Virus record (IMG/VR): IMGVR_UViG_3300042336_000044
Coordinates: 1-40,942 of that record
Source: a virus
DNA length: 40,942 nt
Direction: 5' to 3' (one strand)
The position numbers were made by a program, and so were the translations under genes. The notes under the pieces were generated by a model, which worked only from the letters and a program-made list of their open reading frames with translations, had not been told where the DNA came from and ran no database searches. Below, piece by piece: positions 1 to 40,942 of this stretch. Positions within the stretch are counted from its first letter, which is position 1. Each line of letters begins with the position of its first letter.

Positions 1-127
1 TGGAACCTTTACACTTAATGCTCCAACAGGAACATTGGCAAATGGTCAGAAGTTAATGTTCCGATTAACAAGCACAAACGTGCAGACTTTTAGTTGGAAT
101 AGTGTTTTCAGAGGGTCAACCGATCTT
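1..127. repeat. 127-bp terminal direct repeat, left copy
   Basis: Identical base for base to 40816-40942. An exact repeat whose length equals a common maximum assembly k-mer (127) is the usual mark of a circular contig that was not trimmed. It lies inside one open reading frame that continues in frame across the join, so it is best read as an assembly overlap and not a biological terminal repeat. The non-redundant circle is 40,815 bp. Confidence 0.95.
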
Positions 128-235
128 ATTTTGCCAACAACATCTTCTGGTGCTGGAAATGAAGATTACATGGGTTTCATTTACGATAGCACTGCTATCA
201 AATGGGATTTGATTGCTAAAAACTTTGGATTCTAA
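2..235 (+). CDS. collagen-like tail fibre, C-terminal part (continues from 39554)
   Basis: This is the 3' end of the collagen-like fibre gene that begins at 39554 and runs off the right edge of the window. The reading frame is preserved across the circular join because 40,815 is divisible by three, giving a full protein of about 498 residues. This part encodes the non-collagenous C-terminal domain, a compact beta-rich region ending in aromatic residues (KNFGF) and TAA. In collagen-like phage fibres such C-terminal knobs trimerise the fibre or contact the receptor; the role here is inference. An internal ATG at 35 is not the true start. Confidence 0.9.
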   Translation, partial: GTFTLNAPTGTLANGQKLMFRLTSTNVQTFSWNSVFRGSTDLILPTTSSGAGNEDYMGFIYDSTAIKWDLIAKNFGF

Positions 236-237
236 AC

Positions 238-426
238 ATGAAAATCGACTTTGAATTTGACACACCGCACGGCGTCTTCCGGGACGCCTTGCACCTGCCT
301 GACGACCACGGCATGACTGACGAGCAGATTAATGCTATGAAGCAGCAGCGTGTGGACAACTGGATTGCCATCGTAACTGCCCCACCAGTAGAAGTTGTTG
401 AAGAAACTCCTCCAACTGAGGAGTAA
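238..426 (+). CDS. small acidic hypothetical protein (62 aa)
   Basis: Starts two bases after the collagen-like fibre stop and ends two bases before the giant repeat protein, so it is co-transcribed with the tail-fibre genes. The start is preceded by a weak GGA. The protein is acidic, with an N-terminal MKIDFEF strand, a central DEQINAMKQQ helix and a proline/glutamate-rich tail (PPVEVVEETPPTEE). No domain is recognised. Small acidic proteins beside fibre genes are sometimes fibre-assembly chaperones, but nothing here proves that. Confidence 0.8.
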   Translation: MKIDFEFDTPHGVFRDALHLPDDHGMTDEQINAMKQQRVDNWIAIVTAPPVEVVEETPPTEE

Positions 427-428
427 AC

Positions 429-3400
429 ATGGCTGATCGCTTCTGGGTTGGTGGTGCGGGTACTTGGAACACAAGCAGCACTACAAACTGGTCTGCTACC
501 TCCGGCGGACCCAGCGGTGCATCCGCGCCTACCGCAGTAGATGATGTTTTCTTTAATCAGGTTGGCACTTACACGGTCACAATTACCGGCGGTCTGTGCC
601 GTGATCTTACCGTTTCTGCTAACACCGTCACGCTTTCAATAATATCTGCCCCTCTTACGATTAGCGGCTCTATGACGTTAGTGGCGGGAACAATTTGGAC
701 ATCAGGTTTTGCGACAACATTTAATGCTACAACCACGGGTAAAACAATTACCACCAACGGCGTTAGCATTGCTGGACTAACATTTGGCGGCATTGGCGGA
801 GGCTGGACACTTGGTAGCGCATTAACTTCAACGTCAGCAATAAGCGTAAACGATGGGTCTTTTAATAGCGGAAATTTTTCTATCACTTCGACTAGTTTTT
901 CTTCCGCTAGTTCTTCAACTAGATCAGTAGATTTTGGTTCAAGCACAGTTACTATCAGCGTCAATTCAAGTACCGCATTAAATTTAGGAATAGCCACCGG
1001 CTTAACATGGAATGCCGGAACATCTCAGATCAATTTAACTGGCGGAACCACGGGTATTACAAGCGGCGGATTGACATTCAATAACGTCAGCTTTACATCA
1101 ACCTCTTCCACCGCTGTGAGAACAATCGCAGGCGCAAACACCTTTAATAATTTTTTCGTCACCGGGCCATCAGTCATTGGCGCAAGCTCAGTCACGTTCG
1201 ATTCCCAGCAAACCATCAACGGCACACTGTCCACCACAAACACAGCAGGCAATCGCCGTATATGGTTCCGCTCAGCCGCTTACGGCATTTCCCAAGACCT
1301 TGTTGTCAACTCTGCCCCAAGCCTGACAAACGCAGACTTCCGTGGCCTGTACGTCCGTGGCACAGCAGCCCCCATCAGCGGAACACGCATCGGCAATCGC
1401 GGTGAGTGCAGGGGCATCACGTTCAGTACGCCTAAGACGGTGTATTGGAACCTATCCGGCACACAGGCTTGGTCTGCCAACGCATGGGCAGCAACCTCCA
1501 CGGGCGCACCCAATACGGACAACTTTCCATTACCGCAAGACACCGCTACATTTACCAATGCAGGCGCGGCAACAACAGTCCAATTAAACTCCGCAATTGG
1601 GTATGTGCCCACAATTGACCTATCTGCACGAACTACAGCGTTTACGCTCACCAGTACATCCGTTCAAACGGTATACGGTAACTGGATAAATGGGTCTGGC
1701 GTAAATTTAACAATTAGCACTTTCTTTACTTTTTCTGGTGGAATCAATCAAACTATTACCAGCGCAGGAAAGTCATTTAATAACTCTAGTATTTTTGTAG
1801 ATACATATGGAGGAACCGTTCAACTTGCTGATGCGTTAAATGTTGGATTTGGTGGCATAACAGTAACAAATGGCACGTTTAACACTGCAGGATATTCGGT
1901 CAATTGTGCAAGTTTTTCATCTAACAACTCCAACGTCAGGACTATTACACTTGGTGCAAGCGCGCTTACCTTGCAGGGCACTTTTTCCTGCGCGCCAAGA
2001 ACAAATCTGACGCTTAATGCAGGAACCTCTAGCATTACATTGACTGGTCAAAATAACACTGTAAGTGTTGACGGTAGAACCCTCTACAACCTGTCGTTTT
2101 CAAACACTGTTTTACCGTCCAATTGTAGTATATCTGGAGATATTGTATTTAACAATTTAACAGTAACTGCACCGGCAAGTGCGGGGGTAATGATTGTTCG
2201 TATTTCCGGAAATAACACAATTAACGGAACATTGACCTGTGCGGGCGCATCTGTTTTGCGGCGTATTATTATGGGCTCTGACGCAGCCGGAACTCCGCGC
2301 ACCTTAACAGTCAATGCCATCTCTGCTACTGACTGCGATTTCCGAGACATTAACCTCGCTGGCGCAGCATCGGGTGCATCGCCTACACGCGCCGGGGATT
2401 GCGGCGGCAACACAGGCATCACGTTCCCTGTCCCCAAAACGGTGTACTGGAACCTTGCTGGCGCTCAAAACTGGAGTGCAACAGCTTGGGCTCCGGGGTC
2501 TGGTGGTACGCCTGACATCAACAACTTCCCGCTTGCTCAAGACACTGCGGTGTTTGACGACGTTGGTGCAGCAGGGACAATAACAATTAGCGCCGAATGG
2601 AACGTCGGCACATTTGACGCCTTGCTTCGTACCAGCGCAATGACGTTAAATTTTACGTCTTCCATAAGCGTGCACGGCGACTGGAAACTTAATACAGGCG
2701 TTGCGTTCACAGGCTCTACGGTACTTTTATTCAGTAAAAATGCGTTACAAACCATAGTTAGTAACGGAGTTCCGCTTACGGGATGCGGAGTATCTGCGCG
2801 TAATTCTTCTGGGAGCGTCCAACTTGCCGATGCACTGTCCCTTGTGGGAAACACCTTAACCGTAACCGGAACTTTTGATGCTGCTACATACAATGTCAGT
2901 GTTGGAAGGGTTGTTTTAGATGCCACGGCGACCGTCAGAATGGGCAGTGGAACTTGGACCTTGTCCGCCACTAACTTTGTTTGGGATTGCAACGTTTCGA
3001 CCGTAGTTGTTGCGGGCTCATCAACAATCGTTCTTTCCAGTATATCTAGCTTGGCAAGAACGTTTGCTGGAGCCTCCAAGTATTACAACAAACTTACAAT
3101 TGGAGGCGCAACAGGGGGGTCAACGCTAAACATCACCGGAAATAACACGTTCGGTGAACTTGCCTCAACTAAAACTGTATCGCACGCAATTTCTTTTGGA
3201 ACGACTAACCACACTTTTGGCAAATGGTCCGTAACAGGAACGGCGGGTAACGTGGTGACCATTACTGGCACAAGTGGTGCAAACACCATTGCTGGACCTG
3301 CGGTTACTGGGATTGATTACTTGGCTATGGGTAGTTGGGCTATTAATGCAAGCAGCCCCGGTGAGTTTTACGCTGGAGCCAACAGCACTGGCACAGCCGC

Positions 3401-5555
3401 AGCCCCGGTATTTAGAACTGCTGCACCCGCCCCTCGCACACTGTATTGGGTAGGCGGCACAGGCAACTGGTCATCCACAACCAAGTGGGACACAACATCT
3501 GGCGGCGGTGGTGGAGCAGCCATCCCCACATCGCTTGATGAGGTCAACTTTGATTCGCTGTCTAACGCCACAGCCTACACAGCCACAATTGATGCTGGTG
3601 TAACGCTTGCCCGATGCGCCTCGTTCACAATGGCTGGCCCGTTAGTTGGCAACGTGACCTTTGCTGGCTCAGTGGGTATTGCCTTCCACGGCAACGTGAG
3701 TTTTGCTGCTACGGGGATTACTCGTAGCTATACAGGTCCAATGGGTTGCGCGGGTAATTCAAGTTATACGTTTACTCCAAATGGATTGGTGTTTGGCTCT
3801 AGCTTTAGTACAAACGGTATTGGCGCTACTTGGACACTAGGAAGCGCATTAAACATTCAAACAAGTTTTTTACTTGTTAATTATGGTTCGTTTAGTACAT
3901 CGGGAAGCAATTATGCAATTACCGCAGCGACTTTATCTTCAAGTAATTTAAACATACGTTCTATAAATTTAAACGGAAGTACATTAACACTTAGTGGAAA
4001 TCCTATTACATTTACAATATCAACAAATTTAACTTTTAACGCTGGTACATCTACTATTCTTGCTTCAGCCGCAGCGCCTTCTTTTTTTGGGGGCGGGCAA
4101 ACTTTTAACACCGCGTCTTTTACCAATACGGGCGGTTCTTCGGCAACCGTTTCTGGACAAAATACGTTTAACAACTTTACCGTTGTTTCGCAATCTGTTT
4201 TGGGTATTTACGCAATTTTATTCAGCGCCAATCAAACAATCAGCACCCTGACGCTGAACGCTGGAACAGCATCTGCCTACCGCACGTTCTTGGCATCAAA
4301 CACCATCGGCACAACCAGAACATTGACGGTTGGCACTCTGACTGCTGGCGCTGCTGACATTGACTTCCGTGACATCACCATTGCTGGCGCTGCTGCTCCA
4401 ATCTCAGGCACTCGGTTCGGTGATGCCAAGGGCAACAGCGGGATTACGTTCCCTGCGGCTAAGACGGTGTATTACGTTATTAACCTTGGTGCTTGGGGCG
4501 CTGCAAGCGGGGGTAGTTGGGGGGCAACATCTGGAGGAGTGCAAGACGCAACAATGTTTCCGCTTGCTCAAGACACAGCAGTATTCCCTGCCTCAACTAC
4601 GCCCCCATCTGGCGGCACGGTAGCTATTAACCATAGCTACAACATTGGCACAATAGATATGTCATTAAGAACGTCAAACACTATGACGTTAGCAACAAGC
4701 ACCAACACGCCAGCAATCTACGGTAACTGGATCAACGGCACAGGCACTACGCTGACGGGTACGGGGCAGATGACTTTTGCAGGGCGGGGTGCTCAGACAA
4801 TTACAAGTGCAGGTAGGACTTTTACACAAGGCGTTAGGACTGAGACTCCCGGTGGCTCTGTTACTTTACAAGATGCGTTTGTGACTAACTTAGGCTCGTC
4901 GGCAGCATTGCCTATAATTCAAGGTACATTTGATGCCGCAAACTATAATGTTACTTTATCAGGAGCTGCTGCATCAGGAGTAAGCATTAGTGGAACTCTT
5001 GTCCGCACTGTGGCTATCGGTTCTGGCACGTGGACAATTTCGGGGCCTAATGGATGGGGAGCCAATTCAACAAACCTCACCATTACCGGCACTGGCACTA
5101 TTAACCTCACATCGTCATCTGGAAAACAATTTGATGGCGGCAACGCAAATTACTCCGGTATTACCCTCAACCAAGGTGGCGCAGGTACGTTGACCATTAC
5201 TGGCAACAACACTTTTAAGACTATCACCAACACCTACAGTGCTACAGGTGCAACAACTATTGCTTTGGGAACCACCACCCAAACCCTGACGCAACCTTGG
5301 ACGGCGACAGGCGCAGCAGGTCGGGTTTTGACCATTAGCGGCACATCCGCAGCATCTCCCGCTACTTTGATATTCAGCGGTGGAGGTCAAGCAGCCAACG
5401 TAGACTATCTGGCAATCAACAACGTCAGGGCATATAACCTGACAGACACTTGGTACGCTGGAGCAAACTCTACCAACGGCGGCTCATTAGGATGGGTATA
5501 CGCATCAGGAGTAATTGCAACGGCGTATCTTGGTAACTTCTTTGCCTTCTTTTAA
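429..5555 (+). CDS. giant repetitive beta-rich tail fibre or adhesin (1708 aa)
   Basis: The largest gene in the genome, about 12% of it. A strong ribosome site (GAGGAG, 5-base spacing) sets the start. The product is low in cysteine and very rich in Thr, Ser, Gly, Asn and Ala, in short alternating strands such as TLTVNA and NNTFN, as expected of a beta-helix or stacked beta-sandwich fibre. It consists of five units with heads near residues 1, 335, 669, 1002 and 1343. Heads 1 and 4 read WVGGxG...W, while heads 2, 3 and 5 read TVY..., then FPLxQDTAxF. Position after the fibre genes and before the lysis set suggests a virion-attached receptor-binding or surface adhesin. No catalytic motif, autotransporter or secretion signal is seen. 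Function is inferred from composition and context. Confidence 0.8.
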   Translation: MADRFWVGGAGTWNTSSTTNWSATSGGPSGASAPTAVDDVFFNQVGTYTVTITGGLCRDLTVSANTVTLSIISAPLTISGSMTLVAGTIWTSGFATTFNATTTGKTITTNGVSIAGLTFGGIGGGWTLGSALTSTSAISVNDGSFNSGNFSITSTSFSSASSSTRSVDFGSSTVTISVNSSTALNLGIATGLTWNAGTSQINLTGGTTGITSGGLTFNNVSFTSTSSTAVRTIAGANTFNNFFVTGPSVIGASSVTFDSQQTINGTLSTTNTAGNRRIWFRSAAYGISQDLVVNSAPSLTNADFRGLYVRGTAAPISGTRIGNRGECRGITFSTPKTVYWNLSGTQAWSANAWAATSTGAPNTDNFPLPQDTATFTNAGAATTVQLNSAIGYVPTIDLSARTTAFTLTSTSVQTVYGNWINGSGVNLTISTFFTFSGGINQTITSAGKSFNNSSIFVDTYGGTVQLADALNVGFGGITVTNGTFNTAGYSVNCASFSSNNSNVRTITLGASALTLQGTFSCAPRTNLTLNAGTSSITLTGQNNTVSVDGRTLYNLSFSNTVLPSNCSISGDIVFNNLTVTAPASAGVMIVRISGNNTINGTLTCAGASVLRRIIMGSDAAGTPRTLTVNAISATDCDFRDINLAGAASGASPTRAGDCGGNTGITFPVPKTVYWNLAGAQNWSATAWAPGSGGTPDINNFPLAQDTAVFDDVGAAGTITISAEWNVGTFDALLRTSAMTLNFTSSISVHGDWKLNTGVAFTGSTVLLFSKNALQTIVSNGVPLTGCGVSARNSSGSVQLADALSLVGNTLTVTGTFDAATYNVSVGRVVLDATATVRMGSGTWTLSATNFVWDCNVSTVVVAGSSTIVLSSISSLARTFAGASKYYNKLTIGGATGGSTLNITGNNTFGELASTKTVSHAISFGTTNHTFGKWSVTGTAGNVVTITGTSGANTIAGPAVTGIDYLAMGSWAINASSPGEFYAGANSTGTAAAPVFRTAAPAPRTLYWVGGTGNWSSTTKWDTTSGGGGGAAIPTSLDEVNFDSLSNATAYTATIDAGVTLARCASFTMAGPLVGNVTFAGSVGIAFHGNVSFAATGITRSYTGPMGCAGNSSYTFTPNGLVFGSSFSTNGIGATWTLGSALNIQTSFLLVNYGSFSTSGSNYAITAATLSSSNLNIRSINLNGSTLTLSGNPITFTISTNLTFNAGTSTILASAAAPSFFGGGQTFNTASFTNTGGSSATVSGQNTFNNFTVVSQSVLGIYAILFSANQTISTLTLNAGTASAYRTFLASNTIGTTRTLTVGTLTAGAADIDFRDITIAGAAAPISGTRFGDAKGNSGITFPAAKTVYYVINLGAWGAASGGSWGATSGGVQDATMFPLAQDTAVFPASTTPPSGGTVAINHSYNIGTIDMSLRTSNTMTLATSTNTPAIYGNWINGTGTTLTGTGQMTFAGRGAQTITSAGRTFTQGVRTETPGGSVTLQDAFVTNLGSSAALPIIQGTFDAANYNVTLSGAAASGVSISGTLVRTVAIGSGTWTISGPNGWGANSTNLTITGTGTINLTSSSGKQFDGGNANYSGITLNQGGAGTLTITGNNTFKTITNTYSATGATTIALGTTTQTLTQPWTATGAAGRVLTISGTSAASPATLIFSGGGQAANVDYLAINNVRAYNLTDTWYAGANSTNGGSLGWVYASGVIATAYLGNFFAFF
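429..5555 (+). repeat. five tandem ~1-kb units inside the giant fibre gene
   Basis: Unit heads start at about 429, 1431, 2433, 3432 and 4455, so the first four units are 333-341 codons and the last is 366. Conserved unit ends read GITF followed by PKTVYWN or AAKTVYY. DNA identity between units is low except for short words, so the units diverged long ago. Base use changes within units: for example 3835-4240 is visibly richer in A and T than the flanking sequence. Confidence 0.75.
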
Positions 5556-5562
5556 AGAAAAT

Positions 5563-6609
5563 ATGAAAATAGCCGTCTACGCCATCAGCAAAAACGAAGC
5601 GCATTTCGTCAAACGATTCTGTGCTTCAGCTAAAGATGCTGACCTAATTGTCATTGCTGACACAGGCTCAACTGACGACACGATTCAGTTGGCGATGAAC
5701 GCTGGCGCTAGAGTCTTTGAGATATGCGTAAAACCTTGGCGGTTTGACAAAGCCAGAGATGCTGCTCTTGCATTGCTGCCACCTGACATCGACATCTGCA
5801 TCTCACTAGACTTAGACGAAGTGCTGGAGCCGGGGTGGAGAAAAGAGATTGAACGTGTGTGGGCAACAGACACAACTCGTCTGCGCTACAAGTTTGATTG
5901 GAGCAACGGGGTCGTGTTTTACAGCGAGAAAATCCACCATCGCTACGGCTACCACTGGCATCACCCAATCCATGAGTACATCCGTGCTGACAACAGAATC
6001 CCCGAGGTGTACGCACACACGGATATGCTGCTTGTCAGTCACCATCCTGACGAAACAAAGTCACGCAGCCAATACTTGCCCTTGCTTGAGTTGGCGGTTA
6101 AAGAAGACCCGTACTGTCACCGAAATGCTTTCTACTACGCTAGAGAATTGACGTTTTATTCTCAGTGGAGAGAGGCCATCCCTGCGCTCAAGAAGTACCT
6201 GACAATGCCACAGGCAAGTTGGAGCCATGAGCGATGCTACGCCATGAGGCTGCTTGGCAAGTCACACGAAAGCCTAGGCGAGATCAAAGAGGCTGAAAAG
6301 TGGTATCAGGGGGCTTGCCTTGAAGAACCCAACACCCGTGAGCCGTGGGTGGATTACGCCATGTTCTGCTACAACACTAATGATTGGGAGACTTGCTACT
6401 TTGCAGCAACTAGGGCGCTGAAAATTAAGGAAAAGCTGGAGGTCTATACAATGGACCCCGCTGCATGGTCTGACAAGCCGCACGACCTGTGCAGCATTGC
6501 GGCGTGGCATCTAGGCCATAAGGATAAAGCAAGACAAGAACTGGACGAGGCTTTAAAATTCAAGCCCGAAGACCCCAGACTACTCGCCAATAAGGAATGG
6601 ATGAAATGA
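5563..6609 (+). CDS. glycosyltransferase family 2 with TPR-like C-terminus (348 aa)
   Basis: Residues 1-100 look like a GT-A glycosyltransferase: N-terminal IAVYAISKNEAHF, a DTGSTDDT nucleotide-binding segment near residue 33, and a D-x-D-E motif (DLDEVLEPGW) near residues 83-91 for metal and sugar-nucleotide binding. Residues from about 185 to the end are helical repeats resembling TPRs (YYARELTFYSQWREAI, LGKSHESLGEIKEAEKWY, then a third with ALKFKPEDP). The start chosen is the ATG 7 bases after the giant fibre stop; an upstream in-frame start at 5515 would overlap that gene. The family transfers a sugar from a nucleotide donor. Whether the acceptor is host surface glycan or the adjacent Thr/Ser-rich fibres is unknown. 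The next gene overlaps its stop by ATGA. Confidence 0.85.
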   Translation: MKIAVYAISKNEAHFVKRFCASAKDADLIVIADTGSTDDTIQLAMNAGARVFEICVKPWRFDKARDAALALLPPDIDICISLDLDEVLEPGWRKEIERVWATDTTRLRYKFDWSNGVVFYSEKIHHRYGYHWHHPIHEYIRADNRIPEVYAHTDMLLVSHHPDETKSRSQYLPLLELAVKEDPYCHRNAFYYARELTFYSQWREAIPALKKYLTMPQASWSHERCYAMRLLGKSHESLGEIKEAEKWYQGACLEEPNTREPWVDYAMFCYNTNDWETCYFAATRALKIKEKLEVYTMDPAAWSDKPHDLCSIAAWHLGHKDKARQELDEALKFKPEDPRLLANKEWMK

Positions 6610-6785
6610 GCACCGTAGACAAAACAGACGCTCGACTGTCAACTCACGAAGAAGTTTGTGCGATCAGGTACGAGCAGATCAATGCTAGGCTTAAACGCAT
6701 TGAAACCATCATGTTGCAGACTGCTGGCTTGATGATTATTTCTATGGCAGGAACGATTTTTTCTGCGGTGTGGATATTGAAATGA
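6606..6785 (+). CDS. small membrane protein, XhlA-like topology (59 aa)
   Basis: Start chosen at the ATGA overlap with the glycosyltransferase stop; an in-frame ATG 9 bases upstream lies inside that gene. Residues 1-35 are charged and helical (RLSTHEEVCAIRYEQINARLKR), followed by one hydrophobic helix (TAGLMIISMAGTIFSAVWIL) and a C-terminal lysine. A short amphipathic helix followed by one C-terminal membrane span is the layout of haemolysin XhlA-type holin helpers, and it is the first gene of the lysis cassette. Sequence alone does not prove lysis activity. Confidence 0.75.
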   Translation: MSTVDKTDARLSTHEEVCAIRYEQINARLKRIETIMLQTAGLMIISMAGTIFSAVWILK

Positions 6786-6874
6786 AAGACTGGGCCGTTA
6801 GCTTTATCGCTGCGGCCCTCTTTTGTGGGCTGGTGGTCTGGTGCGCCAAAGTATTTGTTGAGGTGCTGCGATGA
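6782..6874 (+). CDS. 30-residue single-span membrane protein in lysis cassette
   Basis: A tiny gene locked between its neighbours by two ATGA overlaps (stop of the previous gene at 6783-6785, start of the next at 6871). The protein begins MKDWAV, has a hydrophobic span (SFIAAALFCGLVVWCAKVF) holding two cysteines, and ends VEVLR. One short span with a positive tail would fit a pinholin-like peptide, antiholin or small lysis modulator; this is inference. The overlaps at both ends are the main evidence that it is translated. Confidence 0.65.
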   Translation: MKDWAVSFIAAALFCGLVVWCAKVFVEVLR

Positions 6875-7317
6875 TTGCCGAACTTGCTGCTGCTAACGCT
6901 GCTTTTGCAGTCATCAAAGGCGCTCTAGCCAACGGCAAAGAACTGTCTGCGCTCGGCTCACGGGTGTTTGACTACTTTGACAACAAGGCAGTGATTCAAG
7001 AAAGAGCCACCAAGAAGGGCGGCGGCAGCGACATGGAAGAATTCATGGCGTTGGAGCAACTGAACGCGCAAGAAGTGGAACTGCGTGAACGGATGGTCTA
7101 CGCTGGCAGACCTGGCATGTGGGGTGATTGGCAGAAGTTCCAAGCCGCTGCTGCCCGTAAGCGCAGGGAAGCCAAGGAAGAAGCCGCCAGAGAAGCAAAG
7201 AGGCGGCAGCGGCAGCTTGAAGACATGGTTGAGTACATAGCCATCGGATTGGGAGTAATCGTCCTTGCTGGCCTTCTGGTAGGCGGCATTGTTCTTTACA
7301 TGAAGCACCTGCGATGA
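6871..7317 (+). CDS. lysis-cassette membrane protein with charged stalk (148 aa)
   Basis: Starts by ATGA overlap with the 30-residue gene. Residues 1-45 are Ala-rich and helical, residues 80-118 form a very basic/acidic helix (ARKRREAKEEAAREAKRRQR) likely to be a coiled coil, and residues about 121-143 form one membrane span (IAIGLGVIVLAGLLVGGIVL) followed by MKHLR. The layout is a soluble N-terminus anchored by a C-terminal span. No named family is certain. Its place before the holin suggests a holin-associated or spanin-like role, but no lipobox or signal peptide is present. Confidence 0.75.
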   Translation: MIAELAAANAAFAVIKGALANGKELSALGSRVFDYFDNKAVIQERATKKGGGSDMEEFMALEQLNAQEVELRERMVYAGRPGMWGDWQKFQAAAARKRREAKEEAAREAKRRQRQLEDMVEYIAIGLGVIVLAGLLVGGIVLYMKHLR

Positions 7318-7922
7318 GCGATAAACCAGCATCCATCATTGACAAAGTTCTTGGGTATGTAGACAGCCCGTTCAAGCTGTTTGCCATCCTCATCATGGGT
7401 GTGGTGGCGTTTGCCGGGTACTTCCTTTGGCAGAACCAGACCTTTATGCTGGACGCCTACAAAGAGTCGAAGAAGCTGCCAGAGATCAACACGAACCGAG
7501 CCGATGATGCCAGTTCCATGCTGCTCAAAAAGACAGGTGCAACCGTGGTGGCGGTGTTCAAGGTCAACCCGCTGTTCAACAGCCGGGTGCTGTACAAAGC
7601 CTACACCAAGGACGGGCGCGACAAGACGATTGAAGACATTGATGTGGGTCTGTTCAGCCAGAACTCAGCCAACAATTCGGATGTGGTCAAGTTGATGACC
7701 AACGAGATTCCCTGCGGGGACTACCGCTATGCTCAGTCTGAGGTGGGCCTGTGGTACATCGAAAAAGGCGTGACGTTCACCTGCCGGGTCAGCGTACCAC
7801 CTGACAGCCACCGCTTTGTAGGACAGGTCACGGTCGGGTGGGCAGAGCCACCGCAAGACATTCAACAAGTAAAATTCATGCTGGAGATTGCCAGCGCCAT
7901 GCTAACCAAAAGGGGTAATTGA
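7314..7922 (+). CDS. membrane-anchored protein of lysis cassette (202 aa)
   Basis: Overlaps the preceding stop by ATGA and ends one base before the holin start. After a short cytoplasmic N-terminus, residues about 20-42 are a single membrane span (LFAILIMGVVAFAGYFLW). The remaining ~160 residues should lie outside the inner membrane as a type II protein: mixed alpha/beta, two cysteines (in EIPCGDYRY and VTFTCRVSV) that could pair in the periplasm. The family is not recognised. A periplasmic domain between holin and endolysin genes could act as a lysis regulator (compare RI or T antagonists), which is speculation. Confidence 0.75.
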   Translation: MSDKPASIIDKVLGYVDSPFKLFAILIMGVVAFAGYFLWQNQTFMLDAYKESKKLPEINTNRADDASSMLLKKTGATVVAVFKVNPLFNSRVLYKAYTKDGRDKTIEDIDVGLFSQNSANNSDVVKLMTNEIPCGDYRYAQSEVGLWYIEKGVTFTCRVSVPPDSHRFVGQVTVGWAEPPQDIQQVKFMLEIASAMLTKRGN

Positions 7923-7923
7923 T

Positions 7924-8421
7924 ATGGATTGGCTTAAACAAATCGCACCTACCATCGCTACTGCAATGGGTGGCCCACTAGCGGGTATGGCTGTGTCGGC
8001 TATCTCAAAAGCTATTGGCGTTGACCCTGACAAAGTGGGAGACATGATCTCCAACAACAAGCTGTCAGCCGAGCAGATCGCACAGGTCAAGATTGCAGAG
8101 ATCGAATTGCAAAAGCAAGCGCAAGAACTTGGCCTTAACTTTGAAAAGCTAGAGGTGGAAGACCGTAAGTCAGCACGGGAGATGCAAGCCACCACCAGAA
8201 GCATGATGCCGCCTATCTTAGCTGGCGCTGTGACTATAGGCTTCTTTGGCATTATGGTAATGATGTTCTTTAACCAGATCGACAGCAGCAACCCTGCTAT
8301 CTTAATGATGCTTGGCAGCTTGGGTACGGCATGGACGGGCATCATTGCCTACTATTTTGGATCGTCTGCTGGTTCACAAGCCAAGACCGATTTGCTTTCT
8401 AAATCTGGAGCATCTAAGTGA
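7924..8421 (+). CDS. holin, three-transmembrane GTA-type (165 aa)
   Basis: Recognised by layout and wording of the holin-of-3TMs family (PF11351, known from gene-transfer agents and many siphophages). A weakly hydrophobic Gly/Ala-rich N-terminal segment (TIATAMGGPLAGMAVSAIS) is followed by a charged amphipathic middle (EQIAQVKIAEIELQKQAQE, then EDRKSAREMQ), then two clear spans (PPILAGAVTIGFFGIMVMMF and AILMMLGSLGTAWTGIIAYY) and a basic C-terminus. It would open the inner membrane and time lysis. It overlaps the endolysin by ATGA (8418). Confidence 0.9.
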   Translation: MDWLKQIAPTIATAMGGPLAGMAVSAISKAIGVDPDKVGDMISNNKLSAEQIAQVKIAEIELQKQAQELGLNFEKLEVEDRKSAREMQATTRSMMPPILAGAVTIGFFGIMVMMFFNQIDSSNPAILMMLGSLGTAWTGIIAYYFGSSAGSQAKTDLLSKSGASK

Positions 8422-9014
8422 TTACTGCTGAACAAATTAAAGAATTGCACATTGATGACGATTGGCTAGAGCCTTTGAATGAGGCTATGCAACGCTATGA
8501 AATCAACACGCCACTGCGTATAGCTGCTTTTATTGGTCAATGCGCTCACGAATCAGGCAACTTTAAGACTCTGCAAGAAAACTTGAATTACTCAGCGGAA
8601 GCCCTGTGCCGTGTCTGGCCTAGCAGATTTCCTAATCTTGAGGCAGCACAACCGTATCACCGCAATCCCGACAAGATCGCAAACAAGGTATACGGTGGTC
8701 GTATGGGGAACGGAACCGAAGAAACTGAGGAAGGTAGCCTCTACAAAGGCCGTGGCTTGATCCAGCTTACTGGCAAGGACAACTACACTCTCTGTGGTGA
8801 TGCTTTGCAGCAAGATTTCATTCATTCGCCTGACCTTTTGTTGTCGCCAAAATACGCAGCACTTTCAGCGGCATGGTTTTGGAATAAGCGTGGCCTAAAC
8901 AAAGAGGCCGATGCAAAAGATTATGTCGCCATGACTAAGAAGATCAATGGCGGCACAATCGGTTTAGATGACCGACTCAAGCACATCAATCATGTGCTGG
9001 AAGTCTTGTCTTGA
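8418..9014 (+). CDS. endolysin, glycoside hydrolase family 19 (198 aa)
   Basis: A GH19 chitinase-like lysozyme that cleaves peptidoglycan. The signature GQCAHESGNF places the general acid at Glu45 and QENLNYS the second carboxylate at about Glu54. It is followed by the substrate-groove segments VYGGRMGN and YKGRGLIQLTGKDNY near residue 110, and an INGGTIGLDDR stretch near the C-terminus, all typical of phage GH19 enzymes. There is no signal peptide, so export needs the upstream holin. Length is normal for a single-domain enzyme. Its last 25 bases overlap the 3' end of the convergent minus-strand DUF3310-like gene. Confidence 0.93.
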   Translation: MITAEQIKELHIDDDWLEPLNEAMQRYEINTPLRIAAFIGQCAHESGNFKTLQENLNYSAEALCRVWPSRFPNLEAAQPYHRNPDKIANKVYGGRMGNGTEETEEGSLYKGRGLIQLTGKDNYTLCGDALQQDFIHSPDLLLSPKYAALSAAWFWNKRGLNKEADAKDYVAMTKKINGGTIGLDDRLKHINHVLEVLS

Positions 9015-9301
9015 TATTCCAACTCAAGCAATAACTCTAAGTAGTGAATGGCTTTGCGTATGTCAGCAGCGCCGCCTTTGGTTTTGTACCTAGTAACATA
9101 TTTCACTACGTTCCCGGCACAAAAACCTAAATTGTTGGCGTGAATGTAAACAATAGGTTGGATGGCTTTGTCCTTGTAGTGATTGCCTGATTCTTGTTTA
9201 TCAAGGGCAGACACATGAACAGTTGCTTGTGTACTAATACGCATACCGCAATGCCCAAGATTTACACAATGAGTTGGATTTGTACAAGTACTGCAAAGCA
9301 T
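8990..9301 (-). CDS. DUF3310-like protein with N-terminal Cys cluster (103 aa)
   Basis: The core (NHYKDKAIQPIVYIHANNLG, GNVVKYVTRY, DIRKAIHYLELLLE) matches the DUF3310 pattern common in phages, sometimes labelled nucleotide-kinase-like though the activity is unproven. Ahead of it are four cysteines and a histidine in the first 18 residues (CSTC...HC...HC), a possible zinc site. ATG at 9301 is preferred over GTG at 9304 because AAAGGAG sits 5 bases from it. Its start overlaps the upstream gene's stop by one base (TGATG). It is last in the minus-strand recombination operon and runs 25 bases into the endolysin gene. Confidence 0.85.
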   Translation of the reverse strand: MLCSTCTNPTHCVNLGHCGMRISTQATVHVSALDKQESGNHYKDKAIQPIVYIHANNLGFCAGNVVKYVTRYKTKGGAADIRKAIHYLELLLELEYQDKTSST

Positions 9302-9618
9302 CACGACTCCTTTACAAATTGACCTGCTTTGTTCATATAACCTTTGCGTGGCTCAATAACTTTGTAGGAGTTGTAAAAGCACTGGCGCAAGTCCAAGTCG
9401 CACAACACACCTACGTTAACCAGCGTGACCATAACGTCACCAATGGCATCAGAAATTTCCTCACGGTCATTAACGGCAACAGCAGCAAGCAACTCGCCAG
9501 CTTCCTCAAGCGTTTTCTTTGCTTGACCTAGTGCTGTACCGTTATCGTAAATGCCCCTAGCTTGTGCCCATTGCATAACAGCAAACTCTGTGCTGCTATA
9601 CGATTGTGTTTCTTTCAT
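9301..9618 (-). CDS. MazG-like nucleotide pyrophosphohydrolase (105 aa)
   Basis: An all-helical protein with the metal-binding pattern of the MazG/dUTPase-type all-alpha NTP pyrophosphohydrolases: EEAGE (Glu38, Glu39, Glu42), then EISDAIGD (Glu54, Asp57, Asp61), then hydrophobic VMVTLVNVG. The family hydrolyses NTPs or dNTPs to the monophosphate and pyrophosphate; phage members may act on nucleotide pools or on ppGpp-linked responses. Start chosen at the ATG that overlaps the upstream stop (ATGA); a GTG three codons earlier is less likely. Confidence 0.8.
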   Translation of the reverse strand: MKETQSYSSTEFAVMQWAQARGIYDNGTALGQAKKTLEEAGELLAAVAVNDREEISDAIGDVMVTLVNVGVLCDLDLRQCFYNSYKVIEPRKGYMNKAGQFVKES

Positions 9619-9926
9619 ACTGTCCACTCTCTTTCGTTACGACCACTGTTTGATTTAACTGTCTTGCCTGTTAGAAACACCATGCCCATAACTTTCATTT
9701 CGTTCATGCGCCGAGCAACTTGATTTCCATCAAGACCAGTTAACCCTGCAATACCATCTTTTCCAAGTGGCCCATGTTCTTTTAAGCAGTTGCAAATCAC
9801 ATTCCAATGTTTAGATGCCGACTCTACGATTGAGTCTGCTGCTTCGTAAGAAGTTATTGGGTCTTCTGCCCGAACACGGGGAAATTTAACGTCAAAGAAC
9901 TCTTTAAATTTTTGTGCGTATTCCAT
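9615..9926 (-). CDS. winged-helix-like protein (103 aa)
   Basis: Preceded by AAGGA at 6-base spacing. Residues about 22-32 (DPITSYEAADS) are the motif that opens many short phage winged-helix proteins, followed by a helix-turn-helix-like run (CLKEHGPLGKDGIAGLTGLD, then QVARRMNEMKVMG) and a strand GMVFLTGKTVKSN as the wing. Probably DNA-binding; a target or regulatory role cannot be read. It is coupled to the MazG-like gene by ATGA. Confidence 0.75.
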   Translation of the reverse strand: MEYAQKFKEFFDVKFPRVRAEDPITSYEAADSIVESASKHWNVICNCLKEHGPLGKDGIAGLTGLDGNQVARRMNEMKVMGMVFLTGKTVKSNSGRNEREWTV

Positions 9927-9969
9927 GTCTTATCCTTGTAGGTGGGCCTACTCGCTGCGTTTGCAATGC

Positions 9970-9989
9970 CGTTTGATAAAGGTCAAACG
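9970..9989. other. 7-bp inverted repeat between wHTH and Cys-rich genes
   Basis: CGTTTGA and TCAAACG pair perfectly around a 6-base loop. No T-run follows on either strand, so it is not an intrinsic terminator. It lies in the ~100-base gap 9927-10026, where no gene is seen; it could be an operator or an mRNA processing hairpin on the minus-strand transcript. Confidence 0.35.
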
Positions 9990-10026
9990 CTTCGCCGCTA
10001 TGCAACATCCGCTTTCGGCCCGTTGA

Positions 10027-10176
10027 TTAGAAACAGTTGGTCGTGCAGTTGCTACCGTAGCAGCAAGTTGTGCAAGTGACAAACCGACCGTTCATGGTGT
10101 AACTGTGGGTTGTGCAGGTGGCCCATGTCAAGGTGGCAAGTGTTGCAAGGTAAACACCAATAAGAGCTTTTTTCAT
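10027..10176 (-). CDS. tiny exported cysteine-rich peptide (49 aa)
   Basis: A short minus-strand gene with a strong ribosome site (AAGGA, 6 bases from ATG), 9 bases after the SSB-like gene. The N-terminus is a Sec-type signal: MKKALIG followed by a hydrophobic run to WAT. The remaining 29 residues hold six cysteines (21, 35, 38, 39, 44, 48), including a TCTTCCYGSNC cluster, and end NCF. The residues before Cys21 do not form a good lipobox, so a periplasmic disulphide-bonded peptide is more likely than a lipoprotein. Function unknown; superinfection exclusion or envelope interference are possibilities only. Confidence 0.7.
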   Translation of the reverse strand: MKKALIGVYLATLATLTWATCTTHSYTMNGRFVTCTTCCYGSNCTTNCF

Positions 10177-10185
10177 TTCAGTTCC

Positions 10186-10440
10186 TTAAAATGGGACATC
10201 ATCATCAAATTCAACATTGACCCGTTTAGGGCTTGAAGCCTGTTTAACGGGCTTATCTTCCTTTGGCTTGACTGACAGGCTCATAAACTTTTTACCCGTC
10301 TTCTCAGACGTTTTAAGCCATCCTGACACCCACAGGTCAACACCATTGACGTTGAGACTGCCTTTGTAGTCTGGATGATTGTCTTGTTGCTTGTCATCGT
10401 TTTTAAAAATGGCTCCGCGATTGCTGTTGTCGTATTGCAT
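10186..10440 (-). CDS. SSB-like single-stranded DNA-binding protein (84 aa)
   Basis: Short OB-fold-like beta protein (NRGAIFKNDDK, DYKGSLNVNGVDLWVSGWLK, KFMSLSVKPK), then a disordered linker and an acidic tip DDDVPF that closely resembles the DDDIPF tail by which bacterial SSBs recruit partners. That tail, and the place directly after the ERF annealing gene, argue for ssDNA binding in phage recombination. The ATG at 10440 is preferred over the one at 10446 because AAGGA sits 6 bases from it. The earlier ATG would overlap the ERF stop by ATGA. Confidence 0.75.
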   Translation of the reverse strand: MQYDNSNRGAIFKNDDKQQDNHPDYKGSLNVNGVDLWVSGWLKTSEKTGKKFMSLSVKPKEDKPVKQASSPKRVNVEFDDDVPF

Positions 10441-10442
10441 TT

Positions 10443-11057
10443 TCATTCCTTTGCTTTTTTAATAGCCGACCGGGTTTTGCTATCTAGCAATGACCACAGT
10501 GCGACCTTTTGATCAGCCTCAAGATTCTCAGAGTCAAGCCTATCAAGGGCTTGCTTTGGGTTTCCTTCAGCCACGTTAGCGATTAGATCAATCGCTAATT
10601 CCTGAAGGTACTGCATTTCCTCTGGAGGAATAGTGTCTGCAATACCCTGTGATGGGGTGATGATGACTTTCTTGTCTTCAACAGGCTTAGACGAATCAAG
10701 CGAATCGTGTTCTACGATCTCAAGTGCTGCTACCCAAAGATACCTACGAATATACGTCTGAACAGCGCCTAAATTTTGTACCGGGTGGCAACCTTTGAGA
10801 TTAGCCTCAGACATGGGTGACTCAATGACAATCATTTCTTCTGGCTTGTCAGTGTTGATGATTCTCATGTCAGCAGACTCTTTGCCAAAGCTGATAACGC
10901 TTGTCAATCCAACTTCATCAAAAATGCTCAACGCTGGAACAATGAAGTCGCCAAGTTCAAAGTATTTGTAACCAGCAAACTTGTTGTGGCCTGACTTTTT
11001 CAATTCAGTGCTGTGAAACTTATGACGAGCATCATTAAGTTTTTGATAGACGTTCAT
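10443..11057 (-). CDS. ERF-family single-strand annealing recombinase (204 aa)
   Basis: Matches the ERF superfamily (PF04404) by GHNKFAGYKYFELGDFI near residues 23-39 and GAVQTYIRRYLW near 97-108, followed by a charged C-terminus that ends in a basic helix (SAIKKAKE). ERF proteins anneal complementary single strands and drive phage recombination, usually with an exonuclease and SSB. Here the SSB-like gene is next, but no obvious exonuclease lies in the same operon. A good ribosome site (AAGGA) precedes it, and its start overlaps the upstream 52-residue gene by ATGA. Confidence 0.88.
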   Translation of the reverse strand: MNVYQKLNDARHKFHSTELKKSGHNKFAGYKYFELGDFIVPALSIFDEVGLTSVISFGKESADMRIINTDKPEEMIVIESPMSEANLKGCHPVQNLGAVQTYIRRYLWVAALEIVEHDSLDSSKPVEDKKVIITPSQGIADTIPPEEMQYLQELAIDLIANVAEGNPKQALDRLDSENLEADQKVALWSLLDSKTRSAIKKAKE

Positions 11058-11212
11058 GCTACTTTCCTTACAGGTTGAGCCAACAGCCAGTTAGGGCCAA
11101 GCTGGATAACTGATCGCACCCACTTGCGTTGGTACTGCTGAATGACTTGTGGTGGCGCATCGTAAGTCTTAAACAACTCACGGGCTTTGCAACGAATTTG
11201 GAATGTGGTCAT
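11054..11212 (-). CDS. small basic hypothetical protein (52 aa)
   Basis: A short gene held by ATGA overlaps at both ends (with the upstream 60-residue gene and with ERF), which is the main support that it is real. The product starts MTTFQIRCKARELF, contains QQYQRKWVRSVIQLGPNW, and is strongly basic with three tryptophan or tyrosine-rich turns. No family recognised. A small basic protein ahead of ERF could assist nucleic-acid binding; this is inference. Confidence 0.7.
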   Translation of the reverse strand: MTTFQIRCKARELFKTYDAPPQVIQQYQRKWVRSVIQLGPNWLLAQPVRKVA

Positions 11213-11391
11213 TCTTGCACCTGTATCGGTTGTGTCGGTTCTTTCGGTTCTGATTTAACCAACTCAATAGTAGCTGGCAGATCGCGGTAGGTGCTAGAGA
11301 CAACGTCATTAAAGCCGTAGCCTTCAATAAGTTTGTTTGCGTAATCAAGAAGAATTTTCTCAATTTCTTTGCGGGACAATGTAATTACCAT
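11209..11391 (-). CDS. hypothetical protein, first gene of minus-strand recombination operon (60 aa)
   Basis: Preceded by AGGAG at 5-base spacing. Residues 1-40 are helical and charged (SRKEIEKILLDYANKLIEGYG), followed by a Pro/Glu-rich tail (EPKEPTQPIQVQE). No domain recognised. It is the most upstream gene of the unit reading leftward, so the promoter should lie in 11392-11500; I could not pick a convincing -35/-10 pair there. Confidence 0.72.
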   Translation of the reverse strand: MVITLSRKEIEKILLDYANKLIEGYGFNDVVSSTYRDLPATIELVKSEPKEPTQPIQVQE

Positions 11392-11496
11392 GTGAACTCC
11401 TGTCTTGTTGAGCCTCCATCTTATGACGCATCAACAAAAAAAACACTAGGACAAACCCTAATAGACAACCGGGTCAACAATGATACTCTTGCCAGC

Positions 11497-11697
11497 ATGA
11501 ACACACCAGACCACCACGAAACTGCCGCAGCACAGGAGCTTTGCGTTACTGCAATCCAAGCTGTCAAGCAGTACACTTTTGATCCCGGCGACTTGGAGGC
11601 AGCTACTGTTGCTCTCTTGGCTCGGGCCATTGAACTCACCACAAAGAAGGAACTGACACTGTGTTACCAGCAAAACAATACTATCTCGAACAACTAA
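11497..11697 (+). CDS. small hypothetical protein (66 aa)
   Basis: Helical, beginning MNTPDHHETAAAQELCVTAI, with PGDLEAATVALLARAIELT in the middle, and a polar C-terminus. The same frame is open from a GTG at 11392, but that extension (35 extra residues) would cover the divergent control region and share the minus gene's ribosome site, so the internal ATG is preferred. Neither start has a good Shine-Dalgarno. It overlaps the next gene by 37 bases in another frame. Moderate support. Confidence 0.5.
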   Translation: MNTPDHHETAAAQELCVTAIQAVKQYTFDPGDLEAATVALLARAIELTTKKELTLCYQQNNTISNN

Positions 11698-12053
11698 AAG
11701 ATGGCCCTGTAAGCCATAGGACAATCACTAAGCGCATGACAGGCAAATACCTAGATTCAGCAGCGGGAATTAAAGACGCACTGGTTGCAGATGGCATCAT
11801 TGTGTGCGTTGCAAAAGTAATGCAAAGCAACGGCAAGTACGCCTACCATCACAAGCTAACCGGGAAAACCTATGTTGCCAAAAAGCAACAAGAAAACTCT
11901 GATGTTTGGGATGATGGACAAGCAAAGTCAACAGGCAATGCTTTTGATTGGCGCAGTAAAGAACAAGTAATTTACAGCAAGTCGCAGATTTCACAGATAC
12001 AACAAAAGCAAGTTGGCAACAATCGCCAAGTTACTGTTTACAGCAGAGCTTGA
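11661..12053 (+). CDS. helix-turn-helix-like protein (130 aa)
   Basis: GTG start with AAGGA 9 bases upstream. The first 60 residues look like a winged helix: YYLEQLKDGPVSHRTITKRM, GIKDALVADGIIVCVAKV, then a beta wing. The rest is polar and Gln/Ser-rich (KSQISQIQQKQVGNN) and looks disordered. Possibly a DNA-binding regulator at the head of the replication operon. A promoter-like pair overlaps its 3' end. Confidence 0.65.
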   Translation: MLPAKQYYLEQLKDGPVSHRTITKRMTGKYLDSAAGIKDALVADGIIVCVAKVMQSNGKYAYHHKLTGKTYVAKKQQENSDVWDDGQAKSTGNAFDWRSKEQVIYSKSQISQIQQKQVGNNRQVTVYSRA

Positions 12054-12066
12054 GTGGTGGTATAGT
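12037..12066 (+). promoter_or_regulatory. sigma70-type promoter for the replication operon
   Basis: TTTACA and TATAGT each differ from consensus at one position and are separated by 18 bases. They are followed by ~87 bases of untranslated leader before the replisome organiser gene at 12153. No gene fits in 12054-12152. This is the best promoter-like pair I found in the window. Confidence 0.5.
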
Positions 12067-12152
12067 TTTGTGAAACCCGGATAGATACGAAGTCATGAGC
12101 GTGTCGAAAAGTGAGCCTTCCCACCTGCCGTGCGTTTCTTCAGTGAAGGACA

Positions 12153-12917
12153 GTGAATGGAAAATTTATGCTTTTACAGCCAAAAAATTGGGCCGTCTTT
12201 CAACATTACAAAGACCGTTGCCCACCGTGGATCAAACTCCATCGTGACCTCTTAAATGACCGTGTATTTATGTGCTTGCCACTTGCTAGCAAGGCGCTAG
12301 CACCTTTGCTTTGGTTGCTAGCATCAGAGTCTAAAGACGGGACTTTTGATGGCTCACTAGATGAGCTAGTGTTTCGATTGCACATAACACCTAAAGACTA
12401 CCAAGATGGCGTTAAGCCGTTGATTGATAAAGGTTTTTTTGTTGTTGCTAGTGGAGTGCTAGCAGAGTGCTATCAAGATGCTATCCCAGAGACAGAGGGA
12501 GAGGGAGAGACAGAGAGAGAGACAAAGACAGAGCAGAGGCAAAAAAGCAATCGCGGTTCGCGCTTGCCAGTGGACTTTGTTTTGCCAGATGATTGGATTT
12601 CTTTTTGTCAAACAGAACGCAAGGACTTGGTTCCCGCAAAAGTCTTTGACGAGTTTAAAGATTATTGGATTTCAGTTCCAGCAAATAAAGCAACTAGAAC
12701 TGATTGGTTGGCAACATGGAGAAATTGGGTGCGCCGACAAAATGCCCCAAGACAATCCTTTGCCCAACAAGCCGCTGACGTTGCCCGAACAACAGTCCCT
12801 GCCCAACACATTGGTCGTGACCCTGTGCTGCTAAAAATTGAGGCAGACCGTCAGAAGGCTGCGCCCATGCCAGAACACATTCGTCAACAGATCAACCAAG
12901 TCTTGAGAAAAGTATGA
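12153..12917 (+). CDS. replisome organiser / replication initiator, lambda O-like (254 aa)
   Basis: Residues 24-36 (PPWIKLHRDLLND) and the following helices (LASKALAPLLWLLASES, GSLDELVFRL, DYQDGVKPLIDKGFF) form the winged-helix opening seen in phage replisome organisers. Then comes a low-complexity Glu/Thr/Arg linker at about 112-130, and a C-terminal domain (PDDWISFC, FDEFKDYWIS, DWLATWRNWVRR) that resembles the DnaT-like partner-binding module. Such proteins bind iterons at the phage origin and load host helicase. GTG is the likely start (AAGGA just upstream but with only 2-base spacing); ATG at 12168 is the alternative. A GCTAGC cluster lies inside the gene, as lambda ori lies inside O. 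The next gene overlaps by ATGA. Confidence 0.75.
   Translation: MNGKFMLLQPKNWAVFQHYKDRCPPWIKLHRDLLNDRVFMCLPLASKALAPLLWLLASESKDGTFDGSLDELVFRLHITPKDYQDGVKPLIDKGFFVVASGVLAECYQDAIPETEGEGETERETKTEQRQKSNRGSRLPVDFVLPDDWISFCQTERKDLVPAKVFDEFKDYWISVPANKATRTDWLATWRNWVRRQNAPRQSFAQQAADVARTTVPAQHIGRDPVLLKIEADRQKAAPMPEHIRQQINQVLRKV
12283..12464. repeat. GCTAGC iteron-like cluster inside the replisome organiser gene
   Basis: GCTAGCA occurs at 12285, 12296, 12317 and 12458, with near copies at 12365 (GCTAGT) and 12447 (GCTAGT). Spacings of 11, 21 and 11 bases put copies on the same DNA face. The copies fall in two different codon phases (Ala-Ser versus Leu-Ala), so protein selection does not explain them. 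In all, seven CTAG tetramers occur within 180 bases. Likely binding sites for the encoded initiator or for a host factor; inference. Confidence 0.5.
12486..12545 (+). repeat. purine-only low-complexity tract (GAGA/CAGA)
   Basis: The coding strand here is almost wholly A and G with scattered C (repeated GAGAGA and AGACAGAG words). It encodes the charged interdomain linker of the replisome organiser. It could slip during replication and vary in length, or act as an easily unwound or unusual-structure element next to the GCTAGC cluster. Confidence 0.6.
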
Positions 12918-13102
12918 AACGACCTTACGCATTGAAGAAGCTGCTTGAACACGGGGAACTGTCTAGCAGGGAGATTGAAGAAATCACCTGCTGGACAACA
13001 AAACAAGTCTGGGCCAGCATTCAGCGTCTGCAAAAGACAAACATTGTTCGCAAGTACCCACAAATGAAGTGGGGCTTGATTCAACTGTGGCCTTACCCAT
13101 GA
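12914..13102 (+). CDS. winged-helix-like small protein (62 aa)
   Basis: Starts by ATGA overlap with the replisome organiser. A helix-turn-helix pattern is clear: LKKLLEHGELSSREIEEITCWTTKQVWASIQRLQKTNIV, ending in a short WGLIQLWPYP tail. Probably DNA-binding. In lambdoid phages the small gene after O is often the helicase loader P; this is far too short for that and carries no ATPase motif. Overlaps the next gene by ATGA. Confidence 0.75.
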   Translation: MKRPYALKKLLEHGELSSREIEEITCWTTKQVWASIQRLQKTNIVRKYPQMKWGLIQLWPYP

Positions 13103-13305
13103 CACGCAGACAGATTCAAGACGCTGGCGACAGATACCAGATTGAGTTGGGCGAAGCAAGGGTATTGCTTTGCACTTACCAAGTGACCAAACAGAAAGTT
13201 CTGACGCAAGCCAGAATTGAATGGTTGGAAAAACGGTACGGCACGGGTTCTGTAGCAAGGATTCGTGATTACATGACAAGACTACAAAACGGAGAACTTG
13301 AATGA
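13099..13305 (+). CDS. small hypothetical protein (68 aa)
   Basis: Start chosen at the ATGA overlap with the preceding stop; an upstream in-frame ATG at 13069 would run 34 bases into that gene. Basic and helical: MTRRQIQDAGDRYQIELGEA, then ARIEWLEKRYGTGSVARIRDYMTRL. The YGTGSVARIRDY segment resembles small phage proteins of unknown role found near replication genes. No function assigned. Confidence 0.7.
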   Translation: MTRRQIQDAGDRYQIELGEARVLLCTYQVTKQKVLTQARIEWLEKRYGTGSVARIRDYMTRLQNGELE

Positions 13306-13565
13306 GATACGCAAGCCGTGTGGACGCAAATCAGGCTGAAGTTGTTGCACAGCTACGAGCCGCTGGCGCTTACGTCTGGATCATTAGCCTACCTGTTGAC
13401 CTTTTGGTTGGCTACAACGGTCAAACATATCTGGTCGAGATCAAGGATGGCCCTAAAAAAGGTTTAACAAGGCTACAGCAAGACTTTTTTGGGAATTGGA
13501 TAGGTGGTGGCTTGCATCGCATTGATGGCCCTGAAGACGCTTTACGCATGATTGGAGTGCTATGA
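13302..13565 (+). CDS. PD-(D/E)xK nuclease, VRR-NUC type (87 aa)
   Basis: A minimal restriction-fold nuclease. Residues from about 4 (ASRVDANQAEVVAQLRAAG) form the first helix, Asp33 (PVDLLVGYNG) and the pair Glu46-x-Lys48 (LVEIKDG) give the metal-binding core, and LTRLQQDFF supplies the usual Gln-containing helix. Length is at the lower end for VRR-NUC or Holliday-junction resolvase-like phage proteins. Likely cleaves branched or recombination intermediates; its place beside NinB- and Ref-like genes agrees. ATGA overlaps at both ends. Confidence 0.8.
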   Translation: MRYASRVDANQAEVVAQLRAAGAYVWIISLPVDLLVGYNGQTYLVEIKDGPKKGLTRLQQDFFGNWIGGGLHRIDGPEDALRMIGVL

Positions 13566-13885
13566 CTTTAGACATGAAAAGTCGTAATCAAGAGAGCCTG
13601 TATCACGCAATCATTAATCAAATTGCCAAACAGTCTCAACTTCACGGTAGCCGCTGGTCAACTGAGTCTTGGAAACGATACCTGATTGACCAATGGGCGC
13701 ATGAGAACGGAGAGTCAGCATCTGTCAGCAAAGTGATGCCAAGCATTGATGGTTTGCGGATAGTACAGCTAGGACTGCAAAGCAGACGGTTTACCAAAGA
13801 GCAAGCCATCAGCTTTACTGAGTGGTTGTTGTATTGGGCCAACACTAACGGGGTGACGCTTGAAGAACGCAGAGAAGAAGCATAA
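13562..13885 (+). CDS. NinB-like recombination protein (107 aa)
   Basis: Segments RWSTESWKRYLIDQW and the C-terminal QSRRFTKEQAISFTEWLLYWANTNGV match the NinB (lambda Orf) pattern, a protein that binds SSB-coated single-stranded DNA and can replace RecFOR in lambda recombination. At 107 residues it is shorter than lambda NinB (~146), mainly at the N-terminus. It sits between the VRR-NUC and Ref-like genes, overlapping the former by ATGA and the latter by 26 bases. Confidence 0.78.
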   Translation: MTLDMKSRNQESLYHAIINQIAKQSQLHGSRWSTESWKRYLIDQWAHENGESASVSKVMPSIDGLRIVQLGLQSRRFTKEQAISFTEWLLYWANTNGVTLEERREEA

Positions 13886-14144
13886 AGAGGCCGTGGCAAG
13901 TCTTGGCTGTGCGCTGTGCCATCACTTGCATGGCGAACATGAGCCGGGGCCAGTGGAGTTACACCACCTAAGAGCAGGGGGTTGGGGCAAAGGCGACTAC
14001 AAGACATTGATACCACTATGCGTTTCCCACCATCGTGGCAATAAGGGTTTCCACGGGCTTGGAAGCAAAGGTTTTGTTGACTACTATGACATTACTCAGC
14101 AAGAACTGCTTGAGTGGACACTAAACAAGATAGGACAAAAATGA
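13860..14144 (+). CDS. Ref-like HNH-type nuclease (94 aa)
   Basis: Contains CALC (Cys17, Cys20), then PVELHHLRAGG with two adjacent histidines, then LIPLCVSHHRG, a zinc-bound beta-beta-alpha metal core like the P1 Ref family of RecA-dependent nucleases and related HNH proteins. The start appears to be TTG at 13860: the leading KNAEKKHKEAVASLG helix is normal for the family and no ATG is available. This overlaps the NinB-like gene by 26 bases. Role likely DNA nicking in recombination. Confidence 0.78.
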   Translation: MKNAEKKHKEAVASLGCALCHHLHGEHEPGPVELHHLRAGGWGKGDYKTLIPLCVSHHRGNKGFHGLGSKGFVDYYDITQQELLEWTLNKIGQK

Positions 14145-14395
14145 ACTACACAGCCATTGCAGCGGCTATGAGAGCCGAAATTGAAAATCCTTTGAAATGC
14201 TATATGCCCAACAGCCCCGGCGCATTTGTGCGGGACAGGTTGTTTAAACAATGCAACTGGGAAGAAGCGACTTGGTTCTGGTCGCACTATTGCAGCGGCA
14301 ATTTTAAAAATCCTACATTAGACAATTTATATCTTGAACTTAAGGCACTTGCTGCCAACGAAAAGATGCCCGATTGGGGCACTAAGGGGACATGA
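14141..14395 (+). CDS. hypothetical protein (84 aa)
   Basis: Start chosen at the ATG that overlaps the previous stop by ATGA and has AGGA 6 bases upstream; an in-frame ATG at 14114 is inside the Ref-like gene. Aromatic-rich middle (RDRLFKQCNWEEATWFWSHYCSGNF) and a polar C-terminus (NEKMPDWGTKGT). No family recognised. Confidence 0.7.
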   Translation: MNYTAIAAAMRAEIENPLKCYMPNSPGAFVRDRLFKQCNWEEATWFWSHYCSGNFKNPTLDNLYLELKALAANEKMPDWGTKGT

Positions 14396-14487
14396 TGGAC
14401 TGCAAACAACACATGTGGGAGTCTGTCGAGGGCCAACCTTTGTACAAATGCGCCCGGTGCGGCGCTTTTCTGAGGATTATCAAATGA
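14392..14487 (+). CDS. 31-residue zinc-ribbon-like micro-protein
   Basis: A tiny gene between two ATGA overlaps (14392-14395 and 14484-14487). The product has Cys4 and His7, then LYKCARCGAF with a CxxC knuckle, and ends LRIIK. This spacing fits a minimal zinc ribbon or treble-clef half-site. Its translation is supported by the overlap chain and the coherent Cys pattern. Such micro-zinc proteins in phage early operons can be transcription or replication modulators; the role here is unknown. Confidence 0.65.
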   Translation: MMDCKQHMWESVEGQPLYKCARCGAFLRIIK

Positions 14488-14717
14488 ACCCAAAACAAGA
14501 AGAAGCGTTACGAGATTATTTGCGTGAGGCTGTCGTGCCGCTGATTGAAGATGTGCTGGCTAAAAAGTTGGGGCAAGCCATGACATTTGCAAAAGAAGAA
14601 CTTGCACAGCCAGCCGTGCCCGATGCGTTTGGCACGCGAGAGGGTGAGCATCCCCAATATGTGCAGGGCTGGAACGATTGCCGGGCATTGATGCTTTCAG
14701 GCCGCAAGTTAAAGTAA
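14484..14717 (+). CDS. hypothetical protein with coiled helix and aromatic C-terminus (77 aa)
   Basis: Starts by ATGA overlap with the zinc-ribbon micro-gene; the open frame extends further upstream but only through the neighbour. Acidic helix (QEEALRDYLREAVVPLIEDVLAKKLG), then EGEHPQYVQGWNDCRALMLSG, a pattern seen in many small phage proteins of unknown role. Followed by a short gap holding the ribosome site for the next gene. Confidence 0.72.
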   Translation: MNPKQEEALRDYLREAVVPLIEDVLAKKLGQAMTFAKEELAQPAVPDAFGTREGEHPQYVQGWNDCRALMLSGRKLK

Positions 14718-14742
14718 TACAATTCCAACAGGAGAATCCACC

Positions 14743-15132
14743 ATGAAATTCAGCATCAATGAAGCACCGTCTAATGTGATGGGAGAGTTTGCAATGTGTC
14801 TGCTTAACGGCGTGACAGCAGGGCATATCCACCATCTTGGCACTGACAGCTATTCACAGCACATGGCTTTGGGTGACTTCTACGATGGCCTTGACGATCT
14901 GTCAGACAAATTTATTGAGGCGTACCAAGGCCGATACTCGAAAATAATTTTCGCGGAAAAGGCACTTTTTCTGGGGGAAAATGGTTTGGAGCTTGTTCAG
15001 TATGTTTGTGACCAGATTGAAAGCTATCGCAAGATGCCGGGATTCCCGCAAGACAGTGAACTGCAAAACATCGTGGATGAACTGCTTGACTTGGCAGATT
15101 CCACTAAATACAAGCTGAGATTCCTAAAATAA
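14743..15132 (+). CDS. DUF5856-like ferritin-type helical protein (129 aa)
   Basis: Preceded by AGGAG at about 8-base spacing. Mostly helical, with GHIHHLGTDSYSQHMALGDFYDGLDDL and DKFIEAYQGRYSK, which agrees with DUF5856 phage proteins (helical bundle reminiscent of Dps). The histidine and acidic residues (His29, His31, His40, Asp46, Asp49) could bind metal, but a ferritin iron site is not demonstrated. Overlaps the last gene of the operon by one base. Confidence 0.7.
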   Translation: MKFSINEAPSNVMGEFAMCLLNGVTAGHIHHLGTDSYSQHMALGDFYDGLDDLSDKFIEAYQGRYSKIIFAEKALFLGENGLELVQYVCDQIESYRKMPGFPQDSELQNIVDELLDLADSTKYKLRFLK

Positions 15133-15332
15133 TGCCACTCATAAAAAAACAATCAGGCTGGTATTGGGGTTCGCAAGGGCCATTTGATACAAAAGCAAAA
15201 GCATTGGCAGCATCCAGAGCCGCTTACGCTTCTGGCTACAAAAAGCAGAATGCTGACGTAATTTCCTACAGAGTTGACGAAATTAACTGGAAACCCCCAA
15301 CAAATTTGCTGAAAAAATTTGAGAAGGCTTAA
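15132..15332 (+). CDS. small basic hypothetical protein, last gene of the operon (66 aa)
   Basis: Start shares one base with the previous stop (TAATG). Basic and aromatic (KKQSGWYWGSQGPFDTKAKA, AASRAAYASGYKK), ending LLKKFEKA. The N-terminal GWYWGSQGPF turn repeats across small phage proteins where a query peptide is short, but no function is known to me. It is followed by an intrinsic terminator 47 bases downstream. Confidence 0.7.
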   Translation: MPLIKKQSGWYWGSQGPFDTKAKALAASRAAYASGYKKQNADVISYRVDEINWKPPTNLLKKFEKA

Positions 15333-15378
15333 ACAATTTTTTTGTATTTTTTCCAGATTTCCGGAAAGGGAAATTTTT

Positions 15379-15405
15379 TGCCTAGTCCAGCTAGGCATTT
15401 TTTTT
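15379..15405 (+). terminator. rho-independent terminator of the replication operon
   Basis: TGCCTAG and CTAGGCA form a perfect 7-bp stem around loop TCCAG, followed directly by eight T residues. On the opposite strand no T-run follows, so it acts only for + transcripts. Confidence 0.88.
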
Positions 15406-15497
15406 CTTCTAAATTTTTTTTCCGAAATGCGTAGTTGGCTTTTAGGGTTTTTTGGCTCTATATTGCCGTTTGGTTATATAAGCTTCCGCTGATGTGT

Positions 15498-15511
15498 GTG
15501 AGCACTCACTT
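15498..15511. repeat. 14-base dyad repeat, copy 1 (GTGAGCACTCACTT)
   Basis: GTGAG-CA-CTCAC is an inverted repeat with a 2-base centre. The same 14 bases recur at 15729-15742, 231 bp away, flanking the repeat-rich noncoding region. Two identical symmetric sites suggest operators for a dimeric protein. Confidence 0.6.
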
Positions 15512-15728
15512 CGCATCAGGGTAAACCCCTACTACGTAGGGGAAAACCCGTAAGGGTAAACCCTTAGTTTGTCTGGTTACAGGACCACAGGCAGACCAGC
15601 AGCAGACCACAGACCAGACCATGCCACCACAAAGGCCCACATCAGGCCCACAGTAGACCATTTGACCTGTGCCTGTAGGGTAGTGGCTTGACACTGCAAA
15701 AATGCCTTGTAGACCCTCATACCAAGAA

Positions 15729-15742
15729 GTGAGCACTCACTT
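15729..15742. repeat. 14-base dyad repeat, copy 2 (GTGAGCACTCACTT)
   Basis: Exact copy of 15498-15511, in the same orientation, just past the minus-strand terminator. Together the pair brackets the convergent intergenic region. Confidence 0.6.
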
Positions 15743-15755
15743 ACTTAACAGGCCC

Positions 15756-15778
15756 AAAAAAACCCGGTCAGTGACCGG
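15756..15778 (-). terminator. rho-independent terminator of the minus-strand small-gene operon
   Basis: Read on the minus strand: CCGGTC, loop ACT, GACCGG, then G and seven T residues (seen as AAAAAAA at 15756-15762 on +). It starts 21 bases after the last minus-strand stop codon, so it closes the operon that begins at 18340. Confidence 0.85.
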
Positions 15779-15798
15779 ATTCTCTTGGGTCTGTCTAG

Positions 15799-16035
15799 TC
15801 AGGCCAGACACCAGAAATCATCCCTGTGTACTTCTCTTGAATCTTGGTCATCTGGCCCATTTAAAAGAAATACATCCAAAGACCCACAGGCATAAATGGT
15901 GTCAACGATATAAAGCTGCACAGGCTGTCCAGAATCTGCCAAGCAGACCCCTACAGAGTTAACAGAGATATTTTCTCTGCCTTTGCCTTGTTTCTTTTCT
16001 TGTAGTGCAATATCCAAATCAGAAAAATAACTCAT
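15799..16035 (-). CDS. hypothetical protein (78 aa)
   Basis: Starts one base after the upstream gene's stop, so translation is probably coupled; no clear Shine-Dalgarno. N-terminal charged helix (DLDIALQEKKQGKGRENI), then beta-like SVGVCLADSGQPVQLYIVDTIYACG and an acidic end. No domain recognised. Last gene before the minus-strand terminator and inside the CpG-poor block. Confidence 0.6.
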   Translation of the reverse strand: MSYFSDLDIALQEKKQGKGRENISVNSVGVCLADSGQPVQLYIVDTIYACGSLDVFLLNGPDDQDSREVHRDDFWCLA

Positions 16036-16036
16036 A

Positions 16037-16342
16037 TTAAGACCCCAAGCTAAAAGACAAAATGGTTACATCACCATGCACAGAGACTATATTTAATCCC
16101 TCTAAATAACAGTGGTGAAAATTTAAAGTGAATTGCTGTGCTTTCATGCTTTCAATAAATACTTGACCCCAATTTGGAGATTCAAAAACATCAGAGACAT
16201 AAGACTCTGAATCATCGCCACCAAAAAATTTATTAGCTTCAATAATAAAATAGCACTTGCCTTTAAATGCTATTGAATCAAGTGGAGCATACATATCATT
16301 TTCAGTAGATACGCTATACATCATTCTCGGAAAATGTTTCAT
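16037..16342 (-). CDS. hypothetical protein (101 aa)
   Basis: AGGAG lies 8 bases before the ATG. The product is alpha/beta with an aromatic core (CYFIIEANKFFGGDDSESYVS) and a short C-terminal strand region (LNFHHCYLEGLNIVSVHGDV). No family recognised. AT-rich and nearly free of CpG. Confidence 0.7.
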   Translation of the reverse strand: MKHFPRMMYSVSTENDMYAPLDSIAFKGKCYFIIEANKFFGGDDSESYVSDVFESPNWGQVFIESMKAQQFTLNFHHCYLEGLNIVSVHGDVTILSFSLGS

Positions 16343-16356
16343 TTTTAAATCTCCTA

Positions 16357-17007
16357 TTAATGCAATTCATAAGACACAGGCACAGCAGACCAGCAGACCC
16401 TGCACTCTCTGCACTCTCCACCTTGTGCAGGTGCTTTGCATGGCTCTCCAATGGCTGTCTTGGTATGCACATTAGACACAGTAATATTTTTAATACCCTG
16501 TAGGCTGGCTGGCACTTTTACTGGTTGATCTGGATACATAGCAGATAACCGAATAATGAGATTATCGGGAAGACTGCCATATTTAGAGATATATTCTTTA
16601 ATCATTGAATATTCTCTTGTAGGTAGCCAGTGCATGGTGTCTGGTGTCTGTGCTGCTACCTGTGCGATTTTCTCCAAGTGCCAGAGACCCTGCAGGTCTC
16701 CACTGTCATGCCATCTGAAGTAAGCATCAAGCCCAATTAAAGCCACCATTGATGCAACCCAGTGCTCACTAGTCAGAGAATCTAATCTAGCGTGTTGTGC
16801 TGGTTGTATGGTGTTCTGATACATAGAATAAAAGCCCTTGTCTGCATAACAGGTAGAGCAGATGCTTCCCTTAATCTGTGCCATCTTGTAACCAGTAATA
16901 CAAGCCACAGTAGGCAGAGAATATGATTTACAAGGCATTTTAGAAGTCTGAGTTAATCCACCATTAATAATGGAAGCCACTTTTTTAAGCATAAATACTT
17001 TTTGCAT
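16357..17007 (-). CDS. GP88-family protein with paired Cys motifs (216 aa)
   Basis: Matches the phage GP88 family (named after mycobacteriophage gene 88 products; PF17338) by SKMPCKSYSLP, GSICSTCYADKG, FRWHDSGDLQ, WLPTRE and the C-terminal ECRECRVCW. Eight cysteines: 26, 36, 50, 53, 190, 199, 202, 205. The CxxCY plus C-terminal CxxCxxC arrangement suggests a metal or Fe-S site, but the family has no assigned activity. Five of its six arginines use AGA or AGG, in keeping with the CpG-poor block. ATG at 17007 chosen; ATG at 16992 is possible. Confidence 0.8.
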   Translation of the reverse strand: MQKVFMLKKVASIINGGLTQTSKMPCKSYSLPTVACITGYKMAQIKGSICSTCYADKGFYSMYQNTIQPAQHARLDSLTSEHWVASMVALIGLDAYFRWHDSGDLQGLWHLEKIAQVAAQTPDTMHWLPTREYSMIKEYISKYGSLPDNLIIRLSAMYPDQPVKVPASLQGIKNITVSNVHTKTAIGEPCKAPAQGGECRECRVCWSAVPVSYELH

Positions 17008-17028
17008 TTTGTCTTGTCTTTCGTTTGG

Positions 17029-17418
17029 TTAGGTTTCAGGGTCAGTGTCGGTTATAGTCACTTTGGCGAACAAGTATTCATCATTCATGTTTTGAAGTTG
17101 TCTTTCATATGAAATGATGTTTTTGATGATTTCTCCATCAATCAACATATCTTCATAATTTCGACTGTAAGACGCTGAAAAATCAGCGTTAACAGAAAAT
17201 TCAAAGGTCAATTTGTCACAAAAAATCTGTTGGTCAAACTGTCTTTGTCTTTCCCTTGCTGCCATTTCTTGCCTCAAGGATTTGAGGGTTTCTATGCAGC
17301 GTTTTGAAATTTTTATGAGTGCTGCCTTTTCATCATTCAAGCTTTCAGTCAGCAAGCTATGGAAAGCCACAAGATCAACTTCTAGTCTTGCTGCTGAGTG
17401 TGCAGGGTGTTTTGTCAT
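17029..17418 (-). CDS. hypothetical coiled-coil protein (129 aa)
   Basis: Starts behind a GAAAGACAA leader shared with the next gene. Long charged helix from about residue 15 to 65 (TESLNDEKAALIKISKRCIE, then ETLKSLRQEMAARERQRQFD) likely to be a coiled coil, followed by a beta segment (LTFEFSVNADFSASYSR) and a second helix. No recognised domain. Central member of the minus-strand operon. Confidence 0.7.
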   Translation of the reverse strand: MTKHPAHSAARLEVDLVAFHSLLTESLNDEKAALIKISKRCIETLKSLRQEMAARERQRQFDQQIFCDKLTFEFSVNADFSASYSRNYEDMLIDGEIIKNIISYERQLQNMNDEYLFAKVTITDTDPET

Positions 17419-17435
17419 GTTTTGTCTTTCGTTAA

Positions 17436-17531
17436 TTAGTAAGTCAGGATGTCAAAATAAGCCAGTGCAAAACCACATAGCACAAGGCCCAAAAGAATCG
17501 CTGTCAATATGTCCAATATAGTTTCTTTCAT
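17436..17531 (-). CDS. 31-residue single-span membrane micro-protein
   Basis: AAGGAG at 8-base spacing precedes the ATG, a near-ideal ribosome site. The product is one membrane helix (ILDILTAILLGLVLCGFALAY) with a short charged N-terminus (MKETI) and the tail FDILTY. It starts 12 bases after the upstream gene's stop. Tiny early membrane proteins in phages often modulate the host envelope or exclude other phages; the role here is unknown. Confidence 0.65.
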   Translation of the reverse strand: MKETILDILTAILLGLVLCGFALAYFDILTY

Positions 17532-17543
17532 TTCTGTTTCTCC

Positions 17544-17828
17544 TTAGATTGTTGATTCATAAACTTCTGACCACTCTTCCATAAATGATGTACAGGTGTA
17601 ATCCACCACTGTTTCATCATCTTCAAGACCAAAGGCAGACACTAAGGCCCATCCAATGACAGTATCTTTCTGCCTTATTCTTAACTGTGCTTCTTCTACT
17701 GATTCAATGGCATCAATAATGGCTTTGTAACCAGTGCTTCTTTTAACTTGCCATTCTTCACCATCCCATACAGAGACAGTGCAACCCATAGACAGGCAGT
17801 GCTTGATTAAGTGCTTGTAGGCTTTCAT
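17544..17828 (-). CDS. hypothetical small phage protein (94 aa)
   Basis: Strong AAGGAG ribosome site. Alpha/beta with CLSMGCTVSVWDGEEWQVKRS at the N-terminus, then AIIDAIESVEEAQLRIRQKD, and an acidic end (DDETVVDYTCTSFMEEWSEVY). The pattern of a short strand pair followed by SVEEAQL helix is familiar from small proteins in unrelated phages, but no function is known to me. Confidence 0.75.
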   Translation of the reverse strand: MKAYKHLIKHCLSMGCTVSVWDGEEWQVKRSTGYKAIIDAIESVEEAQLRIRQKDTVIGWALVSAFGLEDDETVVDYTCTSFMEEWSEVYESTI

Positions 17829-17840
17829 TTTGGTATCTCC

Positions 17841-18065
17841 TTATTTGTTAGATGCGTAGTTATGCAGGGTCTTCACATAGTCCCTGAATGACTTGTGCGA
17901 CTTGGCATTCATGTACCAAGCCACCACCACAGTGCCAGACTTCCTGACACCCAAGAAGATGCCTTTATTGTCTTTAGACCCTGCGTAGACCCATTGACCG
18001 GGTTGAATGTGCTTATAGAAGGCATCGGGCATGGCCCATACGTTAAAAGCTGGTTGATATTTCAT
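17841..18065 (-). CDS. hypothetical protein, SH3-like beta pattern (74 aa)
   Basis: AGGAG lies 8 bases before the ATG. After MKYQPAFNVWAMPDAF, the run GQWVYAGSKDNKGIFLGVRKSGTVVVAWY looks like a small beta barrel of SH3/KOW type, followed by a basic helix (KSFRDYVKTLHNYA). May bind nucleic acid or protein; not assigned. Confidence 0.72.
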   Translation of the reverse strand: MKYQPAFNVWAMPDAFYKHIQPGQWVYAGSKDNKGIFLGVRKSGTVVVAWYMNAKSHKSFRDYVKTLHNYASNK

Positions 18066-18088
18066 GGTGTTTTCTCCTGTGGGTTGAT

Positions 18089-18340
18089 TTACTTGCTGAC
18101 TTTGACTGCGTAGGTTTTGACTTTGACTTTGACACCACCTTTAGGGCCAATGGTGAATTGGACAATGAAGTGAGTGTCAAACCAGTGCTTTGACTGTGTG
18201 TTGCTGCCTTGAATGAATACCTTGTCTCCTATCTCATCCATAGTGAAAGTCAACTCACCACCGATGTATTTGCAAGTTTTCCACTCAACATACTCACGTT
18301 TAGTGACTGTCTGTGCTACTTTGATTTGCTTGCTGTTCAT
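18089..18340 (-). CDS. hypothetical beta-rich protein, first gene of the minus-strand operon (83 aa)
   Basis: AAAGGA lies 8 bases before the ATG. Mostly strands: ELTFTMDEIGDKVFIQGSN, FIVQFTIGPKGGVKVKVKTY. Lysine-rich C-terminus. It is the first gene leftward from the DnaA-box region, so its promoter should lie in 18341-18480, which also holds a GGGTAAACCC word and the outermost DnaA box. Confidence 0.72.
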   Translation of the reverse strand: MNSKQIKVAQTVTKREYVEWKTCKYIGGELTFTMDEIGDKVFIQGSNTQSKHWFDTHFIVQFTIGPKGGVKVKVKTYAVKVSK

Positions 18341-18732
18341 AATTTAATCCTTTGGTTTGCTAAACTGTGTATGGGCTGCGTCATCCTGTCCCATGCTTTG
18401 GATTTTAGTGTTATCCACAAAAAACTATTCTTAGGGTAAACCCTATGTTTCTATAGAAAAGTTGCACTAATAGATATGCAAAGCATTTGCAAAAGTTGCT
18501 TGGAATTGCTTGTGTTTTACATAGGCCCATAGAAGCCCCTAAAAGCCCTTTTAAGACGTTTTAGGCTTTGCCCATGCTTACCCCTTAGCAAAAGTTATCC
18601 ACACTGCTAGTGGTATCCATCCACAGATTTTGGTCTTATATAAGACTGACAACCTGTGTATAACTCTGGCCCACATCTTGCACAGCAGTGGATAACTTTG
18701 ATGCGTGTGGGTAACTTGTGGATAATGGCTAG
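18341..18732. other. origin-like noncoding region with DnaA boxes
   Basis: About 390 bases without a gene, between divergent transcription units. DnaA boxes: TTATCCACA at 18411-18419 (+), 18595-18603 (+) and 18717-18725 (-), all perfect; TTATACACA at 18655-18663 (-), a consensus TTWTNCACA match; and one-mismatch copies at 18687-18695 and 18706-18714 (both -). AT-rich stretches (18446-18480, 18633-18644) could unwind. A GGGTAAACCC dyad is at 18434. The orientation switch of the boxes near 18650 gives an inward-facing array, as in bacterial oriC or DnaA-dependent plasmid origins. It could also be a DnaA-responsive promoter control site. Confidence 0.65.
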
Positions 18733-19158
18733 ATGCCCACATCACCACCCACACAGTGCAGCAAGTACAGGTGCAAGCATCCATCCATCAAGGGAAGCAT
18801 CTTCTGTGCAGAGCATTCACCACCTAAGACCACCACCCAAGACCGACAGGCATTTAATGCCCATTACAAGACAGCAGCATGGGCCAAGCAAAGAGCCATT
18901 CAATTATCTAAACAACCACTGTGCCAAGCCTGTTTATTAAATAACCAGATAACCCAAGCAGAACATATAGACCACCTATTTGCATGGTCTGCACTTGGCG
19001 AATATGCCTTTAAATTAAATCTATTTCAAAGCCTGTGTGAATCACATCATTCATTTAAAACAGGTCTTGAATCAAAGGGTATATACAGACATTACACAGT
19101 AAATGGTGAAAAGGATTATTCATTATCCGATTATCAATCTGTAATTACTTCTACCTAG
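18733..19158 (+). CDS. HNH endonuclease beside terminase (141 aa)
   Basis: N-terminal zinc-ribbon-like part (Cys9, Cys14, Cys25, His28), then the nuclease core: QPLCQACLL (Cys64, Cys67), AEHIDHLFA (His78, Asp80, His81) and LFQSLCESHHSFKT (Cys102, His105, His106), a typical zinc-braced HNH of ~75 residues. HNH proteins encoded next to the terminase in HK97-like phages stimulate terminase cleavage at cos. The start codon sits 7 bases after the last DnaA box and lacks a clear ribosome site, so the start is less certain. The gene is AT-rich and CpG-poor, unlike the terminase. Confidence 0.87.
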   Translation: MPTSPPTQCSKYRCKHPSIKGSIFCAEHSPPKTTTQDRQAFNAHYKTAAWAKQRAIQLSKQPLCQACLLNNQITQAEHIDHLFAWSALGEYAFKLNLFQSLCESHHSFKTGLESKGIYRHYTVNGEKDYSLSDYQSVITST

Positions 19159-19411
19159 TATCACCACATCATCACTTATCAATGGCTATTATGTAATGCT
19201 TGTGTTTGCAATACAGCATAGCCATGCCATGCCATCACTCAAAAAGTAGTACCCATACCTTACCAAGTGACGGATTTGAAACTAAAAGTGTGCCGTTTGG
19301 CGTAGGAGCAGGCGCGGGGACGATTGCGTAGAGATGCAAAGTCAAGAGTGGGTGTACGAACTGTCGGTTTGTGGTACGCTAAAGCATGACAAGATAACAG
19401 GAACTAACCTT
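19159..19411. other. HNH-terminase intergenic region, candidate cos site
   Basis: About 250 bases without a gene, in the position where cos lies in HK97-type phages (HNH last, small terminase first). It changes abruptly in composition: CpG-free up to about 19260, then a GC-rich patch around 19300-19331 (GGCGCGGGGACG flanked by GCGTAG at 19300 and 19326). This GC patch resembles cohesive-end sequences of lambdoid phages in style, but no cut site can be proven. The repeated CATGCCATGCC word is at about 19221-19232. Confidence 0.4.
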
Positions 19412-19783
19412 ATGGCAAAAAAACCTCGTCACATTCTCGGCTACTTAAACGACCCTTCCACTTGGGACAGGTCTGCGTTTGAGACTGCTATTCGCGCTGA
19501 AGTCGAAGCCTCGACAGGAACGCTCACGGCATCAGATGAGTTGCTTGTTGGTGCGCTGGTCATTACTGTTGACAGTATGCTGACAGCAGAAATTAACATT
19601 CGTGAGCAAGGCCACACGTTTACTTACAACTCAGGGGATGCCACTAGCCCGTGGTACAAGATTCGTACTGAGATGGCTGACAAGGCTGTCAAGATGTTGG
19701 CTGAGTTGGGGCTTGTTGCCCGTGGTCGCCCAAAGTTGAAGGCAAAAGTGAGTGATGTAGATGAGCTATTCGCCACTGCTTAA
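19412..19783 (+). CDS. terminase small subunit, P27 family (123 aa)
   Basis: Start chosen at the ATG with AGGA 9 bases upstream; an open extension to 19334 runs into the candidate cos region. Helical, with KKPRHILGYLNDPSTWD, a central helix LVGALVITVDSMLTAEINIRE, YNSGDATSPWYKIRTEMADKAVKML and the C-terminal ARGRPKLKAK, which together fit the P27-like family (GHTF/Y..NPW..I...A....L..LGL pattern). It would recognise the packaging site and recruit the large subunit, with which it overlaps by 23 bases. Confidence 0.88.
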   Translation: MAKKPRHILGYLNDPSTWDRSAFETAIRAEVEASTGTLTASDELLVGALVITVDSMLTAEINIREQGHTFTYNSGDATSPWYKIRTEMADKAVKMLAELGLVARGRPKLKAKVSDVDELFATA

Positions 19784-21440
19784 CCCTGCGTTTGAGTATG
19801 CGGTAGCGGTAACTAGGGGTGACATTCAGGCGTGTGAGGATGTCAAACTAGCTTGCCAACGGTTCTTGGATATGGTCGAACGTAAGGATGCGCCTTACGA
19901 GTTTGTTCCTGCCAAGGCTGAACACATCCTGAAATTTGTCAAGTTCTGCCGCCATGTCAAGGGGCCAGATGCCGGGAGGTCAATTGAACTACAGCCGTTT
20001 CAGGTTATGTACTTGGCTGGCGTTTACGGGTTCAGGGACAGGCGTGACCACTCTTTTCGTTATGTCACTGATGTCATTTTGTTCGTTCCTCGTAAGTCAG
20101 GCAAGACAACCATTGCGTCCATCATTGCGCTGTATGAGTTGCAGTTTGGTGATGCTGGTGCTGAAGTGTTTACTCTGGCTACTAACCGGGATCAAGCGTC
20201 TATTTGCTTTGATTCGTCCAAAGCTATCGTAGAAAACATGAAACCCGAGTTGGGAGCTAAGTTCATTGCCTACCGAAGCGAACTGAAGAAGGCTGGCGAC
20301 TCGACTTCTACCTACCGTGCGCTGTCACGCGAGAACCGGAAAACTGGTGACGGTAAGAACCCGTCCTGTGCAATGATTGATGAGGCTGCTCAGATTACTG
20401 AGAGACAGTCTATTGAGGTCTTGCATTCGGGTATGGGCGCTCGAAAGAACCCGCTGCGGATGTACCTGACAACTGCCAGCTTTACTAAGGAAACCAAGTT
20501 CTTTGAAGACCTTTCGCACTACCGTAGCGTGTTGCGTGGCGCTGCTCCTGATAGTCATCGCTGGTTTGGCCTACTTTATAGCATTGACCCCGGCGATAAT
20601 TGGGCTGACCCTGCGGTATGGGGCAAAGCGAACCCGATGCTTGGGATATCGGTCACAACTCAGCACATTCAGCAGATGGCTGAAGAAGCGTCTGCCAAGC
20701 CAGCAAGCCTAAACGAATTCCTGTGTAAGCAGTTGAACATCTATGTTTCGGCTAATTCTGCTTGGGTTGACAGAAGGCATTGGGATGAATCGGTCACTCC
20801 AATGCCGAAAGAAAAGCCTGAAGCTACATTTGTTGCTTTTGACTTGGCTCACACGCGAGATTTGAATGCTGTTTGCACTTTGCACAGATACAGCGAAGAA
20901 GATTTTTATGCCAAGTTCCAATTCTTTCTACCGGAAGAATCTATTGACCTAATCCCAAACCACTACAAGAGCATATTTTCTCAGGCTCATGCAAGTGGCA
21001 TTTTGAGGCTCACGCCGGGTAACGTAACTGACCTGAATGAAGTTGAGTCGTACATTAAACAAGAATGCGAAAAGCACAGCGTTAAAGAAGTTGGCTACGA
21101 TCCATATAACGCAGCCGCTTTAGTGGCTAACCTGTATGCTGATGGTTTGCCTGTCAAAAAGGTTGGTCAGGGTATGGCTATGCTGTCAAACCCGTCTAAG
21201 ACCACTGAGCAATTGATTCTGAAGAAAGCTATCCATCACGATGGCAACCCGTTTGTTGGTTGGCAATTAGGTAACTGCGAGGTTTACACCGATGTCAACG
21301 GCAACGTGAAGGTCAGGAAGAATGAAGCAGACCCGTCAGCCAAAGTGGACGGTATTATTGCCATGATTATGGCTTTGCATTGCCATTTGGATAACGTGTT
21401 TGTCAGTGATTCATTTGGATTTAGAGCAATAGAGTGGTAA
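19761..21440 (+). CDS. terL: terminase large subunit (559 aa)
   Basis: Terminase_1 type DNA-packaging motor of HK97-like phages. Walker A at about residues 109-117 (VPRKSGKTT), adenine/coupling segment TLATNRDQA after it, Walker B near 203-208 (CAMIDE, with Asp207-Glu208), then MYLTTASFTKE. The nuclease domain opens FVAFDLAHTRDLNAV (Asp361, Asp367), with EVGYDPYNAA and a later KVDGIIAMIMAL carrying the third acidic residue. Length is normal. It cleaves concatemers and pumps DNA through the portal. No strong ribosome site; coupling with the small subunit by overlap is likely. Confidence 0.96.
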   Translation: MSYSPLLNPAFEYAVAVTRGDIQACEDVKLACQRFLDMVERKDAPYEFVPAKAEHILKFVKFCRHVKGPDAGRSIELQPFQVMYLAGVYGFRDRRDHSFRYVTDVILFVPRKSGKTTIASIIALYELQFGDAGAEVFTLATNRDQASICFDSSKAIVENMKPELGAKFIAYRSELKKAGDSTSTYRALSRENRKTGDGKNPSCAMIDEAAQITERQSIEVLHSGMGARKNPLRMYLTTASFTKETKFFEDLSHYRSVLRGAAPDSHRWFGLLYSIDPGDNWADPAVWGKANPMLGISVTTQHIQQMAEEASAKPASLNEFLCKQLNIYVSANSAWVDRRHWDESVTPMPKEKPEATFVAFDLAHTRDLNAVCTLHRYSEEDFYAKFQFFLPEESIDLIPNHYKSIFSQAHASGILRLTPGNVTDLNEVESYIKQECEKHSVKEVGYDPYNAAALVANLYADGLPVKKVGQGMAMLSNPSKTTEQLILKKAIHHDGNPFVGWQLGNCEVYTDVNGNVKVRKNEADPSAKVDGIIAMIMALHCHLDNVFVSDSFGFRAIEW

Positions 21441-21464
21441 AGTGTAGAGAATTGAGGAGAAATC

Positions 21465-22862
21465 ATGGCGATTTTTGACATTTTCAAGCGCAAAAACACT
21501 CAGTCTGAGAGCAATACATTGTTCGGTCAGACCGCCTTGGGTAACAACATTGTTTATCAGGGCAGCGATAAACGTGCTGGTGTTAACACTCAAATCCTCT
21601 ATGTAACGACTGCCAGCACAACAACTGCTGGTCGCCCGGTAGATATGTCTGTGCTGACCAGAAACAGCACAATCATGTCTTGTGTGGGGGTAAAGGCTCG
21701 GGCTTTGGCGCAGTTGCCAATCAAGATTTGCTGCGAAACGGCAGACGGTAAGACTGTCGATGCGATTAGGGGTGAAGGTGTTGGTGCGCGAGATAAGGCC
21801 AAAGCCAAGCAAGTTGCCAAGCTATTGGGTAACCCTAACAACTTCCAGAGCAAGTATGAGTTCTGGTATCAGTGGCTTATGTGGTACGAATTGTCTGGTG
21901 AAGCCTTTACCCTGTGGTGGAGGAAGGACCAGAACAGTTCTACAGAGACTCCGCTAGAAATGTATGTGTTGGATTCAACGCTGATTGCCGTGAATATCAC
22001 GCCTACACGTTATCCAACCTTCCGACTGTCTACGCCTAGCTATGGTTTCAACAAAGACCATGAGTTCAAGTATTTCCAAGTCATGCACGGCAAGGAAATG
22101 GCTTGGCAAGGCTCTGCTGGCTTTAACAAAGCTATTCTGGCGACTGAATTGGTTGGACTTGACCAAGACATTGATTTGTACGCCAACTTTGTCATGCAGA
22201 ACGGTGCAAAGCCTAGCGGGATGTTTGTTACCGATCAGGTTATTCCTGATGGCAAGTACAAAGAAATCGCAGCCCGTCTGAAAGAGGCGTGGAACAACAT
22301 GACAGGCAGCAAGACCAGTGACCCAAGCAAGCCGGGTCAGGGTATGTTGCTGGATCAGGGCATGAAGTATCAGAAACTAGAGATGCTGACTTTGCAAGAC
22401 ACTGACGCTGCTGCTTTAAAGCTACAGACGATGCGCCGAATCTGTGGGTTGTTTGGTGTGCCACCTTCTATGATCGGCATCCATGATGGCAAGTTCAACA
22501 ACAGTCAAACGGCTTTGGATGAGTTTTACAAAACCACCATGTACCCGACAATTGTTAACATCCAGCAAAAATTGACGCAACATTTGCTTGAGGGTTATCC
22601 ATCACTGTGTGTCGAGTTTGACACTAAGGATTTCCTGAAGGGCGCTCCTTTGGATCAAATGAACTTTGCTACTGCTGGCGTAAAAGGTGGAATAATGACA
22701 CCCAACGAAGCCCGTAACTACATGAATTTGCCATCTATGGACGGTGGTGATGAGTTGGTTAAAGAGCCTGAACCTGCCGAGCCAATTGCTGGTAGCAGCC
22801 CTAAAGATACTGGTGGCGGTGGTGGCAATCAGACCAAAAAGATGAATATAGGCGCGACTTGA
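21465..22862 (+). CDS. portal protein, HK97 type (465 aa)
   Basis: GAGGAG ribosome site. Family features: N-terminal MAIFDIFKRK, SVLTRNSTIMSCVGVKARALAQLP, central YANFVMQNGAKPSGMFV, and RRICGLFGVPPSMIGIHDG with NSQTALDEFYKTTMYP, the classic HK97/phi105 portal signature (PF04860). C-terminal Gly-rich tail (DTGGGGGNQTKK). Dodecamer at the capsid vertex through which DNA enters. Follows terminase and precedes the protease in the standard order. Confidence 0.96.
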   Translation: MAIFDIFKRKNTQSESNTLFGQTALGNNIVYQGSDKRAGVNTQILYVTTASTTTAGRPVDMSVLTRNSTIMSCVGVKARALAQLPIKICCETADGKTVDAIRGEGVGARDKAKAKQVAKLLGNPNNFQSKYEFWYQWLMWYELSGEAFTLWWRKDQNSSTETPLEMYVLDSTLIAVNITPTRYPTFRLSTPSYGFNKDHEFKYFQVMHGKEMAWQGSAGFNKAILATELVGLDQDIDLYANFVMQNGAKPSGMFVTDQVIPDGKYKEIAARLKEAWNNMTGSKTSDPSKPGQGMLLDQGMKYQKLEMLTLQDTDAAALKLQTMRRICGLFGVPPSMIGIHDGKFNNSQTALDEFYKTTMYPTIVNIQQKLTQHLLEGYPSLCVEFDTKDFLKGAPLDQMNFATAGVKGGIMTPNEARNYMNLPSMDGGDELVKEPEPAEPIAGSSPKDTGGGGGNQTKKMNIGAT

Positions 22863-22931
22863 TATATCATGCACACTGATACACAATATCTGGTAGCATT
22901 AGCCAAACAGGTCAAACGACCTAAAAAGTTG

Positions 22932-22965
22932 CCTGTACTTCTAGGGCAACGCCCTAAAATACAGG
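22932..22965 (+). other. two-tier RNA hairpin upstream of the prohead protease gene
   Basis: Outer stem CCTGTA / TACAGG (22932-22937 with 22960-22965) and inner stem TAGGGC / GCCCTA (22942-22947 with 22951-22956) around loop AAC. No T-run follows, so it is not a terminator. It fills the unusual 136-base portal-protease gap and could tune mRNA stability or protease translation. The overlapping 70-codon open frame here is not convincing. Confidence 0.5.
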
Positions 22966-22998
22966 ACAATAACCAATCCATTGCTTTAGGGGCAATCA

Positions 22999-23796
22999 AT
23001 GAAGACATTGAATCTTATCTGCGAAGCCAAGCTGAACTTGAACGAGAAAGCCTCGAACGGCGAACCGTCTGGACAGATTGAGGCTCGCATTACGACTTGG
23101 GGCGCTCGTGAAGGCGCTGATGGTCGCAAGTTCTTTTATAAGCCAGAAGGCTTTATGCAATGGGCCAAAGAGTTTGCCGAAATGGGCCGACCACTTCCCA
23201 TGTACGTTAACCACAATGCTGACGCTATCCCTGTGGGCGAGTGGACAAGCATTGAGATGGATGACGATGGCATGAATGCTTCTGGTCGCCTGTATCTCAA
23301 CACCACAACTGGCTCTGATCTTTACCAAGTGATGAAGGAATCTCCCAATATGTTTGGCGGGGTTTCTGTTGGCGCTTATGCTGAAGAATATCAGTGGGTT
23401 AAAGAAGATGGCGAAGCAATGACCATTGGTTCTGATGACCCATATGAGTCTGGTTATTTCCAAATTACCAAAGGTGGTCTGCGCGAGACTAGCGTGGTCA
23501 TGCACCCAAATAACATGAAAGCAGAAATCAAAAAGTTGGAATATTTCCGACCTGATGGCTCTGCTGATTTGAAAGTATTGGAAGAAGCCTTGCGGGATGC
23601 AGGTCTGTCCAAGCAGATGTCGGTTGCCGCCGCATCTGTATTCAAGACGGTAATTGAACAGCGTGATGCTGTTGAAAAGCCTATTGAAAATGCGCCAATT
23701 CAGAGTGATTCTGATGCGGAGGCAACCGCTGAAATTCTCGCGGCTCTTGAGCAACGTGAACTTCTGAAACTCCTTGACAAACGACTTAAAGGTTAA
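22999..23796 (+). CDS. prohead protease, HK97 family (265 aa)
   Basis: Serine protease of the U35 family (PF04586). Catalytic His72 in PMYVNHN and Ser123 in FGGVSVG, with VGEWTSIEMDDDGMNASGRLY between them and ETSVVMHPNNM after. A charged C-terminal tail (LAALEQRELLKLLDKRLKG) follows, probably the scaffold-interacting part. AGGGG precedes the ATG at 7 bases. It would remove the N-terminal delta-like domain of the first capsid protein during maturation. Confidence 0.94.
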   Translation: MKTLNLICEAKLNLNEKASNGEPSGQIEARITTWGAREGADGRKFFYKPEGFMQWAKEFAEMGRPLPMYVNHNADAIPVGEWTSIEMDDDGMNASGRLYLNTTTGSDLYQVMKESPNMFGGVSVGAYAEEYQWVKEDGEAMTIGSDDPYESGYFQITKGGLRETSVVMHPNNMKAEIKKLEYFRPDGSADLKVLEEALRDAGLSKQMSVAAASVFKTVIEQRDAVEKPIENAPIQSDSDAEATAEILAALEQRELLKLLDKRLKG

Positions 23797-23799
23797 ATC

Positions 23800-25149
23800 A
23801 TGTCCCAAGTTATCCTCGAAAAACTGGATGCTATCGAAGCTAAACAAGCCGAAAGCATCACTGCTGTAGAAGCCAAAATCCCTGCTGCTGTTGAAGCTGT
23901 TAAAGCTGAATTCAGCGAGATGGTTTCTGCTCTGGAAGCCAAAGTTGCTTCTATCAATATGCCTGAGTTCATTCGCACACCCGCCAAGACTGTTCGCCAA
24001 GATGTGAACCGTTCGGTGCGTGAGCAACTGTCTACTTTCTACAAAGGCAACAACCGTTTGGAAAAAGAACTGCAAATCTTTGCAGACGAAGCCCAAATGG
24101 ATGCGTACCTGAAGGAAGCCTCTGCTTTGACCGCTGGCGGTGATGGCAAGGGTGGTCGTACTGGCTACGATCCAGTGTTTGCTGCTCTGCGTTTGGCTAA
24201 CCCCATGCGTGGTCTGTCGCGCACTGTGGCTACCGATGGTTCCTCGTACCAATTCCGTGTCAAAACTGGCAATGCTGGTGTGGCATGGGGCTATACGATC
24301 CAGAACAACGGCGCTGATACAACTGAAAATACAAGCATCTGGCAATTGGTTTTGCAAGACTTGAACGTGCAGTTCCCAATCCGTACTGCTGCGCTGGACG
24401 ACATTGATGGTTTGGAAGCCAACGTGGTTGATGACATGCTGGCCGAATTCGCACAGGCTGAAGCCTTGTCGATGATTCAAAACAATGACCAAGCTGCTCA
24501 ATCGGGTACTAACCCTTACGGCGGTACTAACGGTCTGCGTGGTTTGGATCAGTATGCTGGTTCTAATGCCACTTATGCTGGCGGTACAACTTCTGCTGCT
24601 GCTTTTGGCACTTCTGGCACTGGTTCTTCAAGCGGTCTGCACTCGCTGGCTACTTATGACCAGATCACTTCTAACGTCAACACTGTTGGTGCTAACGCAA
24701 TCCAATACAAAGACGTTATTAACACTGTCTACGCCTTGCCACAACAGTACTGGACTCCTAACACCAAGTTTATGGTTAGCCCAATCTTGGCTCAAGCAAT
24801 CCGTGGTCTGCAAGACACCAATGGTCGCCCAATCTTCAACTCTATGGAGTCGTTGAACCCTGATGGCATCATTGGTCAAATGCTTGGCTTTGACGTTGTG
24901 ATGAACAAGTATCTGGACACTCCTAGCCAAACTACTACTGGTTCTGCTGGCACAACTAGCCTGTACCCAATGTATTTTGGTGATTGGAGCCGTGGTCACA
25001 CAATCATTGATCGTTTGAACATGGTTATGCGGAGATACGACCAAACGCTCCCAGGATTTATAACATTTTTTGGCGAAAAAAGGCTTGCCACCAGTGTTAG
25101 AGATCCAAACGCATTGATTCGCTATCGCTCGACAGGTACAGCTACCTGA
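23800..25149 (+). CDS. major capsid protein 1 with delta-like scaffold domain (449 aa)
   Basis: HK97-fold capsid subunit. Residues 1-105 are charged helix (LEKLDAIEAKQAESI, AVEAVKAEFSEMVSALEAK), matching the cleavable delta domain of HK97 in length. The mature part begins near EASALTAGGDG and contains GYDPVFAALRLANPMRG, TAALDDIDGLEANVVDDML, NGLRGLDQY and the C-terminal LPGFITFFGEKRL...VRDPNALIR, the standard E-loop/A-domain arrangement. A strong terminator follows 6 bases after the stop. The next gene is a diverged paralog without the delta domain. Confidence 0.94.
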   Translation: MSQVILEKLDAIEAKQAESITAVEAKIPAAVEAVKAEFSEMVSALEAKVASINMPEFIRTPAKTVRQDVNRSVREQLSTFYKGNNRLEKELQIFADEAQMDAYLKEASALTAGGDGKGGRTGYDPVFAALRLANPMRGLSRTVATDGSSYQFRVKTGNAGVAWGYTIQNNGADTTENTSIWQLVLQDLNVQFPIRTAALDDIDGLEANVVDDMLAEFAQAEALSMIQNNDQAAQSGTNPYGGTNGLRGLDQYAGSNATYAGGTTSAAAFGTSGTGSSSGLHSLATYDQITSNVNTVGANAIQYKDVINTVYALPQQYWTPNTKFMVSPILAQAIRGLQDTNGRPIFNSMESLNPDGIIGQMLGFDVVMNKYLDTPSQTTTGSAGTTSLYPMYFGDWSRGHTIIDRLNMVMRRYDQTLPGFITFFGEKRLATSVRDPNALIRYRSTGTAT

Positions 25150-25155
25150 TAAATC

Positions 25156-25182
25156 GGAGGGGCGTAAATGCCCCTCCTTTTT
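25156..25182 (+). terminator. rho-independent terminator between the two capsid genes
   Basis: GGAGGGGC and GCCCCTCC form a perfect 8-bp GC-rich stem around GTAAAT, followed by five T residues. It is one of the strongest terminators in the window and lies between two late genes read in the same direction, so it should lower expression of the second capsid paralog and everything downstream relative to the first. Confidence 0.9.
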
Positions 25183-25205
25183 GTGCCAATAATTTAGGAA
25201 CTGTT

Positions 25206-26237
25206 ATGACCATTACCGAACGCATCCTGTCTGGAATTAAGCAAACATTGGAAACTGGCGAGAAAGTCACAATTGACTTGCGCGAGGCATCTGCTATCAC
25301 AGGCTCTGGTGACGGGGTTGGTGGTCGTACCTTCTTTGACAACGCATTTGCTGCATTGCGTTTTGCAAACCCAATTCGTGAGATGTCGCGTGTTATCCCT
25401 GCATCTGGCTCAAGCGTTCAGTTTGTCGCTAAGACAGGTAATGCGACAAACTCCACAAACCCGTTTGGCTACACGTTCACGCCTAACAGCGGTTCGCCAA
25501 ACATCAACACATCTATCTGGCAACTGCCAACCCGTGTTATTTCTGCTCAATTGCCTGTGCGTTCAGCGGTTATGTCGGATGTGAACTACCTAAATGAAAC
25601 GCTGGTCGAAGATTTGATGCTGGAATTTGCACAAATCGAAGGCGCTTCAATGGTGCTGAACAATGACCAAGCTGGTTCGACAACCACTATCAACGGCGCT
25701 ACAAATGGTTTGCGCGGACTGAATATGTACACCAGTGCTGTTTCATCTGCATTTGGTACAAGTGGCACAGCAATCACCAATGGTATTCACTCAATTGCGA
25801 CTTACACACAAGCAGCAGCGGCTGTGTCGTATTCCGACATTACTGACATGACCCGTTTGTTCCCTGCTCAATACTGGAATCTTCCCGGTACTGCATGGAT
25901 GATGCACCCACAAACAATTCACGAACTGCGTAACCTCGGGACGGGTGGCGCGGCAATTAGACAATTTGCTGAAACTGGAGATGATGATGGCGGTGCTATT
26001 GTTAATGTGTTTGGCTTTCCTGTCATTGCGAACCCAAACATCCAAACAACTGGCGCTGGTAACTTCAACATTTATTTGGCTAACTGGCCTCGTTTTGTAA
26101 GCATTGCTGACGTTGAAGAAATGACAATTCAAGCAATGGAGCAAACAAGCCCCGGCTTCATTACGCTATATGCGGAAAAGCGTCTTGTAAGTACCGTGCG
26201 TGACCCGTTTGCTGGCATCCGACTTGTAGGTGTTTAA
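25206..26237 (+). CDS. capsid protein 2, paralog lacking the delta domain (343 aa)
   Basis: Aligns along nearly its whole length with capsid protein 1: EASAITGSGDGVGGRTFFDNAFAALRFANP here matches residues 106-135 there; then SSVQFVAKTGNA, LPVRSAVMSDVNYLNETLVEDLMLEF, MVLNNDQ, NGLRGLNMY and the C-terminal SPGFITLYAEKRL...VRDPFAGIR. It has only ~26 residues before this block, so no scaffold domain. Identity is partial, so the duplication is old. Possible roles: vertex (penton) protein, as gp24 is to gp23 in T4, or a minor capsid variant. Its place after a terminator predicts lower dosage. Confidence 0.88.
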   Translation: MTITERILSGIKQTLETGEKVTIDLREASAITGSGDGVGGRTFFDNAFAALRFANPIREMSRVIPASGSSVQFVAKTGNATNSTNPFGYTFTPNSGSPNINTSIWQLPTRVISAQLPVRSAVMSDVNYLNETLVEDLMLEFAQIEGASMVLNNDQAGSTTTINGATNGLRGLNMYTSAVSSAFGTSGTAITNGIHSIATYTQAAAAVSYSDITDMTRLFPAQYWNLPGTAWMMHPQTIHELRNLGTGGAAIRQFAETGDDDGGAIVNVFGFPVIANPNIQTTGAGNFNIYLANWPRFVSIADVEEMTIQAMEQTSPGFITLYAEKRLVSTVRDPFAGIRLVGV

Positions 26238-26240
26238 ACC

Positions 26241-26912
26241 ATGAGCGTTGATAACTATCAATACGCTGCGCCTTTTGGAGCACAAACGCGCAATCCGTTT
26301 AACTACGCAAAGGTTGAACAGATTGATCGTGATAGTGTTACACCTTGGTTGACGCTTGATGAAATCACGCAACAACTAAACTTGTTTCAAGATGAAAGCC
26401 AAGACACTTATTTGTCGGCTCTTGAACTGGCAACACGACAAGCAATTGAAGACTATTTGGGAATGTCTATCTTTCCGGTAAGCTATCGGGTTTTCTACGG
26501 CTCTGAAAGCCTTGTGGCATCGCCTATTAGTCTAGATTTGCCTGAAGTCAGTCAAAACTTTTACCCAAGCCAACCGGGTGTGTCGATTGATACTGTTGGT
26601 TATTGGAACGATGCTTTTCCTCCAGTGTTTACGGCACTGACAAGTTCAAGCTATTACTACGATCCATCTGGCAACAAAGTAATCGTAAACAACTTGCCGA
26701 CAAACATTAATACGGTGATGACTGCGCCAATCAATGTGCTTTACACAACTGTTTCAAATCCATTGTCGGCTTACCCGGTCATCAAGCAAGCTGGCTTGTT
26801 GTTGCTTACGCACTTGTATAACAACCGTGCCAATGCCACAGAGACAAGGCTAAAAGACATTCCGTTTGGCGTGACAACTCTTTTACGCAGTTACAAACCG
26901 CTGGTGATGTAA
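26241..26912 (+). CDS. head-tail connector, gp6-like (223 aa)
   Basis: Starts three bases after the capsid-2 stop. N-terminal part carries TPWLTLDEITQQLNLF, then YLSALELATRQAIEDYLGMSI, the helical core of head-tail connector proteins of the HK97 gp6 type (PF05135-like). A middle beta region (VSIDTVGYWNDAFPP, SSSYYYDPSGNKVIV) and a C-terminal helix (VIKQAGLLLLTHLYNNR) follow. It forms the ring under the portal. Ribosome site weak (AGGTG). Confidence 0.85.
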   Translation: MSVDNYQYAAPFGAQTRNPFNYAKVEQIDRDSVTPWLTLDEITQQLNLFQDESQDTYLSALELATRQAIEDYLGMSIFPVSYRVFYGSESLVASPISLDLPEVSQNFYPSQPGVSIDTVGYWNDAFPPVFTALTSSSYYYDPSGNKVIVNNLPTNINTVMTAPINVLYTTVSNPLSAYPVIKQAGLLLLTHLYNNRANATETRLKDIPFGVTTLLRSYKPLVM

Positions 26913-27257
26913 ATGTCAATTGCTCGTTTTGAGAACATCAACATCAACAACTTGACTTTTACCAAGTCAGCGTTTGGTGAGTCTGCGACTGTTCAGGCAT
27001 TGTGGTTTGCAACACGGGCAAGAGTTTCAACAGTTGCTAACAGCCTAAAGATTGCTGATAAGTATCGGCTGTACCAAGACATGGTTAATTTGACGCTGAA
27101 CTACACACCAAACACAAAGACAATTGTTGATAGTCAGCACTTGTTTTCAATCACATATCGTGGAAAAGATTGGCGTATTGATAGTGTGCGGGAATCCGAT
27201 GATCGAATGACCGTTACTCTCTTGTGCTATCGCTCTGATCCAGTTACGGCGGTCTAA
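26913..27257 (+). CDS. head closure / head-tail adaptor protein (114 aa)
   Basis: Directly abuts the connector. Small beta protein with FGESATVQALWFATRARVS, then HLFSITYRGKDWRIDSVRESDDRMTVTLLCYR. The YRGKDWRIDSVRE strand turn is typical of the stopper/adaptor proteins (HK97 gp7, SPP1 gp16 type, PF05521-like) that seal the head. Ends by a one-base overlap with the tail completion gene. Confidence 0.8.
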   Translation: MSIARFENININNLTFTKSAFGESATVQALWFATRARVSTVANSLKIADKYRLYQDMVNLTLNYTPNTKTIVDSQHLFSITYRGKDWRIDSVRESDDRMTVTLLCYRSDPVTAV

Positions 27258-27676
27258 TGGCAGCACAACTAAATCCTGTTGTTTACGGTAAGGCCATCCA
27301 GTATCAACTGGCTAACATTGTCACGCCTGTGCCTGTGTATGCGGCTTTTAACCGTAACTTTGCGACTCAGCCCAAGTTCATTACTTGGATGCTGCGTAAC
27401 GTGCATCAACCTGTATATACGGGAACACAGCAAAGCAACAAAGGCATTGATCGTCCTGTATTCCAGATTTCTATCTTTACTCAGCAGATTGAAGATGGAT
27501 TTACAATCTCAAATCAGATTCTGCAAGCCTTGCATGGGTACAGCGGAATTTTCGGAAGCCAAGCAGATGGTTTTTACATTTCCAAGGCTGACGTTATGTG
27601 GCTGTACAACAGTTATAACGATGAGGAAAAAATGGCGCAAATCTTTTTAGATTGCACCATTGACATCCCGGCGTAA
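27257..27676 (+). CDS. tail terminator / completion protein, DUF3168-like (139 aa)
   Basis: Start overlaps the previous stop by one base (TAATG). The pattern PVVYGKAIQYQLANIV, PVYAAFNRNF, RPVFQISIFTQQIEDGF and a C-terminal strand (MAQIFLDCTIDIPA) fits the short tail-terminator proteins of long-tailed phages (DUF3168 / lambda gpU class), which cap the tail tube. Its place just before the tail-tube genes agrees. Confidence 0.75.
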   Translation: MAAQLNPVVYGKAIQYQLANIVTPVPVYAAFNRNFATQPKFITWMLRNVHQPVYTGTQQSNKGIDRPVFQISIFTQQIEDGFTISNQILQALHGYSGIFGSQADGFYISKADVMWLYNSYNDEEKMAQIFLDCTIDIPA

Positions 27677-27713
27677 AACAAGACAATTGTTCAACTCTTA
27701 AAGGATACCCAAA

Positions 27714-28208
27714 ATGGCTTTACCAAACAAAGTTCTACCCGGTTTTAGCGCGGCTTTGTACGCACAACCCGGAGCTACACCTACTCCTTTGACAATTACA
27801 CAGTTGTCCTTGGTTGCTAGTGTTGGGCCACTTGCTATTAGCGGCAACCTAATTCCTGTCGAAGCAATCCCTGCTTTCGGTCAAGATGATGCGGTTGCTA
27901 GTTTCGGCGTAGCTGGTTCGCGTCAGTCTGACAAGATTCCCGTTCAGGCTGCACCAACTTCCATGACCATTACTGCTGCATGGAACCCTGCTGATACCAA
28001 CTTGCTGTTGATGCGTGCTGATGCCTATTCTGGCGTGATTGACCGCACTTTCATTGTTTCGGCAACCGAAGGTGCAAACATCGTTTATTACGCCTTTAAC
28101 GGGCGTGTAGGCCAGTTCCAAGTAGATTCGGCTCCCGGTGCAGAAGCCAAGGCTACATTTACCATCCATCCCCGTGGCAATCAGTACGGTTGGTCTAACA
28201 ACGCTTAA
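27714..28208 (+). CDS. major tail (tube) protein 1 (164 aa)
   Basis: AAAGGA precedes the ATG. All-beta tube subunit with a Gly/Pro-rich N-terminus (LPGFSAALYAQPGATPTP). It shares with the next gene an identical 45-residue block beginning PVEAIPAFGQDDAVASFGV, and a nearly identical C-terminus (FNGRVGQFQ, DSAPGAEAK, HPRGNQYGWSNN). Gene order after the tail terminator and before the tail chaperone supports tube function. The pair is a tandem duplication. Confidence 0.82.
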   Translation: MALPNKVLPGFSAALYAQPGATPTPLTITQLSLVASVGPLAISGNLIPVEAIPAFGQDDAVASFGVAGSRQSDKIPVQAAPTSMTITAAWNPADTNLLLMRADAYSGVIDRTFIVSATEGANIVYYAFNGRVGQFQVDSAPGAEAKATFTIHPRGNQYGWSNNA

Positions 28209-28217
28209 GGAGTCATC

Positions 28218-28736
28218 ATGGCTATCCCTGCAAAAGTTCTTCCCGGTTTTGCCGCATCGTTGTGGATGCAATCGGCTGCTACTCCAACTCCATTGACAAC
28301 CGCTAACTTGTCTGTGTGGGTTGCTCAAGTAACCACTATCGTGGGCACTTCAGCCAACGGTACAGGTGGCGCTGGTGTTGCTGTGCCTGTCGAGGCCATC
28401 CCTGCCTTTGGTCAAGATGATGCTGTAGCAAGTTTTGGTGTTGCTGGTTCGCGTCAAAGCGACAAGATTCCTGTGCAAGCGGCTCCTACAAGCATGACCA
28501 TTACTGCTGCTTGGAACCCGTCTGACGCAGCATTGCTCCAGATTCGTGCTGACGCTTACTCTGGTGTTGTTGACCGCACTTTCGTGGTTGCAGCAGTTGA
28601 AAGCACAAACACTGTTGCTTATGCGTTCAACGGTCGTGTTGGTCAATTCCAAATTGACTCTGCACCCGGCGCTGAAGCCAAATGCACATTTACTATTCAT
28701 CCACGGGGCAACCAGTACGGCTGGTCGAACAACTGA
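28218..28736 (+). CDS. major tail (tube) protein 2, tandem paralog (172 aa)
   Basis: AAGGAG precedes the ATG. Same architecture as tube protein 1 with an 8-residue longer N-terminal loop (TSANGTGGAGVA). The 45-residue shared block is identical in protein but differs at many synonymous third positions, so the copies are old and held by selection, not a recent or assembly duplication. May copolymerise, decorate the tube, or replace copy 1 in part of the tail. Its stop overlaps the next start (TGATG). Confidence 0.82.
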   Translation: MAIPAKVLPGFAASLWMQSAATPTPLTTANLSVWVAQVTTIVGTSANGTGGAGVAVPVEAIPAFGQDDAVASFGVAGSRQSDKIPVQAAPTSMTITAAWNPSDAALLQIRADAYSGVVDRTFVVAAVESTNTVAYAFNGRVGQFQIDSAPGAEAKCTFTIHPRGNQYGWSNN

Positions 28737-28948
28737 TGAAAGTCTCAGACGCAATCGAAGCAATTGTGACCAGCTACGGCGACATTAATCTTGTTGCCCG
28801 TGGCATGGTGGTGGATGCTGCGGAGCTTGCCAAGGCCACAGCCAAACCTGACACAGCAGAAGCCATTGCTTTGGCTTTGCTGAAGAAGTACAACGTGACT
28901 GCCCCTGTGGTGGTCATTGAAGAAGTCCCTCCAGACACAACAGAGTAA
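28736..28948 (+). CDS. small hypothetical tail-region protein (70 aa)
   Basis: Start chosen at the ATG sharing one base with the tube-2 stop; an open extension upstream lies inside that gene. Ala-rich helices (DAIEAIVTSYGDINLVARGM, AAELAKATAKPDTAEAIALALL) and an acidic Pro-rich tail (IEEVPPDTTE). No domain recognised; possibly a tail-assembly helper. Confidence 0.68.
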   Translation: MKVSDAIEAIVTSYGDINLVARGMVVDAAELAKATAKPDTAEAIALALLKKYNVTAPVVVIEEVPPDTTE

Positions 28949-28954
28949 AAAGAT

Positions 28955-29176
28955 ATGATAGTAAAAGACAGTAACGACCTTCTAAACTTCCTTGTAGCCC
29001 AATCCGATTCTTCAAAGAATTGGTTTGGGTTTCAACAGCAGAGAATTACAGCAATTGCCCTTGCACACGAAATTGCAAAAAATTATGCTGATAAACTAAC
29101 TCCTGATGAAGTGGTGGATTACGCCATTTCTATCAATGAGTCGATTTACCACAAGATCATCAAAGCTACACGATAA
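28955..29176 (+). CDS. small helical hypothetical protein (73 aa)
   Basis: Lies in the chain between the tube genes and the tail chaperone with 3-6 base gaps. Helical throughout (DLLNFLVAQSDSSKNWFGFQ, ITAIALAHEIAKNYADKL, TPDEVVDYAISINESIYHKI). The ribosome site is weak. No family recognised. Confidence 0.7.
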   Translation: MIVKDSNDLLNFLVAQSDSSKNWFGFQQQRITAIALAHEIAKNYADKLTPDEVVDYAISINESIYHKIIKATR

Positions 29177-29179
29177 ACC

Positions 29180-29635
29180 ATGACAAAACTTACATCTGCC
29201 TTTGGCGAAATCCCCAATCTGCGTACCAAGTCTTTTGAGCTTGCTGGATACAACTTCAAGGTTCGTGTTCCGCTGACAAAAGAACTTGATGCTATGCAAG
29301 AGCGCATTGAGAAGTTTGACCAAGCCGAATTCCAAAAACGCTTTGACAAGATGACATCCTCGTTTCGTCAATCACAGGCTATTGAAGGCATTGTGGTAAC
29401 GGATGACGATGTGGTTGTTGAAGGGCGCTCTACCAAAGAACTGGTTCAAACCATCTTGCAGATGGAAAACAGAATGGTTGAGTACATCAGGCTGTTGGTT
29501 CCTGTAAATGGGACGCTTGATGAAATTACTTATGAAGACATTGAAGCTGAGTGGCCCACTGCCGTTCAGTTGGAAGTCCTTGCCAAAATCTCTGAGGCAA
29601 TTCAGCCCGGTTACAAGGACTCTCGAAAAAACTAA
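29180..29635 (+). CDS. tail assembly chaperone G (151 aa)
   Basis: Zero-frame product of the G/T pair. Contains FELAGYNFKVRVPLTKELDAM, EGRSTKELVQTIL, VNGTLDEITYEDIEAEWP and ends DSRKN before TAA. The last sense codons contain the slippery heptamer A-AAA-AAC, with the stop directly after it. In lambda-type tails the G protein and the longer GT fusion bind the tape measure and tube subunits, and their ratio matters for assembly. Confidence 0.86.
   Translation: MTKLTSAFGEIPNLRTKSFELAGYNFKVRVPLTKELDAMQERIEKFDQAEFQKRFDKMTSSFRQSQAIEGIVVTDDDVVVEGRSTKELVQTILQMENRMVEYIRLLVPVNGTLDEITYEDIEAEWPTAVQLEVLAKISEAIQPGYKDSRKN
29626..29632 (+). promoter_or_regulatory. -1 ribosomal frameshift site, A AAA AAC
   Basis: The heptamer is in zero-frame register (codons CGA AAA AAC, then TAA) and is the canonical strongest -1 slippery sequence. 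After slipping, reading continues CTA ATC TGG and stays open to 29976. Confidence 0.9.
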
Positions 29636-29976
29636 TCTGGGACATTCACCTGCAAGCCAGAGCGTATGTTTACGCTCATGGTGGGTGTCCTGATGATGTT
29701 CCTGTAGACGATATGCGGAATATCGAGATTATGTTGTCGGATGGTATGTTGGGAAACAAAGCTATTTTGCTGGCTTTGAGTTCCTTGACCACAGGCAACT
29801 TAAACTCGAAAATACAGAAGACAACAAGACCGTTTACGATGAAAGATGTTCTTCCATCAACGCACGAATACATTGTCCCGCCGCTGACAAAGGAACAACA
29901 GCAAGAGCAAGCCAGCAAGCAATTGATGGCATTCTTGACTACTAGACCGGGTTCGGAGGCTTACCTGAAAGAATAG
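29632..29976 (+). CDS. T part of the GT tail-chaperone fusion (translated by -1 frameshift)
   Basis: Reached by slipping at 29626-29632, giving a fusion of about 265 residues (151 from G, 114 from T). The T part reads LIWDIHLQARAYVYAHGG, DDVPVDDMRNIEIMLSDGML, then a disordered Thr/Pro region and a basic/acidic helix (LTKEQQQEQASKQLMAFL). No ribosome site precedes an internal start; ATG at 29713 opens the same frame but is not expected to be used. T domains bind the tape measure or tube protein. Confidence 0.85.
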   Translation, partial: LIWDIHLQARAYVYAHGGCPDDVPVDDMRNIEIMLSDGMLGNKAILLALSSLTTGNLNSKIQKTTRPFTMKDVLPSTHEYIVPPLTKEQQQEQASKQLMAFLTTRPGSEAYLKE

Positions 29977-29977
29977 T

Positions 29978-30478
29978 ATGGCTTCTTGGAGTCCTGATGG
30001 CAAAAACAGGATGTTTCGCGTTGAGGGCATGGAAGACCTTGAGGCAAAACTTTCTGAACTAATGGACATTCATCGTGCCGATACTGCGGCAAGAGCAACT
30101 ATTGTCAAAGCAGCAAAAGATGCAATGTCGCCTGTTGCAGATCAAGTCAGGTCAACTGCTCCATATGACCCATCGCCAAGAACAGAAAAAAGTCCAATTC
30201 ATTTAAAAGATACTGTTCGTTTGGATGCAAGAATTCCAACAAAAAGAGACTTGCAATCAATTTATGTAAGCCAGTCTGATGCAGCTATTGCAGTTGTCTC
30301 TGTAAAGCGCAGCGCGGTATCTCTGGCTCAAGAGTTTGGCACTAAGAAAATTCCAGCACAACCTTTTTTGCGTAGAGCTATTGAGCAAAACGCAGAGTCA
30401 GTTGTCAACAACTTTAAAACAAGTTTCTCTGCGTATTTGATATCGTATGCGAATAAAATGGCAAGAAGGAGAAAATAA
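29978..30478 (+). CDS. HK97 gp10-like tail component (166 aa)
   Basis: Pattern of PF04883-like neck/tail proteins: FRVEGMEDLEAKLSELMDI, VADQVRSTAPYD, SPIHLKDTVRLDARIP, and the C-terminal AQEFGTKKIPAQPFLRRAIEQ. Its usual place is before the tail terminator and tube genes; here it lies after the chaperone and before the tape measure. One base of overlap with the tape measure start (TAATG). Confidence 0.83.
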   Translation: MASWSPDGKNRMFRVEGMEDLEAKLSELMDIHRADTAARATIVKAAKDAMSPVADQVRSTAPYDPSPRTEKSPIHLKDTVRLDARIPTKRDLQSIYVSQSDAAIAVVSVKRSAVSLAQEFGTKKIPAQPFLRRAIEQNAESVVNNFKTSFSAYLISYANKMARRRK

Positions 30479-32907
30479 TGGCCTCAAGTAATATTGCTCG
30501 ACTTGGTATTGTTCTTGGCGTTGATACGGCAGAACTTGAAGTCAAGATTTCAAAAGCTAAAGAGACTTTTCACGGTTTTACTAAACAAGTAGAACGTGAC
30601 TCAAATAGCGCAGCTAAAGACATTGTTGCTTTGCGTTATGCAACAGAAGATTACGGCAAGACTCTGACCAAAGTGGAGCAGGTTGAGCGCGAAATTAAAG
30701 CTGGACGTTATCAACGTGCTGAAGGATCTTTGATTGAAATTTTGCGTAAAGAGGCTGCTGCTTATGATGCAAAAGCTAATGCAGTAAAAAACATGGCTGG
30801 CGCTCAGTTCAAAATGAATGAGCAACAGAAAATTAACCTTACCTACCAAACAACTGACTTTTTTACGCAGATCGCATCTGGTCAAAGCCCGTTTATTGCT
30901 GCCATACAACAGGGCGGTCAATTGAAAGATACGATGGGTGGCGTTGGCAATATGTTCCGTGCTATCGGCTCTTTGTTCACTCCGTTTAGTGTTGGCCTTA
31001 CTTCTGTTGCTGCTGTTGTTGGTAGTGTTGGATATGCTTTTTATAAAGCAAAAGAAGATTTGGAAAGCTTTAAGTCAGCAATGACTTTGACTGGTGGTTT
31101 TGCTGGCGTTACTTACACTGGCTTGTTGAATATTGGTAATGTACTTTCCGAAAAAACAAACGTAGCTATTGGAGATGCAAGAGATTTGATGCAGCAATTG
31201 GCTGCAACTGGAAAATACACGCACACATCCATGCAAGCTGTTGGTGAAGTTATCCTGCGTTTTTCTAAACTTACTGGCGTTGATGCTGCAAAAGCCGCTG
31301 AAACTCTTATCCCATTGTTGGACGGTACGGCAAGTTCTGCAAAACAACTGAACGACAAATACCACTTCCTGACGCTTGAGCAATACAAGAACATTAAGGC
31401 TTTGGAAAAGCAAGGTCAGTTGCAAGAGTCGATACGGCTGCAATCCACTTTGCTCAACCAAAGTTTCCAGACCTCGCGGCGCGAACTTGGCTATTTTGAA
31501 GAAGGATGGAAATACCTTGGGAAGGCTGCTTCAGATGCTTGGGATGCCATGATGGGTTGGGGCCGTGATGACAAAAACGCGGACTTGCAGAAGCTAAACC
31601 AAGAAATTGCTTTAGCTTCTGCTGCTGTTAATGCTCCCGGCAATCGAATGAAGCAAGTTCAAGATGAACGTCAAGCTAGACTTGATTCATTAGTTGAACA
31701 AAGAAAGTTGTTGCTTCAATCTATGTTAATAGAAGACGAAGCAGCAAAAGCAAAAGCAAAAGCCGCAGCACAAAATGCAAAAAACATTCGTGATGAAGAC
31801 AAGTATGGGCCTATGGGGATAGCCAAGGCCGCAGAATTGGCAAAAGCACAAGCAGAAGCACAATTTGCAGTTGCTAAACAAAGCGCCAACGAAATGCAAA
31901 TTATTCAAATAGATGCTGCTAAAAAATTGCATGATGCTCAGCTTGAAATGAAAGCTAAAAATACGCAAGAAGACAATCAATTTACATCAAAAAATCTTGA
32001 GATATACAAAAACAAATCTATTGCTATTGCTGTTGAAACTGCTGAAAAAATAAAGCAAATTCAAATTAAAAAGTACATGGAAGAACAAGAAGAAAAACTT
32101 GCCTACCAAAAAGACATTGATGATGAGTTTGTTCGTAAAAGTAAAGCAAGAGAAACAGCAGATTTGGGCGCATACAACCAGACTGAAGAACTTGAATTTC
32201 AACGCAAGTCGCTTGAACTTAAATACCAGTTAATTTACGCAACAGAGACTGAGCAAAAATTAGCACAGATTTCTTTGGAATACGCAAGAAAACGCAAAGA
32301 CCTTGAAAATAGCGAAAGTAAATCAGAATCTCAAAGCAAAGACCTTGACCGTCAAGAAGCAATTGCAAAAAGTCTTGTCACAATAGAAGAATCTGGCAAA
32401 CGCACAGGGGAAATATTTAATACTGTGTTTAGTAACATGTCTTCAGCCATTGACAACTTTGTCAAGACAGGCAAGTTAAGCATGAAAGACTTTGCCCGTG
32501 ACACTATACAAAGTTTGATTGCAATTCAAATGAAAGCTGCTGCTTTGAGCTTTTTAAAAGGAGTTTTTGGAATTGCTACTGGCCCTAACGCATCAAATGA
32601 CGGTTGGTTTAAAAATGTCTATCAGGCAGCGGGAGTAACGGAAAAAGCCACAGGTGGCCCTGTAAGCGCAGGTAGCCCGTACATCGTGGGTGAACGTGGG
32701 CCAGAGTTGTTTATGCCATCAGGCTCTGGGACAATCATCCCTAACAACCAGATGGGCATGGGCAGCACCTCAAACGTCACAAACAACTACATCAACGCCA
32801 TTGACGTTAAGTCGTTTGAAGATCGCTTGCTTGGTAGCTCAAACACTATTTGGGCGGCTAACCAGTACGCCAACAAAAACCTGTCTACTAATTTCGGGAG
32901 AACTTAA
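30478..32907 (+). CDS. tape measure protein (809 aa)
   Basis: AAGGAG ribosome site. N-terminal RLGIVLGVDTAELEVKISKA, a TMP_2-type domain (LTYQTTDFFTQIASGQSPFI, then QQGGQLKDTMGGVGNMF) to about residue 190 with a hydrophobic span (FSVGLTSVAAVVGSVGYAFY), long Ala/Lys/Glu coiled coil at about 420-640, and a lambda-type C-terminal part (MSSAIDNFVKTGKLSMKDFA, ATGGPVSAGSPYIVGERGPE). It sets tail length; 809 residues of mostly helix would span roughly 120 nm at 1.5 A per residue, an inference. The AT-rich coil region has low GC. Confidence 0.94.
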   Translation: MASSNIARLGIVLGVDTAELEVKISKAKETFHGFTKQVERDSNSAAKDIVALRYATEDYGKTLTKVEQVEREIKAGRYQRAEGSLIEILRKEAAAYDAKANAVKNMAGAQFKMNEQQKINLTYQTTDFFTQIASGQSPFIAAIQQGGQLKDTMGGVGNMFRAIGSLFTPFSVGLTSVAAVVGSVGYAFYKAKEDLESFKSAMTLTGGFAGVTYTGLLNIGNVLSEKTNVAIGDARDLMQQLAATGKYTHTSMQAVGEVILRFSKLTGVDAAKAAETLIPLLDGTASSAKQLNDKYHFLTLEQYKNIKALEKQGQLQESIRLQSTLLNQSFQTSRRELGYFEEGWKYLGKAASDAWDAMMGWGRDDKNADLQKLNQEIALASAAVNAPGNRMKQVQDERQARLDSLVEQRKLLLQSMLIEDEAAKAKAKAAAQNAKNIRDEDKYGPMGIAKAAELAKAQAEAQFAVAKQSANEMQIIQIDAAKKLHDAQLEMKAKNTQEDNQFTSKNLEIYKNKSIAIAVETAEKIKQIQIKKYMEEQEEKLAYQKDIDDEFVRKSKARETADLGAYNQTEELEFQRKSLELKYQLIYATETEQKLAQISLEYARKRKDLENSESKSESQSKDLDRQEAIAKSLVTIEESGKRTGEIFNTVFSNMSSAIDNFVKTGKLSMKDFARDTIQSLIAIQMKAAALSFLKGVFGIATGPNASNDGWFKNVYQAAGVTEKATGGPVSAGSPYIVGERGPELFMPSGSGTIIPNNQMGMGSTSNVTNNYINAIDVKSFEDRLLGSSNTIWAANQYANKNLSTNFGRT

Positions 32908-33542
32908 TGTCATTCCAAACCATTTTTCAGGTGCAACAGTCAATGACTGTTAACAACCGCAGAACGGTAGGCCAGCAAGTTAGCCGTTCTGGTCAAATGC
33001 GTGTGGCTCAATACTTGACTGCTGTGCCTTGGGTGTTCACTGTTTCTCCGCACAACTATTTGGCTTATGCAACCTCTCGTCAAATCATTCAAACCATTGA
33101 CAATCTTGACAGGCAGTTGCCAGAAACCATTACGTTTAACAGCGACAACTTGCGGTGGTTTACTGCGTATCAAGGTGGTGCTGCTACAACCCCAACGACT
33201 GTAACGCTAGGCGCTACACCTGCCGCCAACTCACAAACCTTGTCGCTGGCTAATTTACCTGCATCTACTGGCGCTATTTTTAAGGCTGGTGATTTCATAA
33301 TGATTGCCGGATACAGCTACAAGATAACTGCTGACGTACCCTACACTGGTGCAACTGCAACTGTGAGCATTCATAGACCTGTTATTGGTTCGCCTGTATC
33401 TGGCGCTGCTGTGGCTTGCGGCAACAATTGCACGTTTACGGTCTTGGCAGAAAAGTGTCCTACCTATACACTAACGCCATATCCAGCAAGCGCACTTGTG
33501 AATTGGGATGATGCGTTTGTATTTAGAGAGGACATTACATGA
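32907..33542 (+). CDS. minor tail protein, distal-tail-like (211 aa)
   Basis: Start overlaps the tape measure stop by one base. Beta-rich with SMTVNNRRTVGQQVSRSGQM, WVFTVSPHNYLAYATSRQII, then FTAYQGGAATTPTTVTLGAT and HRPVIGSPVSGAAVACGNN. Placement after the tape measure fits the distal tail or gpM-type tip adapter. No catalytic motif seen. Ends by ATGA overlap. Confidence 0.75.
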   Translation: MSFQTIFQVQQSMTVNNRRTVGQQVSRSGQMRVAQYLTAVPWVFTVSPHNYLAYATSRQIIQTIDNLDRQLPETITFNSDNLRWFTAYQGGAATTPTTVTLGATPAANSQTLSLANLPASTGAIFKAGDFIMIAGYSYKITADVPYTGATATVSIHRPVIGSPVSGAAVACGNNCTFTVLAEKCPTYTLTPYPASALVNWDDAFVFREDIT

Positions 33543-34174
33543 CTACGACAATGACAGCATTGGATAGTTCGTCTATCCGACATGGCGAGTTTATTCGGCT
33601 AACAATGCCGTCTAACACCTACACTTTTTGCAATGCTGCTGCACCTATTACCGTAGATGGCATCACCTTTACAAACCTTGGCAGTCTGTTGCAGCTTTCT
33701 GATATTAAACGTGACATCAAAGCCAACAGTTCTGACTTGAGCATTTCGCTAACAGGTGTTGATGGATCAAACGTATCAATCGTTTTGGGTTCTGACATTA
33801 AAGGATCGCGCATTGAGGTTTGGCGTGGCTTTATGGACTCAAACAATCAAATCATTACAACACCTACGTTGCAGTTCTTTAAACGCTATCAGGGCATTGT
33901 TTCTAACTATTCCATCACTGAAAATTGGAATGAACAAGTCAGAAGCCGTGTTGCCACTGTAGGTTTGTCGTGTGCTTCTTTCCGCACGATCTTGGAGAAC
34001 AGGGTTGGCGGTGTTCGCACAACTCCTAAGATTTGGCAAGCCTTCTATCCTAGCGACAACAGCATGAGTCGTGTGCCATCCATTGCAGGGTCATACTTTG
34101 ACTTTGGTGGTGAGCCAACATCAGGCAGTCAAGCAGTTACACAAGCACCATCACAAAGACGATTCGGCATATGA
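33539..34174 (+). CDS. minor tail protein, DUF2163 / gpL-like (211 aa)
   Basis: Begins HGEFIRLTMPSNTYTFCNAA, with PITVDGITFTNLGSLLQLSD, SSDLSISLTGVDGSNVSIV and EVWRGFMD, a set of short strands shared with the DUF2163 and lambda gpL-type tip proteins. Later part IVSNYSITENWNEQVRSRVA carries cysteines (two) but not the CxxC cluster of gpL. ATGA overlaps at both ends. Confidence 0.75.
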   Translation: MTTTMTALDSSSIRHGEFIRLTMPSNTYTFCNAAAPITVDGITFTNLGSLLQLSDIKRDIKANSSDLSISLTGVDGSNVSIVLGSDIKGSRIEVWRGFMDSNNQIITTPTLQFFKRYQGIVSNYSITENWNEQVRSRVATVGLSCASFRTILENRVGGVRTTPKIWQAFYPSDNSMSRVPSIAGSYFDFGGEPTSGSQAVTQAPSQRRFGI

Positions 34175-34617
34175 TCCGACTTGCGACAAGATACGACATT
34201 CCAAGATTGCTAGAGTTTGTAGAGGCTTACTCAAAAGAGTACCCTGTAGACGTTCTAGGCGACACAACAAAACATTCACCAAAGCATGTTGAACAATTGT
34301 TGTTTTCCGTCATCAATGGTCGCGGGTTTATCTTGATTGATAAGCACATGACCGGAACATTAATTGCGATTAAACAAAACAACATCTGGTGTCCTGACGT
34401 TGTTGAATTGCATGAGTTGTTGTGGTGGGTAGACCATGAACACAGAAACAATCTTGTTGGTGGAAAACTTTGGATTGAATACGACAAAATAGCCAGTAAA
34501 CTGCTTAATGATGGCGCTATACATTGCGCCTACACATCAGTTTCAGCAAATGGCCCATTGATAAATTACACAAAGCGCGGATACAAAGCTGTCGGCGCAA
34601 GTTTCGTGAAGGAATAG
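34171..34617 (+). CDS. GNAT-type acetyltransferase in the tail operon (148 aa)
   Basis: Starts by ATGA overlap in the middle of tail-tip genes. MIRLATRYDIPRLLEFVEAY is a typical GNAT N-terminal helix, GFILIDKHMTGTLIAIKQN the central strands, ELHELLWWVDHEHRNNLVGG the beta-4/acetyl-CoA loop, and CAYTSVSANGPLINYTKRGY, KAVGASFVKE the end. It occupies the slot where lambda-type phages carry the K (NlpC/P60-like) and I genes, neither of which I find. The substrate is unknown; modification of a tail or host protein is inference. Confidence 0.75.
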   Translation: MIRLATRYDIPRLLEFVEAYSKEYPVDVLGDTTKHSPKHVEQLLFSVINGRGFILIDKHMTGTLIAIKQNNIWCPDVVELHELLWWVDHEHRNNLVGGKLWIEYDKIASKLLNDGAIHCAYTSVSANGPLINYTKRGYKAVGASFVKE

Positions 34618-34619
34618 AC

Positions 34620-37600
34620 ATGGTTGCAACCTTAGTTTTGAGTGCTATTTACGGCAGTACTTTTATGGCTGCTGCTGCCTTGGGTTCATTTGGTCTTGCA
34701 GCCGCAACATTTGCAATTAACTTTGCTGTGTCTTCATTGTTCGCCCGTGCTTTTGCGCCTGATGCAAGCGGCAATCAAGCAGTAGATAACGGTGTGCGTC
34801 AGCAAGTTCCACCATCGTCAACAAACAGTATTCCTGTCGTGTACGGCGATGCGTACATGGGTGGTTCGTTTGTTGATGCGGCTCTTAGCACTGATGCCAA
34901 GACAATGTACTACGTTCTTGCGATTTCGCACATTAGCCCTAACGGTCAATTTTCTTTTGATTTAGCAGATATGTATTGGGGTGACCGCAAGATTACGTTT
35001 GATGGCACAGACCAAACAAAGGTCGTTAGCTTGACTGACAGCGCAGGTAACGTAGACACCAAGGTTAGTGGCAACTTGTTTATAGCGTTATACAAGTCAA
35101 CAGAGGCTGGTGTCATCACTTCTGCCAATGGCGCATCTGCTCCATCAACTTACATGGGTGGCTCTGACTTGCCATCTGAGTTGCGGTGGTCGGCAACCAA
35201 CCGTCAAATGAATGGTCTTGCTTTTGCAATTGTAAAAATGAATTACAACCGTGAAGCAGAAACTACAAACATGCAAACGCTTACTTATTCTGTAAGCCAT
35301 TACCTTAACAGTACTGGTGCAGCAAAGCCCGGTGACGTTTGGTATGACTACATTACAAACGAAAAGTACGGCGGCGCTATGCCAGCAGATTTGGTAGATG
35401 CAACATCTGCCACAGCATTAAACACTTACTCTGATGGCTTAATACCTTACACAGATACAACAGGCGCACAAACACAACCTCGTTACCGCATTAACGGTGT
35501 GCTTGATACAGGGCAATCATGCCTGAACAACATCAACTCAATAATGATTGTGTGCGATTCTTGGAATCAGTACAACGCAGCGCAAGGCAAGTGGAGTATT
35601 GTTATTAACAAAGAAGCGTCAACAGCATATGCGTTTGATGATGACTCAATTGTTGGAGAGATTCGCGTCAGTGCCTACGACATCACAAGCAGCGTCAACC
35701 AGATTGAGGCAGAGTTTCCTAGCGGTGAAAACCGTGACCAATCTGACTTTGTGTACTACGAAACTCCAGCAGGTTTGCTGTACCCCAACGAACCGATCAA
35801 CAAACAATCTGTTCAGTTTGCGATGACCAACGATTCAGTTCAAGCGCAGTACCTTGCAACGCGAATCCTTGAGCAAGCCCGTGAAGACCTGATTGTCAGT
35901 TTCAGCACAGCGTATGTCGGCATTCAGGTTGACGCTGGTGATGTGGTGACTGTGACCAACTCATCTTACGGTTGGACAAACAAGCCGTTTAGGGTGATGC
36001 GAGTGTCTGAAGTGTCACTGCCTGATGGCAACCTTGGCGCATCGTTTGAGTTAAACGAATACAACGCACAAGTGTATGACGATCAAGACATTACAAAGTA
36101 CGTTGCAGCCCCTAACTCTGACCTGCCTGACCCATCCTACTTTGGCCCTGTTCCAGCGCCTACAGTGGCTTCTAGCTTTCCCTCTGCTGTTGTTCCTAGC
36201 TTTAACGTGCAACCTTCTATGGGGACTGCTAGTTTTGCAACTTATGCCGAGATTTGGTATTCGGCGTTTTCAACACCTACGGCAACGCAAATACTGCTAG
36301 GTGGCACAACATCTCTGCCAAGCAACGGTGTGCCTTTTGCTGTTGGTCAGACATTGCCAACAGTTAACCTTGCAATTCCAGCAGGTAATTGGTATCTGTT
36401 TTCTCGCTTAGTCAATCCAATTGCCAACAGCGAGTATTCGCCAGCAAGCACTGTCTTTGCTTGGAGGCCAACAACATTTCAATATACAGACAGATACATT
36501 GCTGTTGCCTATGCGGATAATGCAACAGGCACATCTGGCTTTAGCTTTAGCCCTCGAAACAAAGCATATTACGGTTTGTACAACAACGTGACTGCAAACG
36601 GCGGCACAGACCCAACACTTTATAAGTGGTACTTGTCTCCCGTAAATTTTGGAACATCTGCTGATAATTATTTGTTGTATGCCAACCGTAGCAACAGGAA
36701 ATTTAGCTTTGCAGTAGGCAATGCTGGATACGTTAACCTTGGTGGTTCATTTGTTCCAAGCGAAACTTCTGTTTATGATTCAACAGTTTGGTCAGGGTTA
36801 ATTGATCCTGCTGGTGGAGTCCAAAGTTTTATTGATTTAGACCAATCAACAGGTCAAGTTATTATCAATGGATTTTCTAGCCCTAACCAAAACGATGGTT
36901 TCTTGTCTATTACTAACAATACAAATGGACAAATGCGGGTTAACTTGCAACAATTTTTAAATTTTGGTACGGGTATTTACACAAAGTCTTTTGCTGCCGC
37001 TACATTGACTGTAGACGTATATGGTCGAGTTGTTGGCTTCCTTGAGCAAGATGAGTTTTTCTATACAGAAACTGTATATACAGCCACTGCTGCACAGACT
37101 ACGTTTAGCAATACACATACTGTTGGTTGGATCATGGTGTTCCGAAATGGTGTTTTGTTGGACACAAGTGAATACTCTGAAACATCAACTACAGTTGTTA
37201 TGGCAACAGCTTGCGCGGCTGGTGAAATTGTTGTCATCTTTTATATGCGAGGTGTTAGCACATCTGCATCGTATGTACAAACCAACATGACAATTGCGTC
37301 TAGCACAAGCAACACAATTACATATAACAATGCTCCTTGGCAAATCATAAATGTTGGAGACAACCTGACTTTTACAGATACAGGAACACCAACGCAATAT
37401 GCTGTTCAAAGCATAAACACCACAACCAAAGTGATTACGTTTACCACCACCATTGCTGGTGCAACTGCTGGCAATCAAGTGTTTATTGCACGGGCGGCTG
37501 GTTCAAACTACTCACCATTTAGCAGATACACTTTTGCTTTAAGTTCTGCAACAACGTACACCCCAACAACATGGGCAATCCAAAACGGCGCTGAATCAAT

Positions 37601-37958
37601 TTATGTGAATGGTCTTCAGATCAATGAGATTGACTACAACATCACTGGGCTTGCAATTGATGGGTTCCCTGCGCCTTTGACAGGAAACATGACTGTTATT
37701 TTGTTTGCGCCAAACAACTTGAACGTGCCAGCGTCAAACGTGGTTAACGTCACTGCATACTCAACAGCGGGTCAAACAACATATCCGTTTACAAGCAATC
37801 CGTTGTCATTGGAAATATATGCCAATGGTGCTTTACTTGCACAAGGTGCGTCATATGACTACACTGCAAGTTCGGCAAATTACATTTTGACCACAGCATT
37901 TAACAACAATTTAACCCTTCTGAATCAACAAACTTTTGCCCGAGATGGCGCAGCATAA
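34620..37958 (+). CDS. tail tip / host-specificity protein, J-like (1112 aa)
   Basis: AAGGA at 6-base spacing sets the start two bases after the GNAT stop; an upstream in-frame ATG at 34524 lies inside that gene. N-terminal hydrophobic segment (GSTFMAAAALGSFGLAAATF), then SIPVVYGDAYMGGSFVDAAL, AKPGDVWYDYITNEKYGGAM and VQAQYLATRILEQAREDLIV, as in phage-tail_3 proteins of the lambda gpJ class. The C-terminal third repeats a beta module three times (TTFSNTH...MVFRNGVLL; TTYTPTT...IYVNGLQI; TTYPFTS...IYANGALL), likely receptor-side. Confidence 0.88.
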   Translation: MVATLVLSAIYGSTFMAAAALGSFGLAAATFAINFAVSSLFARAFAPDASGNQAVDNGVRQQVPPSSTNSIPVVYGDAYMGGSFVDAALSTDAKTMYYVLAISHISPNGQFSFDLADMYWGDRKITFDGTDQTKVVSLTDSAGNVDTKVSGNLFIALYKSTEAGVITSANGASAPSTYMGGSDLPSELRWSATNRQMNGLAFAIVKMNYNREAETTNMQTLTYSVSHYLNSTGAAKPGDVWYDYITNEKYGGAMPADLVDATSATALNTYSDGLIPYTDTTGAQTQPRYRINGVLDTGQSCLNNINSIMIVCDSWNQYNAAQGKWSIVINKEASTAYAFDDDSIVGEIRVSAYDITSSVNQIEAEFPSGENRDQSDFVYYETPAGLLYPNEPINKQSVQFAMTNDSVQAQYLATRILEQAREDLIVSFSTAYVGIQVDAGDVVTVTNSSYGWTNKPFRVMRVSEVSLPDGNLGASFELNEYNAQVYDDQDITKYVAAPNSDLPDPSYFGPVPAPTVASSFPSAVVPSFNVQPSMGTASFATYAEIWYSAFSTPTATQILLGGTTSLPSNGVPFAVGQTLPTVNLAIPAGNWYLFSRLVNPIANSEYSPASTVFAWRPTTFQYTDRYIAVAYADNATGTSGFSFSPRNKAYYGLYNNVTANGGTDPTLYKWYLSPVNFGTSADNYLLYANRSNRKFSFAVGNAGYVNLGGSFVPSETSVYDSTVWSGLIDPAGGVQSFIDLDQSTGQVIINGFSSPNQNDGFLSITNNTNGQMRVNLQQFLNFGTGIYTKSFAAATLTVDVYGRVVGFLEQDEFFYTETVYTATAAQTTFSNTHTVGWIMVFRNGVLLDTSEYSETSTTVVMATACAAGEIVVIFYMRGVSTSASYVQTNMTIASSTSNTITYNNAPWQIINVGDNLTFTDTGTPTQYAVQSINTTTKVITFTTTIAGATAGNQVFIARAAGSNYSPFSRYTFALSSATTYTPTTWAIQNGAESIYVNGLQINEIDYNITGLAIDGFPAPLTGNMTVILFAPNNLNVPASNVVNVTAYSTAGQTTYPFTSNPLSLEIYANGALLAQGASYDYTASSANYILTTAFNNNLTLLNQQTFARDGAA

Positions 37959-37967
37959 GGACATCAC

Positions 37968-38978
37968 ATGACTCAAGCCTTTAACCTATCGCAACTTGCA
38001 AACAACCTCAACACAGCAGGTCAACTAGACGCTACTGACGGTCTTGTAAACGCTGTTCCTGTGACTAACGGAGGCACAGGGGCATCAACAGAAGCTGCTG
38101 CAAGAACAAACCTTAACGTGCCGACAAGAACTGGTAGCGATGCTTCTGGTACATGGGGCATCAACATTTCTGGTAACGCAGCTACGGCAACAAACGCAAC
38201 CAATGCAACCAATGCAACTACTGCGGCAAACGGCGGTGTTACTAGCGTTAATAGTGCCACAGGTGCAGTAAGTTTACCTGTTGGTAATTTTCAACAATTG
38301 TTTTTGGCAAGCGGAACATTTACTGTGCCAGCAGGTGTGACTGCTGTATATGCAACTGTCATTGGCGGCGGTGGCGGTGGTCAAGGTGGTGCAATAGATG
38401 CTGGCGCTCAAGTTGGTGGAAATTCGTTAGTTCAACAAGTGTTAGTTGTAGGTTTAACTCCCGGCGCAAGTATTGCAGTAACTGTTGGTTCTGGCGGCAA
38501 CGGCGGTAATGGTAGTTCTTCTAGTACACCCGTTTCTGGAGCAACCGGAGGCACATCATCGTTTGGTGGTTTTGTATCTGCAACTGGTGGTCGTGGCGGT
38601 GGCACGGGTGCAACTGCAACTGTTACAACTTCTTTTATACGAGAAACTGCGGGGTTTGGTGGAAATTTTGGCGCTGCTGGTACATCTTATGATTCTGGTA
38701 ATGTTTATTTTGGCGGCGGCGGTGGTGGCGCTGGTTGGGCTAGTGGCGGCGGCGGTGGTGCGGCGTACGTTATTATTAATTCTGGCGGCGTTGGTGGTGC
38801 TGCTTTTAACGGCAGCGCAGGTAGTAATGGAAGCAATAGTGTTGGCGCTTCATCAGGTGCAGGTGGGGCTGGTGGCAGTAACCCTAGCGGCGCTTCAGGA
38901 GGCTCTGGCGGCAGCGGGGGTACTTCTGGTGGTGGTGGAGGTGGCGGTGGTGCTGGTGCTGTCTTGTTGCGCTGGTAA
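37968..38978 (+). CDS. glycine-rich tail fibre (336 aa)
   Basis: AAGGA ribosome site. N-terminal VPVTNGGTGASTEAAARTNL is a common tail-fibre motif, followed by an Asn/Ala/Thr repeat (NATNATNATT) and FTVPAGVTAVYATVIGGGGG, the entry to a Gly-rich domain. From about residue 120 on, glycine with Ser/Asn/Ala dominates (GGNGGNGSSSS, GGGGGGAGW, GGSGGSGGTSGGGG), as in polyglycine-II receptor-binding tips. The domain may bind cell-surface receptors. Low-complexity DNA makes length variation likely. Confidence 0.82.
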   Translation: MTQAFNLSQLANNLNTAGQLDATDGLVNAVPVTNGGTGASTEAAARTNLNVPTRTGSDASGTWGINISGNAATATNATNATNATTAANGGVTSVNSATGAVSLPVGNFQQLFLASGTFTVPAGVTAVYATVIGGGGGGQGGAIDAGAQVGGNSLVQQVLVVGLTPGASIAVTVGSGGNGGNGSSSSTPVSGATGGTSSFGGFVSATGGRGGGTGATATVTTSFIRETAGFGGNFGAAGTSYDSGNVYFGGGGGGAGWASGGGGGAAYVIINSGGVGGAAFNGSAGSNGSNSVGASSGAGGAGGSNPSGASGGSGGSGGTSGGGGGGGGAGAVLLRW

Positions 38979-39005
38979 TAAATAGTGAGATAATCTCATC
39001 AAGAC

Positions 39006-39047
39006 ATGACAAGACCCGTAGCCCTGTGAGTACATAGGGAGCGTCAT
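39006..39047 (+). other. structured leader RNA ahead of the accessory fibre gene
   Basis: An outer stem ATGAC / GTCAT (39006-39010 with 39043-39047) encloses CCCTGTG / CATAGGG (39022-39028 with 39033-39039, one G-T pair) around loop AGTA. A 13-base dyad, TGAGAT-A-ATCTCA, lies just upstream (38986-38998). No T-run follows. The 90-base gap 38979-39068 has no gene, so an operator plus regulatory leader is possible. Confidence 0.4.
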
Positions 39048-39068
39048 CACCCGAGATTTGGGGAACCA

Positions 39069-39553
39069 ATGTCAATTTTCAACAAAAACACACTAGCCCA
39101 AGTTTCGGGCTTTGACAATCCAATTCTTGCTGGAGAGTTGGTTTACAACCAGAACACCTATTGGAATTTGACGTTTACAAATTCCAACACAAATTTACCG
39201 ATCAATCTTACGGGCGCAACAATCAACGCTCAGATTGTGCGTAGGCAAGTTACAAACATCATTGACACCCGCAACGGGTTGACCTTTGACATTGCTGATT
39301 ACACGCCACCACCAACGCCAATAAATCTTACGATCAGTAACCGAGTTGATGCTGCTGGCACTTGCACATTGGTGATTGACTCAACAGCTTGGGGATTGAT
39401 TACAACTGATGCTCAATTGGAAATTAACGCAACAAGCTGCGTTGGTTACTCTGGTCGTGTAAAGGTATCGTTCCCTGCTGCTGGCACTACACCAGCGGAT
39501 GACCAAATTATCTTTTTGTTGTTCCTTGTTCGCTCTGATGGCATCGTTGTTGT

Positions 39554-39557
<4 letters not shown>
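39069..39557 (+). CDS. tail accessory protein, Ig-like beta fold (162 aa)
   Basis: GGGG lies 6 bases before the ATG. Beta-rich: [75 protein letters not shown]. The arrangement resembles small N-terminal baseplate/adapter domains (BppU-like Ig folds), but this is a weak resemblance. It overlaps the collagen-like fibre by ATGA, so it probably partners with it. Confidence 0.65.

Positions 39558-40942
<1,385 letters not shown>

Follow-up and report, generated by a model that had tools for sequence, protein, structure and literature searches.

HK97-type cos phages have an HNH protein (gp74 in HK97), small and large terminase genes (terS-terL) by the cos site, and a 10-nt 3' cohesive overhang (PMC9410871 for the HK97 overhang). 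Conjugative plasmid leading regions, the DNA that enters first, are hotspots for early genes that vary, including many with anti-defence roles, and methyltransferases are common there (PMC11541004). Short-motif loss has been reported as PAM depletion in a comparison of phages whose hosts have or lack a CRISPR type, and was ascribed to selection rather than to mutation bias (Kupczok and Bollback 2014, PMC4246573). In general, phages avoid motifs weakly, and the effect is assessed genome-wide.

The window, the whole stretch of DNA that was analysed (40,942 nucleotides), comes from a freshwater siphophage with linear DNA. Similarly to HK97-type phages, its terS-terL genes adjoin a probable cos site with 3' cohesive ends, as read from contig ends, and an HNH gene lies beside cos, in the same place across relatives. 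TerL is common to HK97 only at the broad PHROG level (phrog_9), and we know of no dinucleotide desert in HK97. The nearest isolated relative, Methylophilaceae phage P19250A (KX815270; TerL 60%, HNH 44% near the right end, structural gene order in common), differs in having a genome CpG observed/expected ratio (o/e) of 0.66 with no sharp terminal desert, and a homolog of the GP88 operon was sought in it and not found. A TerL scan of bacterial genome contigs for the host returned no relative. The features of this end of the genome are:

15132-15332, plus strand: 66-aa gene, marker of the conserved left flank; shortly 3' of it (about 15453-15484) relatives with other cassettes cease to be homologous
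15550-19271, no strand: CpG desert (o/e 0.22, maximum-likelihood low-CpG segment), the terminal cassette of the linear virion genome
15764-15778, plus strand: terminator-like hairpin CCGGTCAGTGACCGG; apart from its two CpGs, the left 350 bp have none
15799-16035, minus strand: 78-aa ORF of the minus-strand operon, one CpG, no family match
16037-16342, minus strand: 101-aa ORF without a family match; relative L113 has a homolog (44%) inside its ApG/CpT desert
16357-17007, minus strand: GP88 (PF17338) protein by Pfam match, 216 aa, four CpG; partial TIM-barrel-like model
17029-17418, minus strand: 129-aa ORF, missing from most desert relatives (L002-L007, L131); 89% amino acid identity in L063
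17544-17828, minus strand: 94-aa ORF, no CpG; homologs in CpG-normal cassettes of L096, L180 and L183 (o/e 0.83-1.15)
17841-18065, minus strand: 74-aa ORF, phrog_21585; homolog in Limnohabitans phage DC31
18089-18340, minus strand: 83-aa ORF that opens the minus-strand operon
18411-18725, no strand: noncoding stretch between the operon and the HNH gene, where four DnaA-box matches surround the palindrome TCTTATATAAGA
18733-19158, plus strand: HNH endonuclease, phrog_144, the cassette's final gene ahead of cos; HNH clade and composition class of the cassette go together
19309-19318, no strand: probable cos site, with CAGGCGCGGG as the cohesive end (10-nt 3' overhang); both of its borders coincide with contig ends of relatives
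19334-19783, plus strand: terminase small subunit, at the opposite end of the virion DNA, normal CpG
19761-21440, plus strand: terminase large subunit, phrog_9

For 15553-19260 base composition predicts 154.6 CpG and the backbone o/e of 0.80 predicts 123.6, where 34 were observed (o/e 0.22, compared to 0.80 in the rest of the genome; Poisson P about 1e-21). The maximum-likelihood low-CpG segment spans 15550-19271 and likewise holds 34 CpG, with 124 expected at the rate of the rest, and elsewhere on the circle the lowest value for a non-overlapping 3,708-bp window was 0.67. An earlier note had described an abrupt CpG desert here, with sharp edges in noncoding DNA at about 15550 and 19260, and had proposed a sliding-window check; the block proved far from an o/e of 1, the depletion is not genome-wide, and both edges are sharp and noncoding. 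At the left edge CpG occurs at 15535 and 15549 and next at 15765 and 15776, both in the terminator-like hairpin; at the right edge it occurs at 19128, then at 19271, 19294 and 19301 onward. The loss of one dinucleotide is 3- to 5-fold and limited to 3.7 kb, with borders about 200 bases wide. Two smaller readings of the note also held: arginine codons of the GP88 gene are AGR in five of six cases (the sixth is CGG), and TpG plus CpA is raised, modestly, at 1.44 versus 1.33 in the rest. In the body of literature that was searched, no report of local dinucleotide deserts of this type in phages was found. Here the avoidance is strong, local and at a physical genome end.

Contigs of relatives terminate at GGCGTAGGAG or start at GTCAATT, and CAGGCGCGGG is missing from both, the pattern that a 10-nt 3' overhang of the HK97 kind would leave. 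Since contig ends border CAGGCGCGGG on both sides, an HK97-type cos site probably lies at 19309-19318, which would make the desert the last 3.7 kb of the virion DNA, 38 bp short of cos and between the early genes and the 3'-overhang site. CpG deserts and the ApG/CpT deserts described below alike end 11-71 bp before cos, and the minus-strand operon is transcribed inward from the cos end. By analogy with the ejection order of lambda, the desert end may enter the cell first; the last-in-first-out rule for lambda is itself disputed (PMC10287942).

In near-identical backbones the same slot holds other cassettes that are ordinary, CpG-rich, or deserts of ApG/CpT (rho 0.25-0.38), so the desert is a discrete swappable terminal cassette. 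Flank homology is lost at about 15464 and regained at about 19275 in L051, L065, L071, L077 and L096, and L055, with a TerL 98% identical, has an ApG/CpT rho of 0.25 in this slot. These data agree with the earlier note in treating the block as a functional module, exchanged as a unit between near-identical flanks as a genomic island would be. CpG-rich cassettes at the same end show that position alone does not force avoidance. Homologous genes take the composition of whichever cassette carries them. In two other phage families, ApG/CpT deserts also lie directly upstream of a terminase. Limnohabitans phage DC31 (PQ492658), an unrelated 76-kb phage, encodes GP88 along with a 74-aa gene homolog and also has the DnaA-box palindrome element, and its module covering these shows a dip (0.59) in ApG/CpT rather than in CpG. 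In distant phages (L137-L153), the deserts that surround the 74-aa gene were discounted, as these genomes are mostly CpG-poor throughout and the deserts have no sharp bounds.

One cassette lineage has long inherited its CpG shortage and still maintains it. The desert is kept in nine relatives, two of which have HNH proteins just 56-59% identical, and its divergence follows that of the flanks (Mantel r 0.72 and 0.76, p 0.0006 and 0.003). NCG makes up 4% of NCR codons in the desert versus 31% in early genes. Amelioration at backbone rates was rejected, given that desert and flanks co-diverged and that backbone substitution rates with a free root fit the desert worse (lnL -92.0 vs -83.7); deep desert lineages still stand at 0.25-0.28, where the composition of a genomic island would have relaxed toward the recipient. 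The desert has survived large divergence, and close relatives with near-identical genomes lose another dinucleotide instead, which suggests that this genome end is under unusual, local selection.

Depletion affects every codon phase (CpG rho 0.19/0.10/0.31) as well as noncoding DNA (0.13), on which ground a codon or tRNA effect was rejected. In the ApG/CpT deserts, AG and CT on the sense strand are reduced equally (0.22-0.39; noncoding 0.44), leaving an RNA-level target unsupported. Depletion of all codon phases and noncoding DNA, with both strands equal in the ApG/CpT deserts, points to sustained selection on double-stranded DNA, not decay. General palindrome avoidance is not stronger in the desert (4-mer palindromes O/E 0.84 vs 0.78 in the backbone).

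Our best guess, tentative and unproven, is that the first-entering genome end avoids a host DNA-targeting defence and that lineages avoid different words. The desert end would enter first and meet such a defence, or spacer capture, before early proteins of the cassette act, and this early exposure could purge from it the short words that the putative defence reads. Lineages facing another system would purge ApG/CpT in place of CpG, and the cassette genes, including GP88, may be early takeover or counter-defence genes. Unlike plasmid leading regions, this is a phage genome end with a kilobase-scale loss of one dinucleotide, and among its small ORFs no recognised anti-defence family was found in Pfam or PHROGs. 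Several observations stand against the defence model: a CpG- or CpT-reading defence is hypothetical, known restriction sites are longer than the two bases that it would read, CpG persists elsewhere in the genome, CpG contexts are uneven (CCGC is 17-fold depleted, CCGG is not), and codon choice in the desert differs apart from CpG, which is not its sole peculiarity. We doubt, while still entertaining, the broader proposal that phage genome ends carry swappable cassettes purged of one dinucleotide (CpG or ApG/CpT, depending on the lineage) on both strands since bacterial defences read 2-3-base words on incoming ends, the purged word recording the defence faced. Phage pairs differing mainly in the terminal cassette provide a natural experiment that could reveal what on incoming DNA reads CpG or CpT/ApG; they would also flag counter-defence genes among the many small ORFs.

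A somewhat unlikely alternative is that the block came from a phage lineage CpG-poor genome-wide and simply retains the donor composition, as in the earlier note's foreign, replicon-like cassette. The exchange of cassettes in one slot fits this account, as does the codon usage of the block, which in the comparison the note had called for differed beyond CpG. L207 and other sister phages that share the HNH-terminase layout have a genome-wide CpG rho of about 0.3 and are nearest in dinucleotide signature. However, the desert HNH clade is separate from that of L207 and all ten of its members sit in CpG-normal backbones; no CpG-poor donor carrying this clade was seen; for the ApG/CpT deserts of this slot the sampled phages (genome-wide AG about 0.75-1.1) offer no donor; and neither the lack of relaxation over divergence common to desert and flanks nor the adoption of cassette composition by homologous genes is expected of retained donor DNA. 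The discrete swapped module therefore stands, while foreign origin is insufficient as an explanation; neither foreign DNA nor deamination alone accounts for the desert. The replicon-like character was not upheld: a DnaA-box cluster lies inside, but the replication-protein gene (12153-12917) lies outside. A tie between the desert and the DnaA-box palindrome was rejected, as about 80 loci carry that element, most without deserts.

Self-avoidance is also unlikely. In that account CpG or ApG/CpT is attacked or marked by a DNA-acting protein that the cassette itself encodes (HNH, GP88/DUF7227 or a methyltransferase), and the cassette has lost its own target. Composition class goes with the HNH clade, DNA methyltransferases lie beside or within two ApG/CpT deserts, and among terminal cassettes of this phage family all 15 with GP88 or DUF7227 are deserts, whereas 18 of 20 without them are not. 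Counted by HNH lineage, that association is not significant (p 0.11). The word is kept in the remaining 37 kb, so any such agent could act only locally. L131 and L063 are CpG deserts without GP88, and outside this phage family most loci with GP88 or DUF7227 lack a desert (13 of 80 and 7 of 20 have one), leaving a general causal role unsupported; GP88/DUF7227 are frequent in cassettes, yet neither sufficient nor always present. The GP88 match itself is clear (70.7 bits; curated cut-off 24.4). Its structure model is a partial barrel without a clear match: a chitinase and viperin-like enzymes were the best hits (Z about 5), Foldseek gave nothing with E below 0.001, and a PDB sequence search gave no relative. 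A radical SAM-like enzyme would be one tentative reading. Direct repeats TGTYTTGTCTTTCGTT at 17010-17025 and 17418-17433 bracket the 129-aa ORF.

We consider quite unlikely an explanation by CRISPR PAM depletion, in which spacers are captured or most effective near cos and PAM motifs of the local host are purged there. A short target, strand symmetry, adjacency to a DNA end and lineage-specific words are all consistent with this, and Modell et al. reportedly found in 2017 that spacers are taken mainly from the first-injected cos end. However, these phages have no known host CRISPR, the abrupt inner edge is unexpected of a distance-dependent effect, and AAG, the best-known type I-E PAM, is among the least depleted ApG contexts. 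To our knowledge, no common PAM consists of CG alone. Reported PAM depletion was compared between phages (PMC4246573), whereas here depletion is limited to one terminal cassette.

Deamination of methylated CpG, which the earlier note had offered, or another local mutation bias is very improbable: the somewhat raised TpG plus CpA and the high loss rate at NCR codon sites, which alone do not reject it, would fit, but compensation is not specific to TpG/CpA, 20 of 31 CpG losses at conserved residues went from CG to AG (CGN to AGR, a transversion) and two to TG, synonymous NNY-before-G sites show suppressed gain of CpG (2dlnL 16.9, a weak test given that late genes show this too), and the ApG/CpT deserts, in which CpG and CC rise, need another process in the same place.

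The window is a circularly assembled siphophage genome of 40.9 kb, with PHROGs matches to structural genes, terminase and one lysis gene. The CpG desert that the earlier note had placed at 15553-19260 was recovered: from 15550 to 19271 the CpG observed/expected ratio (o/e) is 0.22 vs 0.80 elsewhere, with 34 CpGs against an expectation of 124 from the rate of the remaining genome, or backbone (P ~1e-21). Depletion is confined to this block, the lowest non-overlapping window of equal size having a value of 0.67, and the two borders are abrupt and noncoding, as that note had also described. NCG accounts for 4% of NCR codons in the desert vs 31% in the early genes. The block contains:

15799-18340, minus strand: operon that includes the GP88 protein (PF17338)
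18411-18725, noncoding: DnaA-box cluster
18733-19158: HNH gene

Within the operon, a 129-aa gene (17029-17418) sits between 16-bp direct repeats (17010-17433) and is absent from close relatives, such as contig L003, where the flanking alignments join at the repeat; these alignments indicate gain or loss via short repeats. A conserved noncoding element at 18590-18726, in which DnaA boxes stand at fixed distances from the palindrome TCTTATATAAGA, also occurs in ~80 other loci (L236-L312). It was found in at least 119 viral stretches vs only 3 stretches in ~85,000 bacterial and archaeal genomes, and could represent an origin or a DnaA-controlled switch that is widespread among phages.

The CpG desert is kept by nine other phages. 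In five related contigs (L051, L065, L071, L077 and L096), alignment with the window ends at ~15464 and restarts at ~19275, the gap being filled by another cassette with a CpG o/e of 0.95-1.07 and GC of ~0.51; L051 carries such a CpG-normal cassette despite a TerL 99% identical to the window's. By these alignments, the block is allelic. In a survey of the phage family by HNH gene, backbone o/e was 0.63-0.86, and terminal cassettes fell into classes of 0.22-0.38, ~0.7, ~1.0 and 1.2-1.4. Desert members form one clade of the HNH tree (99/95) and the remaining classes have clades of their own. A 94-aa gene has a CpG o/e of 0.00 in the window vs 0.83-1.15 in L096, L180 and L183, indicating that homologous genes take on the composition of the cassette holding them. 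Four sister phages that share the HNH-terminase arrangement (L207, L196, L215 and L222) are low in CpG genome-wide (rho 0.3-0.5); CpG level therefore differs greatly among related phages.

Contigs of relatives that bear terS start at GTCAATT or equivalent, and several desert-bearing contigs stop at GGCGTAGGAG or equivalent. Both contig-end types lack ten bases, as end repair would remove a 10-nt 3' overhang:

19309-19318: inferred cos 10-mer, CAGGCGCGGG

HK97 has a 10-nt 3' overhang at cos, and its HNH protein stimulates cos cleavage (PMC9410871); the window, known from sequence, resembles it in the inferred overhang and the HNH protein. The CAGGCGCGGG motif is kept in relatives of different cassette classes, and deserts of both types, CpG and ApG/CpT, end 11-71 bp short of it. 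We infer that the CpG desert forms the physical terminus of virion DNA.

The ApG/CpT desert is a second desert type in the same slot. ApG/CpT rho is 0.25-0.38 in the terminal cassettes of L113, L188, L205, L219 and L055, with 0.89-1.0 in the rest of these contigs; depletion in L171 is milder (0.6). L055 is 92% identical to the window in DNA from 19229 on and 98% in TerL, and its ApG/CpT desert ends ~71 bp before cos. In two other phage families (L012 and L016), a GP88-bearing ApG/CpT desert lies immediately upstream of a different terminase type. Limnohabitans phage DC31, an isolate, shows a weaker ApG/CpT desert across its GP88 gene. DNA methyltransferase genes were seen between cos and terS in L113 (8707-9450) and within the ApG/CpT desert of L016 (11238-11834).

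In the window's family, GP88 or DUF7227 is encoded in 15 terminal cassettes, all of them deserts; of the 20 lacking both, 18 are not. Counted per HNH lineage, this association is not significant. Outside the family, the majority of GP88/DUF7227 loci lack a desert; those for which a terminase relative could be located usually had it 3-5 kb off.

An effect at the level of transcripts or tRNA supply would not be expected to give depletion in all codon phases and noncoding DNA and equally on both strands. CpG rho in the desert is 0.19, 0.10 and 0.31 over the three phases and 0.13 in noncoding DNA; in ApG/CpT deserts, sense-strand AG and CT are equally low in each phase, with 0.44 in noncoding DNA. 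The target of depletion thus looks like double-stranded DNA. CpG contexts are depleted unevenly (CCGC 17-fold, ACGG 9-fold, GCGC 7-fold, CCGG not depleted). With GATC and GAAC low as well, the target word may be longer or mixed. The k-mer counts are non-independent because desert members share ancestry.

The CpG shortage is being maintained and is not fading. At third positions, desert genes have diverged in step with flanking genes (Mantel r 0.72 and 0.76), and in L008 this divergence reaches 0.5, yet desert o/e is still 0.26. At CpG-forming synonymous sites, backbone rates with a free root fit worse (lnL -92.0) than the desert's own stationary rates (-83.7). Deamination of methylated CpG, proposed earlier, does not suffice by itself: at conserved GP88 residues where CpG-neutral relatives have CpG, desert members mostly carry AG (20/31, a transversion that turns arginine CGN into AGR) and TG only twice. 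At synonymous pyrimidines before G, CpG gain is suppressed (0.46 against 1.69), and a model with only CpG loss raised is rejected (2dlnL 16.9). Gain suppression is present in late genes too, and deamination is not rejected at the few NCR sites; the gain/loss test is therefore supportive, not decisive.

The explanation that we tentatively favour is that the desert end enters the cell ahead of the rest, an order taken by analogy with lambda, and would meet a host defence acting on DNA before its early genes come into play. Lineages confronting other defence systems would purge another word instead. Lambda's last-in-first-out entry order has been disputed (PMC10287942). First-entering plasmid DNA is reported to be enriched in anti-defence genes (PMC11541004), and phages are reported to show motif depletion via CRISPR (PMC4246573); the available portions of these two papers describe no kb-scale dinucleotide desert.

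The sequences compared are metagenomic except for two isolates. The closest isolated relative of the window is Methylophilaceae phage P19250A (TerL 60%, HNH 44%), and the host is therefore probably a freshwater betaproteobacterium; a TerL-based scan of bacterial genomes gave no match. CCAGG/CCTGG was seen twice in the pooled backbone vs ~200 expected, and CCATGG, GGGCCC and GTGCAC are likewise nearly missing across the window and its relatives, a pattern resembling strong restriction-site avoidance. Neighbouring ORFs at 27714-28208 and 28218-28736 both match the same regions in relatives (~76% DNA identity), indicating a probable virion gene duplicated in tandem.

Follow-up and report, generated by a model that had tools for sequence, protein, structure and literature searches.

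Phages are usually thought to bypass the control of host replication initiation. DnaA boxes, AT-rich repeats and iterons together make up the origin layout of the iteron plasmids P1, F, RK2 and pSC101 (PMC4980987). The datA locus has two consensus DnaA boxes and four with one misfit; a three-box sequence from ColE1 acts as a DARS, and DnaA is titrated by plasmids that carry boxes (PMC5835720). The DnaA-box-rich DNA at the injection stop signal of phage T5 is thought to mark or pause DNA. The phage locus considered here appears, from its sequence, to be a compact module for recruitment of host DnaA, most likely serving as an auxiliary DnaA-assisted replication start site, a reading that merits a rough probability of 0.45.

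The window, that is the whole stretch of 40,942 nucleotides analyzed, carries a 127-bp terminal repeat, and both this and the 40,815-bp circle that the initial annotation had assumed are confirmed. Positions 18341-18732 are a noncoding gap between a leftward 83-aa ORF (18089-18340, minus strand, an ORF call) and a rightward HNH endonuclease gene (18733-19158, plus strand; phrog_144, E 9.4e-18), which is followed by the genes for the terminase small subunit (19334-19783, plus strand; phrog_83, PF05119) and large subunit (19761-21440, plus strand; phrog_9, E 7.5e-129). Exact TTATNCACA sites number four in the window, and every one of them lies inside 18411-18725, as do two one-mismatch sites. 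The initial description of six boxes oriented inward in a noncoding divergent region is recovered in full, with three perfect boxes, one TTATACACA and two one-mismatch boxes, and with two on the plus strand facing four on the minus strand. Its statement that their density is far above chance also stands, keeping in mind that it is the clustering, and not the total number, that is unusual: the four exact boxes in the whole window are an ordinary total (2.06 expected) and boxes with one mismatch fall short of expectation (29 versus 49.6), but none of 600 Markov-simulated sequences reached a clustering of four exact and six total boxes within 320 bp.

The module core spans 18595-18695. An outlying box (TTATCCACA, 18411-18419, plus strand) is present only in the window and in relatives L001 and L005, and box 1 of the module proper (TTATCCACA, 18595-18603, plus strand) is invariant in the eight genomes of clade A. 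The slot for box 2 (18617-18625, plus strand) is occupied in the window by a degenerate seventh box, CCATCCACA, where other phages have a full box, in most of them TTATCCACA, TTATGCACA or TTGTCCACA. Next is an AT-rich palindrome, GTCTTATATAAGAC, at 18633-18646, with its core CTTATATAAG at 18635-18644, and then, on the minus strand, the inverted box 3 (TTATACACA, 18655-18663), whose fifth position is C, G, A or T across modules, and the inverted box 4 (TTATCCACT, 18687-18695), with one mismatch in the window and perfect in several relatives. Box 5 (TTACCCACA, 18706-18714, minus strand) also has one mismatch and is perfect in L001 and L007, and box 6 (TTATCCACA, 18717-18725, minus strand), which is TTATGCACA in four relatives, is in the window clade eight bases from the start of the HNH gene.

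Seven IMG/VR phages whose HNH protein is 86-96% identical to that of the window all have boxes at unchanged offsets from the HNH start (-138, -78, -46, -27 and -16). At offset -78 the fifth base is A or G and at -16 it is C or G, the remainder of the box being constant, and in L001 the six boxes are perfect. In an alignment of the eight genomes, majority identity is 93% over the module (18575-18700) and 69% over the adjacent noncoding DNA, and the share of invariant columns is 73% and 20%, respectively. The initial annotation had singled out close relatives as the place where absence of the boxes would count against it; there they are, at fixed positions in seven of seven, with the noncoding DNA beside them drifting. 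That these sites are DnaA boxes under selection is thus well supported by sequence comparison. Somewhat further away, in the sister phages G009, G010 and G013, which have a TerL 93-94% identical and a different HNH gene, the DnaA-box cluster was not found, and its absence from sisters with a TerL 88-93% identical argues that it is an exchangeable and dispensable element. G014 and L108 have different DnaA-box clusters upstream of terminase, lacking the palindrome. The DnaA-box trait is, as judged from these alignments, one that is gained, lost and exchanged among relatives.

Pattern searches of IMG/VR, with the window and cultured phages included, gave 43 elements, 38 of them non-redundant. Their order is box 1, box 2, the AT-rich palindrome CTTATATAAG, inverted box 3 and inverted box 4, and the spacing is narrowly set: 22 bp start-to-start from box 1 to box 2 (21 in four), 17-18 bp from box 2 to the palindrome, 19-20 bp from there to inverted box 3, and in most cases 32 bp from box 3 to inverted box 4. 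The search pattern included box 3, with its position 5 left free, and the conservation of this box across groups therefore follows from the way the modules were found; boxes 1, 2 and 4 were outside the pattern. In boxes 1 and 2 of the 38 modules most substitutions are at position 5 (C/G/T) or position 3 (A/G), whereas positions 6-9, at the end of the box, hardly vary. The sites match the DnaA-box consensus TTWTNCACA, in which position 5 is free, with A or G at position 3 of boxes 1 and 2, so that TTGTCCACA is used as well; box substitutions fall mainly where DnaA tolerates change. In several phages (L240, L280, L282, L288, L290, L291, L292 and L304) box 4 is replaced by a LexA-like palindrome, for example ACTGTATATCTATACAGT, a resemblance pointing to possible SOS control near the module.

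A search with the box 1-box 2 pair, in which the palindrome was not used, found the exact palindrome correctly placed at 21 of 117 sites, the expected number being, on a rough estimate, about 0.6. The same search returned many other DnaA-box arrays that lack the palindrome and have up to 15 boxes, and DnaA-box clusters are therefore not rare among environmental phages. Among IMG/VR sequences L437, L452, L414, L444, L439 and L451 there are dense sets of 8-15 exact DnaA boxes in other arrangements. When the palindrome was searched for without the boxes, the matches were mostly to unrelated coding sequence.

BLAST with the gap also matches noncoding DNA of Limnohabitans phage DC31 (76 kb) and of Curvibacter phage P26059A (84 kb), both of them cultured phages whose genomes are large and different from that of the window phage; the papers describing them make no mention of DnaA (PMC12195039, PMC5964084). 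Each of 16 records has a single site consisting of the palindrome plus ACTGA, and in 15 of the 16 it belongs to a full module. Proteome comparison places 19 carriers in about six groups: A, with the window, G001 and G004; B, with DC31 and eight others; C, with P26059A and G023, distantly related to B with about 40 shared genes; D, with G018, G027 and G029; E, with G020; and F, with G031. Members of group A share at most about four genes with members of B or D, and E shares at most three with any group. No gene family common to all 19 carriers was found, the widest being in 13 of the 19, and the shared binding factor is therefore probably host-encoded. A 74-aa protein (17841-18065, minus strand; phrog_21585), encoded in the leftward operon beside the module, is present in 10 of the 19 carriers, in otherwise distant groups. 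The only known hosts are those of the two cultured phages, both Comamonadaceae (Limnohabitans and Curvibacter). That very different lytic phages of freshwater Comamonadaceae exchange a dedicated DnaA-capture cassette, with boxes flanking an AT-rich palindrome and iterons as an optional part, whether decoy, nucleotide switch or start site of new architecture, independently of their own replication proteins, is a tentative generalization, more doubtful than the assignment of the window locus itself.

The module might have come from elsewhere. Recent mimicry of oriC by capture of a host oriC fragment could account for a box consensus the same as that of bacterial oriC, and the cultured carriers do infect Limnohabitans and Curvibacter. 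However, a scan of 84,980 bacterial and archaeal genomes with one fairly strict pattern, which a diverged host element could escape, gave no true match, its two pattern matches being coding DNA in Clostridia, and such capture is disfavored to the point of being scarcely credible. The module was not found in 72,556 plasmids either; the sole plasmid match from the search with the gap is short, weak and outside the module, and a plasmid source has been set aside.

Replicating phage copies of the module could titrate host DnaA or alter its ATP/ADP state in the manner of datA and DARS. Initiation of host replication would thereby be stopped or readjusted, and the module would not be an origin. The module is kept across very different replication systems, including those of phages with their own polymerase and helicase-primase, and is therefore not tied to one initiator; its fixed spacing and conserved center would suit a structured complex, and datA, DARS and titrating box-bearing plasmids are precedents (PMC5835720). 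Yet one copy per genome, sometimes with just three good boxes, would be a weak sponge early in infection, and a decoy would have no use for the iterons and AT-rich repeats that adjoin the module in groups B and D. Titration or nucleotide switching as the main function is less likely than an auxiliary start site, but a serious rival to it.

Those flanking elements recall the layout of iteron-plasmid origins. Iterons of the form GACTN4RGTC, imperfect palindromes with a 20-bp period, come after the module in many group B phages and, within group D, in G018 and G027; the arrays at L321 (G018), L351 (G027) and the DC31-group loci lie 60-450 bp rightward from the palindrome. Several phages of group B have, ahead of the iterons, 16-bp AT-rich repeats, CGCTTATATAAGTAAA, which have the same palindrome core inside them. 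A phage gene tracking with the iterons was searched for and gave no clear candidate. The window has no GACTN4RGTC site anywhere, and its clade lacks adjacent iterons and AT-rich repeats. The least stable DNA near the window module is not unusual (p about 0.10), and minima of melting energy at the module are not significant in most genomes. The initial proposal that the region is an origin is accordingly plausible insofar as the module precedes iterons in two groups, and is weakened by their absence from the window clade; strand asymmetry in the window is compatible with it without favoring it over the rep gene.

Cumulative GC skew has its minimum at the module in group A, group D and G031, but not in B or C; in DC31 and P26059A the minimum is 19-20% of the circle away. 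Since the DC31 minimum sits at the gene-strand switch, 15 kb from the module, skew minima track gene direction, and the GC-skew minimum was rejected as proof of an origin. Asymmetry was calculated at four-fold sites with correction for gene direction. For the window the rep gene (score 9.2) and a position just beside the module (9.1) then fit equally well. The group A skew minimum at the module, where the initial annotation anticipated a switch, is thus compatible with an origin there but does not separate it from the competing position. Third-position asymmetry in clade A is consistent with replication starting somewhere from the rep gene to the module. Corrected asymmetry in G018 is best at the module, and groups B, C, E and F have no such fit; the module ranks 38-43 of 50 as an origin, and is not favored, in those large phages that encode a helicase-primase and a polymerase.

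The competing position is a replication gene of O/primosomal type (12153-12917, plus strand) with two clusters of 11-bp-spaced repeats inside it, at 12273-12302 and 12446-12486. The initial annotation, which placed an initiator gene with its own repeats at 12283-12464, was right about their reality and slightly off in coordinates. The repeats are kept in sisters G013 and G016; the motif is another one in G004, though arranged in the same way, and G001 has a different rep gene with no obvious repeats. These intragenic repeats are the probable origin of the phage's own, of lambda-O type. The suggestion that the phage has two start systems is thus borne out to the extent that a second candidate is real and is kept in sisters lacking the module; that both are used is possible.

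Regulation of transcription has also to be weighed, as in the window and most of the small phages the module lies between divergent operons. DnaA together with a dimeric factor binding the palindrome could control rightward expression of the HNH and terminase genes from a sigma-54-like TGGC-N7-TTGC sequence, the leftward early operon, or both. The conserved TGGCCCACATCTTGC (18667-18681, plus strand) has the GG-N10-GC spacing of a -24/-12 sigma-54 promoter, as a consensus match only. A TGGYN7TTGC-type motif is found in 22 of the 43 elements, and in 21 of the 43 it is at exactly the window's offset. A transcript from such a promoter would have its start and leader within boxes 4-6, and the replacement of the fourth box by a LexA-like palindrome in several phages would also be in keeping with a regulatory site. 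Against this, the DC31 group has no rightward gene after the module, the sigma-54-like motif was not found in groups C, E and F, and the iterons and AT-rich repeats go unexplained, making transcriptional control as the principal role less likely than a start site, though still a live rival. Rfam and tRNA scans gave no matches.

The proximity of the module to a probable genome end raises a further prospect, that, by analogy with T5, it serves as a mark or pause site close to cos while the DNA enters the cell or is packaged. The probable cos site, with an overhang of about 10 nt (CAGGCGCGGG), is at 19309-19318, between the genes for HNH and the terminase small subunit, and is identified from independent contigs of relatives that end ...GTAGGAG on one side and begin GTCAATT... 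on the other. The module is about 0.6-0.7 kb from it, DnaA boxes occur together with repeats and palindromes in the injection stop signal of T5 as well (PMC13250531), and T5-like phages give weak matches within a terminal repeat. In DC31, however, the module is surrounded by leftward genes and the annotation shows no terminase gene close by, and in P26059A it is 11.7 kb from the end of the record; a function at the genome end is very improbable. Close to the terminal repeat of the window, at 39700-40720, there is a long run of 9-bp-based tandem repeats of the GGCCCTACT type, probably a collagen-like Gly-X-Y region of a tail fiber.

An auxiliary DnaA-assisted start would operate as follows. After the phage DNA enters and circularizes at cos, host DnaA would bind the inward-facing boxes on either side of the AT-rich palindrome, oligomerize across it and help to separate the strands, either at the palindrome or in AT-rich DNA beside it; DnaA would then recruit parts of the host replisome, or admit the phage's own helicase, and the module would help early rounds of replication beside the phage's own initiator with the repeats in its gene. 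The boxes, their clustering, conservation and spacing, and their spread among phages with few or no common genes, are observed, and on them DnaA binding, strand opening and the start of replication at the module are predicted. In favor of an origin are the fixed architecture in 38 modules, the single copy per genome in 15 records, the third-position asymmetry of clade A, and the iterons and AT-rich repeats of groups B and D; against it are the repeat-bearing rep gene of the window, the sisters that keep the rep gene without the module, the lack of iterons in the window clade, the ordinary DNA stability and the unfavorable asymmetry of the large phages. Recurrence of a fixed DnaA-binding cassette, once per genome, in phages with few or no genes in common suggests that freshwater phages often target host DnaA. 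The module provides a simple sequence tag for finding such phages, and DC31 with Limnohabitans and P26059A with Curvibacter are two cultured phage-host pairs in which it can be tested.

The literature that could be searched contains no earlier account of this DnaA-binding module, whose distribution over phages of such dissimilar gene content is unusual for a DnaA-box-bearing replication or regulatory element. The module is like the iteron-plasmid origins P1 oriR, RK2 oriV, F and pSC101 in having DnaA boxes, to which groups B and D add neighboring 20-bp iterons and AT-rich repeats; it differs from those origins in the conserved palindrome between inverted boxes, in the absence of adjacent iterons from the window clade, where the rep gene is 6 kb away, and in being carried by phages with no known plasmid stage. 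The window rep gene likewise has internal repeats, as does the intragenic origin of lambda O type, at a site about 6 kb from the module; the lambda origin is not known to contain such a DnaA-box module. With E. coli datA and DARS there is a likeness in the small noncoding cluster of consensus and one-misfit boxes at required spacing (PMC5835720), and a contrast in the central palindrome, the phage location and, in some phages, the adjoining iterons. The T5 injection stop signal resembles the window locus in being a noncoding phage region close to a genome end that combines DnaA boxes with palindromes and repeats (PMC13250531), though T5 belongs to an unrelated phage group with only short sequence similarity, and the DC31 and P26059A modules are away from the genome end. 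For phage sites that serve a host cell-cycle regulator the CtrA-regulated phages of Alphaproteobacteria are a precedent, with a different regulator and a different host group (PMC9437464).
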